In this document: one piece after another, positions 1-44,468 of the stretch
How the letters are laid out: every line of letters begins with the position of its first letter
Numbering within the stretch: position 1 is the stretch's first letter
Assembly (NCBI GenBank): GCA_030430575.1
Contig: JAUIKF010000063.1
Coordinates: 1-44,468, forward strand
Source of the DNA: Bacteroidia bacterium
GTDB lineage: Bacteria; Bacteroidota; Bacteroidia; J057
Reading direction: 5' to 3'
Length of the DNA stretch: 44,468 nucleotides
The notes under the pieces: model-generated
What the model was told of the DNA's origin: nothing
Database searches by the model: none
Seen by the model: only the letters and a program-made list of their open reading frames with translations
Program-made: the position numbers and the translations under genes

Positions 1-3000
1 GTCTATACCCTGCAAGTGACCGATAGTGTAAACTGTTCTGTTTCGGATCAGGTCACCATTATTGAAAATCCCCAACTCTTGATTGATGCAGGGAATCGAG
101 ACACCGTTTGTTACGATCATCCAGCTTCGCTGGCAGCGGTGGCAACAGGCGGAAGTGGCTTGTTTAGCTATCAGTGGACGCCTGCCAATTTGGTGGTGAA
201 TCCTACTGCCAGCAGCACGGCTACCGTCAATTTGACCGCCAGTCAGTGGTTTTATGTGGAGGTGACCGATTCTGCGGGATGTACGGCACGTGATTCTGTA
301 TTTATCAGGGTAAATCCGCAGATGAGCCTCGCAATCGCTGGGGACAGCTTTGTGTGTTATCAGCAGTGTGCTTCGCTCGCTGCCACGCCTGGTGGCGGAA
401 CGCCAGGATATTCCTATCTCTGGACCCCAGCCTTAGGCCTTAGCTCACAAACGACACCGCAAGTTCAGGCCTGTGGTCTGATTGCAGATCAGACCTATAC
501 CGTCCAAGTGACCGATTCAATTGGCTGTACCATTGTAGATTCATTCCACATCACTGTCAACCCTGAGCTTACAGCCACTGCCGCCATCTCAGGCAATGCC
601 TGTTTTGCTGATACCATTCAGCTGGTGAGTACCGTGACGGGCGGTGCGCCAGGGTATTTGTACCAATGGTCACCTACCGCAGGGCTGAGTGATTCCACCA
701 TTGCGAATCCGCAAATTTTTGGACTAAGTGTCTCTACGAGGTACAGATTAACGGTCACGGATTCGAATGGATGTACGGATACGAGTTCGGTTTTTGTACA
801 GATAAATGATGAAATCGTATTGGATGCAGGGCCAGACCAATTCTTGTGTTATGAGGAGCCAGGACAGCTAAATGCGATGGTAAGCGGTGGTTCATTACCT
901 TATAGCAATATCTTCTGGACACCTACCACCAACCTTTCAAATCCTTCTATGCTAAATCCGTCCTTCTTAGGACTTCAAACCTCACAAAATTACGTCATCA
1001 CGGTCATAGACAATATCGGATGTGTGGTCAAAGACACGGTGAATCTCACGGTGAATCCACAAATTCATGTGTCTCCAGGGCAGGATACCTTATTCTGTTT
1101 TGGGGATACGGTGACGCTTGGAGGGAATCCTACGGGATCAGGCGGCATGGGAAGCGTGAGTTATCAGTGGACACCCGCTTTTGCACTTTCCAATCCATTG
1201 GTGGCCAATCCGATGGTATATGGGCTGGACAGCACCCTCATCTACCAAGTATTTGTGACGGATGGTGTGGGCTGTGTGGATTCGGCTTCTGCAAGGATTG
1301 AGGAAAATCCGCAGTTGATCGTGGATGCTGGTCCGCTTGATAGCTTGTGCTATTTAGAGCAAACAACGCTACAAGGGACTGTAAGTGGCGGACGTACGCC
1401 TTATTTTTATCAGTGGCAAGATAGCTCATTAGTCCTAAATCCTTCCCATTTATCTACCCTTACGAATCCTTTAACCACGACTCATCTGTTTGACTTGACT
1501 GTGACCGATTCGGCCAACTGCCAAGTGATGGATACTGTACGGGTCGTCGTTAATCCACAATTGACCGCCAACGCAGGAAACAACCAGTTTTTATGCTATG
1601 GGGACACCTCGCAGCTCTCTGGAAGTGCCATGGGAGGAACCCCAGGTTATTCTTACCATTGGTCACCCAGCTATAAACTCAGTGCCACCAACATCGCTAA
1701 TCCTGTTATAAACGGCCTGGATACTACAACTACCTATACGCTGGTGGTGACGGATGGCGTAAATTGTACAGACACTACGACTGTGACGATTGTGGTGAAT
1801 CCACAATTGGTGGCAAATGCAGGGGGCAATTCTGCCATTTGCTATACCGCTCCGACCTCACTCGGCGGAAGTGCTACGGGTGGAACTCCTGGTTACACTT
1901 ATCTTTGGGGGCCTTCTGGCAATTTAAGTAGCGCTACAGTTCCCAACCCGAATATCATTGGCCTTGGTACGACAACAACTTTTGAATTGATCGTCACTGA
2001 TACTGCCGGGTGTACTGATCGCGATTCGACGACGATTTTTGTTAATCCACCATTGATTGTACAAGTGACGGGGGACAGTGTTTGTTATAGGGAAAATGGG
2101 CAATTTATGACGAATGTGAGTGGTGGAACGCCAGGCTATACCTATGCCTGGTCGCCTGCCCAATGGCTCAGCGATTCCAGTGCTGCCAATCCTTTTATTA
2201 TTAATCCAACTTTTACCCAAAATTATACCTTGGTCGTCACCGATTCTGTTGGATGTAAAGACACCATGACTACGCATATTTTGGTCAATCCGCAACTCAC
2301 AGCCAACGCGGGTCCTGATCAGATTCTATGTTTTGGAGATAGCCTGTCGATTGGTGGGCCAAATGCAGCCGTTGGGGGGAGTCAGCCTTATCGTTATCAG
2401 TGGTCTCCTGGTATAGGCTTACATTCAGATACGGTAGCTCAGCCTATCGTCAGCCAGCTAGGTATGCACCAAACCTATACATTGGTGGTCACGGATTCGG
2501 CAGCTTGTACGGATACCTCCTCTGTCTTTATTTATGCGAATCCTCAATTGGTGGTAGACGCTGGCCCGAGGGATACGATTTGTTATCGGGGGAATACCCA
2601 ACTCAATGCTACTGTAACGGGAGGGTCATTTCCTTTGCAGACAATCACTTGGATGCCAAATTCGGGCTTAAATTTGACCAATATTCTCAACCCCACCGTC
2701 ACTGCGCTGATACAAACAGAATTGTACACCTTGGACATCATCGATTCTGTGGGGTGTACAGGCAGCGATACAGTGACTGTCTGGGTAAATCCTCAGCTCA
2801 TTGCGACGGCTGCCGATGATAGCGTTTGCGATGGGCAGCAGACAACGATGGTTACGACCGCTTCTGGCGGTACGCCCCCCTATACCTATCAATGGTCACC
2901 ACAGACCTTCCTGAGTGCCATCAATGTCCCCAATCCGATTGTCAGTGGGCTGGACACTACGACGCAATACACCTTTGTGGTATCAGACGCCAATGCATGT

Positions 3001-6000
3001 ACAGACACGGCAGAAGCCACGATAACTTTTGTCCCATTGCCCCAGCCCAATTTCCAGATTGCGTTCCCCTGTTTTCTCGCACAAAACAGCCCTGCTTGTG
3101 TCAATCAGTTGATCACGTTGGTGGATCTTTCCACTACGCAACTTGGCGGGACACCTATTGTGAGACGGGATTGGAACATCAATAATGGGGCGATCACCTT
3201 AGTCGGGGATACGGTTTCGTTTACCATCGGCACGCCAGGCCAGATCACGATTAAGCTAGTCGTCACTTCTCAAGCAGGCTGCCAAGACTCTGTCACGCAG
3301 ACCCTTACGGTGGTAGACCGACCCACCGCCAAATTCTTTGTCCAGCCAGACTCAGCCTGTGCACCCATGATTATTTCCCTTACAGATAGCAGTTCAGGGT
3401 ATATTTTGGGATATGATTGGCAAATATTTGGGCGGGATGTCAATGGAATACCCGTGCCATTTTTTAACAGCAATTTGCCAGTCCCTACCAACTTGCAACC
3501 CTTGCCTCAAGGACAATTGGGAGACACCACCTATTATATTTCCTTGATTGTGAGCAACTGTTGTGGGGCAGACACCTTTATCGATTCGGTGGTGGTTCAT
3601 CCGCTTCCTATCGTGGATTTTGTGACTTCTCAGGACTCTGGGTGTTCGCCTTTATTGATTGATTTTATGCTAAATGGGTTGGTAACGGTGAGCAATACGG
3701 ATAGTGTGGTGTTCAATTGGGGAGATGGTTCGCCTCTGCAAACTTTTTTCCAGAATCCGCCTTTCTTCCCTATTATGTGGGACACCCTTTCTCATCTATT
3801 TATCGGGAATCCCTATACGGACACCACTTATTATGTCACGCTGTATGGCTATACGCCTTGTGGCGTAGACTCCATCACCAAACCTATTTTGGTGAAGGCC
3901 AATGACGTCCGGGCATTTTTCCATACCAATAACTTCGATGATTGTGAGGACCTGACAGTCCAGGTGATTGATTTTGCGGCGGGTGACAGCATTGTGGTGA
4001 GTTGGTGTTTTGACTATGATACGGTTACCCATACGTGTAACCATCAAAGGGTCCCAGGTCTCACGGATACGCTCACGTATACCTACACTACTCCTGGGGA
4101 CTATGTGATTGCTCAATTTGTCAATAATGGCTGTAGTTATGACACGGCTTTCTTCACTGTGCAGGTACGGCCACGTCCTTCCGCTAACTTCATGGCCACG
4201 ATGCCATGCGCAGGCGGACAAACGCAGTTTACCAACCTCACCACGATTGACACCACCGCCAATCGCCAGGGGGCTGCCATTTCTGGCTATTTCTGGGATT
4301 TTGATGGGTTGGGGACCAGCATTTTACCTAATCCTGTATTCACCTTTCCCAATGCTGGCATGTATGATGTAACCCTCATCGCGATCTCCGATCGCAATTG
4401 TCAGGATACCATTACCCAAACGATCTCCGTCTGGAATCACCCCCAGGCAGCATTACAAGTAGATACCGCATGTTTGGGGAATGCCACTTTGCTCACTGAT
4501 AGTAGCACCTCGGTCGACGGTACGATTACGAACTGGTTTATCCAATGGGGCAATGGAAGAGATACCTTGATAAATGCCCCATTTACCAATCCCCAATTGC
4601 ATACCTACCCAGTGAGCGGGACTTATGTAGTGATGCTAAAGGTAACTGATAGCAATGGCTGTGTGGACAGCGCCCAAGCCACTGCGACCATTCTTAATTT
4701 GCCAAGACCTGCATTCCAAACCGATACCGTTTGCCATGGAATGCCGACGCTATTTACCGATATGTCTCAGCCTTCTAGTAATGGCTATCCACTTATTGGC
4801 TGGAATTGGGATTTTGGCGACGGAACCCTTCCCTTCTCAGCTCCAAATGCGAACCCCTTTTCCCACCTCTATGGCAATGCCGGTCAATACCAAGCCACCC
4901 TGACCGTGACAGATGCCTGGGGATGTGAAGGAACCCTCAGTCAACCTGTAATAGTAGATACCCTTCCCTTGCCCGCATTTAGGGCTGATCCCGTTTGTTT
5001 GGGATTCCCTACACAGTTCATGGATAGATCTGTCATGACGAGCAATGCGCTCACCCAATGGCATTGGGACTTTGGCGATGGGACGCAGGACAGTGTTCAG
5101 CATCCGCAGCATCAGTATGGCCAGGCAGGGTTGTATATCGTCACCCTTACGGTGACAGATGTAGAAGGCTGCATGGCTGCATTCCAAGATACCGTAGAAG
5201 TATACTTCTTGCCCGAAGCAGATTTCAATCCGCTTGACACAGCTGGCTGTCAGCCGCTCCTGGTGTCGTTCACGGATCGGTCAGCCATCGGTTCTGCCGT
5301 GTTGACCAACTGGAGTTGGGATTTTGGCGACACCAATAGCGGTACCTTGCCTAACCCCAATCATTTGTATGGTACTGCTGGCATTTACACGGTGGGGCTG
5401 ACTGTCACAGATGCTAATGGATGCCAGGACGATACAGTTGGTCAAGTGGAGGTTTACACCTTGCCTTCGGCGAGGTTCGCGATCAGTGACTCACTGGGTT
5501 GCGCGCCTAAAACCGTGACCTTCACGGATTTATCTACAAGCGACTATACCCTCACTGACTGGTTCTGGGACTTTGGAGATAGCAATACTTCTACTGCTCA
5601 GCATCCGCAACATACCTACCAAAATGATGGCATTTATCAGGTGACCCTTACGGTCACGGATGAAAATGGATGCTCCGATACTTTTACCTATCCTACCCTC
5701 ATTCAACTTTCTCACCCAACCGCAAACTTCTCCATCCTACCTTCGGCTATTTGCCCAGGAAGTCGCATTCAGTTTACAGATACCTCTATCCCCGATACGA
5801 CCTTGTCTAGCTGGTTCTGGGATTTTGGAAATGGGCAAACCTCGACACAGCAGAACCCAATAATGGAATATCATACCCCAGGTCTCTACACGGTCACCTT
5901 GGTGATTGAGAATATCTTTGGCTGTGGAGACGCTATCACGCGAACCGATGTCGTGGAAGTTCACACACCTCCGATCGCAGACTTCCTGCTGATAGATACG

Positions 6001-7344
6001 GCAGCTTGCCGTCCGTATGACTTGCAAGCGGATGAGCTTTCATCTCCCGGAAGTGCGCCCATCACGAACTGGAATTGGGATTTTGGAGATGGAGGCATGG
6101 GAACGGGGCAGATTCCGCGTCATGTATATAATAGTCGGGGGGTTTTCCTCATCACCCTTGTTGTTTCGGATGCCAATCAATGCCTTGATACAGCTTATGC
6201 CACAGTGGAGGTCACTGCGCCTGTCGCCGATTTTATCGTGCGAGATAGCCTGCCTTGCTTGCCAGGGGGGATGACGTTTATCGATAATTCCGACTTTGAA
6301 GGAAGCTTAACGTGGAGTTGGGATTTTGGAGATGGAAATACCCAAGGGAATATTGGAAATCCTACCCACACCTACGAAGAGAATGGAAATTATTGGGTGA
6401 CAATGGTGATTCAGGATTATAAGGGATGTATTGACACCGCCCAAAAATGGGTAGAAGCCTTTGAACATCCGATGAATTTCAAGGAGGAAATGGTCAGAGT
6501 GACTGTGGATACTATTTTACATAGAGATGTCTGGATAGAATGGGATACCCTGTTTCACCCTCGTATCAACCTGATGGTGATTGAGAAATCGACAGACTTA
6601 GGGGCTTCCTATAGGACCATTTATTCCAGGCCTGCTGACTACCAGGATACCGTCCGCCGATTTGTAGATCGGGACGCTTATGTGAACGACTATTCTATCA
6701 TCTACCGGATGTATACTGAAGACTCTTGTGGAAATGTACATTCGTATGCAAATATTGGGAAGACCATTCACTTGCAAGCAGAGCGCACTCAATTTGGGGT
6801 AAATCTAACGTGGACAAACTATCTTGAATGGCAGTTTGGCGTTACGCGATATGATCTACAGATGGGATTTAAAAATTCATTTGGCAAAATTGTCTTTTTC
6901 CATTTAGAATCTCTCTCTGATACTTCATATACCCATGAATTCCGAGATTCAGCTCGCTATTTTACAGACGGAGACATTTACTATCGTGTCAAGGCTTATG
7001 AAACCCTATACAACGACACCATCAGTTTTTCCAATATGGTACTCATGACAGGAGAACCTCAGCTTTTTGTTCCTAATGCTTTTTCACCCAATCATGATGA
7101 TATCAATGATTATTTTATGATAAATGGAGGAAGAGTCCCTTGGGCCGTTTCATATCGAATTAGAATCTTTAATCGATGGGGGAATTTTATATATGAATCT
7201 AATTCGCCAGATATAAGTTGGGATGGTAGATCCATACAGAAAAATGAACATGTTCCTGAAGGCGTTTATGTGTATGTAATAGAAATTGAAGGATTTAATG
7301 GAAAGAAATTTGAAAAAAGTGGCACAGTAACCTTGATTCGATAA
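1..7344 (+). CDS. Giant secreted SprB/PKD repeat adhesin, type B T9SS sorting domain (5' partial)
   Basis: The frame is open from the first base, so the true start lies upstream; about 2,447 codons are visible. The N-terminal part holds 12 modules of about 80 residues, each opening near NPQL, carrying one Cys-Tyr or Cys-Phe, a GGTPGY-like turn, a Trp, and closing with VTDxxGC. These resemble SprB/Ig-like adhesin repeats. From about residue 1010 to 2160 follow roughly 13 PKD-like modules, the later ones with the hallmark WDFGDG. A fibronectin-like stretch comes next. The last 90 residues (PNAFSPNHDDIND, then FNRWG and WDG) match the gliding-motility-associated C-terminal domain, the type B T9SS sorting signal, so secretion across the outer membrane and surface attachment are expected. 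Function as adhesin or motility filament is inferred from SprB-like architecture. The last 500 bases are more AT-rich than the repeats. Confidence 0.9.
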   Translation, partial: VYTLQVTDSVNCSVSDQVTIIENPQLLIDAGNRDTVCYDHPASLAAVATGGSGLFSYQWTPANLVVNPTASSTATVNLTASQWFYVEVTDSAGCTARDSVFIRVNPQMSLAIAGDSFVCYQQCASLAATPGGGTPGYSYLWTPALGLSSQTTPQVQACGLIADQTYTVQVTDSIGCTIVDSFHITVNPELTATAAISGNACFADTIQLVSTVTGGAPGYLYQWSPTAGLSDSTIANPQIFGLSVSTRYRLTVTDSNGCTDTSSVFVQINDEIVLDAGPDQFLCYEEPGQLNAMVSGGSLPYSNIFWTPTTNLSNPSMLNPSFLGLQTSQNYVITVIDNIGCVVKDTVNLTVNPQIHVSPGQDTLFCFGDTVTLGGNPTGSGGMGSVSYQWTPAFALSNPLVANPMVYGLDSTLIYQVFVTDGVGCVDSASARIEENPQLIVDAGPLDSLCYLEQTTLQGTVSGGRTPYFYQWQDSSLVLNPSHLSTLTNPLTTTHLFDLTVTDSANCQVMDTVRVVVNPQLTANAGNNQFLCYGDTSQLSGSAMGGTPGYSYHWSPSYKLSATNIANPVINGLDTTTTYTLVVTDGVNCTDTTTVTIVVNPQLVANAGGNSAICYTAPTSLGGSATGGTPGYTYLWGPSGNLSSATVPNPNIIGLGTTTTFELIVTDTAGCTDRDSTTIFVNPPLIVQVTGDSVCYRENGQFMTNVSGGTPGYTYAWSPAQWLSDSSAANPFIINPTFTQNYTLVVTDSVGCKDTMTTHILVNPQLTANAGPDQILCFGDSLSIGGPNAAVGGSQPYRYQWSPGIGLHSDTVAQPIVSQLGMHQTYTLVVTDSAACTDTSSVFIYANPQLVVDAGPRDTICYRGNTQLNATVTGGSFPLQTITWMPNSGLNLTNILNPTVTALIQTELYTLDIIDSVGCTGSDTVTVWVNPQLIATAADDSVCDGQQTTMVTTASGGTPPYTYQWSPQTFLSAINVPNPIVSGLDTTTQYTFVVSDANACTDTAEATITFVPLPQPNFQIAFPCFLAQNSPACVNQLITLVDLSTTQLGGTPIVRRDWNINNGAITLVGDTVSFTIGTPGQITIKLVVTSQAGCQDSVTQTLTVVDRPTAKFFVQPDSACAPMIISLTDSSSGYILGYDWQIFGRDVNGIPVPFFNSNLPVPTNLQPLPQGQLGDTTYYISLIVSNCCGADTFIDSVVVHPLPIVDFVTSQDSGCSPLLIDFMLNGLVTVSNTDSVVFNWGDGSPLQTFFQNPPFFPIMWDTLSHLFIGNPYTDTTYYVTLYGYTPCGVDSITKPILVKANDVRAFFHTNNFDDCEDLTVQVIDFAAGDSIVVSWCFDYDTVTHTCNHQRVPGLTDTLTYTYTTPGDYVIAQFVNNGCSYDTAFFTVQVRPRPSANFMATMPCAGGQTQFTNLTTIDTTANRQGAAISGYFWDFDGLGTSILPNPVFTFPNAGMYDVTLIAISDRNCQDTITQTISVWNHPQAALQVDTACLGNATLLTDSSTSVDGTITNWFIQWGNGRDTLINAPFTNPQLHTYPVSGTYVVMLKVTDSNGCVDSAQATATILNLPRPAFQTDTVCHGMPTLFTDMSQPSSNGYPLIGWNWDFGDGTLPFSAPNANPFSHLYGNAGQYQATLTVTDAWGCEGTLSQPVIVDTLPLPAFRADPVCLGFPTQFMDRSVMTSNALTQWHWDFGDGTQDSVQHPQHQYGQAGLYIVTLTVTDVEGCMAAFQDTVEVYFLPEADFNPLDTAGCQPLLVSFTDRSAIGSAVLTNWSWDFGDTNSGTLPNPNHLYGTAGIYTVGLTVTDANGCQDDTVGQVEVYTLPSARFAISDSLGCAPKTVTFTDLSTSDYTLTDWFWDFGDSNTSTAQHPQHTYQNDGIYQVTLTVTDENGCSDTFTYPTLIQLSHPTANFSILPSAICPGSRIQFTDTSIPDTTLSSWFWDFGNGQTSTQQNPIMEYHTPGLYTVTLVIENIFGCGDAITRTDVVEVHTPPIADFLLIDTAACRPYDLQADELSSPGSAPITNWNWDFGDGGMGTGQIPRHVYNSRGVFLITLVVSDANQCLDTAYATVEVTAPVADFIVRDSLPCLPGGMTFIDNSDFEGSLTWSWDFGDGNTQGNIGNPTHTYEENGNYWVTMVIQDYKGCIDTAQKWVEAFEHPMNFKEEMVRVTVDTILHRDVWIEWDTLFHPRINLMVIEKSTDLGASYRTIYSRPADYQDTVRRFVDRDAYVNDYSIIYRMYTEDSCGNVHSYANIGKTIHLQAERTQFGVNLTWTNYLEWQFGVTRYDLQMGFKNSFGKIVFFHLESLSDTSYTHEFRDSARYFTDGDIYYRVKAYETLYNDTISFSNMVLMTGEPQLFVPNAFSPNHDDINDYFMINGGRVPWAVSYRIRIFNRWGNFIYESNSPDISWDGRSIQKNEHVPEGVYVYVIEIEGFNGKKFEKSGTVTLIR

Positions 7345-7348
7345 TTTC

Positions 7349-7379
7349 AAAGGCTCGGCAGTTGTTGTCGGCCTTTTTT
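7349..7379 (+). terminator. Rho-independent terminator of the giant adhesin gene
   Basis: AAAGGC pairs with GCCTTT and an inner CGGCA pairs with TGTCG (one G-U pair), followed by a run of six T. It begins five bases after the stop codon. Confidence 0.75.
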
Positions 7380-7413
7380 CTATATGGTGAGTTTTGGGGC
7401 AAAAAATGATTTC

Positions 7414-7454
7414 ATCCTTGTAATTTGAAACTAAGTTTCCCAAATTGCAAGGAT
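7414..7454 (+). promoter_or_regulatory. 41-bp palindrome covering the RBS and start of the ATPase gene
   Basis: The 14-base arms (7414-7427 and 7441-7454) match at 13 of 14 positions and flank an inner AAAC/GTTT stem around TAA. The right arm contains the AAGG ribosome-binding site and the first two bases of the ATG at 7453. It can form a hairpin hiding the start in mRNA, or act as an operator in DNA. Confidence 0.65.
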
Positions 7455-8619
7455 GATAGACCGAAAAATACGTATTGACATAGAAAATGCTTTAGATCGC
7501 CAACCTGCTGTTGCCATTATTGGAACCCGTCAAGTGGGCAAAACAACAATTGCATTGGATATAGCAGAAGACAGGAAATCGCTTTATCTTGACCTTGAAT
7601 CTTATGAAGATAGAGGGAAATTGCAAGATCCTATATTATTTTTTAGTCAATATGAAGATAGCCTGATTATCCTTGATGAAATTCACCGTATGCCTGAATT
7701 ATTTCAAACGTTACGGGGAGTAATTGATAAAGGAAGGCGAAAAGGAAAAAAGACTGGACGATTTTTAATATTAGGTTCTGCATCCCTTGACTTGCTCAAA
7801 CAGTCAGGAGAAAGCCTTGCTGGTCGCATTGCCTATATCGATATGACGCCTTTTATCGCATTGGAAGGGGCTCCAGATGATGTCATGAAGCTTTGGGTAA
7901 GGGGAGGATTTCCTGAAAGTTTTTTAGCTGATTCAGAAAAAACGAGTTTTCTGATAAGAAAAGATTTTATTCGAACCTATTTAGAAAGAGAGATTCCACA
8001 ATTTGCACCTCGGTTTCCAGCCGAAACATTAGAGCGGTTGTGGGTAATGTTGGCGCATTTACAAGGGGGGATGTTAAATGCTACAAAAATTGCTTCCAAT
8101 CTCTCTATCGGAGTCAAAACAGTAAGCTTTTATATCGATTTATTAACGGATTTATTACTCTTAAGGCGCCTACAACCATTTTATGCCAATATCGGAAAAA
8201 GGCTGGTTAAGACACCTAAAGTTTATATTAGAGATAGCGGAATTCTACATGCACTCTTGAGAATAAGAGATTATCAAGAACTTGCTGGGCATCCGGTAAT
8301 CGGTGCAAGTTGGGAAGGTTTTGTTATCGAAAACATCTTATCAGTAGTGCCTCATGGAACAAAATCCAGTTTTTATCGAACATCTGCTGGGGCAGAAATT
8401 GACCTTGTACTTGAAATGCCTGATAGCGAAATATGGGCAATTGAAATAAAGAGTGGCCTGACTACTAAACCGCGAAAAGGGTTTTACCATGCCATTGAAG
8501 ACATTAATTCTACTCATAATTATGTGGTCTATCCTGGAAAAGAGGAATATCCAATTTCGGAAAAAATTCAAGCAATAACCTTAATAGCTATCATGAAGCT
8601 CATTGATCAGTTGAAGTAA
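7453..8619 (+). CDS. AAA_14 / DUF4143 ATP-binding protein
   Basis: The 388-residue product has a Walker A motif GTRQVGKT (residues 24-31), a Walker B segment LIILDEIH (about 71-78) and a sensor-like LILGSAS. These mark the AAA_14 P-loop family common in Bacteroidota. The C-terminal half is DUF4143, with a winged-helix-like middle and an AEIDLVL...AIEIKSG segment (about 314-334) whose acidic/Glu-x-Lys arrangement resembles PD-(D/E)XK nuclease folds. The cellular role of this family is not established; a toxin, regulatory or DNA-linked function has been suggested by family context only. The gene is monocistronic, preceded by a terminator, and clearly more AT-rich than uvrA or the adhesin repeats, which hints at transfer. 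Its start codon sits in a strong palindrome. Confidence 0.88.
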   Translation: MIDRKIRIDIENALDRQPAVAIIGTRQVGKTTIALDIAEDRKSLYLDLESYEDRGKLQDPILFFSQYEDSLIILDEIHRMPELFQTLRGVIDKGRRKGKKTGRFLILGSASLDLLKQSGESLAGRIAYIDMTPFIALEGAPDDVMKLWVRGGFPESFLADSEKTSFLIRKDFIRTYLEREIPQFAPRFPAETLERLWVMLAHLQGGMLNATKIASNLSIGVKTVSFYIDLLTDLLLLRRLQPFYANIGKRLVKTPKVYIRDSGILHALLRIRDYQELAGHPVIGASWEGFVIENILSVVPHGTKSSFYRTSAGAEIDLVLEMPDSEIWAIEIKSGLTTKPRKGFYHAIEDINSTHNYVVYPGKEEYPISEKIQAITLIAIMKLIDQLK

Positions 8620-8673
8620 CCATTTTAAGCTAAAAGGGGTTCCTCTGAGAAAACTCAAGTGTTAAATGCAAAT

Positions 8674-11454
8674 TCAAAAAGGAAAAAGTAACCCCAATTT
8701 CTCTTTCAAATACTTCGCCGTATAGCTCTCCTTCACCTTCACTAAGTCCTCTGGACGGCCTTGAAACAGCAGTTTCCCACCACCTGCACCCCCTTCTGGG
8801 CCTAGGTCGATGATCCAGTCCGCACATTTGATCACATCGAGGTTGTGCTCGATGATGAGGACAGTGTTTCCTCGTTCTACCAGCTCGTTGAGCGCTGTCA
8901 GGAGCTTTTTGATGTCGTCAAAATGGAGGCCTGTGGTCGGCTCATCGAAGATGTACAAGGTGCCTTTGGTCGAGCTACTCAGGGCAAGGAATGAAGCGAG
9001 CTTCATGCGCTGGGCTTCGCCTCCCGAAAGGGTGCTCGTGCTTTGCCCCATCCGCAGGTAGCCAAGTCCTACGCGCTCCAGAATATCGAGCTTCGCTACG
9101 ATTTTTTTCTCTTCTTCAAAGAAGATTTTAGCCTCAGAAATGGTCATATTGAGCACTTCGTCGATGTTTTTCCCCTTATACTGCACCTCCAATACGTTTC
9201 GCTTGAAACGCTTACCTTGACAGCTATCGCAGGTGAGTTTCACGTCAGGGAGAAACTGCATTTCTACCACTACATGGCCGTCGCCTTTACACTCGTCGCA
9301 GCGCCCTCCATCGATGTTAAAGGAAAAGTTTCCAGGTTTTAAGCCCTTCAATTGCGCTGAAGGGAGTTTGGCAAAAAGCTCCCGAATATGATCATACGCC
9401 TTGATATAAGTCACCGGATTGGAGCGTGCAGAACGCCCAATGGGGCGCTGATCTACCATTTCGATTCCCGTGATAAGGGAGAGATCTCCACTTACCCCTT
9501 TGAAGTATTGGGCTTTGCCCGCGCCTTGTTCGCCCAAGTACTGGCGGATGGAAGGATACAGCACTTGCTGAATCAAGGTCGTTTTGCCTGAACCGCTCAC
9601 ACCTGTGACTACGGTGATGGCAAATAGCGGCAGTTCCACATCGATGCCTTTCAGGTTGTGCATGTGTGCACCTTGGAGGGTCACTTTGTTGCTGACTTTG
9701 CGCCTGATGGCAGGAACAGCTATTTCATCACTCCCTGACAAATAGTTGCTGGTCAGGGTTTTACCTTTTAGGATTTGCTTAAAGTCTCCTTCAAACACAA
9801 TCTCTCCACCCAACTCACCTGCGCCAGGTCCTATATCGATCAGGTGATCCGCTTTCCGCATGATGGCTTCATCATGTTCGACCACAATGACGGTGTTGCC
9901 TTGATTGCGAAGGTCTTCGAGAATGTCAATCAAGCGGTCTGTATCGCGAGAGTGAAGGCCAATACTTGGCTCATCCAATATATACATGGAACCTACCAGG
10001 CCACTTCCCAAGGAAGTCGCCAAACGAATGCGCTGCATTTCACCACCTGAAAGGGTATTTATTTTACGATTAAGCGTCAGATAACCCACCCCTACTTTCA
10101 CCAAATAGCCCAATCGTGTCTCAATTTCATGCAATAAGCGTTTCCCGATTTGTTGGGCTTGTTCGTCTAGGTTGAGGCTTTTGATTCGTTCCAAAAGGGC
10201 TTCTAATTCGAGGAAGAGCAAGTCTGAAATGGCTTGTCCATCTATCTTGACGTAGTTGGCATCTTTGCGGAGACGGCTGCCTTTACAATCTGGGCAAGTG
10301 GTGTAGCCACGGTACCGAGCCAGCATGACGCGGTACTGAATTTTGTGGGTTTTGGTGGAAATGTATTTGAAAAATCCATGTATGCCTATTGCACCAGGAA
10401 TTCCTTCCCATAACATATCTTGCTGTTCCCGACTGAGGTCGTAATAGGGTTTGTGGATAGGAAAATTTGCATTTTCTGCAGCATCGATAAATGCTTTCCG
10501 ATATTCTCCCATGACTTCTCCACGCCAGGGCGCTACCGCATTGTCAAAAACCGACAAGGTACGGTCTGGAATAACCAGGTGCTCGTCAATCCCCAGAACA
10601 CGGCCAAACCCCTCACAATTGGGGCATGCACCGTATGGATTGTTGAAGCTGAAAAAATTCACAGATGGGCGTTCAAAGGTCATCCCATCTGCCTCAAATC
10701 TTTCCGTAAAATGTTGCAGCTCTTTTTCTCCCATTTTCACCCAACATTCCCCCAAACCCTCCTGATAAGCCGTCTGGACGCTATCTCCGAGCCTCCCTCG
10801 CATATTGTTGATGTCTTCTTTTTTAACAATCAGACGGTCTACCAGCAGTAGAAATTCCTTCTTTTTGGGGAGGCGTTTTTGTTCCAAAACCTCCTCAATA
10901 TCTTGTATACCTTCCCCCTTTTCCCATATCCTTGTGAAGCCCTTCTGAAGGGTCAATTCCAGCTCGGCCCTATATCCTTTACTCCGCACATGGATAGGGG
11001 AAAGAATAAAAATTTTGGCCCCGTTTTCCTCTTCCAAAATCGTATCTACCACATCCGAAACGCTATCACTACTGACCTCTTTTCCAGATACTGGAGAGTA
11101 AGTTTTTCCAATTCTAGCGAACAACAACTTAAGATAATCGTAAATCTCTGTTGTAGTTCCCACAGTAGATCGTGGATTTGACGTATTGACCTTTTGCTGA
11201 ATCGCCATAGCGGGAGAAATTCCCTGGATATAATCCACCTCTGGCTTTTCCATTCGCTCCAAAAATTGTCGCGCATAACTGCTAAGCGACTCCACATACC
11301 GCCGCTGCCCTTCTGCGTAAAGGGTATCAAAGGCAAGAGAAGACTTGCCTGAACCACTCACCCCCGTCACCACCACCAATTGATTTCGAGGGATCTCTAC
11401 CGAGACATTTTTCAAATTATTGACCCTTGCGTTCTTGATTAGGATATTATTCAT
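8674..11454 (-). CDS. uvrA: Excinuclease ABC subunit A (UvrA)
   Basis: The 926-residue product has the normal UvrA length and order. It shows a first Walker A GVSGSGKSS (31-39), zinc-module Cys pairs CPNC and CPDC, a first ABC signature LSGGEMQR with ILDEPSIGLH, a second Walker A GVSGSGKTT, a C-terminal zinc finger CDEC...CDSC, and a second signature LSGGEAQR with IFDEPTTGLH. UvrA is the damage-sensing dimeric ATPase of nucleotide excision repair that loads UvrB on lesions. The ATG at 11454 is supported by the family's usual start (MNNILIKNARVNNLKN) and by a promoter box four bases upstream. It stands alone on the minus strand, with its 3' end facing the AAA/DUF4143 gene. Confidence 0.98.
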   Translation of the reverse strand: MNNILIKNARVNNLKNVSVEIPRNQLVVVTGVSGSGKSSLAFDTLYAEGQRRYVESLSSYARQFLERMEKPEVDYIQGISPAMAIQQKVNTSNPRSTVGTTTEIYDYLKLLFARIGKTYSPVSGKEVSSDSVSDVVDTILEEENGAKIFILSPIHVRSKGYRAELELTLQKGFTRIWEKGEGIQDIEEVLEQKRLPKKKEFLLLVDRLIVKKEDINNMRGRLGDSVQTAYQEGLGECWVKMGEKELQHFTERFEADGMTFERPSVNFFSFNNPYGACPNCEGFGRVLGIDEHLVIPDRTLSVFDNAVAPWRGEVMGEYRKAFIDAAENANFPIHKPYYDLSREQQDMLWEGIPGAIGIHGFFKYISTKTHKIQYRVMLARYRGYTTCPDCKGSRLRKDANYVKIDGQAISDLLFLELEALLERIKSLNLDEQAQQIGKRLLHEIETRLGYLVKVGVGYLTLNRKINTLSGGEMQRIRLATSLGSGLVGSMYILDEPSIGLHSRDTDRLIDILEDLRNQGNTVIVVEHDEAIMRKADHLIDIGPGAGELGGEIVFEGDFKQILKGKTLTSNYLSGSDEIAVPAIRRKVSNKVTLQGAHMHNLKGIDVELPLFAITVVTGVSGSGKTTLIQQVLYPSIRQYLGEQGAGKAQYFKGVSGDLSLITGIEMVDQRPIGRSARSNPVTYIKAYDHIRELFAKLPSAQLKGLKPGNFSFNIDGGRCDECKGDGHVVVEMQFLPDVKLTCDSCQGKRFKRNVLEVQYKGKNIDEVLNMTISEAKIFFEEEKKIVAKLDILERVGLGYLRMGQSTSTLSGGEAQRMKLASFLALSSSTKGTLYIFDEPTTGLHFDDIKKLLTALNELVERGNTVLIIEHNLDVIKCADWIIDLGPEGGAGGGKLLFQGRPEDLVKVKESYTAKYLKEKLGLLFPF

Positions 11455-11458
11455 GCTG

Positions 11459-11466
11459 CAAAATTA
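11459..11466 (-). promoter_or_regulatory. uvrA -7 promoter box TAATTTTG (leaderless or nearly so)
   Basis: On the minus strand TAATTTTG matches the Bacteroidota -7 consensus TAnnTTTG, with a TTGC 18 bases upstream as a possible -33 element. Only CAGC separates the box from the ATG, so the transcript would begin at or very close to the start codon. Confidence 0.6.
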
Positions 11467-11696
11467 TCCGTTGAGTTATTGAAAGCAACCGTTTGATTTG
11501 GATTATTAACCGTTCGCCCCTATATTTGGTTGAAATTATTAAGACTCTCCCATATTTACGCATTCCCATTAGCTAGTTCAAAGTAATCCCATTTTTCTTT
11601 TTTTATTTTAGATCGGGTAACTAATCGCCTAACCACCCCATCCACATCTATGACCAATTTTATACACGATCAATTAACATTTACAGAATCACAGTC

Positions 11697-12305
11697 ATGG
11701 ACAAGGCGCTTATGAACTCTCAAGACAGAGACCTGATCAAAGGTTTCATGAATGGAAACGATCAATGCTTCGAGCAGCTCATCACAAAGTACAAATCTAA
11801 AGTTTTTACGACGATTTACCTCATCGTAAAGGACCGTTGTATTGCGGAAGATCTGTTCCAAGAAGTCATGATCAAAGTAGTCCGGATGATACGCTCCGGA
11901 AAGTACAATGAGGAAGGAAAATTCCTCCCCTGGGTCGTGCGCATCGCACGTAACCTCGCTATCGACCACTTCCGAAAGGTCCAGCGCAATCCCATCCAAC
12001 GTGAGAATGATGATTATGACATCTTCAATAGCATCCCAAGAATTGAGGGAAGTGCAGAAGATGAGATAATAAGAGCAGAAAACTCGCGTTATATTAAAAG
12101 TTTGATTCAGCAACTGCCGGACAAACAACGCGAAGTGCTCATCATGCGTAGTTACGCTGATTTAAGCTTCAAGGAGATTGCAGCCATGACCAACGTAAGC
12201 ATCAACACAGCCCTTGGACGCATGCGTTATGCACTCCTCAATCTTAAAAAATTGTCCCAAGAAAAAGGAGTTCCCAAAGGATATGAAAAAAAGGTTCGGA
12301 GATAA
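11697..12305 (+). CDS. ECF-family RNA polymerase sigma factor
   Basis: The 202-residue product has sigma region 2 (about 20-95), including the core-binding segment DLFQEVMIKV and WVVRIARNLAIDHFRK, and region 4 (about 140-190) with LPDKQREVLIMRSYADLSFKEIA and a following helix NVSINTALGRMRYALLNLKK. There is no region 1 or 3, which defines an ECF-type group IV sigma factor. It would direct RNA polymerase to a dedicated set of promoters, normally under control of a membrane anti-sigma factor. The next gene starts 23 bases before this stop codon and encodes a single-pass membrane protein, consistent with such a pair. Target genes cannot be read from this window. Confidence 0.93.
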   Translation: MDKALMNSQDRDLIKGFMNGNDQCFEQLITKYKSKVFTTIYLIVKDRCIAEDLFQEVMIKVVRMIRSGKYNEEGKFLPWVVRIARNLAIDHFRKVQRNPIQRENDDYDIFNSIPRIEGSAEDEIIRAENSRYIKSLIQQLPDKQREVLIMRSYADLSFKEIAAMTNVSINTALGRMRYALLNLKKLSQEKGVPKGYEKKVRR

Positions 12306-12816
12306 CGACATCATTCGCTTCTTGTACAATGAGATGGCCCCTCATGAAAATGAGAAGTTTCTCGACGCCCTCACCAAAGATGAGGAACTCTGGGAACGCT
12401 ATGAATATTTTCAGGAAGTGGGCGATCAACTCGAAGAAGTTGAGTTTGAACCTTCTACGGCATCAGTTGCCAATGTAATGGCATTTGTCAAATCAGATCA
12501 GACAAAACCTGAACCGACAACAAAAAAGCCTTGGCTCAAAGCTCAAATGATCCCCAGTTCCGTAACGATGGGTGTTGTAATGGCTTGTTTGATGTTTGCC
12601 TTCTTTGTGAACAAAGGGACATTGGTTGACTCCCCTGTGGAGACGCTAGAAGCAACAACAACGATGAAAGCGGGCCCAACACTGGTTCATGAAGTCATGA
12701 TGGATGAACGGTATGAAGATACCCCTGCCTTCAATTGGGAAGATGAAGGAATTGAAAATCAGCTCCAATCCATCAAACAAAAAACCCAGACGATCTCACA
12801 AGACCCCCTTCTTTAG
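12283..12816 (+). CDS. Probable membrane anti-sigma factor
   Basis: The frame opens at 12214, but the ATG at 12283 is preferred: AAAGGAG and AAAGG lie just upstream and it gives a 177-residue protein overlapping the sigma gene by 23 bases, typical of translational coupling. The N-terminal cytoplasmic part (MKKRFGDNDIIRFLYNEM...) resembles the short helical anti-sigma domains of Bacteroidota, including the motif LYNEM and an acidic ELWERYEYFQ segment. One transmembrane helix (about 90-110) is followed by an acidic periplasmic tail. No zinc-binding HxxxCxxC is present. Function is inferred from position and topology; sequence similarity to a named family is weak. Confidence 0.7.
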   Translation: MKKRFGDNDIIRFLYNEMAPHENEKFLDALTKDEELWERYEYFQEVGDQLEEVEFEPSTASVANVMAFVKSDQTKPEPTTKKPWLKAQMIPSSVTMGVVMACLMFAFFVNKGTLVDSPVETLEATTTMKAGPTLVHEVMMDERYEDTPAFNWEDEGIENQLQSIKQKTQTISQDPLL

Positions 12817-12841
12817 TAGACAGTTAATTGAACATAAGGCA

Positions 12842-12862
12842 AAAGCCCCCTAGTGGGGCTTT
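12842..12862 (+). terminator. Hairpin after the sigma/anti-sigma operon
   Basis: AAAGCCCC and GGGGCTTT form a perfect 8-bp stem 25 bases after the stop. The following T-run is interrupted (CGCTGTTTTA), so termination strength is uncertain. Confidence 0.55.
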
Positions 12863-12915
12863 CGCTGTTTTATATACTTTCGTTTTTGTTCCTCCGCTTC
12901 TTTGTTTTATTTAGC

Positions 12916-12938
12916 TGTCGTTTACAAGGTAAACGACA
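12916..12938. promoter_or_regulatory. Perfect 10-bp inverted repeat before the glycosyltransferase-like gene
   Basis: TGTCGTTTAC and GTAAACGACA flank AAG, 39 bases before the ATG at 12978. It could be an operator or an mRNA hairpin; there is no T-run to make it a terminator. Confidence 0.5.
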
Positions 12939-12977
12939 TTTTTCCACACTTTCAAAAGCCCAACTATCGACATAAGG

Positions 12978-14951
12978 ATGGAGAAAGATGTCGAAAAATC
13001 AATTAAAATGGCAAAAAAAGCGACTCCCAGGCGCAAATCTTCCCCTAAATCTCGAAAGCGGGCGGCTTCGAGCAAAAAAGCTTCTGCTTCTGGCAATCAG
13101 GTGGATGTCCTTTCACCTGGCTTTTTTGAACGGTATAGTTCCTATATCTTGATCGGAATATTATTGCTAACAGCTTTGGTATATCTCCCAACTTTCGATA
13201 ATGATTTGACCAATTGGGATGACAAAGTCTATATTAATGATAATACCCTCATCAAGACGCTGGATGGTGAGCATATCCAAGAGATGTTTGCTACGACTAC
13301 CTACGTGTCCTCCAACTATCATCCGCTGACCTTACTATTATATGCCATCAATTATCAAATGTCGGGCTTGGATAGCTGGTCTTATATTCTCACTCAGATA
13401 TTATTTCACCTGCTGAATACCTTCCTCGTCTTTCGATTTGTATTGTTATTGACAGAGAAAAAAAAGGAGATAGCCCTGTTTGTAGCCCTCTTTTTTGCCA
13501 TTCACCCCATGCATGTGGAATCCGTTGCCTGGATCTCAGAACATAAGGATGTTTTATATACCTGCTTTTTCTTATTAGGGCTAAATGCTTATCTGAAGTA
13601 TATCTCTTCAAATGCCTATAAATATTTAGCATTTGCTTTTGGTTTTCTGGTTTTGTCACTTCTGTCAAAATCAGCTGCAGCGGCTTTCCCTGTCGCGATG
13701 ATAGCTATTGATTATTGGAAAAGACGCCCCTTAGATGTGACGCTTGTATTAGAAAAGGTTCCTTTTTTCCTCCTAGCAGCTCTCTTTGGATACTTAGCCC
13801 TTGAGTCCCAGTCAGATGCCATTGCTACAGAAAATTACACCCTCTTCCAACGAGTACAATTTGCCTGTTATGGGTTTACTATGTACATCGTCAAACTATT
13901 CGTCCCATATGGCTTATCCTCCTTTTATGCATACCCACCTACAGGAGAGCCATGGCCTTTATCCGCTTTCTTAATAACAATTGTTACAACTATAGGCATT
14001 GTTGGTCTGACAGTATTTACCATGCGTAAAACGCGTATCATCGCATTTGGGATGGGGTTCTACCTCGCTACTGTTGCGTTGGTGCTACAGTTTCTTTCTG
14101 TAGGAGGAGCTGTCATGGGGGATCGTTATACGTATGTGCCCTATATAGGGCTATTATTTATCCTGGGATATGGCTTGTATTTGACAGGGGTTGAAGAAAA
14201 ATGGAAACGGTATCGAAAACCTGCGTTAGCGGTTATCTTATTAGGAATGGTCACTTTCTCTTATATCTCATTTGAACGGATCAAAGTATGGAAAAACAGC
14301 GAAACGCTCTGGTCAGATGTAATCGAAAAAAACCCCAAATGTGGCCGAGGATGGATGAATCGTGGCGTATCTTATTTTGATGATGAAGACTTAGAACAAG
14401 CATTGCTTCATTTCACAAATGCAGTAAAATATCGCGCTACCCTTGCGCATTGCTGGTTCAATCGAGGCCTGGTTCTGAATAAAATGAAGCGCTACGAAGA
14501 AGCCGTCAAAGATTTTGATCAGGCAATCGCTCGGAAGGCGAATTACCACGAAGCCTATCACCACCGAGGTACAGCCTACTCCTTTTTAAATCAACACGAG
14601 AAGGCGATGGCAGATTACAATAAGACGCTTTCCATCAATCCTAATTTTGAAAAATCTTATAATAACCGTGGAAGGGGGCATTATTTGAATAAAGATTATG
14701 AAAAGGCGCTAGCAGATTTTCAACAGTCTATTCGCCTTAATCCTTCCAACACCATTGCGCTCAGCAACCTGGGAGCTATTTATTTACAACTCAATCGCCC
14801 TCAAGAAGCTGTAGAATCTTTTACCAAAGCTATCAAAATTGACCCCAATAATCGCTCTGCCTACGGAAACCGGGCCATCGCTTATGATGCCTTAGGACAG
14901 GCTGAGAAAGCCAAACAAGATCGAGCAACAGCTAATAAGTTGGGGCAATAG
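12978..14951 (+). CDS. Multi-pass membrane glycosyltransferase-like protein with C-terminal TPRs
   Basis: The 657-residue product begins with a strongly basic tail (residues 11-36, rich in Lys, Arg, Ser, Ala). About nine to eleven hydrophobic helices follow (50-425), containing NWDDKVYINDN, NYHPLT and HPMHVESVAWISEHKDVLY. These match the bacterial relatives of eukaryotic TMTC/O-mannosyltransferase GT-C proteins, where the early acidic loop binds the lipid-linked sugar donor. From about residue 450 there are roughly six TPR units (for example AHCWFNRGLVLNKMKRYEEAVKDFDQAI). Likely role: transferring a sugar to an envelope or secreted acceptor; the substrate is unknown. AAGG lies directly before the ATG. 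It is separated from the sigma operon by a hairpin, so it is probably transcribed on its own. Confidence 0.8.
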   Translation: MEKDVEKSIKMAKKATPRRKSSPKSRKRAASSKKASASGNQVDVLSPGFFERYSSYILIGILLLTALVYLPTFDNDLTNWDDKVYINDNTLIKTLDGEHIQEMFATTTYVSSNYHPLTLLLYAINYQMSGLDSWSYILTQILFHLLNTFLVFRFVLLLTEKKKEIALFVALFFAIHPMHVESVAWISEHKDVLYTCFFLLGLNAYLKYISSNAYKYLAFAFGFLVLSLLSKSAAAAFPVAMIAIDYWKRRPLDVTLVLEKVPFFLLAALFGYLALESQSDAIATENYTLFQRVQFACYGFTMYIVKLFVPYGLSSFYAYPPTGEPWPLSAFLITIVTTIGIVGLTVFTMRKTRIIAFGMGFYLATVALVLQFLSVGGAVMGDRYTYVPYIGLLFILGYGLYLTGVEEKWKRYRKPALAVILLGMVTFSYISFERIKVWKNSETLWSDVIEKNPKCGRGWMNRGVSYFDDEDLEQALLHFTNAVKYRATLAHCWFNRGLVLNKMKRYEEAVKDFDQAIARKANYHEAYHHRGTAYSFLNQHEKAMADYNKTLSINPNFEKSYNNRGRGHYLNKDYEKALADFQQSIRLNPSNTIALSNLGAIYLQLNRPQEAVESFTKAIKIDPNNRSAYGNRAIAYDALGQAEKAKQDRATANKLGQ

Positions 14952-15008
14952 AAGGGGAAAGTTCAAATACAAATTAAGCTCCATCATTCTTCTCTGCCTC
15001 GAATTATA

Positions 15009-17249
15009 TTACCGATAAAGCCATTTCTTGATGGCTATGCTTTCTCCATCGAGTACAACTTGACAAAGCAATAGCTGAGGTGAAAAACCTGGTAGAGAAA
15101 GTGTAGTTTCTTGGGTTAAGGGATCAAGCGCGGTAGTAGATATAACTCTACCAGTCAAGTCAAATAGGGAAATTTCTACCTTCTGAGAAGGTTTTCCTTC
15201 CCAATGTATCGTCAATTCCTTTTTCCTTTCATCAAATAACAGGTGGAAATCCATTTGCTCATTTTCTCCTAGCTCCTCTCCTATCGACGTTGTAGTCAGG
15301 CTCGTCTCAAAAAGACCCACCCCGCCTCGTTTGGTTCCGACTGCTACTTCGTACAATCCGTCTGCATCTATATCTGCAAAAAATGGCGCTGCCCGTCCGC
15401 CAATATCTAAATCAGCATATGCGGTATCCAGTAAGTTGAATGTGCCGCCCAGATTATTCCTGATTTGATCAAATTGATAAATGTGTCCTGATTCACTGCC
15501 TACAAATACCTCCCAGGTATTATTGGGTTGGCGAACGACGTGCGGCACGCTGAAGCCTGTAAAGTTTTTGGAGACGTCTACCTGGCCAAAGGCATCATAG
15601 GTAGGCGGCATGGAAAAATCCATTTGGCTACGGGTCCCTTTATTTTCGAAGAAATTGAGGTTGCCATTGGCTTCTCCTACGATCAGGTCAAGGATCCCAT
15701 CACGGTCGAGGTCTATCAACTGAGGGGTCGCATTTTGTCCTACATCCAATCCAAACATGTTGACAGTCAGCAAACTGAATACAGAGGAATCCCCAATGGG
15801 GTCATTTTGAAAATAATGAAACTTTCCATTAAACGTCCCTAGCACCATATCGCTATCACCGTCATTGTCCAAGTCTCCAAAGGCGGGAGAAAGGCCAAAT
15901 TCAGCAGGGTTGAATAGGGTCTTTATCCCCAGATAATCTCGTGTCACTAACTCAAAGGCTGGCTGGGTAGCAGTGCCTGTATTCTTATAATAGGTAAGCG
16001 CACCATGCTCCCCGGTGGATTGTTGTTTGTAGTGAAAATTGCCGATGATGAGGTCCAGGAGTTCATCCCCATCGACATCGTAGAAAACAGGCCTACTACT
16101 GGCCCCGCAATCAATCATATCATCTTGTAGGAACGTCTTTTTTCGAAAGTCAAAATCTACCGCTGCGCCTGTACCTATATCTTCGTAGTAGAGAATTTGA
16201 TTGAAGTTAGCGGAAATATTAGGGGCATTGGGAGCGACAATCAGGTCGTTTTTTCCATCATTATTGACATCGAGGTAAAAAGAGGCGGGAAAAATCTCCA
16301 CTGCGGCAGGCGCGTTTGCAGGGAAAAAATAGGATTCAGCGTCCATGGCCGCGTAATGGGGTGTACCTCCATTATGTAGGTAGACAATGTTGTCTGCGCC
16401 AATATCTCCCAGCAGTAATTCCTGTGCCCCATCCCCCTCAATATCAAACGTCAATAAGGTAGAACCTGAATGAGCTAGGGTAGGGTCTCCGCTATTATTG
16501 CCAGTGATACCTCCGCTACCCGTCCCCTTACAACTGACGTTGAGGGTCACAGTATTGTCAAGACCATTTTCCATAAACTCTCCCCAACAAGCCGTCTGCT
16601 TGACAAATTCGAGGCTATCACAATGGCCATATTTATCCATGGATCGCCCCTGGAACCACTCTACATGAAAGCCTCCACTGTCAAAAGTCAAAATATCGAG
16701 GTCGCCATCTCCGTCTATATCTACAATGGCTGGCAGATCTCCTGTACTCACCGCAACGGCCCAGTTCGTACTATCATCCAACAAAATGCGCTCTTTAAAC
16801 TGAAAACTGATCGTGCCACCTGTAGACGTATTGCGATAAATAGCGATTCCATTTAACCCAATGGAAGAAGAGAAAATATCTGGTTTCCCATCACAATCAT
16901 AATCCCTAAGCAGCACCCAATCCATCAAGAAAGGGAAATCTGTCTGGTATGCAGGTGCATACGTATAGGCAATCTGTCCCGCTGTTCCTTGATTCAAAAA
17001 AGTAAGTGCTTTATGAGTACCTCGCTCAAAAACAAACAAGTCTTCGATATTGTCCGCGTTGAGGTCTATGGCTGAGAATTGTGGATCGTTCAATCCGCCG
17101 GCAAAGGGAAAAGCCAATGCCTTTCCTGCCTCTGTGACTTGGATTTGATCCATCAATACCAGAGATTGAGCCGAAATATTTCCCCAAATCAATAAAAAAG
17201 GCAACAGAATTACCCCTGTCACATCCCATTTTAATTTTCCATTCTCCAT
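15009..17249 (-). CDS. FG-GAP/VCBS repeat T9SS cargo protein
   Basis: The frame extends to a TTG at 17255, but the ATG at 17249 is the better start (746 residues). A signal peptide ends near NISAQ. Nine FG-GAP-like repeats carry calcium-binding motifs such as DIDGDGDLDI, DVNNDGKNDL, DLDNDGDSDM and DLDRDGILDL, which predict a secreted beta-propeller. The last 80 residues (VEISLFDLTGRVISTT ... IKKWLYR) are a type A T9SS sorting domain. The ligand is unknown. The gene starts 24 bases after the stop of the MCE gene, so the two are probably co-transcribed; a functional tie between them is not established. It converges on the TPR glycosyltransferase gene. Confidence 0.88.
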   Translation of the reverse strand: MENGKLKWDVTGVILLPFLLIWGNISAQSLVLMDQIQVTEAGKALAFPFAGGLNDPQFSAIDLNADNIEDLFVFERGTHKALTFLNQGTAGQIAYTYAPAYQTDFPFLMDWVLLRDYDCDGKPDIFSSSIGLNGIAIYRNTSTGGTISFQFKERILLDDSTNWAVAVSTGDLPAIVDIDGDGDLDILTFDSGGFHVEWFQGRSMDKYGHCDSLEFVKQTACWGEFMENGLDNTVTLNVSCKGTGSGGITGNNSGDPTLAHSGSTLLTFDIEGDGAQELLLGDIGADNIVYLHNGGTPHYAAMDAESYFFPANAPAAVEIFPASFYLDVNNDGKNDLIVAPNAPNISANFNQILYYEDIGTGAAVDFDFRKKTFLQDDMIDCGASSRPVFYDVDGDELLDLIIGNFHYKQQSTGEHGALTYYKNTGTATQPAFELVTRDYLGIKTLFNPAEFGLSPAFGDLDNDGDSDMVLGTFNGKFHYFQNDPIGDSSVFSLLTVNMFGLDVGQNATPQLIDLDRDGILDLIVGEANGNLNFFENKGTRSQMDFSMPPTYDAFGQVDVSKNFTGFSVPHVVRQPNNTWEVFVGSESGHIYQFDQIRNNLGGTFNLLDTAYADLDIGGRAAPFFADIDADGLYEVAVGTKRGGVGLFETSLTTTSIGEELGENEQMDFHLLFDERKKELTIHWEGKPSQKVEISLFDLTGRVISTTALDPLTQETTLSLPGFSPQLLLCQVVLDGESIAIKKWLYR

Positions 17250-17273
17250 TATCAATTTTCCATTAATGTTATT

Positions 17274-18245
17274 TTATTCCTTGTAAACGCGCGATTTAGC
17301 GCTAAGGCTCATCGCTACGTGAATTTTTTTTGTGCGGAGATGTTCGAGGGTTTTATTGAGGTTGTGAACGGTGCTATCCATGGTAGCCGCCCACTGGGGA
17401 TCATTCAGGAGTTTTCCCATCGCATTGTCAGTGGATTTAAGTTGGGCAAATAACTGATTAGCGGCCTGAATGCTCTGTTCAGTCTCTGTAATCATATCGA
17501 GCATTTTCACTAATACACTATCCGTATATGGCAGGGTACGTTCCGCTACTGACGCCAACAGGGTATCCGTCTGACTCAATGTGCCTTTGGCAGCCAGGGT
17601 AAGTTCATCTAGCTGGTTCAAGCTATGATCTAGGCGCCCGATCAATTGAGATCGATTCAGGTCTTGAAGGGCATGATCAAGCCCCTCACTGGCTGAAGCC
17701 AAGTGCTTCAATGTCCGGGTGCCGTCTGCCACTGATAGGGCCTGGCCCCATTGTGTCGCGAGGCGACTCAAGGTATCGAGACGTGCTACCAGCGCCTGAA
17801 GACTCGCAAAATCCAGCGACTGGCTGAGTTCGTCTATTCGGACAAAGGCTGTAGAGAAATCGAGGACCTGGCGCCCTGGAATAGGGGTTTCGGGAGGTAA
17901 AGGTCGGCCATTAGCTCCAGGGAAAAGGGCAATCTGTTTGCCGCCCATGAGTTCTTTCATTCTGATCTCGGCGTAGGCATCTTCAAGAATGGGAGTTTCA
18001 GAATAAAGGATCGCTTTCACATAAATGTATGACGCCATCGGGCGTATTTCCATTATTTTACCTGATTCATATCCACGAATATCAATGGGGTCTCCTTCCA
18101 AAAGGCCGTCTACTTCTTCAAAGTGAAATACCACTTCGTGGCCATCTTCTTGCCAAAAGCCGGTCCCAGTGCCCCAAGAAACCAAGGCATAAAATAAGGC
18201 GATGGCCACCAACACTGTAAGCCCTACTTTTCGTTCTTTTTTCAT
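17274..18245 (-). CDS. MlaD/MCE-family lipid-transport protein
   Basis: The 323-residue product has one N-terminal transmembrane helix (about 7-25), then an MCE domain (about 38-115) with GLLEGDPIDIRGYESGKI and a conserved IRMKELMGGKQIALFPG segment, then a long helical tail with heptad-like hydrophobics and a basic C-terminus. MCE proteins form hexameric rings in the periplasm that carry phospholipids between membranes. The usual partners (permease MlaE, ATPase MlaF) are not adjacent here, as often seen in Bacteroidota where they lie elsewhere. A good ribosome site AGGAGA lies 9 bases before the ATG. It is the first gene of a two-gene unit with the FG-GAP protein. Confidence 0.88.
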   Translation of the reverse strand: MKKERKVGLTVLVAIALFYALVSWGTGTGFWQEDGHEVVFHFEEVDGLLEGDPIDIRGYESGKIMEIRPMASYIYVKAILYSETPILEDAYAEIRMKELMGGKQIALFPGANGRPLPPETPIPGRQVLDFSTAFVRIDELSQSLDFASLQALVARLDTLSRLATQWGQALSVADGTRTLKHLASASEGLDHALQDLNRSQLIGRLDHSLNQLDELTLAAKGTLSQTDTLLASVAERTLPYTDSVLVKMLDMITETEQSIQAANQLFAQLKSTDNAMGKLLNDPQWAATMDSTVHNLNKTLEHLRTKKIHVAMSLSAKSRVYKE

Positions 18246-18400
18246 GGTGAAATTCTCCTACATATTTGGTTGTCCATGCAAATTAATGATAATATTTTGT
18301 TATTCGGAGGCTACAATTTTTGTCTAATCTTCGATAAGGGGGTAAGGGAATCTACACACTACTTATAGCTTGGACATATGAAGGCCAAGCGCTAACGCTA

Positions 18401-18420
18401 TTTGTCAAATTCATGACAAA
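18401..18420. promoter_or_regulatory. Dyad TTTGTC-N8-GACAAA upstream of the first paralog
   Basis: The 20-bp inverted repeat TTTGTCAAATTCATGACAAA lies 90 bases before the ATG at 18511. The sequence around it (GTCnAATTCAnGACAAACTTC) recurs upstream of the second paralog while the flanks differ, so it is a candidate operator. Confidence 0.6.
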
Positions 18421-18430
18421 CTTCTAGACC

Positions 18431-18453
18431 CAAAAGCATGTACGGTGCTTTTG
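18431..18453 (+). promoter_or_regulatory. Leader hairpin of the first paralog
   Basis: CAAAAGCA and TGCTTTTG form a perfect 8-bp stem with a 7-base loop. It starts 10 bases after the dyad. A hairpin of different sequence occupies the same place before the second paralog. Confidence 0.55.
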
Positions 18454-18510
18454 CCAGTTATTTTTCATTTCAAATTATTTCCCACATTATCTAAACAACA
18501 TCAATAGATT

Positions 18511-21500
18511 ATGAGAAAAATTTCAACGATTCTAGTAACAGTATTTATCTGTTCTGTTGCCTTTGGACAGGCTCCTAATAGGATCATATCCAAAAGTGCA
18601 GCAAAAAACATTCAGGTGTATGAAGAAATCCCTGCTTCACACTATATGGAGGCACTTGAAAACCTCCCAAGTGAACCACACACGTCCAATCATTCGGTCC
18701 CTATAGGGACGGTGACCTCTAGTGCTGTGACCGCTGTAAAAATCGGTCAGGCTTCGAATTCCTATACTTCCATGGTCCATGCGACCAATCAGCTGCCTGC
18801 CATGGCAGGCATTGGGACCAATGGCGGATCTATAGCGTTTATCTATCGTCAGAACATTCAAGAATGCGGGGGGTTGACAATCGATAATGGAAAATATCGA
18901 TATTCGATCTCTACTAATGGTGGCCAAACTTGGGATGTAGGCGCTTCTACAGTTCCTCCGCCATTTACCGGATGTTTTGGAAAAGGACCTATTGTTCCCA
19001 ATTACACGCGTCCTGGCCGTTTTCCTAATATGGCGATGTTCTCCTTGAGCAATGCCACCTCCGTAGATAGTCTTGCGCTTGTGTATGCGGGTGCCGTGCT
19101 TCAAGCGAGTGGCAATGATTTTGATGGCATTGTAAATGGTACGGTCCTGAATGCAACAGGTATGCCCAATGTCACACAAGAGGACTATCGATTCCAAGGG
19201 GGAAATCAATTTAACACCCTGAGTCTGGTTCATCAGATTCACCCCGTTTCGGGAGCTCATCATTTCTATTTTTTGGCACAGGAATGGGATGGCACCAACC
19301 AAGGGCCTTTCAGATACCTACATAAAGGCACCTATAATCCTGCGACAAAAAAAGTAGACTGGAATACGCCGCAAGCCCTTAGTATGACTTATTTCACCAA
19401 CAATACAGACGGCAGTTCCCGAGGAACTAACCCCCATATCGCCTTTGATCCTACAGGCAAGTATGGTTGGCTCGTCTTTTTGGGGGATCTCATCGGAGGA
19501 CAAGACTCCACGTATAGCCCTGTGGTCATGTCGACAACTGATGGTGGGGATACATGGACCAATCCTACAGAAATGGACCTTACCGCCATGTTTCCTGAAC
19601 TTACAGATAGCCTGTTACTCGCGCTTCGTTTCCTTGACACGGTCAGCACGAGCCCACTCATCGTAGACACTGTTTCCTTATCCACGGGCAAGTATGCCAC
19701 CGGCTTCCAAATGGGGCTTCAAGTAGACTCTTTGGGCAATCCGCATATTTTGATGCTCATTGGGCACGCAAGTGCTATCACCAATAGCCAGGCTAATTAT
19801 TCGATTAATGGAATTAGTTACGATATCTACAACCTCACCAAAGACACTTATGGGGACTGGAATATGCTTTGGATCGCTGACCAAAACTCCTTCCGTGGTA
19901 CTTTTGGAAGTGCTATAGGAGGTAACAGTGAGATTGACATAGATACCTATGTACAAGTCGCTCGCAATGCCACTGGTTCAAAAATCTTCTATAGCTGGTC
20001 TGATACGGATACAGCTTCTACGGGGGGAACAGACAATAACGCCCCAGACCTCATCGGTCGTGCCTATGATATCAGAACCAATAAGGTGACGCCTCTTGTC
20101 AACTGGACCTCTAATGACCTCAACTGGGCGACCAATGTATTGATTCCCAAAACTTCTCATCTTGCCTTAGGCGATGGATGTGACTTCACTGTACCTACCG
20201 TGATCCAGAGCCTGGACAATGGGGATGCCATACAGCCTGTCTCCTTCTGGTATTTCCAGGACGTGACGTACAACTGTTCTGACTTCACAGAAGATCCTAT
20301 TTACTTCTATAACTGTAAGGAGAATCCATTCGCCAATACAGTGAATGTCACGGATGCTTCCTGTGGCACCAATAATGATGGGGTAGCCACTGCCATGCCA
20401 TCTGGTGGGATCGCACCCTACACTTACTTATGGGATGACAACTCCACCGCAGCCAACCGCTCAGGCCTTGCTGCTGGTGTGTATGATGTGACGATAATTG
20501 ATGCTAAAGGATGTAGCGAAAAAATTAATGTCATCGTGGCAAACACAGGTTCTCCAACTGCCACAATTGATCCGGTATCTATACAAGACCCCCTATGTGC
20601 CAATGGCAACACAGGTTCTGCTACCGTAACCACCACAGGTGGTTCTGGAGGCAATACCATTACCTGGTCTAATGGAGAGACCACTGCGACTGCCAGCATG
20701 CTCCCTCCAGGCCAGTCGATGGTGACCATCACTGATATGACAGGATGCTCTAACTTTGCCATCGTCAATTTAACATCGCCTCCTGAAATCAACCTCACAG
20801 CTGAGACGGTAGATGTAGATTGCAATGGAAATGCTAATGGAGAAGCTGAAGTGACCCTGGCTACAGGTGGGGTTGGCAATTTCACTTTCTCTTGGAATAC
20901 GACCCCTCCAGCTACAGGTCCCAAGATCACAGGCCTTTCTGGCGGTTCTTATACCGTCACGGCTACTGATGGCAATAACTGTACACAAGACGTGACAGTC
21001 AATGTAGGGGAGCCCTCTGTACTGAATGCCAGTGCTAGCTCTACCCAACCGAGTAGCCCTACAGCTAATGATGGTACAGGTACTGTTACGGCTTCTGGAG
21101 GCACTCTGCCCTACAGCTATGCCTGGACCAATGCCACTGGTGGGTCAGCAGGTACAGGGTCTTTTGTGTTTGGGCTTGGTAACGGCCTATACACCGTGAC
21201 CGTAACGGATGACAACGGTTGTACGGCAACTACCAGCCAATTGCTTAATACAGGTATAGATGAAGACCTCGCTGCAGGCATCAACCAATGGGAACTCTTC
21301 CCAAATCCCACTACAGGCATGATCACTTTCCAAGTAGCGATGCAGGAAGTTGATCAACTTCATATGAGCATTATCAACATGAAAGGCCAGACAGTAGGAA
21401 GCCGTGATTGGGGGCGCAGCATGACCTTCAATGAAACCTTAACCCTATCTGACCTTGCTGCGGGTATTTATATGGTAAAACTAGCCACCTCTCAAGGAAG

Positions 21501-21528
21501 TACTACGCGCAAGTTGGTAATTAAGTAA
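18511..21528 (+). CDS. Large T9SS cargo protein with Asp-box propeller and SprB repeats (paralog 1)
   Basis: The 1,005-residue product starts with a signal peptide ending at VAFGQ. The first 600 residues contain two Asp-box motifs (STNGGQTW near 133, STTDGGDTW near 340), suggesting a sialidase-like beta-propeller, though catalytic residues were not identified. Four SprB-type repeats (about 610-920) follow, each with a GG...Y.W core and a closing VTDxxGC. A type A T9SS sorting domain ends the protein (WELFPNPTTGMITF ... TTRKLVIK). It should be secreted and anchored or released at the surface; its ligand is unknown. A close paralog follows in tandem. Codon choice is ordinary here compared with the second copy. 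Confidence 0.9.
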   Translation: MRKISTILVTVFICSVAFGQAPNRIISKSAAKNIQVYEEIPASHYMEALENLPSEPHTSNHSVPIGTVTSSAVTAVKIGQASNSYTSMVHATNQLPAMAGIGTNGGSIAFIYRQNIQECGGLTIDNGKYRYSISTNGGQTWDVGASTVPPPFTGCFGKGPIVPNYTRPGRFPNMAMFSLSNATSVDSLALVYAGAVLQASGNDFDGIVNGTVLNATGMPNVTQEDYRFQGGNQFNTLSLVHQIHPVSGAHHFYFLAQEWDGTNQGPFRYLHKGTYNPATKKVDWNTPQALSMTYFTNNTDGSSRGTNPHIAFDPTGKYGWLVFLGDLIGGQDSTYSPVVMSTTDGGDTWTNPTEMDLTAMFPELTDSLLLALRFLDTVSTSPLIVDTVSLSTGKYATGFQMGLQVDSLGNPHILMLIGHASAITNSQANYSINGISYDIYNLTKDTYGDWNMLWIADQNSFRGTFGSAIGGNSEIDIDTYVQVARNATGSKIFYSWSDTDTASTGGTDNNAPDLIGRAYDIRTNKVTPLVNWTSNDLNWATNVLIPKTSHLALGDGCDFTVPTVIQSLDNGDAIQPVSFWYFQDVTYNCSDFTEDPIYFYNCKENPFANTVNVTDASCGTNNDGVATAMPSGGIAPYTYLWDDNSTAANRSGLAAGVYDVTIIDAKGCSEKINVIVANTGSPTATIDPVSIQDPLCANGNTGSATVTTTGGSGGNTITWSNGETTATASMLPPGQSMVTITDMTGCSNFAIVNLTSPPEINLTAETVDVDCNGNANGEAEVTLATGGVGNFTFSWNTTPPATGPKITGLSGGSYTVTATDGNNCTQDVTVNVGEPSVLNASASSTQPSSPTANDGTGTVTASGGTLPYSYAWTNATGGSAGTGSFVFGLGNGLYTVTVTDDNGCTATTSQLLNTGIDEDLAAGINQWELFPNPTTGMITFQVAMQEVDQLHMSIINMKGQTVGSRDWGRSMTFNETLTLSDLAAGIYMVKLATSQGSTTRKLVIK

Positions 21529-21570
21529 TATGATCGAAGGTTTTAAACAAAAGTAAAAATCTCAATCAAA

Positions 21571-21604
21571 GGAGGGAAGAATTAGATTCTCCCTTCTTTT
21601 TTTC
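21571..21604 (+). terminator. Terminator after paralog 1
   Basis: AGGGAAGAAT pairs with ATTCTCCCT (one bulged A) around TAG, followed by a T-rich run broken by a single C. It separates the two paralogs into independent transcripts. Confidence 0.7.
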
Positions 21605-21754
21605 ATAATCATGGGTTTTTTTCGCGAAAAAGGATGCTTATTTGTTAATTGCAAGCTACAGTCTTATCCTTCTTATTTGATAAGAGAATTGAACCGCTAT
21701 TCCCACTTACCTCATACAGCCAGAACGTCACGAAGTCGAATTCCATACGCTCTA

Positions 21755-21770
21755 TGTCGAATTCACGACA
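21755..21770. promoter_or_regulatory. Dyad TGTCGAATTCACGACA upstream of the second paralog
   Basis: Counterpart of the dyad at 18401-18420, with the same core GTCnAATTCAnGAC and the same following AAACTTC. The half GTCGAATTC also occurs once more 20 bases upstream (21735-21743). Confidence 0.6.
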
Positions 21771-21781
21771 AACTTCGGGGC

Positions 21782-21806
21782 AAAAAGACCTTACTATCGT
21801 CTTTTT
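21782..21806 (+). promoter_or_regulatory. Leader hairpin of the second paralog
   Basis: AAAAAGAC and GTCTTTTT form an 8-bp stem with a 9-base loop, 11 bases after the dyad. The stem sequence differs from that at 18431-18453 but keeps pairing. The T-run within the right arm could make it an attenuator. Confidence 0.55.
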
Positions 21807-21824
21807 ACTCAAAGATAATTTATC

Positions 21825-21832
21825 TATTTTTG
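21825..21832 (+). promoter_or_regulatory. Possible -7 box TATTTTTG of paralog 2
   Basis: Matches TAnnTTTG, 41 bases before the ATG. The T-run of the hairpin's right arm lies about 19 bases upstream, where a -33 element would sit. The match to the -33 consensus is poor. Confidence 0.4.
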
Positions 21833-21873
21833 TCAATTGTTTCACACTCTATCTAATCAACAATCATTAGGTT

Positions 21874-24800
21874 ATGAGAAAATTTTTAACTCTATTTATT
21901 GCAGTAATCATTAGTTCAGTAGCATTTGGACAAGCTCCTAAACGGATCATATCCAAAAGCGAAGCACTAAATTTCGACCTCAAGGAGTACAAAGCTCTCC
22001 CTGAATCCCGTTTTGTCGAGGCTCTAGAGAATCTCCAAAACGTTGCCGTTCCTTCAACCCATAGTAATTCTGTTCCTATTGGAACTGTTACTTCCAGTGC
22101 CGTAACCGCTGTCAAAATTGGACAAGCATCAAACTCTTATTCATCGATCGTGCACAACTCCAATCAGCTTCCTGTATTCAACAATGCAGGTACTAATGGA
22201 GGCTCTGTAGCATTCATCTTCCGCCAAAATATCCAAGAGTGTGGCGGTCAAACTCCTGACAACGGTCGTTACCGTTATTCTATCTCTACTACAGGTGGTC
22301 AGACTTGGGATATAGGTGCTTCTACCGTACCTCCTCCTTTCACTGGATGTCATGGCAAAGGGCCTATTCTTCCTAAGTACACACGTCCAGCACGTTACCC
22401 AAACATGACAATGTTCTCTTTGAGCAATGCCCCTTCTGTAGATAGCCTTGCAGTTGCCTTTTCTGGCCCAGTATTGCAGGCAAGTGGTTCTGGATGGGAC
22501 GGAACCGTAGTGGGTACTGTGCTTGGTGCCGCTGGTACTTTTGCCAATACAAACGTCACCCAGGAGCTTTACCAGCACCAAGGGGGAGATCAGTATTTCA
22601 CTTATTCCCTCGTCCACCAGATTCACCCAGTTTCTGGGGACTTGAACTTTTGGTTTATTTCTCATAGCGGAAATGCAACTCAAGGAAATGGACGCTTCAT
22701 CAACAAAGGAACCTATAATCCTGCGACTAAGATCATTGATTGGCAAACACCACAGGCTATTACGCTGAATTATTTCACCAATAATATCGATGGAAACTCT
22801 GTAGCTAGCTCAGGAAATATTGCTTTTGACCCTAGTGGCAAATATGGATGGGTTGGTTTCTTAGGTGACTTGGTAGGTGGTCAAGACTCTACTATGAGTC
22901 CTATTTTGATGAGTACCACAGATGGTGGTGATACTTGGAGCAATCCTACTGAATTTGACCTAACCACCATGTTCCCTGATTTCCAGGACAGCCTGCTCAA
23001 TGCATTGGTCTTCTTGGATACCATTAGCACTAGTCCACTGGTTGTAGATACCGTTTCCTTCTCTACGGGTAAATACATCTGTGCTTTTGACATGGGCCTA
23101 CAAGTAGACTCTTTAGGAAACCCACACGTACTCATGAACATTGGCCACCCAAGTGCCATTACCAACCCACAGGCCAATTATTCAATCAATGGTATTGGTT
23201 ATGACATCTACTGTTTGACCAAGGATACTTATGGAGATTGGAATATGCTATGGATCGCTGACCAGAACGCATTCCGTGGTACATTTGGTAGTGCGATAAC
23301 GGACCCTGCTGGTGAATTCACCATCGACCCATATGTCCAAGTAGCAAGGAATGTAACAGGTTCAAAAATGTTTTATAGCTGGACTGACACAGATACTGCT
23401 GCTACAGGTGGTACAGACAACAATGCACCTGATTTGCTCGCTCGTGCATATGATGTCAAATTAAATAAAATTACGCCAGAGGTAAACTGGACCTCAAATG
23501 ACTTGAACTGGGCTACTAACGTACTATTTCCAAAAACTTCTCGTGTAGCACTAGGAGATGGATGTGACTTCACCGTTCCTACTGTTATCCAAAGCCTTGA
23601 TAATGGCGACGGCATCCAGCCTGTATCTTATTGGTATTTCCAGGATGTAACTTACAACTGTTCTGACTTCACCGAAGATCCTGTCTTCTTCTACAATTGT
23701 AAGGAGAATCCATTTGCAAATAATGTAAACGTCACTGACGCTTCTTGTGGCACCAACAATGACGGAGTTGCTACCGCTATGCCTGCTGGTGGTATTGCTC
23801 CTTACTCCTTCGTTTGGGATGATGGATCTACCAATGCTTCTCGTTCAGCACTGGCTGCAGGGGTATATTCCGTAACTATCATCGATTCTAAAGGATGTTC
23901 TGAAGACATCAATGTCATTGTTGCTAACACTGGCTCACCTACAGCTACTGTTGATCCAACGTCTGTACAAGATCCCCTTTGTGCCAATGGCAATACGGGT
24001 ACAGCTACTGTCACTACTACAGGTGGTTCTGGTGGCAATACCATTACTTGGTCAAATGGTGAAACTACAGCTACCGCTACGATGCTACCTCCTGGACAGT
24101 CTACGGTAACCGTAACAGATATGACAGGTTGTTCTAACTTTGCCGTTATCAATTTGACCTCTCCTCCAGCAATCACCGTCAATGTAGAAGCTACTGACGT
24201 AGATTGTAATGGCAACGCCAATGGTGAAGTAGAAGTAACCCTCGCTGCTGGTGGTGTTGGAAACTTCACTTTCTCTTGGAATACAACGCCTCCTTCTACA
24301 GGAGCTAAAGTCACTGGCCTTTCTGGTGGTTCTTATACCGTAACAGCAACAGACGGCAACGGCTGTATGCAAGACGTAACCGTCAATGTGGCTGAGCCGG
24401 CTGTACTTGGTGCATCTACTAGCTTTACGCTTCCTAGTAGCCCTTCTGCTAATGATGGAACTGCTACTGCTACCGCTACTGGTGGTACCCTTCCATACAC
24501 CTATACTTGGACTGATGCAGGTGGCAACCCAGCTGGTACAGGATCATTTGTATTTGGGCTTGGAAATGGTGTTTACACTGTGACTGTAACTGATGACAAT
24601 GGCTGTACTTCTACTGCTACTGTAAATCTCAATACAGGTATCGAAGATGACCTCGCTGCTGGCATCAACAAGTGGGAGCTATTCCCTAACCCAACTACTG
24701 GCGTAGTTACTTTCCAGGTAGCTATGAACGAAGTGGATCAGCTCAACATGAGCGTCATCAATATGAAAGGACAAGTTGTAGGACAGCGTGACTTCGGTCG

Positions 24801-24912
24801 TAGCATGACCTTCAATGAAACATTGAACCTTTCTGACCTTTCTGCTGGTATTTACATGGTACAATTGGCTACTTCTAACGGTACCACTACCCGCAAACTG
24901 GTCATCAAGTAA
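21874..24912 (+). CDS. Large T9SS cargo protein with Asp-box propeller and SprB repeats (paralog 2)
   Basis: The 1,012-residue product aligns with its upstream neighbour along its full length: signal peptide to VAFGQ, Asp boxes STTGGQTW and STTDGGDTW, four SprB repeats and a type A T9SS sorting domain ending TTTRKLVIK. Many blocks are identical, for example around YRYSIST and FDPSGKYGW, so it arose by tandem duplication. Its codons are strongly biased to GGT, GCT, ACT and GTA, unlike the first copy; that pattern usually marks high expression. The surface role is inferred; no enzyme activity could be assigned. The leader keeps a dyad and hairpin also found before copy 1, plus a similar stretch just before the ATG. 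Confidence 0.9.
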   Translation: MRKFLTLFIAVIISSVAFGQAPKRIISKSEALNFDLKEYKALPESRFVEALENLQNVAVPSTHSNSVPIGTVTSSAVTAVKIGQASNSYSSIVHNSNQLPVFNNAGTNGGSVAFIFRQNIQECGGQTPDNGRYRYSISTTGGQTWDIGASTVPPPFTGCHGKGPILPKYTRPARYPNMTMFSLSNAPSVDSLAVAFSGPVLQASGSGWDGTVVGTVLGAAGTFANTNVTQELYQHQGGDQYFTYSLVHQIHPVSGDLNFWFISHSGNATQGNGRFINKGTYNPATKIIDWQTPQAITLNYFTNNIDGNSVASSGNIAFDPSGKYGWVGFLGDLVGGQDSTMSPILMSTTDGGDTWSNPTEFDLTTMFPDFQDSLLNALVFLDTISTSPLVVDTVSFSTGKYICAFDMGLQVDSLGNPHVLMNIGHPSAITNPQANYSINGIGYDIYCLTKDTYGDWNMLWIADQNAFRGTFGSAITDPAGEFTIDPYVQVARNVTGSKMFYSWTDTDTAATGGTDNNAPDLLARAYDVKLNKITPEVNWTSNDLNWATNVLFPKTSRVALGDGCDFTVPTVIQSLDNGDGIQPVSYWYFQDVTYNCSDFTEDPVFFYNCKENPFANNVNVTDASCGTNNDGVATAMPAGGIAPYSFVWDDGSTNASRSALAAGVYSVTIIDSKGCSEDINVIVANTGSPTATVDPTSVQDPLCANGNTGTATVTTTGGSGGNTITWSNGETTATATMLPPGQSTVTVTDMTGCSNFAVINLTSPPAITVNVEATDVDCNGNANGEVEVTLAAGGVGNFTFSWNTTPPSTGAKVTGLSGGSYTVTATDGNGCMQDVTVNVAEPAVLGASTSFTLPSSPSANDGTATATATGGTLPYTYTWTDAGGNPAGTGSFVFGLGNGVYTVTVTDDNGCTSTATVNLNTGIEDDLAAGINKWELFPNPTTGVVTFQVAMNEVDQLNMSVINMKGQVVGQRDFGRSMTFNETLNLSDLSAGIYMVQLATSNGTTTRKLVIK

Positions 24913-24962
24913 GGACTGATGGAATGAATTATTAATTGATAGATTATTGATTAATAATGCCT

Positions 24963-24999
24963 AAAAAAGGGATGGAATTTATTTCCATCCCTTTTTTTT
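24963..24999. terminator. Strong terminator after paralog 2, potentially bidirectional
   Basis: AAAAAAGGGATGGAA pairs with TTCCATCCCTTTTTT across a 5-base loop, with further T. The A-run on the left would serve as a U-run for minus-strand transcription of the decayed gene at 25252. Confidence 0.85.
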
Positions 25000-25039
25000 G
25001 TCTTAGGTCTGGATTATACGCTAAAAGCCAAGCTGCAAT

Positions 25040-25113
25040 CCAGAAATCCAGCCCAGCGCATAAAAAAATGCGTTTATTGGGGGCTTGCTTATGCAAGCTG
25101 GCGCGGATTTCGG
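25040..25113. repeat. Imperfect long inverted repeat with inner hairpins
   Basis: Arms at 25040-25057 and 25097-25113 share CCAGAAATCC-like and GGATTTCGG-like sequence in inverted order. Between them are CGCAT/ATGCG (25057-25072) and GCTTGC-TTAT-GCAAGC (25083-25098). The 337 bases between 24915 and 25251 carry no convincing gene, only this structure, a terminator, and a 7-bp inverted pair CCCCTGG/CCAGGGG (25177-25214). Confidence 0.5.
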
Positions 25114-25251
25114 CTGGTGCGGTTGAATGAAGTGTAATCCACGCTCGTGTACAAAAATATTTCTGGGAACAAATTACCCCTGGCATCTACCTTTTTTCGA
25201 TAGAATTCCAGGGGCATGTGCTTAGTCAAAAATTAAGGTATAATTAGCAAT

Positions 25252-25795
25252 CTACTCCTTGATCCACTTCTGTTTCCAACTCCTACCCTCATTATCTCGC
25301 AAGGCAAGGATATACATGCCTTTAGGCAAGTCACCCACAAGCAGCCGGAAGCCTGTGCCTGGATTGGCGATGTGAGCTGCCTGAAGTTTTTTTCCTGTCA
25401 AATCAAGGATTTGATAATCAATTCCCCCAATAATTGGCGTGGTCAAGTCAATCTGCAGTTGCTGAGATACGGGATTGGGGGAGGTTTTGATACCGTCAAA
25501 TTCTGGATTATCAATAGAGGTAATGTTAAGGCAAATGGCCTTGTGCATAGGCGTGACTTTCGTGTCAGGAATGGATACAGGCTGGTTGAGGAAGGCGGGT
25601 TCTCTTTTACCACCAGAGGCCTGCGCCGCCATAAATTGACCCATCCCTTGTCATAGAAGCATGAAAATAGGTTTCGTCCATCGCTCCCCCATAGGTAAGG
25701 CCCTTCACCACCTTACCATTAGCATTCGTTTTTACCACAAAAAAATCTCGCTGGCCACTAGTATCTATAAAAAAAAACAAAAAGGATCACGAAAT
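25252..25795 (-). pseudogene. Decayed T9SS cargo gene remnant with frameshift
   Basis: On the minus strand, 25252-25644 encodes a clear type A T9SS sorting domain (KTSPNPVSQQLQIDL ... ILDLTGKKLQAA ... RSWKQKWIKE) but no signal peptide. The bases just upstream, in another frame, encode DTSGQRDFFVVKTNANGKV followed by a YGGAMDETYFHAS-type stretch. That is the repeat pattern of secreted beta-propellers (VVKTxANGxVxKxxxYGG). That frame stops at TGG-TGG-TAA inside the overlap near 25625, so a frameshift separates the two parts. Above about 25795 a stop closes the first frame. The simplest reading is a 5'-truncated and frameshifted former secreted protein. Confidence 0.75.
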
Positions 25796-25803
25796 CGTTT
25801 TCG
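25790..25803. promoter_or_regulatory. LacI-type operator candidate CGAAATCGTTTTCG
   Basis: A near-perfect palindrome, CGAAA-W-CG-W-TTTCG, with a central CG as in LacI/GalR-family operators. It lies 49 bases before the ATG of the LacI-family gene, which suggests autoregulation. Confidence 0.6.
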
Positions 25804-25852
25804 GAGCTAAAAAAAAGCTTTACCTTCATGGATTGGCTGACATAGAATTGTG

Positions 25853-26887
25853 ATGCACAAGAAACAAATCAAGTTATCAGACCTCGCAGAAGAGCTAGGT
25901 ATCAGTACTGCGACGGTTTCCCGCGCCTTAAAAAATTATCCTGACATCAGTGCGGAGACGAAGCAGAAAGTCATCGCACTAGCCAATAAGTGGAATTATA
26001 GGCCCAATAGCCTGGCGGCAAGCCTCCGTAACAAAGAAACCCATATCATTGGGGTGATTATCCCGGAAGTGGTCAACCACTTTTTTGCCAAAGTCATCAA
26101 AGGGATCATGGAGGTAGCCTATGATGCGGGGTACCGCGTCATGCTGTGTCAGTCCAATGAAGACTACGATAAAGAAGTCGACGATGCCCACGCCTTGCTC
26201 TCTAGCCGTGTAGATGGTCTTTTAGCTTCATTGGCAAACCACACCCGTACGTTTGAGCACTTTTACGACTTCATGGATTCGGGGACGCCTGTCGTATTTT
26301 TTGACAAAACCTCTCCTGAAATCAAAGATTGCTCTAAGGTCATCATCGATGACTATAGCGGGGCCTACCAGGCCGTAGAATCGCTGATTCAGCAAGGCTG
26401 TAAACGCATCGCCCACCTCCAAGGGCCTGGCAATGCCCATACCTTCCAGAACCGCCTTCGGGGTTATCTGACAGCCCTCAAAGACTATCAGTTGCCTGTA
26501 GACCCTGATTTGATCATCGAATGTCCCGAATTCACCTTGAACCGAGGGCGGCTCAGTGCCCACCAGTTGGTGGCATTGCCGAAAGGGGTAGATGGCCTTT
26601 TTGCCGTCACGGACCTCCTGGCGATAGGCGCCATGAAGGGATTTCGGGAAAAGGGAATACAAGTACCTGAAGAGGTCGCCATTATTGGCTTTAGCAACTG
26701 GGAGATGGTCGAAGCGGTCTTTCCGCCGCTCAGCTCTGTCAGCCAGCCCGGCTATGAGATGGGGCGACAGGCAACACAGATTTTGTTAAAAGAAATCAAA
26801 GCCAGCAAAAACGAGGAGGATATCACGCATGAGACGGTGACGCTGGCGACGGAGTTGGTGGTGCGGGGATCTTCGAAGAGTGTCTGA
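25853..26887 (+). CDS. LacI/GalR-family transcriptional regulator
   Basis: The 344-residue product begins with the family's helix-turn-helix: IKLSDLAEELGISTATVSRALKN (about 3-26) and the hinge region RPNSLAASLR. A periplasmic-binding-protein-like sensor domain follows (VIIPEVVNHFFAKVIKGI, GVDGLFAVTDLLAIGAM, and IGFSNWEMVEAVFPPLSSVSQPG). The ATG at 25853 is preferred over a GTG one codon upstream. Such regulators usually respond to sugars, but no sugar-utilisation genes are nearby, so the target may be itself or distant genes. A palindrome with the expected central CG lies in its promoter region. The gene converges on exbD, with a possible shared hairpin between them. Confidence 0.94.
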   Translation: MHKKQIKLSDLAEELGISTATVSRALKNYPDISAETKQKVIALANKWNYRPNSLAASLRNKETHIIGVIIPEVVNHFFAKVIKGIMEVAYDAGYRVMLCQSNEDYDKEVDDAHALLSSRVDGLLASLANHTRTFEHFYDFMDSGTPVVFFDKTSPEIKDCSKVIIDDYSGAYQAVESLIQQGCKRIAHLQGPGNAHTFQNRLRGYLTALKDYQLPVDPDLIIECPEFTLNRGRLSAHQLVALPKGVDGLFAVTDLLAIGAMKGFREKGIQVPEEVAIIGFSNWEMVEAVFPPLSSVSQPGYEMGRQATQILLKEIKASKNEEDITHETVTLATELVVRGSSKSV

Positions 26888-26902
26888 GGTTTGTGGTTTG
26901 TT

Positions 26903-26952
26903 GTCTGTGGTCAAAAAGAACAACTACAAACAACAGACTTCAGACCACAGAC
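26903..26952. terminator. Inverted repeat between convergent lacI-type and exbD genes
   Basis: GTCTGTGGTC and GACCACAGAC form a perfect 10-bp stem with a 30-base spacer. The intervening bases are made of related TCTG/TTTG micro-repeats. No T-run, so a terminator role is only possible. Confidence 0.35.
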
Positions 26953-26959
26953 TTCCTTC

Positions 26960-27355
26960 TTATGGCTTCGCCAACAACACCACCTTCCCGCCATACTTCG
27001 CGACGGATCCCATCACAAAGGCAACATCTTCCATTGTCACAGCCTTATCGACTTTCAGGGTAATGGTCCTATCGTCATTGTTTTTGTCTGCCAGCAATTC
27101 CTCTATCCGCACGGGGATTTCTTCCTTGGGAACCACTTCCTGGTTCCAGGCAAATTTCAAGTCAGAGGTGATGACAACGGTGTTGCCTCCCATCTCAGAA
27201 CTGATGGCAGATGCCTGGGGAAGGTCTACTTCCAGGGATCGATTGACCACAAAACTTGAGGTCAACATAAAGTATATCAACAGCAGAAAGACAATATCGG
27301 CAATCGGCGCCGTACTGACTTCTACACTGGGTTTCATTCTATTGCGTAAATTCAT
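26960..27355 (-). CDS. exbD: ExbD/TolR-family biopolymer transport protein
   Basis: The frame begins at a TTG (27361), but the ATG at 27355 is preferred, giving 131 residues. The product has a short cytoplasmic N-terminus, one transmembrane helix with the family's essential Asp (VEVSTAPIADIVFLLLIYFMLTS, Asp near residue 20), and a periplasmic domain. With ExbB it forms the proton-driven stator that energises TonB or a related envelope motor. It follows the exbB gene by 36 bases on the same strand. The spacer is made of AATCATTAAT-like micro-repeats. No tonB gene is adjacent. Confidence 0.92.
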   Translation of the reverse strand: MNLRNRMKPSVEVSTAPIADIVFLLLIYFMLTSSFVVNRSLEVDLPQASAISSEMGGNTVVITSDLKFAWNQEVVPKEEIPVRIEELLADKNNDDRTITLKVDKAVTMEDVAFVMGSVAKYGGKVVLLAKP

Positions 27356-27391
27356 AATCAATAATCATTAATTTATAATCAATAATCTTAT

Positions 27392-28072
27392 CTACGCTGC
27401 TGGCTCGTGGAGCAGGTCAAGGAAATCAGAGGAAGTCAATTCCAATTTAAACACCACTTTATTGACCAAGGCTACCAGAATATTATAGCCCAAATAGGCC
27501 AATACCCCTACGACAAGCCCCGTAACCGTGGTGATCATCGCAGTGGAAATACCACCCGCCAGCTCAGCTGCATTGGCAGAGTCGCCTGCAGCCTGAATCA
27601 CGCTAAAGGCTTCGATCATCCCCAATACTGTCCCCATGAAGCCAATCATCGGCGCAGCCCCTGCTATCGTCGCCAGCAGCGGCAAGCGGCGCTCCAAGCG
27701 AATGATTTCCAATTTACCCACATTTTCAATCGATGCCTCAATGTCCTTCAACGTACCTGTTCCCAAACGGCTAATGCCCTTATGAATCATGCGCGCAAAA
27801 GGATCATTGCGCGATTCACAAAGGCCCTTGGCGCCTTCCAGGTTGCCTTTCAGCACATAATTACGCACCTGCTTCATAAAGTCCTCCGAATCAGCATTGG
27901 CCTTACGAACGGTCATATATCGTTCTACAAAAATGTATATCGCAGCTACTAGCAATAGCCCTAAAGGGATCATGGGCCAATCCCCAGCGACCAGATTATC
28001 AAAAAGCGTGTTTTTACTGCCACTCATGGCTTGATTCAGCGAATCAGTGTTTATCTGTAAGAGGGTCAACAT
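27392..28072 (-). CDS. exbB: ExbB/MotA/TolQ-family proton channel protein
   Basis: The 226-residue product has three hydrophobic segments (about 30-50, 130-155, 170-200) and the MotA/TolQ/ExbB signature, including RRLPLLATIAGAAPMIGFMGTVLGMIEAF and GISTAMITTVTGLVVGV. These line the proton path together with ExbD. It is the first gene of a two-gene operon with exbD. The ATG at 28072 is the first in frame. Partner identity (TonB versus another motor protein) cannot be told from the window. Confidence 0.93.
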   Translation of the reverse strand: MLTLLQINTDSLNQAMSGSKNTLFDNLVAGDWPMIPLGLLLVAAIYIFVERYMTVRKANADSEDFMKQVRNYVLKGNLEGAKGLCESRNDPFARMIHKGISRLGTGTLKDIEASIENVGKLEIIRLERRLPLLATIAGAAPMIGFMGTVLGMIEAFSVIQAAGDSANAAELAGGISTAMITTVTGLVVGVLAYLGYNILVALVNKVVFKLELTSSDFLDLLHEPAA

Positions 28073-28324
28073 AGGTTATCTGTTATTTAATGTAAAGGCT
28101 AACGGAGAAAGTAGGCACATTATGCGCCCTTTTTTTCCGACAACCAAAAATATGCTTTATCCTGCAAAGTACAAGGACCTGGGTAGAATTAAGAATAATG
28201 ATTGCGGAACAAGGAATTTAGATGGAGGAAATGAAGGTGAAATAGGGAGGAGGGAGAAAAGGTCAGGCGAAAGGAAAAAACGCGGATGGGGCTTTTTGGG
28301 AGATTGATGTTTTGTAACTTATGG

Positions 28325-28371
28325 GCTGGGACATCCCAGCTCACACGGGCCGCAATCCCTTCAAAGGGATT
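28325..28371. repeat. Paired hairpins upstream of the STAND gene
   Basis: GCTGGGA-CA-TCCCAGC (28325-28340) is followed by AATCCCTT-CA-AAGGGATT (28354-28371), joined by GGGCCGC. The second resembles the hairpin at 33308-33333 with its neighbouring GCGGCCC. The rest of the 404-base gap 28073-28476 shows no gene. Confidence 0.55.
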
Positions 28372-28425
28372 TTCACGCAAGCCCCCACGCACATTTAGGA
28401 CTTGTGCGAAGGGCAATGGAGAAAT

Positions 28426-28465
28426 CTCATATTTTAATTTTCATTTTTACTTTCATTTTGATTTT
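28426..28465 (+). repeat. 40-bp AT-rich leader repeat, copy A
   Basis: Starts CTCATATTTTAATTTTC and matches copy B (42636-42675, minus strand) at 39 of 40 positions. It ends 11 bases before the ATG of the STAND gene, in the same orientation relative to the gene as copy B is to the lgt-like gene. Confidence 0.8.
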
Positions 28466-28476
28466 ATTCCCCAGCC

Positions 28477-30945
28477 ATGCCAACCCCCAAAATCGATCTC
28501 TCCCGCCTTCCGATCACCGATGCGACCCTCTACGGCCGTAACGATGAGCTCCAGCTCCTCCAAGCCTCCTGGGAAGACTCCAGTACAAAAATCCTCTCTT
28601 TCATCGCCTGGGGCGGGGTGGGTAAAAGCGCTCTTGTCAACACTTGGCTCAACAATATGGAGGCCAAAGACTTCTATGGCGCCCAGCGCGTCTACGGCTG
28701 GTCTTTCTACTCCCAAGGCACCCGCGAGCAAGGCCAGTCCTCGGCCGACGGCTTTTTCAACGATGCCTTCAAATGGTTTGGTTATACAGGAGAAATTCCC
28801 AAATCTCAGCATGAAAAAGGGCGTTTGCTTGCAACAATCATCGCAGAACCCAAAACCCAAAACTCAAAATTTACCCTGAGCGAAGCCGAAGGGCACAAAA
28901 CACTTCTTATCCTCGACGGGCTAGAACCCTTGCAATATCCTCCGGGAGAAATGCACGGTCGCCTCAAAGACCCTGCGATGGCAGCATTTCTCCGAACCCT
29001 TGTGCGGAACCTCGATGGCCTATGTGTGATCACCTCCCGCGTCTTTGTCGCTGACCTCAAAAACACCGATGGCAGGTCCAGCCGCACTCATCCGCTGAGT
29101 CAACTCTCAGAAGCGGCAGGAATTGCTGTCTTGAAAAGCTATGGACTCAAAGGCCCACAGGCCGAATTCGCCAAAGCCGTAGAAGAATTCAAAGGCCACG
29201 CCTTGGCGCTGAACCTTGTAGGCAGCTATCTGGATGCTTTTCATGAGGGGAATATTCAGCAGCGCGATCTGATCGAAGATCTGACAGATGACGAAACGCA
29301 TGGCGGCCATGCGCGGCGGGTAATGGAGTCATATGAAAAAGTTTTTTTAAGGAGAAAAAACTTTTTCAGTAGAAACGAATATGGCCCAGAACTCAACATA
29401 CTATATATTCTAGGCCTTTTTGACAGGCCAGCAAGTAAGGAAGCAATTGACATCTTGCGAAAAAAGCCTGTCATCAAAGGATTAACTAATAAACTTCAAG
29501 GCATTTCAGAGAAAGACTGGCAAAAGGCACTGAATCATTTACAAGATTTGCGCTTAATTACTCCAAAAGCCTCTTCGAAGCCAGGAAGCTTGGATTGCCA
29601 TCCATTAATTAGAGAACACTTTGGGAAAAACCTACAAAAGAAGCATCCAAAGGCTTGGACTCAAGCACAATTTCGATTATATGAATACTACAAAAATCTA
29701 CCTGAGCAGGAACTCCCAAATACCTTGGAAGATATGGAACCACTATTCACTGCTGTAAGGCATGGGTGTTTGGCAGGGAAGTATTTTTTGGTAGTAGCAG
29801 AACTTTTCGTTACGCGATTGAAGATTCAAAATGAATTATCTTCAATTAAACAAGTAGGAGGTTATAATCACTTTCTTGCAAGTCTAGCTTGGTTTTTTGA
29901 GGAACCATGGAAAAAGTTCATTCCTATATTTTACGATCAATCATTCGGTATAGTAGGCCAAAATTTAAGAGCAACTATCATAAATCATGCAGCATTTTGC
30001 TTGATGGCAATAGGTAGACTGAAAGAGGCTTTAGATCTTTTTCAGTCAGGGATAAAAATGCGAATTGATAACGAAGATTGGCAAAATGCCGCTATTGTTT
30101 CTAAGAACATAAGTGAAAGTTATTTACTATTGGGGAAAATTGAGCTTGCAAAAGAATTTGGGGAGAAGTGTATCGATTTTATTGACCGTTCAAATATAGA
30201 AGTTTTTAACAGGGAATTTATTAGGACAAATAGTCGGGCCTTTCTAGGGTATGTTAATTTACAAAAAGGAGACATAGAACAAGCAGAATTTCTATTCGAA
30301 GAGGCAGAAAAAATCCACAAAAGCAGGAATCATTTTTATCCAGTTCTATATTCTACCCCTGCATACTACCTTCATTCATTTCTACTAGAAAAAGGGGATA
30401 ATAATAAAGTATTAAAACAATGCCAGATAATATTAGATTTAGATACTCCTGGCGACCCTAATCTAGATCGTTCATTGGTAAAACTCAATATTGGAAAAAC
30501 GCTAACCCTTCAATTAATAACTTCAATGTCTAAATCAGACTTGAAGGAATCGTACTTATACCTCACCCAAGCAGTTAAAGGCCTAAGAAAAGCAGGAACA
30601 CAGCATTATCTAATCCACGGCCTCCTCGCCCGCGCCGCCCTCCACCGCCACACCCAGACCTTCCCAAAGGCCTGGGAAGACCTCGACGAGACCCTCGAAA
30701 TCGCGACCTACGGTCAGATGCGCCTGCATCTGACGGACTATCATCTGGAAGCCGCCCGACTAGTACAAGCGCAGCTAGCGGCGGGAGGAGAATCTTTTGA
30801 GGTGCTGGAAGAAGGCGAAACGCTACAGCTATCGAAGGAGGAAATGCAAACACGCTTTGGGCGGCATGTGGCGGAAGCAGAACGACTTGTGGAGGAGACG
30901 GGATATCATCGGCGAGATGGGGAAGTCCGAAGTCTGAAGGTCTGA
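28477..30945 (+). CDS. STAND-family ATPase with C-terminal TPR region
   Basis: The 822-residue product opens almost directly with an NB-ARC/NACHT-type ATPase: YGRNDELQ, Walker A GGVGKSAL (about 47-54), Walker B LLILDGLEPL (about 143-152), VITSR (about 184) and the helical-domain marker LLGLFDRPA-like ILGLFDRPAS. A winged-helix region with HPLIREHFG follows, then TPR-like helices (about 480-770) and a terminal TGYHRRDGE motif seen in relatives. STAND proteins are ligand-triggered oligomeric switches; some act in antiphage defence. No N-terminal effector domain is present, and none is encoded next door. A REP-like palindrome is read in frame between the A and B motifs (28846-28893). Base composition changes sharply twice within the gene (near 29,335 and 30,600). 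Function unknown. Confidence 0.8.
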   Translation: MPTPKIDLSRLPITDATLYGRNDELQLLQASWEDSSTKILSFIAWGGVGKSALVNTWLNNMEAKDFYGAQRVYGWSFYSQGTREQGQSSADGFFNDAFKWFGYTGEIPKSQHEKGRLLATIIAEPKTQNSKFTLSEAEGHKTLLILDGLEPLQYPPGEMHGRLKDPAMAAFLRTLVRNLDGLCVITSRVFVADLKNTDGRSSRTHPLSQLSEAAGIAVLKSYGLKGPQAEFAKAVEEFKGHALALNLVGSYLDAFHEGNIQQRDLIEDLTDDETHGGHARRVMESYEKVFLRRKNFFSRNEYGPELNILYILGLFDRPASKEAIDILRKKPVIKGLTNKLQGISEKDWQKALNHLQDLRLITPKASSKPGSLDCHPLIREHFGKNLQKKHPKAWTQAQFRLYEYYKNLPEQELPNTLEDMEPLFTAVRHGCLAGKYFLVVAELFVTRLKIQNELSSIKQVGGYNHFLASLAWFFEEPWKKFIPIFYDQSFGIVGQNLRATIINHAAFCLMAIGRLKEALDLFQSGIKMRIDNEDWQNAAIVSKNISESYLLLGKIELAKEFGEKCIDFIDRSNIEVFNREFIRTNSRAFLGYVNLQKGDIEQAEFLFEEAEKIHKSRNHFYPVLYSTPAYYLHSFLLEKGDNNKVLKQCQIILDLDTPGDPNLDRSLVKLNIGKTLTLQLITSMSKSDLKESYLYLTQAVKGLRKAGTQHYLIHGLLARAALHRHTQTFPKAWEDLDETLEIATYGQMRLHLTDYHLEAARLVQAQLAAGGESFEVLEEGETLQLSKEEMQTRFGRHVAEAERLVEETGYHRRDGEVRSLKV
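28846..28893 (+). repeat. In-frame micro-repeat plus REP-like palindrome inside the STAND gene
   Basis: CCCAAAACCCAAAACTC micro-repeats are followed by CCCTGAGCGAAGCCGAAGGG (28874-28893), a member of the CCTGAGCxxxxxxGAAGG repeat class also at 30979 and 43647. The insertion is translated as EPKTQNSKFTLSEAEG and keeps the frame. Confidence 0.7.
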
Positions 30946-30978
30946 GCGTCTGAGCGGGAGAACTTCGAGAGGTCGTCG

Positions 30979-31044
30979 CCTGAGCTTGTCGAAGGCTGAC
31001 GACCTCGAGCCTCGGAAGCTTCTTCGGCTTCGACAAGCTCAGCC
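30979..31044. repeat. Inverted pair of CCTGAGCTTGTCGAAGG repeats
   Basis: CCTGAGCTTGTCGAAGG (30979-30995) and its inverse CTTCGACAAGCTCAGCC (31028-31044) face each other between the STAND and ABC genes. This is a widespread REP-like family in bacterial genomes. The preceding 30925-30960 consists of GTCTGAAG micro-repeats that also supply the STAND stop codon. Confidence 0.7.
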
Positions 31045-31087
31045 TACGAAGCTTCTACTCGAACGCCCGAACATTCGAACTTTCCCC

Positions 31088-31095
31088 TATCTTTG
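31088..31095 (+). promoter_or_regulatory. -7 box TATCTTTG directly before the ABC transporter start
   Basis: Matches TAnnTTTG, with only CCCC between it and the ATG at 31100. This supports both the chosen start and a leaderless or very short-leader transcript. Confidence 0.55.
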
Positions 31096-31099
31096 CCCC

Positions 31100-32884
31100 A
31101 TGAACACTCCCCTCACGCCGAGCCGCCCTATGGGTCGCTTATTCCGCTACTTGACCAATTATCGCCGTAAGTTTTCCCTCTCTGTGGGGTATAGCATCAT
31201 CAATAAGCTGCTGGACCTCATGCCGCCGATCCTGACGGCGTGGCTGCTGGATAGCCTGATGGGCGAAGGGCCGTCGTGGCTGTTGCCCGGGGATGCGTGG
31301 TCACATGCCTTGCAGGTGGCGTTTTTGATTGTGATCATCTTTTTTGGGGAGAGCTTCTTTGAGTGGCTGTACCAATTGGGCTTTCGAACGTTGGCTCAGC
31401 AGGTGCAGCACGACTTGCGGATGGATACCTACCGCCATTTGCAGGAACGCGAGATTGCATTTTTTGAGCGGAGCCGAACGGGCAATCTGCTCGCCATCCT
31501 CAATGACGACATCAACCAGCTTGAGCGCTTTCTCAACTCCAGCTTCAATGAGTTGTTGCATATTTTTGTCCTGGTCATCTTTGCTTCCATTGCCCTTTTC
31601 GCAGAAAATTGGCAAATGGCCCTCGTAGGCGTATCCGCCATTCCCTTTATTATCGGCGGCAGCCTTTTTTACCAAAAACTCATCGCCCCTCGCTATGCAC
31701 GCATGCGAGAAGCCGTAGGCGAACTCAGTAGCAGGCTGGAAAACAACCTAGCAGGCATCCTGGTCATCAAGAGTTTTGGGACGGAAAAATATGAGCGACA
31801 ACGCGTCGAAAAGACCTCTGAAGAATACCGCCAGGCCAATGTGAAGGCCATCCAATTGAATTCGGCTTATGTGCCGCTGATTCGGGTGTTTATCACCTTT
31901 GGATTTGCGGGGAGTTTGTTGCTGGGGAGTTACTGGTTTATCGAGGGAAAAGAAGGCATCACGTTGGGATCGCTGGCGATGTTTGCCATGATGATCCAGC
32001 GATTGCTGTGGCCTGTGACACGGCTGGGAGCTATTTTGGATGACTTTGAACGGGCAAGGGCCAGTGCAAAGCGCATCTTTGGCTTACTCGACAGCCCAAA
32101 GGAATTGCCCATTGCACAAATCCCACAAAATCCAGCACCATTTGTTGGGGGAGTTGCCGTCAAGGATGTTTCGTTCCAATATGAAGCCGAAGTACCCATT
32201 CTTCAAAACCTCAATTTCCAGATAACTGCGGGCCAGACCATCGGCATTGCAGGCCCTACAGGGGCGGGCAAAACGACCTTGATCAAACTCTTGCTCCGCC
32301 TCTATGACGTCTCCGACGGTAGCATTCAGATTGATGGCATCGACATTCGCCAGATAGACCTCACCTACCTGCGTCAGCACATCGCGTTGGTGAATCAGGA
32401 CACCTACCTCTTCCACGGCACCGTCCGCGAAAACATTGCCTACGGCAAGGCCGATGCCAGCCTTGAAGCGGTGATCGCCGCCGCCAAGCGCGCCAAGCTG
32501 CACGACTTCGTCGATGGCCTCCCCAATGGATATGACACCATCGTTGGTGAACGAGGCATCAAGCTCTCCGGCGGGCAGCGCCAGCGCCTGAGCATCGCGC
32601 GCGCTATCCTCAAGGATGCGCCTTTGCTCATCCTCGACGAGGCCACCTCCTCGGTCGACTCCGAGACCGAGCGCGCCATCCAGCAAAACCTCGAACAACT
32701 CACCCAAGGGCGTACCGCCATCATCATCGCGCACCGTCTCTCCACGATCCGCAATGCAGATCGCATCCTTGTCTTGCGAGATGGGAAGCTCGACGAGAGT
32801 GGAACACACGATGAACTGATCGCTGCTGAGGCGACCTATGCGGAGCTTTGGCGTGTACAGACGGCGCCTGAAAGTCATGTTTGA
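31100..32884 (+). CDS. ABC transporter, fused permease and ATPase (exporter type)
   Basis: The frame opens at 30986, but the upstream part encodes repeat-derived residues (LRQAQPTK), so the ATG at 31100 is chosen; it gives 594 residues, normal for an MsbA/lipid-A-type half transporter. Six transmembrane helices span about 25-310. The ATPase domain shows Walker A GPTGAGKTT (about 386-394), Q-loop LVNQD, signature LSGGQRQR (about 489-496), Walker B LLILDEATS and H-loop IIAHRLSTIR. It would work as a homodimer exporting a hydrophobic substrate or peptide; the substrate cannot be told. It is preceded by a promoter box and REP-like repeats and followed by a nest of palindromes. Confidence 0.92.
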   Translation: MNTPLTPSRPMGRLFRYLTNYRRKFSLSVGYSIINKLLDLMPPILTAWLLDSLMGEGPSWLLPGDAWSHALQVAFLIVIIFFGESFFEWLYQLGFRTLAQQVQHDLRMDTYRHLQEREIAFFERSRTGNLLAILNDDINQLERFLNSSFNELLHIFVLVIFASIALFAENWQMALVGVSAIPFIIGGSLFYQKLIAPRYARMREAVGELSSRLENNLAGILVIKSFGTEKYERQRVEKTSEEYRQANVKAIQLNSAYVPLIRVFITFGFAGSLLLGSYWFIEGKEGITLGSLAMFAMMIQRLLWPVTRLGAILDDFERARASAKRIFGLLDSPKELPIAQIPQNPAPFVGGVAVKDVSFQYEAEVPILQNLNFQITAGQTIGIAGPTGAGKTTLIKLLLRLYDVSDGSIQIDGIDIRQIDLTYLRQHIALVNQDTYLFHGTVRENIAYGKADASLEAVIAAAKRAKLHDFVDGLPNGYDTIVGERGIKLSGGQRQRLSIARAILKDAPLLILDEATSSVDSETERAIQQNLEQLTQGRTAIIIAHRLSTIRNADRILVLRDGKLDESGTHDELIAAEATYAELWRVQTAPESHV

Positions 32885-32895
32885 CTTTTTACCTC

Positions 32896-33333
32896 ATTGC
32901 GACGGACTAAAGACTTCGGCGATGCTCAGTCGAGCGTCGCGTCGCAATAGTTTTCCGCCTATCTATACTATTGCGACTGGGCTTCAGCCCTATTGATTAC
33001 CCATATGTATTGGGTATGAGTTTTTAGGCGCGCGAAGCGGCCTTCGTTGAGGACTCCCCTTCCGTTTGCCGCCCCTCTCGGAGAAAGGGGCTAACGGTAT
33101 GAGATAAAAAATCAGAGATTTTTCTGCGAGCAACAGAGAAATCACGATTTCTCAAGAAAGCCCCTCTCTACGCGCAGGCTCGTGGGCAGCCAAGAGAGGG
33201 GCAGCGAAGGCTGAAGGCCTGAGCGGGGTGAGTTTTCCAGCCCTGATGCTCAAATGAAAAAGAATACTTATGGGTAATCAATAGGGGCTTCAGCCCGTCA
33301 CAATAAGGCAAACTCCTTTAAAAAGGAGTTTGC
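32896..33333. repeat. Composite element of nested inverted repeats
   Basis: The 622-base gap 32885-33506 has no gene. Outer inverted arms of 42 bases lie at 32970-33011 and 33263-33304 (shared TATTGATTACCCATA; each carries a small GGGCT/AGCCC hairpin). Further pairs: ATTGCGACG/CGTCGCAAT (32896/32940), GTCGCAATAG/CTATTGCGAC (32941/32968), AAAAATC/GATTTTT (33107/33117), GAGAAATC/GATTTCTC (33136/33146), GCCCCTCTC/GAGAGGGGC (33160/33194), and a perfect 12-bp stem GCAAACTCCTTT/AAAGGAGTTTGC (33308/33322). GCGAAGCGGCC occurs twice (33033, 33332). Confidence 0.75.
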
Positions 33334-33506
33334 GAAGCGGCCCCCGCTCAGACGCTCGAACCTCTTCTCACAGCAATCCCCCAGCATTTCCCTGCAAAAT
33401 CATTGAGGATTACCAGAAGAGTGCCTTCTTTAGATTAACACAAAAAATTCTTGCCCTTCTATCATACTATCATTCACTCATTCTATCATTATTCATTAAT
33501 TCCATC

Positions 33507-34655
33507 ATGAAAAATCTAACCTTGCTGATCTGCTTAGCCGCATGCCTTTTTTGTTTCACTACAGCATCTGCCCAAAATGTCACGACCCCTCCTGGAGGAG
33601 CCAATCAAAAAGCCTCCGTTACCCAATACATGGGCCTCGTGAAGATTACCATCGACTACAATAGCCCTGACGTGACAGGCCCCAACGGCCAGAGCCGTGA
33701 AGGCAAAATCTGGGGCACCTTGGTGCCTCATGGCTTGAATAACCTTGGGTTTGGGCCAGCTACCGCTGCGCCTTGGCGGGCAGGCGCCAATGAAAATACC
33801 GTCTTCACGGTGAGCCATGACGTGGAGGTGGAGGGCAAAGCCCTCAAGGCGGGGAGCTACGGCCTCCACATCATCACCCAGCCCGAAGGACAGAATTGGA
33901 CGGTGATCTTTTCGAATAATTCGACGGCCTGGGGCAGTTTTTTCTATGACGAAAGCGAAGATGCCTTGCGCGTCGAGGTGACACCCGAGAAACACGCCTT
34001 TACAGAGTGGCTTACTTACTCGTTTACCGATCGGCAACTCAATTCCTGCGTGGCGAATATGTCATGGGAAAATATCAACATGCCCTTCCGGATTTCAGCC
34101 CCTAATATGACCGATCTCTATATCGCCAATATGCGCCGCGAACTCCAGTCCAATGCAGGCTTCAACTTCCAAGGATGGGCCACCGCCGCCAACTATTGCG
34201 CACAAAACAAGACCAATCTCGAAGAAGCCCTCCAGTGGGCTGACAATGCCATCAGTCTGCCATTTATTGGGCAAAAAAATTATGCGACGCTCTCCACCAA
34301 AGCGACAGTTCTTATGGCCATGGACCGCATGGACGACGCCATGGAAGTCATGACAGAGGCCATCCACCACCCAACTGCCACGGTCTTTCAGATCCACGTC
34401 TTTGGGCGTCAGCTGATTGCTCAAGGGCAGCCACAGAAGGCCCTGGAAATCTTCCAATACAATGCTGAAAAACATCCCAATACCTGGCCTGTGCATGTCG
34501 GTCTCGCCCGTGGCTACTCAGCCAACGGCAAGTACAAAGAAGCCCTCAAACACGCCAAAATTGCCCAAGGCAATGTCCCTGAAGGGGATGCTGTCAACAC
34601 TCAGGGGGTTGCAACGATGATCGAGAAGTTGGGGAAGAATGAGGATGTGAATTGA
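33507..34655 (+). CDS. Secreted DUF2911 protein with TPR-like C-terminus
   Basis: The long frame starts at 33330, but only the ATG at 33507 gives a signal peptide (MKNLTLLICLAACLFCFTTASAQ), so the product is 382 residues. The DUF2911 domain (about 28-170) contains GLVKITIDYNSPDVTG, GREGKIWG-like SREGKIWGTLVPHG, PWRAGANENT and GSYGLHI. The C-terminal half (about 215-375) is helical with TPR-like units (NAISLPFIGQ..., AMEVMTEAIHHPTA, KALEIFQYNAEKHP). DUF2911 proteins are common periplasmic or secreted proteins of Bacteroidota of unknown function. No T9SS domain is seen. A terminator follows at 34734. Confidence 0.92.
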   Translation: MKNLTLLICLAACLFCFTTASAQNVTTPPGGANQKASVTQYMGLVKITIDYNSPDVTGPNGQSREGKIWGTLVPHGLNNLGFGPATAAPWRAGANENTVFTVSHDVEVEGKALKAGSYGLHIITQPEGQNWTVIFSNNSTAWGSFFYDESEDALRVEVTPEKHAFTEWLTYSFTDRQLNSCVANMSWENINMPFRISAPNMTDLYIANMRRELQSNAGFNFQGWATAANYCAQNKTNLEEALQWADNAISLPFIGQKNYATLSTKATVLMAMDRMDDAMEVMTEAIHHPTATVFQIHVFGRQLIAQGQPQKALEIFQYNAEKHPNTWPVHVGLARGYSANGKYKEALKHAKIAQGNVPEGDAVNTQGVATMIEKLGKNEDVN

Positions 34656-34733
34656 ATTTTGCTCCCAAAGCGTCGCAAAATTCTTGAATCCCGCTTTTTC
34701 TGGAAAAGAATTACTTTAGTATAAATAGGTTGG

Positions 34734-34765
34734 CTGGCAATGCTGTGTGGCGTTGCCAGTTTTTT
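34734..34765 (+). terminator. Terminator after the DUF2911 gene
   Basis: CTGGCAA and TTGCCAG pair around a 12-base loop and are followed by seven T (34760 onward). Confidence 0.8.
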
Positions 34766-34831
34766 GGGTTCAGGATTCATTTTTGGAGTATAATAATTTT
34801 CATTTAATCATATACCCATTCTCTCATCCTA

Positions 34832-36409
34832 TCATTCACTCATTCTCTCATTGATCTCCACGATCCCCAATTCCCACTCCCCTATCTTATGCTTCTCCGA
34901 AGCTTGACCAGCAAACCAGTCCCTGAGGTTTTCTGGCACCTCTTGCTGATAGAGCAAGGCAAGGTGTGTCGCCCCTTCTTTCTGCAAGCGTTTAACGATC
35001 TCTGGCGTCAGACGTCCACTATGCACAGGCCAGCCATATCGATGGCAGCGGTATAGCCAAGAAGGATTCCGAGGATCCTGAGCAGGATCGGAGATGATGA
35101 TCAAAGCATCTTTGGGCAGCTCGGCATCGATGAGTTGGCCGGCTGCTTCGTAACGTTCGTGGACGCTGAAGTATTTGGCGCTGCTATGCTTATAGGTCTG
35201 GTATTCAGCGCGGTAGGTGTTTTCAGCTACCACCAGAAGGAGCAGTAGGGCTACGGCCCAAGGTCCCCAGGCGTAGCGCGCCAGGCGTTGATGTAAAGCG
35301 CTTAGCGTGCTGCCGATTAGCAAAGCGACGAGGGGGAGAAAGGGGATTTGATAATAATTGTGGATTATGTTGAGGGGGAAAAAGAGGAGCAGGTAGCTCA
35401 TTAACCCAACTGCCCATAACCACCCAAAGAAGCGCGCTCGATTCTCTGAGGCACTTGGAATCAATAGGCCAATGGCTGCCAATATGATGCCTACGCCCCC
35501 TGCTATTTCCCCGCTAAAGCGCGTCAGGATCACGCTCCAACGGTAGCCGTCAAATCGCATGTCCCAGTTGCCGAAGTACCACCAAGACATGTTGGTGAGT
35601 TTAAAGTAGCCGGGCAAAAAGGACCAATCGGGCATCTGACCGTTGACGATGCCGACATGGCGACGCCAGAGCACAAAGGCAATGACAGGGATGAGCAGCA
35701 TGGGGGAAAAGCGCAACAGCCGTTTCCAAAGCCCATTTCGCCCGATATAGAACAGAATAGGTAGGGCAAAATAAAAGAGGTAAGGCGCTTTTACCAGAAA
35801 GCTCACCGTCAACATCACTGTACTCACTGCCATCAAGGGCCATCTATTTTGATCCAACCCCTTTAGCATAAAATACACCCCGCCTAATCCCAAAGAAAGC
35901 GCAAAAAAGTCGATATGAACTGCGCGGGAGTAGTAAATGCCAAGGGGCAAACAGAGGTACACCAGCAAGGCATATTGGGCGGTCAGGTGATCCCACAGCC
36001 ATTTGACCAATACAAACAGGTACCAAGCTGACAGCAGAAAGAAGGCTAGAAATACCAGCCGTGCGACAAGTATGCTGGAGCCAAATATATGCTGAGCCAC
36101 GGCTACGATGGCCTCTGGCAAGGGAAATTCGAAGATGACGGTTTTGTGATTTCCCATCCAGCAGACGCTGGGACGGAGCAGGTCGATGCCTTCTTCCTGA
36201 AAGGCACGGATGTATTGTGCCGTCTCCGTCTGTCGCCAGGAATGCGGATCATCGATGGCTTCGCCCAGATGGAGAAAGCGCATGGCGATCAGCAAGAGAA
36301 GCAATAGCCAGAAGCCTTTATGGGAAAAGTTCAAATTCCTTATATGGTTCAAAATCTTATACCTTGAAGCTATCAGACATCTCCTCCGTGAGAATTTTCC
36401 ACAAGGCAT
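34832..36409 (-). CDS. GT-C (GT39/ArnT-like) membrane glycosyltransferase
   Basis: Product of up to 525 residues with about 10-12 hydrophobic helices and a short soluble C-terminus. The first loop has [18 protein letters not shown], matching the acidic, lipid-sugar-binding loop of PMT/ArnT-like enzymes, followed by [10 protein letters not shown]. It would move a sugar from a polyprenyl-phosphate donor to an envelope acceptor. The start is uncertain: the ATG at 36409 overlaps obg by 53 bases; a TTG at 36352 begins just after the obg stop and still leaves the first helix intact. It lies downstream of obg on the same strand, so co-transcription is likely without a known functional link. The final codons come from a TCATTCACTC micro-repeat. 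Confidence 0.85.
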
Positions 36410-37367
36410 CTTTCAATTCTTGCAAGCCCTTCTGCGCCACCGCAGAGATAAAAACAAAGGGGAAAGCATCGTTCAGCGAATCCCTGATTTCGCCTTCGAG
36501 TTCCTCATCGATCATGTCACTTTTGGTGAGGGCCACGAAGCGCGGCGTTTGCATCAAATGGGGATTGTACAATTCCAGTTCGCGCAGGAGAATATCGTAT
36601 GATTCTTTGATGTCGTCGGCGTCAACGGGGATCATAAAGAGCAGAATGCTATTTCGTTCGATATGACGCAGAAACTGTGCGCCGAGGCCCTTGCCTTCAT
36701 TGGCGCCCTCGATAATCCCAGGGATGTCCGCCATCACAAAGGACTGGTGTCCACGATAACGTACGATGCCGAGATTCGGAATGAGGGTGGTGAAGGGGTA
36801 ATCCCCGATTTTGGGTTTGGCTTCGCTTACGACTGAGAGCAAAGTGGACTTGCCTGCATTGGGGAACCCCACGAGGCCTACATCCGCCAGCAGTTTCAGT
36901 TCCAAAATGGCTGTCACCTCTTTGGCTGGCCAGCCTGGCTTGGCGTAGTCGGGCGCTTGGTTGGTGGGCGATTTGAAATGCCAGTTTCCTTTTCCCCCAT
37001 CTCCCCCTTCCAATAAGACAAATTCCTCGTCATGCGCTGTCACTTCCCCCAAAAATTGCCCCGTATCTGCATCTTTGACCATCGTTCCCAGCGGAACTTC
37101 GAGGACGGTATTAGCACCACTTTTCCCACTTTTTCGCTGCCCTGAGCCATTTTTGCCCGGTTCAGCTTTGATGAATTTTCGGTACTTCAAGTCTAATAAG
37201 GTCCAAAGGTTCCGATTGCCTTTGAGGATGATACTTCCGCCTTTGCCTCCATCTCCGCCATCAGGTCCTCCCTTGGGCACGAGAGCTTCTCTGCGCCAAC
37301 TTACGGCGCCATTGCCGCCTGCTCCACTTTTAAAGTATATCTTTACGTAGTCTACAAATGATTGCAT
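36357..37367 (-). CDS. obgE: GTPase Obg (CgtA)
   Basis: The frame extends to 37454 but the added residues derive from a repeat element; the ATG at 37367 gives the family's start [20 protein letters not shown] and 336 residues. The glycine-rich Obg fold spans about 1-158 ([25 protein letters not shown]). The G domain has G1 GFPNAGKS, the G2 region TTLIPNLG, G3 DIPG, G4 TKSD and G5 ISA. Obg binds the large ribosomal subunit and is essential in ribosome maturation and stress control. A GC-rich hairpin element sits immediately upstream, between this gene and the divergent methyltransferase gene. Confidence 0.97.
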
Positions 37368-37396
37368 GGCGCAAGTTAGGCAAAAGATCGGAGATG

Positions 37397-37658
37397 GAGA
37401 CCGCTCGCCCTGCGGGCTCGCTGCGAGAGGCGAGACCGTTCGCGCCTTCGGCACTCACTGCGAGACCGCTCGGCTCGAAGACTCGCCTCACTGCGAGATA
37501 AAGGCATGACTTTTTATCTCTTGTCTCGCCTCTCGCAGTGAGCGGCAGCGAACGGTCTCGGTTCTCGCAGTGAGGAGCTCCGCGACGAACGATCTCGTAG
37601 GGAGCCCGAAGGGCGACCGGTCTCGCAGCGAGGGCTGAGTCTTCGAAGCCCGAGCGGT
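37397..37658. repeat. GC-rich hairpin element, copy 1
   Basis: Bases 37397-37472 match copy 2 (41675-41750) at 75 of 76 positions. The left half is an imperfect inverted repeat of the right half (for example GACCGTTCGC against GCGAACGGTC), so a long hairpin of more than 200 bases can form. It starts GAGACCGCTCG and ends CCGAGCGGTC, and fills the intergenic gap between obg and the divergent methyltransferase gene. No protein is supported here. Confidence 0.85.
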
Positions 37659-37673
37659 CCCACACATACACTT

Positions 37674-38387
37674 ATGGCATTTCACTTCAAACAATTCAGT
37701 ATTTCTCAAGACCGATGTGCGATGAAGATCGGCACAGACGGCATCTTGCTAGGCGCATGGGCAGATTTTGAGGGGGCAAAGACCATCTTGGATGTAGGAA
37801 CAGGGACGGGGCTTCTTGCCCTGATGGCGGCGCAGAAGCAGTCGTCGGCGAAGGTATACGGAGTGGAAATCGTGCCTGAAGCTGCCGAACAAGCCGCGGA
37901 GAATATGCAGGCTTCGCCTTGGGCGGATCGTTTAGAGGTGATCGCAGGCGATATTCGTGAGCTTACTTTTTCACATCCCGTTGACGCCCTCATTTGCAAT
38001 CCGCCATTTTTCCAAAACAGCCTTCCTTCCCCAGATCAGGCCCGTACTTTTGCCCGTCATTCAGATAGCCTTTCTTTAGCGGACTTGTTGAAAAAAGGAG
38101 GAGAAATTCTGATAACATCGGGGAGATTGAGCTTGATTTTACCTGCTTTGATGAGCAAGCAGCTATGGGAATTGGCAGCGAGGTACGACTTCCATGTCAA
38201 GCGTTTTTGGGAGGTAAAACCACGCGTAAGTCGTCCTGCCCATCGAATCTTAGTGGAATTAAGGAAGGCAGAAAACGCAGAAATAGAAAGGGGAGAAATT
38301 TACCTACACAAAGAGGGAAAAAACGAATATTCAACAGCCTACCATGAATTAACACGGGATTTTTATAAATGGTTAGCGGGAAAATAA
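37674..38387 (+). CDS. trmN6: tRNA1(Val) (adenine(37)-N6)-methyltransferase, TrmN6/YfiC type
   Basis: The 237-residue product has the family's opening MAFHFKQFSISQDRCAMKIGTDGILLGAWA, the SAM-binding motif DVGTGTGLLAL (about 40-50), an acidic residue at VEIVPEA and the catalytic NPPF motif (about 109-112) of N6-adenine methyltransferases. A C-terminal region (HRILVEL ... YHELTRDFYKW) completes the fold. It would methylate A37 of tRNA-Val. The ATG at 37674 is 15 bases from the end of the upstream hairpin element. It converges on scpA; hairpins lie between them. Confidence 0.93.
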   Translation: MAFHFKQFSISQDRCAMKIGTDGILLGAWADFEGAKTILDVGTGTGLLALMAAQKQSSAKVYGVEIVPEAAEQAAENMQASPWADRLEVIAGDIRELTFSHPVDALICNPPFFQNSLPSPDQARTFARHSDSLSLADLLKKGGEILITSGRLSLILPALMSKQLWELAARYDFHVKRFWEVKPRVSRPAHRILVELRKAENAEIERGEIYLHKEGKNEYSTAYHELTRDFYKWLAGK

Positions 38388-38410
38388 GGGGGAGAAAATG
38401 GATTTGGGGT

Positions 38411-38456
38411 AAAAAAAAATTAGGGGACTCAACCACAATGTGGGAGTCAACCCTAA
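38411..38456 (-). terminator. Terminator of the scpA transcript
   Basis: TTAGGG-GACTC pairs with GAGTC-CCCTAA, with an inner CCACA/TGTGG stem (38420-38456). On the minus strand the hairpin is followed by nine T (A-run 38411-38419). Confidence 0.8.
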
Positions 38457-38467
38457 CCCCTAGCTTC

Positions 38468-38487
38468 TGTATCAGAATGCTGATACA
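38468..38487. promoter_or_regulatory. Perfect hairpin between convergent genes
   Basis: TGTATCAG and CTGATACA flank AATG. It lies next to the scpA terminator and may support termination from either side. Confidence 0.5.
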
Positions 38488-38587
38488 AGTATAAGAAAGG
38501 GCTAGATAAATTCCAAAACAAATGTAAGAATTGCCGAGAAAAAGAAATGTTTTTCTACGGGTAGGTTTTCATTCCGAGAATTGAAAA

Positions 38588-39394
38588 TCACGGCTGGGTG
38601 TGGCTTTCTGGCTGGTTATCAGGCCCTTCCATTTCGTCTTCCACAGGTGGGTCTTTTTTCTCCAACCAAAAATTATTGAAGCCCTCCCCTACCGTAATAT
38701 CGATATGCTGTGTTTGCACCAATTCCAAGATGCTCAGAAAACAGAACACCACATAGATCCGATCACGGTGCTCCATCACCAAGGTGACAAAATCTATTCG
38801 GTTTTCCGCTCGAACCCGAGTGACGAGGTGTTCTTTGACCTCTTCGATGTCATAGGGATAGCGTCGGATGACGTGAGCTGGCTTGCGAAGCTCGGCTTGG
38901 TGACGCTCCATGATCCGCTTAAAGGCACGCATCAGCGTGTAAAGGCTCAGGCCTACCAGTTCTTCCTCAGGCACCCCTGATTGTAGAAACAGCTTCTCTT
39001 CCCCTTTGGCGAAACCTCGCTTTGCTCGCTCACTCGCTTCATTCTCCATCTCCGCCAGTTGTCCCATGACATCTTTATAGCGCTTGTATTCCAGAAGGCG
39101 CTGTACAAGTTCTTCACGTGGATCGATCTCTTCTCCATGCTCATCCAATTCGGGACGTGGCAAGAGTAGCTTGGCTTTGATCCGCATGAGGGTCGCCGCC
39201 ACATAAATAAACTCAGACGCCAACTCAATATCCATTTCTTGCATCTGCTGGATGTAATCCAAGAAATCATTGGTGATCGTAGCGATCGGAATATCGTGGA
39301 TATCCAGTTCGTCCCGCTCGATGAAAAAGAGCAGTAGGTCAAATGGCCCCTCAAATTGAGGGAGTTGAATGCGGTAGGTTTGCTGATCGGTCAC
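38588..39394 (-). CDS. scpA: Segregation and condensation protein A (ScpA)
   Basis: The 268-residue product shows the ScpA N-terminal SMC-binding region (FEGPFDLLLFFIERDELDIHDIPIATITNDFLDYI), the following LASEFIYVAATLMRIKAKLLLP segment, a coiled middle and a C-terminal winged-helix region (FVTLVMEHRDRIYVVFCFLSILELVQTQ). ScpA is the kleisin that, with ScpB and Smc, organises and segregates the chromosome. The ATG at 39394 follows directly after the family's usual short leader (MTDQQTYRIQLPQ). scpB is not adjacent. Nine heptamer repeats lie 27 to 89 bases upstream of the start, where a promoter would be. Confidence 0.94.
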   Translation of the reverse strand: MTDQQTYRIQLPQFEGPFDLLLFFIERDELDIHDIPIATITNDFLDYIQQMQEMDIELASEFIYVAATLMRIKAKLLLPRPELDEHGEEIDPREELVQRLLEYKRYKDVMGQLAEMENEASERAKRGFAKGEEKLFLQSGVPEEELVGLSLYTLMRAFKRIMERHQAELRKPAHVIRRYPYDIEEVKEHLVTRVRAENRIDFVTLVMEHRDRIYVVFCFLSILELVQTQHIDITVGEGFNNFWLEKKDPPVEDEMEGPDNQPESHTQP

Positions 39395-39406
39395 AGAGGA
39401 AAGTTC

Positions 39407-39483
39407 TAGGGTTTAGGTTCAGGGTTCAGGGTTCAGGGTTCAGGGTTCAGGGTTCAGGGTTCAGGGTTCAGGGTTCAGGGTTC
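39407..39483. repeat. Heptamer tandem repeat (AGGGTTC x 9) upstream of scpA
   Basis: Nine perfect AGGGTTC units occupy 39421-39483, preceded by degenerate AGGGTTT and AGGTTC (39408-39420). The array begins 14 bases upstream of the scpA ATG and lies between scpA and the upstream anti-sigma-like gene's 3' end. Confidence 0.9.
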
Positions 39484-39524
39484 GAGGAATCAATAATCAC
39501 TCAATGAATAATCAATAATTCTTA

Positions 39525-41036
39525 TCACAGCTTGCGAAGCTGTTCCGCAGCTTGGGCCTGATAAGTGCCGCCAGCACCCTGAATAGCGGTAAAGATCGCT
39601 TTTGCTTCAGGTTTCTTGCCTGCGGCAAGATAGGCCAAGGCTAGTTCCCACTGGGCGAGTTGGAATTGGGGGGAGGCGCCTTGGTCAACAACCGCTTTGA
39701 GGCATGGAATCGCCTTAAATACCTGACCATCAGCTCGATAGGATCGTCCTAGGTACAGCCAATTATTTAAGTCCTTTGGAGCGGTTCGAAGTAAGTCTAA
39801 AAATACCCCTTGCGCATTTTTATACTCCTTTTTCTCAAAATAAAAAGTCCCTTGTATATAGAGTACTTGATCTTTCTTTTGTTCGAGTTCTGTCCTTCGG
39901 CCTCGCTCTGCTTCATTTTTGCCTAGTGCTTCCTGGTCCTTTCGCATTTCTTCTTCGGCCTGTTGTCGGGCTCGTTCCTTTTGTGCTTCAGTCCTTTTTT
40001 TGCTAGGCTTCTTTCCTGAGGTAACATCAGGTACTGTGGTCGACGTAGGGGCCGTATTTCCGGGAGAACTCCTTGCACTAATTAATTCCTCTGCTAACAC
40101 TTCGTCCGTCGCGTCTACTTTTGCATCTAGCATGGCATCATCCATCCCATCGGCAACTTCATCATAATCCATCCTCGGTGGCTGTGAAAGCATCGCAAGT
40201 GCCGTCTCTATCACTTGTTGTTCTTTTTCAGAAAAAGCTCCGGCATAAGAAAGAAGCTTGGAATCTGAGAGAGAAGGGCTATTGACTACGAGAATCGTAT
40301 CTGCTTTCAAGTCATTAGCAGCATTAGGTTCAGGGCTAAAATCATCACTTGCGAGTACATCAGAATAACTATTATTAGCCCTTCCGGGTGCGGTATTTCC
40401 TATAGATGGTAATGCGTCCGTCGGGCTAGCATTATCGGTAGGCGTAGCTTCGGTCAACGGACTAGCAGATAATCCAGGTGCAATACTATTTCCAGGAGTA
40501 GACTCGGCTGGCGTCACACTGGTAAATTGTGGATCATCTCCCATTACTGGCTTATGCACCAATTCAGGTTGTTTTTCAGCTTGTTCCTCACGGGGAGAGG
40601 TATTATTCGCTATTCCATTCCCATTTCCAAGCGCGTCATCACTTCTCTCTGCCAGCATTGGTGCACTGGCATGTCTATCTTGTCCGATGCGGAAATTGAT
40701 ATAAATGGCGGAAGACGCCACAAAAAGTACCACCAACACCGCCACAGCGGCGGTGGCATACTGCATGAAGTTGAAGGAATTGATGCGGGGCTTGCGCTTC
40801 TGCTTGAGCAGGCGCGTGGTACGCGCCCGGATATCGATGGCCGCAGCCGCCGTCGCGGTTGCTGGATCGGGAAGGCTCTGCAAGCCTTCCAGTGCATCCG
40901 CATACAGCGGATTCTCTTCCATAAAAGACTCTACCACAGCCTGCTCCGTCACAGAGAGTTTCCCCTCCGCGTAGCGGGTAAGTACAGGGACTGGTGCCCG
41001 AGCCAGTTCTGACTGTATATGTAGCTGTTCACTCAT
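39525..41036 (-). CDS. Probable anti-sigma factor with long extracytoplasmic TPR tail
   Basis: The 503-residue product overlaps the sigma gene by four bases (ATGA), a classic coupled arrangement. The cytoplasmic N-terminus (about 1-85) includes ARYAEGKLS-like TRYAEGKLSVTEQAVVESFMEENPLYADALEGLQ, matching the helical anti-sigma module frequent in Bacteroidota. One transmembrane helix (about 92-115) follows, then a low-complexity Thr/Pro/Asn/Ser-rich region, a charged coiled stretch rich in Lys, Glu and Arg (about 340-390) and TPR-like repeats to the end (QGVFLDLLRTAPKDLNNWLYLGRSYRADGQ). Anti-sigma function is inferred from position and topology. The periplasmic TPR part may sense protein partners. 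Confidence 0.75.
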   Translation of the reverse strand: MSEQLHIQSELARAPVPVLTRYAEGKLSVTEQAVVESFMEENPLYADALEGLQSLPDPATATAAAAIDIRARTTRLLKQKRKPRINSFNFMQYATAAVAVLVVLFVASSAIYINFRIGQDRHASAPMLAERSDDALGNGNGIANNTSPREEQAEKQPELVHKPVMGDDPQFTSVTPAESTPGNSIAPGLSASPLTEATPTDNASPTDALPSIGNTAPGRANNSYSDVLASDDFSPEPNAANDLKADTILVVNSPSLSDSKLLSYAGAFSEKEQQVIETALAMLSQPPRMDYDEVADGMDDAMLDAKVDATDEVLAEELISARSSPGNTAPTSTTVPDVTSGKKPSKKRTEAQKERARQQAEEEMRKDQEALGKNEAERGRRTELEQKKDQVLYIQGTFYFEKKEYKNAQGVFLDLLRTAPKDLNNWLYLGRSYRADGQVFKAIPCLKAVVDQGASPQFQLAQWELALAYLAAGKKPEAKAIFTAIQGAGGTYQAQAAEQLRKL

Positions 41037-41635
41037 TCTGCCAAATTTTCTTCCATCGCCAGGAGATGGTTTTTTAGGTTGCGTTTTCCATTTTGGATGT
41101 AACTTTTGACTTGCATCATCGTGTAGCCCGTCTCCGTTACTACCTCCTTATAGCTTTTTTGTTGGAGGTAAAATAGCTCAATACAGGTCCGTTGTTCATC
41201 TTTGAGCTTGCCAATGGCCGTTGTGAGATGATGCAGGCGGCTTTCTTCCAGCTCCATCTCGCCAAAAAGAGCAGGCGTAGGGTCAGATTCCACAAGTGCT
41301 TGCTCATCTTCCTGAAAATTCTCTGCTTTTTGTCGCTCCTTTGTCTTGCGATCCAGCACCGCCAGGCACTGATTCTTCACTACAGTATGCAACCAGTATT
41401 TAAAGCTACGCACTTCATACCGCAGCAGGTCCTTAAGCAATTTTTCAAATACCCACATCACCACATCTTTGGCTTCTTCCTCGTCCTTTAGGTATTTCAT
41501 ACTCACCAGAAACGCCAGGTCCGTATAGCGCTCAAACAATTCTCCTACAAACTCCGTGTCCTCTTCCTCACGGTAGAGACGGATCAGTTCTTCATCTTCG
41601 AGCTGCGATAGGTTATGTCGTTTGCGAAATAGCAT
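41033..41635 (-). CDS. ECF-family RNA polymerase sigma factor
   Basis: The frame opens at a TTG (41650), but the ATG at 41635 is preferred: a TATATTTG box at 41648-41655 overlaps the TTG, so transcription would start downstream of it. The 200-residue product has region 2 (ELFERYTDLAFLVSMKYLKDEEEAKDVVMWVFEKLL, then FKYWLHTVVKNQCLAVLDR) and region 4 (LHHLTTAIGKLKDEQRTCIELFYLQQKSYKEVVTETG, then MMQVKSYIQNGKRNLKNHL). The next gene encodes a probable membrane anti-sigma partner, overlapping by four bases. Regulon unknown. Confidence 0.9.
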   Translation of the reverse strand: MLFRKRHNLSQLEDEELIRLYREEEDTEFVGELFERYTDLAFLVSMKYLKDEEEAKDVVMWVFEKLLKDLLRYEVRSFKYWLHTVVKNQCLAVLDRKTKERQKAENFQEDEQALVESDPTPALFGEMELEESRLHHLTTAIGKLKDEQRTCIELFYLQQKSYKEVVTETGYTMMQVKSYIQNGKRNLKNHLLAMEENLAE

Positions 41636-41647
41636 GAATCGGCTCTT

Positions 41648-41655
41648 CAAATATA
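41648..41655 (-). promoter_or_regulatory. -7 box TATATTTG of the sigma/anti-sigma operon
   Basis: Matches TAnnTTTG on the minus strand, 12 bases before the ATG at 41635. No clear -33 TTTG was found, and the region upstream is the GC-rich hairpin element. Confidence 0.5.
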
Positions 41656-41674
41656 CAATTTTTCTGAGAAGGGA

Positions 41675-41903
41675 GAGACCGCTCGCCCTGCGGGCTCGCT
41701 GCGAGAGGCGAGATCGTTCGCGCCTTCGGCACTCACTGCGAGACCGCTCGCCTTTCAGGCTCGCTGCGAGACAAAAGACAAAAAGAATCTGCCTTTATCT
41801 CGCAGCGAAGGCGAGTCTTCGAGCCTGAGCGGTCTCGCAGTGAGCGCCAGCGAACGATCTCGGTTCTCGCAGCGAAGGCCCTTCTTAGGGCCTGAGCGGT
41901 CTC
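41675..41903. repeat. GC-rich hairpin element, copy 2
   Basis: Terminal inverted sequences GAGACCGCTC (41675) and GAGCGGTCTC (41894-41903) bound a long imperfect hairpin. The arm GATCGTTCGC pairs with GCGAACGATC. Its right end supplies the last residues (RPLRP) and stop codon of the lgt-like gene. The other end lies 19 bases from the sigma operon's -7 box. Confidence 0.85.
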
Positions 41904-42637
41904 TTCACCGCATAATACACCAGCCCCAACAAACATGCCACCTGGATGCTCATCAGGCCAAAAGGAAAGGTGTAGACAGGTTTGAGGAAATCAATGAAGA
42001 AACGGAAGATTAGGTAAGCAACCATGAAGAGCTTAAAACGATCACCGCTTTTGAGGGGACGGCGGGATTCGAGGAAACGGAGGCTAAGCCAGAGTAGGCC
42101 AAGGAAGAGGATTTCGTACAACGCTGCGGGGTGCCGCATGAGGCCGTCGCCAAGGTCCATGCCCCACGGCATCGTGGTTTCGATGCCATGTGTACCGTCT
42201 TCTATGCCAGCGAGGAAGCAGCCTACCCGGCCGATCATCATCCCTAGGATGATGGGATAGGTGAAAAGGTCGCCCGAAGATTGGCGTTCGCCAATGAGCT
42301 TTTTGGTAAGTTCTACCCCAAAGAGGCCGCCGAGCAAGCCACCAACAATGGTCTTATTGGCATAATAATACAGCCAGCCTTGTTCGCAGCCACCTGACAC
42401 AAAACATGGCCAATTTTCCATGGTACCCAACAATCGAGACCCTACTAAGGCCCCTACTGTAGCGCCTACAATGATCCACAGGCGTCCTGTAGTAGTGATG
42501 TGGTCTTCTTGCTGGCGACGAAGATAGAGGAAATAGCGGAAGGCAATAAAAAATGCCAACAGCTCAAAAAGTAGGTGGGGGTTGAAACGGCCATCGCCGA
42601 TTTCGATATAGAAGGGAAGAGTGAAGGAATCAAGCAA
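41885..42637 (-). CDS. Lgt-like (prolipoprotein diacylglyceryl transferase family) membrane protein
   Basis: The 250-residue product has about seven hydrophobic helices and the family's landmarks GRVGCFLAGIEDGTHG and RHPAALYE, which correspond to the Lgt signature and HPxQLYE box. It would transfer diacylglycerol to the lipobox Cys of prolipoproteins. However, the HGGL motif is replaced by VGGL, and the Asn of GRxxN is Cys, both important in E. coli Lgt, so a diverged or different acyl-transfer role is possible. There is no ATG in a sensible place; a TTG at 42637 is used, and it lies within a 40-bp AT-rich repeat. The C-terminus is encoded by a hairpin repeat. The gene follows the lipoprotein gene by 83 bases. 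Confidence 0.75.
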   Translation of the reverse strand: MLDSFTLPFYIEIGDGRFNPHLLFELLAFFIAFRYFLYLRRQQEDHITTTGRLWIIVGATVGALVGSRLLGTMENWPCFVSGGCEQGWLYYYANKTIVGGLLGGLFGVELTKKLIGERQSSGDLFTYPIILGMMIGRVGCFLAGIEDGTHGIETTMPWGMDLGDGLMRHPAALYEILFLGLLWLSLRFLESRRPLKSGDRFKLFMVAYLIFRFFIDFLKPVYTFPFGLMSIQVACLLGLVYYAVKRPLRP

Positions 42638-42675
42638 AATTAAAATGAAAGTAAAAATGAAAATTAAAATATGAG
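42636..42675 (-). repeat. 40-bp AT-rich leader repeat, copy B
   Basis: On the minus strand it matches the leader of the STAND gene (28426-28465) at 39 of 40 positions. Its last two bases overlap the TTG start of the lgt-like gene. Confidence 0.8.
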
Positions 42676-42720
42676 CTGATTATCAATGCTTTACATGCTC
42701 AATTTGTATGCTACCCCAAG

Positions 42721-43452
42721 TTACTGCAACACAGCCCAATTGGCAAGGGTGCCTGCGCCATCAGGGCTGGGCCAGGGAGAATTGCAGTCTAAGGGGTCTT
42801 GATCCCTTTCGGCCTTGGAAATGATGAGATCCTTTCGATGGCTCAATCCGCGCGCTTGATAGGTTGAAAACAATGCGTCTGGCATGAGATCAAAATAGGA
42901 GATAAACCGCGTTTCAGCGCCTTCGGGGGAGCTGGTACTTGGCACCCGCACAAATACCGCGATGTCAGAACTCGTCTGATTACTTGCATGCCAACCCAGT
43001 AGCTGGCCCGCTGTAACGGTCGTCCCTACTTCTAGCGCATCCTTTAACTCCACATGAAACAACTCCACATAAAAAGCAGGTTCTGCCGTCACATTCAGCA
43101 TGATTTTGGTACCTGCCCATTCCTCCTGAAGCCAATTGACCGTCCCTGAAATAGGCGCATAAATCGGCGTTCCTTTGGCCACAGGATAATAATGCTTCAT
43201 GCTCCGGCACGCCTCCGTGCTATCGGAATAGTCATGGCCGATGCCCGACCTGAATTTTGAGATCTGGGAGATCGAATCGATTATGGTGTAGTCTATTTCG
43301 ATCAGCTTGGGGATTCCATTCGCATCTATATCGTAGGTGCTTTCTGTAGGCGGCGGAGTCGTATCATCGGGGATAAAATCATCGTCTTGCTGACAAGAAA
43401 TGAATAAATAGCCCAAACAAAAACTGATGGATAACAGGAGATTTGCCTTCAT
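42721..43452 (-). CDS. Lipoprotein with degenerate M23 (LytM)-like domain
   Basis: The 243-residue product has a lipoprotein signal (MKANLLLSISFCLGYLFISC, lipid Cys at 20) followed by an Asp/Thr/Pro linker. The body resembles LytM/M23 folds: GIGHDYSD provides the HxxxD zinc site, and GTPIYAPISGTVNWLQEEWAG, GTTVTAGQLLGWHA and VELFHVELKD fit the strand pattern. The second motif is HVE rather than HxH, so one zinc ligand appears missing and catalysis is doubtful. It may bind peptidoglycan or activate another hydrolase. It is upstream of the lgt-like gene on the same strand. Confidence 0.75.
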   Translation of the reverse strand: MKANLLLSISFCLGYLFISCQQDDDFIPDDTTPPPTESTYDIDANGIPKLIEIDYTIIDSISQISKFRSGIGHDYSDSTEACRSMKHYYPVAKGTPIYAPISGTVNWLQEEWAGTKIMLNVTAEPAFYVELFHVELKDALEVGTTVTAGQLLGWHASNQTSSDIAVFVRVPSTSSPEGAETRFISYFDLMPDALFSTYQARGLSHRKDLIISKAERDQDPLDCNSPWPSPDGAGTLANWAVLQ

Positions 43453-43586
43453 GAGTGAATTGCTTATTTATCGAAAAATAATCAATTATTTCATCTCTCC
43501 CACCTAAGGCACCATCAAAAGAAAGTGCGGCTGGGATGAACGGCGAAGCCCTCACGAAAACCTTCAAAGATAGACAGACTCTGAGT

Positions 43587-43693
43587 AAACGGGCGCGGGC
43601 GGATGGATTGTGGCGTCGGCCTTGGTTGGCCCGTTTCGATTCTTGTCCTGAGCTTGTCGAAGGATCTGGTTACTTTTTTCTAAAAAAAGTAAC
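43587..43693. repeat. Composite intergenic repeat with REP-like unit and hairpins
   Basis: AAACGGGC/GCCCGTTT (43587/43629) is followed by the REP-like CCTGAGCTTGTCGAAGG (43647-43663) and a hairpin GTTACTTTTTT-AAAAAAAGTAAC (43669-43693). The 304-base gap 43453-43756 holds no convincing gene. Confidence 0.65.
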
Positions 43694-43756
43694 AACACAA
43701 AGGATAAAAACAGCTATCTACCAGAAACGATTCTTTTAAAGATAACTGAATTCGAA

Positions 43757-44137
43757 CTAATGTGCCATGCGCGCTTCATGGATAGCCTCATCATCCTGCA
43801 CCCGCTTGCGCATGCGATAAAGGACAAACAAATTGGTGAAGTGAATCACCCCAAGGACCAACAACAATAAGCCAATCTTATAGCTCAATTTTTCTACCAT
43901 GTGTGCAGCATTGAGGACTTCAGCGCCATTGTTCATCTTAAGGGTAATATAGCCAATATTCAAAAGATAAAATCCTGTCAACAACAGCTTATTGACACTA
44001 TCAGCGAGGCGTTCATTTTGCCGAAAAATATCTATCAAAAATAAGCGTCCATTCTTGAACAAAGTATGCCCTACAAACATGGTAATCGTGATGCTAATGG
44101 CGAGATAGATCAAGTGGGTGATGAGTGTATAGTCCAT
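43757..44137 (-). CDS. Small conserved-type membrane protein of unknown function
   Basis: The 126-residue product has three hydrophobic helices (about 6-26, 48-66 and 85-106), a charged loop (FLIDIFRQNERLADSVNK) and a charged C-terminal tail (RMRKRVQDDEAIHEARMAH). I do not recognise a named family. Codon use matches the neighbours. The ATG at 44137 is the first in frame. It is flanked by intergenic repeats on one side and by a strong hairpin at 44257 on the other, and appears to be transcribed alone. Confidence 0.75.
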   Translation of the reverse strand: MDYTLITHLIYLAISITITMFVGHTLFKNGRLFLIDIFRQNERLADSVNKLLLTGFYLLNIGYITLKMNNGAEVLNAAHMVEKLSYKIGLLLLVLGVIHFTNLFVLYRMRKRVQDDEAIHEARMAH

Positions 44138-44256
44138 GATGGTTTCTGTTAATTGTTTGGTACAAAGCTAAACAAAAAATTCATTTCTTTCAATTTATAC
44201 TGAAAGTTTTGGAATTTTGTTTCGATTTATTCCATGAAATTTTCAACAGATCACAA

Positions 44257-44290
44257 AGACCCCGTAGGTTAAAGAAAACCTACGGGGTCT
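44257..44290. terminator. Perfect 14-bp stem, possible terminator
   Basis: AGACCCCGTAGGTT and AACCTACGGGGTCT flank AAAGAA. No T-run follows on the plus strand; on the minus strand the next bases are TTTGTGATC. It lies 120 bases upstream of the small membrane protein start. Confidence 0.5.
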
Positions 44291-44468
44291 CATAGCCTAA
44301 TTGGTTTTTAGAAAAGGACTCAACTATAGCACACGCTTGAACCTCATATGTTTGCAATATAAAAGAAACTGGTTAAACTTGGCGAAGTTGAACTGGGGCT
44401 TGGGGAGCAATCCGAGTGTTGAACGGTAGTACGTTACCAATGGAAATTCTTAGGTTTTTCGATTACAC
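44291..44468. other. Unassigned window end
   Basis: The last 178 bases show no recognisable gene. A short minus-strand frame reading about 26 codons between stops looks coding-like but is too short to judge, and could be the end of a gene beyond the window. Confidence 0.3.

Follow-up and report, generated by a model that had tools for sequence, protein, structure and literature searches.

The window analysed here is a 44,468-nt stretch of DNA from a Bacteroidota genome (8.16 Mb in 127 contigs), and it carries two copies of a long hairpin element. Element 1 (positions 37397-37661) lies between the divergent obg and trmN6 genes and consists of three forward units, a centre and four reverse units; element 2 (41675-41903) lies between a sigma-factor gene and an lgt-like gene and has three forward units, a centre and three reverse units. 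Genes were called using a codon-usage script of this analysis, with no annotation. The last codons and the TAA stop of the lgt-like frame (41885-41903, minus strand) fall inside element 2. The original prediction ended element 1 at 37658, which we correct to 37661, and described both copies as filling whole intergenic gaps next to promoters. The start codons of obg and trmN6 are 306 nt apart, and element 1 takes up 265 nt of this gap; element 2 overlaps the final 19 nt of the lgt-like frame. As to promoters, one sigma-70-type site (match 9/12 at 41941-41912, minus strand) adjoins element 2, but none was found at element 1 and the association is not a family rule; the scan, using a consensus that may not suit the phylum, gave six sites where shuffled sequence gave 3.8 (sd 2.0).

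In element 1, unit L1 (37397-37428, plus strand) reads GAGACCGCTC - GCCCTGCGGGC - TCGCTGCGAGA, L2 (37432-37465, plus) reads GAGACCGTTC with the loop GCGCCTTCGGCAC, and L3 (37462-37498, plus) bears the nested long hairpin GGCTCGAAGACTCGCC. The centre (37499-37530), containing TAAAGGCA, is followed on the minus strand by the innermost reverse unit (37531-37559), a second unit (37563-37596), a G-type unit (GAGACCGGTC / TCCCTACGAGA; 37593-37624) and the outermost unit with the nested long hairpin GGGCTTCGAAGACTCAGCCC (37621-37661). Element 2 opens with a unit identical to L1 of element 1 (41675-41706, plus), followed by L2 with GAGATCGTTC (41710-41743, plus) and L3 with the short hairpin GCCTTTCAGGC (41740-41771, plus). 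Its centre (41772-41797) contains TGCCTTTA and is oriented opposite to that of element 1. On the minus strand, the innermost reverse unit (41798-41836) carries a nested long hairpin that faces the short L3 hairpin, followed by R2 (41833-41861) and the outermost unit (41865-41903).

As originally described, 37397-37472 and 41675-41750 share 76 nt with a single mismatch at offset 39, which is C in L2 of element 1 and T in L2 of element 2. The opposite arms were said to carry the matching partners, and these are indeed present as GCGAACGGTCTC in element 1 and GCGAACGATCTC in element 2, the latter being the AACGATC of R2. However, the four-unit right arm of element 1 offers two candidates, the matching AACGGTC at 37531-37559 and the non-matching AACGATC at 37563-37596, so the match could be picked from two. 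Both copies fold far below dinucleotide shuffles (z -6.9 for element 1 and -15.3 for element 2, fold energies computed with RNA parameters).

Both copies are members of a large repeat family. A search with the 32-nt unit at up to three mismatches returned 94 matches in the genome and none for the reversed pattern, and 498 strict units were found against 0 control matches. Counting elements with at least three parsed units that keep a distance of 40 nt or more from the end of a stretch, and identical sequences once, we parsed 97 distinct elements with 575 units; at 2.8 strict units per element, a ratio taken from 2.0 Mb, the 498 units correspond to an estimated ~178 elements. Placement is extragenic, with overlap of a called gene by more than 30 nt in 2 of 56 elements on the joined contigs. 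Strict units number 0 in 12 other family members and 0 in 394 other genomes of the phylum, and plasmid sequences gave no unit match. A wider contig scan returned at least 22 matching stretches, of which six (L091, L100, L101, L104, L106 and L110, from four assemblies) were judged by eye to be real simple units and the other 16 to be chance. These simple units of other Bacteroidota are single or form direct tandem arrays, and they do not lie at stop codons, except for one match at -1. In one relative (G010), 22 nt matched right at the edge of a contig, with no further boxes; this match and three viral-contig matches, all one stretch without boxes within 60 nt on either side, were likewise taken as chance. 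Among open-licence papers we found no account of this repeat.

Each unit comprises an A-box, a side hairpin and a B-box, mostly in 27-41 nt, with the form GAGAYCGNTC(G)...(C)TCN'CTGNNAGA, in which N pairs with N' and the loops are self-complementary. A full element is mostly 220-280 nt long and has two inverted arms, mostly of three or four head-to-tail units each, around a short centre. Two arms are present in 83 of the 97 elements and a single arm in the remaining 14; decayed copies also occur in the genome. Covariation resides inside the unit, between N and N', and not between the arms: N:N' is Watson-Crick in 543 of 575 units, with three pair types, where ~277 would be expected from the table margins. 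Each level has a largely fixed box type that the two arms share (C at the outer level, T in the middle, C at the inner one), so that the arms stay pairable without covarying.

The C/T change had been taken as a sign of selected arm-to-arm pairing, or of mutual correction of the arms. Comparison with the family does not support this reading, as there is no significant excess of agreement over permuted arms and the arms of an element pair worse with each other than with those of other elements. Arm tests covered the 78 elements with at least two units per arm. The C/T position (Y) of unit 2 is the same in both arms in 18 of 32 equal-arm elements against 16.7 when permuted, and none of 15 between-arm tests on Y, N and N' gave a permutation tail below 0.11; the sole agreement of this kind is in the CG/TC sub-family mark (for unit 2, 29 against 21.9 permuted). 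When arms were swapped between elements, within sub-family and arm size only, own arms proved less complementary than swapped ones (p 2e-8; 54 of the 60 elements with at least three units per arm, groups below four being dropped). This outcome comes near to what the original prediction named as its refutation, arm changes that break pairing as often as they keep it, and compensation as a general rule is rejected on the permutation and swap tests. Own arms pair worse because the opposing side hairpins nearly always differ. Among the same 60 elements, the innermost opposing hairpins are one long and one short in 54. A fixed polarity of the element does not account for this, since after orientation by the centre equal innermost loops are still found in 0 of 52 (8.7 expected), and the polarity of the outer level bears no relation to that of the inner one (opposite in 22 elements, the same in 17 and undecided in 21).

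The position of the elements relative to genes was not foreseen. Among element ends pointing towards the 3' end of a gene, 83/107 lie within -3 to +2 nt of the stop codon and 24/107 do not abut it, and the element often contributes part of the codon itself (T|GA, TA|G). The rule is seen in two separate sets, 48/61 on the joined contigs and 35/46 at loci outside them, whereas uniform placement in 3' gaps would give 5.9% within 0..2 and control dispersed hairpins lie at a stop in 1/94 distances. It is also obtained when no gene finder is used: of 180 outer ends, 82 are at -3..+2, with a sharp peak at -2..0, none at -4..-12, five at +3..+5 and 19 in all at +3..+60. One-armed elements abut a stop in 8 of 14 cases. 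TAA is scarce among 48 abutting stops (TGA 25, TAG 17, TAA 6), compared to TGA 434, TAG 366 and TAA 603 across the called genes as a whole. Where an element end points towards the 5' end of a gene, it is at least 11 nt away in 69 of 72 cases. Both neighbouring genes were called for 82 two-armed elements; 11 of these, including element 1, occupy divergent sites, where no stop codon is available.

Relatives provide a view of sites without the element. Looking for empty sites, as originally suggested, was rewarded once: the obg/trmN6 pair, adjacent in one of four relatives searched, is free of the element in a congener, with a gap of ~82 nt against 306 here. For lgt, four relatives gave no close match that could serve for a 3'-end comparison. 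When 54 abutting genes were searched for in 0.4 Mb of congener sequence, the sole usable orthologue (78% identity, full length) ended in the same last residue and had TAA where the element supplies T|GA. A search covering sbcD gave no match in the 127 contigs of this genome, and sbcD was found in 10 of 14 relatives; the other four also lack a match, and no element was found in them. The absence of sbcD alongside the elements is a correlation from one genome. The frames that neighbour sbcD in the congener gave two distant matches in the quarter of the genome covered, and no syntenic locus was found there.

Based on these data, we propose, with evenly divided confidence, that the elements are a new composite family of REP/BIME-like imperfect palindromes, kept at gene 3' ends and tolerated after loss of SbcCD. 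The unit would originally have been a simple palindromic repeat, of the kind still present in a few other Bacteroidota assemblies, which in this lineage multiplied and expanded to form inverted arrays. Once the hairpin nuclease SbcCD was gone, palindromes mostly 220-280 nt long would have been able to build up, with those whose arms were too complementary still being lost, which would leave pairs of a long hairpin opposite a short one. Copies may persist at 3' ends as the mRNA would form a very stable hairpin beginning at the stop codon, most likely blocking 3' exonucleases and slowing terminating ribosomes, by analogy to E. coli REPs. The spacer between stop and hairpin would then have been deleted until the stop overlapped the first bases of the hairpin, T|GA being nearly the smallest possible overlap. 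Element-free gaps behind genes stay at medians of ~93-107 nt, so a deletion ratchet is not general and must be driven by the element. Also counting against the proposal are the 24 of 107 ends that do not abut a stop, the divergent sites, the missing GTAG or CGTC tag, the lack of a transposase beside the units, the simple arrays of other Bacteroidota away from stop codons (one match at -1 apart), and the four relatives with neither an sbcD match nor an element. The orientation of the centre shows no clear link to transcription (20 against 15 among decided tandem sites), and this speaks against an RNA function tied to one strand. Possible, though doubtful, is a broader picture of a repeat family tied to stop codons in an SbcCD-less lineage, in which element bases form part of the stop and, in many convergent pairs, the entire gap is one branched hairpin, and in which long and short hairpins face each other at each level with the long side unrelated between levels, as if levels had been inverted separately via a four-way junction.

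The original prediction left the choice between a mobile element and a structured RNA; what stands is a dispersed, structured, non-coding repeat that was possibly once mobile, and selection on arm pairing as the meaning of the C/T change is not supported. That the element is a still-mobile, non-autonomous one (REPIN- or MITE-like), with abutment reflecting target choice by a trans-acting enzyme that puts a single-stranded DNA or RNA intermediate at stop codons, is in our judgement fairly unlikely. The many dispersed, lineage-specific copies, the sharp peak of ends at -2..0, flanks in which position -5 is G at 41-60% of sites and C is scarce in every site class, and the element-free gene pair of the congener would all fit, and GTAG REPs are also said in PMC3733652 to provide stop codons. 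However, target-site duplications of at least 5 nt, which had been proposed as a check, are present in 0 of 72 cases (0.38 in shuffles), and the far end is without the remainder of the stop codon, which rules out simple insertion into the codon. Moreover, 16 elements touch open-frame stops at both ends, yet among 216 convergent gaps that lack an element only 8% measure no more than 10 nt. No transposase was found beside units: three Y1_Tnp matches occur in the 127 contigs, with no unit in flanks of up to 1.5 kb, and the sole tested gene above the REP-type transposase cut-off (97.4 bits with NF047646, for which 80 are required) is surrounded by copies of a different palindrome.

Function of the branched fold itself, as a structured RNA or a two-way transcription terminator behind genes, appears unlikely. 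It would agree with folding far below shuffles, with box types mostly fixed by level on both arms, with placement at 3' ends, with an enrichment of convergent pairs (18/56 elements against 177/1035 background gaps of at least 50 nt), and with TTTT or AAAA in 53 of 83 centres, which makes an internal terminator behind one arm possible. An intrinsic terminator at the element ends is nonetheless rejected, as T-tracts past the ends (17/166) are no more frequent than in windows further out (67/664). The arms lack covariation and pair more weakly than swapped ones, divergent sites exist, and no Rfam 15 family reaches its gathering score across positions 37000-42300, the sole match being MIR9486 at 29.9 bits, where 100 would be needed. 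Neutral palindromic junk, multiplied by SbcCD loss and functionless at gene ends, would be in line with the missing sbcD match and with one-armed and decayed copies, but it leaves both the exact abutment and the loss of spacer with retention of the element unexplained, and we find it quite unlikely. Assembly artefact or chance similarity is highly improbable given 498 units against 0 control matches and a stop-codon rule repeated in two separate sets; boxes at 0 of 20 contig ends point the same way at low power (~0.3 expected from random windows), while perfect palindromes can break assemblies, possibly hiding homotypic elements.

REP-type repeats are widespread, and the ~180 natural copies here allow questions of their function and of unlike partners to be measured, in a genome that combines hairpins starting at the stop, near-absolutely unlike innermost hairpins and apparent loss of the palindrome nuclease. 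Should this hold in more strains, it would connect the removal of palindromes by SbcCD with the emergence of giant repeats, and hairpins at 3' ends that are coupled to translation could be tested directly in Bacteroidota.

Comparisons to known systems place the elements reported here nearest to REP/BIME repeats, and their anatomy looks exceptionally elaborate for that group. Pneumococcal BOX and Neisseria dRS3/NEMIS are intergenic hairpin repeats, likened here by description only, and parvovirus-type terminal palindromes, broken by smaller side palindromes in either order, are analogous in shape, with no relation claimed. According to PMC12306157, which cites Liang 2015, E. coli REPs near stops stall ribosomes where a stable hairpin lies within 15 nt of the stop; here the hairpin touches or overlaps the stop and is mostly a branched structure of 220-280 nt. 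REPINs with RAYT transposases are likewise scattered between genes as inverted palindromes that enclose a spacer, but differ in that none of the three Y1 genes here has a unit within flanks of up to 1.5 kb. As described in PMC3733652, REP/BIME repeats are short imperfect palindromes of high copy number, extragenic, arranged in inverted pairs or mosaics and preferring gene 3' ends; GTAG REP ends often provide TAG stops, dRS3 is assigned to CGTC-1, and opposing partners are often unlike (heterodimers), a preference described there as without obvious explanation. The present family shares the 20-40-nt-type palindromic unit, high dispersed extragenic copy number, inverted clustering and 3'-end location. 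It differs in unit ends of GAGAYC and NNAGA, with no GTAG or CGTC tag as read by eye from the sequences, in arms that each hold three to four units and bear nested side hairpins, in N:N' covariation inside the unit, in stop abutment at -3..+2, and in a heterotypic pairing of the innermost hairpins that is near absolute.

The two hairpin copies of the window belong to a family of elements dispersed through an 8.16-Mb Bacteroidota genome. Copy 1 (37397-37661, between the divergent genes obg and trmN6) and copy 2 (41675-41903, between the sigma-factor gene and the lgt-like gene) lie where originally predicted, apart from the end of copy 1, now placed at 37661, and have 76 nt in common with a single C/T mismatch. 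Both are predicted to fold far below shuffles (z -6.9 and -15.3, respectively). The 32-nt unit of copy 1 has 94 matches in the genome at up to three mismatches (reversed-pattern control 0), and a stricter two-box pattern has 498 (control 0). We parsed 97 distinct elements, 83 two-armed and 14 one-armed, from fetched loci and 2.0 Mb of contigs, the latter picked partly for containing matches, so that no per-Mb density is drawn; scaling from unit counts gives an estimated total of about 178. Two elements 2.7 kb apart (L063 and L072; contig C90, 38658 and 41363) have a common centre and right flank, and their sequences indicate that they probably represent a local duplication.

Among the neighbouring features, the heptamer GTTCAGG is repeated in tandem about 11.6 times at 39403-39483, between frames 38588-39394 and 39525-41036. 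The lgt-like gene (41885-42637), whose last codons are encoded by element 2, specifies a protein that scores only 41 and 36 bits against models of prolipoprotein diacylglyceryl transferase, far short of the cut-off, which makes the relationship weak; the four relatives searched gave no close match to it. The assignment to Bacteroidota relies on genes of the window and genome: a T9SS type B sorting domain scoring above cut-off, and a match to Sig70_bacteroi1 that stays below.

Each unit runs from an A-box (GAGAYCGNTC) through a side hairpin to a B-box (TCN'CTGNNAGA), and a full element comprises two inverted arms of units around a short centre, mostly a CTAAAGGCA...CTCTTG segment in either orientation (33 vs 34, 16 undecided). 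The pairing bases N and N' are Watson-Crick partners in 543 of the 575 units (C:G 321, T:A 203, G:C 19), where about 277 are calculated under independent margins. The loops are varied, with 178 distinct versions in these units, and 169 distinct loops of 8-30 nt have terminal stems averaging 2.8 pairs vs 0.43 when shuffled. The level of a unit largely determines its box type, alike on both arms: N is mostly C in outer (62/70 left, 64/70 right) and inner units (66/70 and 61/70), and mostly T in middle ones (76/105 and 74/92). Many loops have the motif N-TCG...CTC-N' nested within them, and outside elements it forms 116 free-standing hairpins (stem of at least 4; 2.0 Mb sampled) vs 22-42 for six altered motifs. 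One example reads CCTTCGACAAGCTCAGG; a tandem-mismatch core, T-C/C-T on one strand and G-A/A-G on the other, is common to these hairpins and the units.

The original prediction held that the C/T change is compensated in the opposite arm, suggesting a selected fold or arms correcting each other. A fitting partner base is present in each copy, but the right arm of copy 1, consisting of four units, offers two candidates, one fitting and one not. As a general rule, compensation did not hold up: across 32 equal-armed elements, agreement between opposing units at Y (the C/T position of the A-box), N and N' was not significantly above permuted arms (unit 2, 32 elements: 18 vs 16.7, 22 vs 19.1 and 20 vs 18.9; unit 3, 29 elements: 19 vs 15.3, 19 vs 16.2 and 18 vs 15.8), the smallest permutation tail among 15 tests being 229/2000. 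Only the sub-family mark CG/TC agrees between arms (unit 2: 29 vs 21.9; 0/2000 permutations). In modelled co-folding, own arms came out on average 14.1 kcal/mol less stable than arms exchanged among elements matched for sub-family and arm size (54 elements, Wilcoxon p 1.7e-8), which is the opposite of compensation.

Own arms pair worse because opposing hairpins differ. Innermost loops are identical in 0 of 60 elements (9.2 expected) and of the same class in one (17.1 expected), and the outermost class is equal in two (7.3 expected, p 0.016); for exact middle loops, 0 vs 1.3 expected is not significant. The innermost pair combines one long and one short hairpin in 54/60 (Fisher 2.9e-10), the outermost in 42/60 (p 0.004) and the middle pair of 3+3 elements in 14/22 (length correlation -0.36, p 0.10), the long side at the outer level being unrelated to that at the inner level (22 opposite, 17 same, 21 undecided). 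It follows that the unit hairpin is retained and that long, near-perfect palindromes are either avoided or lost.

The elements abut stop codons. Ends facing a gene 3' end lie at -3 to +2 nt from the stop in 48/61 cases on joined contigs and 35/46 at the remaining loci. Counted independently of gene finding, 82 of 180 outer ends fall in this range relative to the stop codon that closes an open frame 100 codons or longer, vs 0 in the opposite-strand control; 39 lie at -2 (T|GAGACC), 14 at -1 (TA|GAGACC), none at -4 to -12, 5 at +3 to +5, 19 in total at +3 to +60 and 9 at -60 to -4. Sixteen two-armed elements have both ends on stops of open frames (at least 60 codons), and 8 of the 14 one-armed elements have their outer end on a stop. 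Control hairpins of the same genome abut in 1/94 distances to gene 3' ends, uniform placement within 3' gaps would put 5.9% within 0..2, and element-free convergent gaps (n=216) have a median of 93 nt, only 8% being 10 nt or shorter. Ends facing gene starts are at least 11 nt distant in 69/72. Abutting genes end in TGA (25), TAG (17) or TAA (6), all called genes in 434, 366 and 603, respectively. On both sides, the sequence leading up to the element contains little C, and about half of the sites have G at -5, regardless of reading frame.

Stepwise deletion of the spacer would fit an abutment that peaks at -2, provided that selection keeps the element; deletion would have proceeded to about the last position still leaving a stop codon. 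The main rival is that elements target stop codons directly. The far end lacks the remainder of the codon, so that a simple insertion into a stop codon does not account for the abutment. Element flanks show no target-site duplications. In the single testable orthologue (congener, 78% identity, full length) the last residue is the same, with TAA vs the element-supplied T|GA, and in this case the stop position is ancestral. In other Bacteroidota the simple arrays lie away from stop codons, except for one match, and this counts against abutment being a property of the unit itself. Three Y1 transposase matches occur in the genome, with no units in the flanks examined. One, a REP-associated tyrosine transposase gene (L124 1083-2190, contig C73 around 309,700; NF047646, 97 bits), is surrounded by several copies of a different palindrome, GGGCGGATTACGCAAAGA...AATCCGGAAATCCGCCC, unrelated to the units. 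The genes obg and trmN6, adjacent in one of four relatives searched, stand head to head in the congener with a calculated gap of about 82 nt vs 306 nt in the window; from gap size and the lack of units in the congener, this is probably an element-free version of the element 1 site.

As to function, a hairpin that starts on the stop codon would sit directly up against the terminating ribosome and may guard the mRNA 3' end; a passage in PMC12306157, citing Liang 2015, reports ribosome stalling in E. coli by REPs located no more than 15 nt from a stop. The lack of a clearly preferred orientation relative to transcription (20 to 15) speaks against a strand-specific RNA role. An intrinsic terminator at the element ends is disfavoured by the lack of a T-run there, though 53/83 centres contain a run of four T or A.

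SbcCD is described, in passages of the respective papers, as removing hairpins and cruciforms (PMC6265447) and cleaving long palindromes (PMC7326373), and a palindrome-cutting nuclease should act against such elements. Searched with the sbcD model, the genome gave no match (99% completeness, 127 contigs), whereas 10 of the 14 relatives scanned with it scored above cut-off, including the congener, where the protein was found too. The four relatives without a match, two of them highly fragmented, showed no elements either; loss would therefore permit rather than cause accumulation.

The strict two-box pattern has 0 matches in the other 394 genomes of the phylum sample and in 12 further family members, congener included. 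Among the matches listed, simple units, single or in direct tandem arrays, occur in at least six stretches from at least four other Bacteroidota assemblies, the inverted architecture being absent from the sequence read of these six. Arrays in L106, L110 and L100 (Bacteroidetes bin.48, Saprospiraceae MAG-15) repeat a simple 24-31-nt version directly, away from stop codons, with N:N' pairing mostly as in the units described here. The elements work like a REP/BIME-type family and in most features are one. However, they lack the GTAG/CGTC tags and a linked transposase, and are therefore filed outside the GTAG/CGTC super-families, as a new REP/BIME-like variant.
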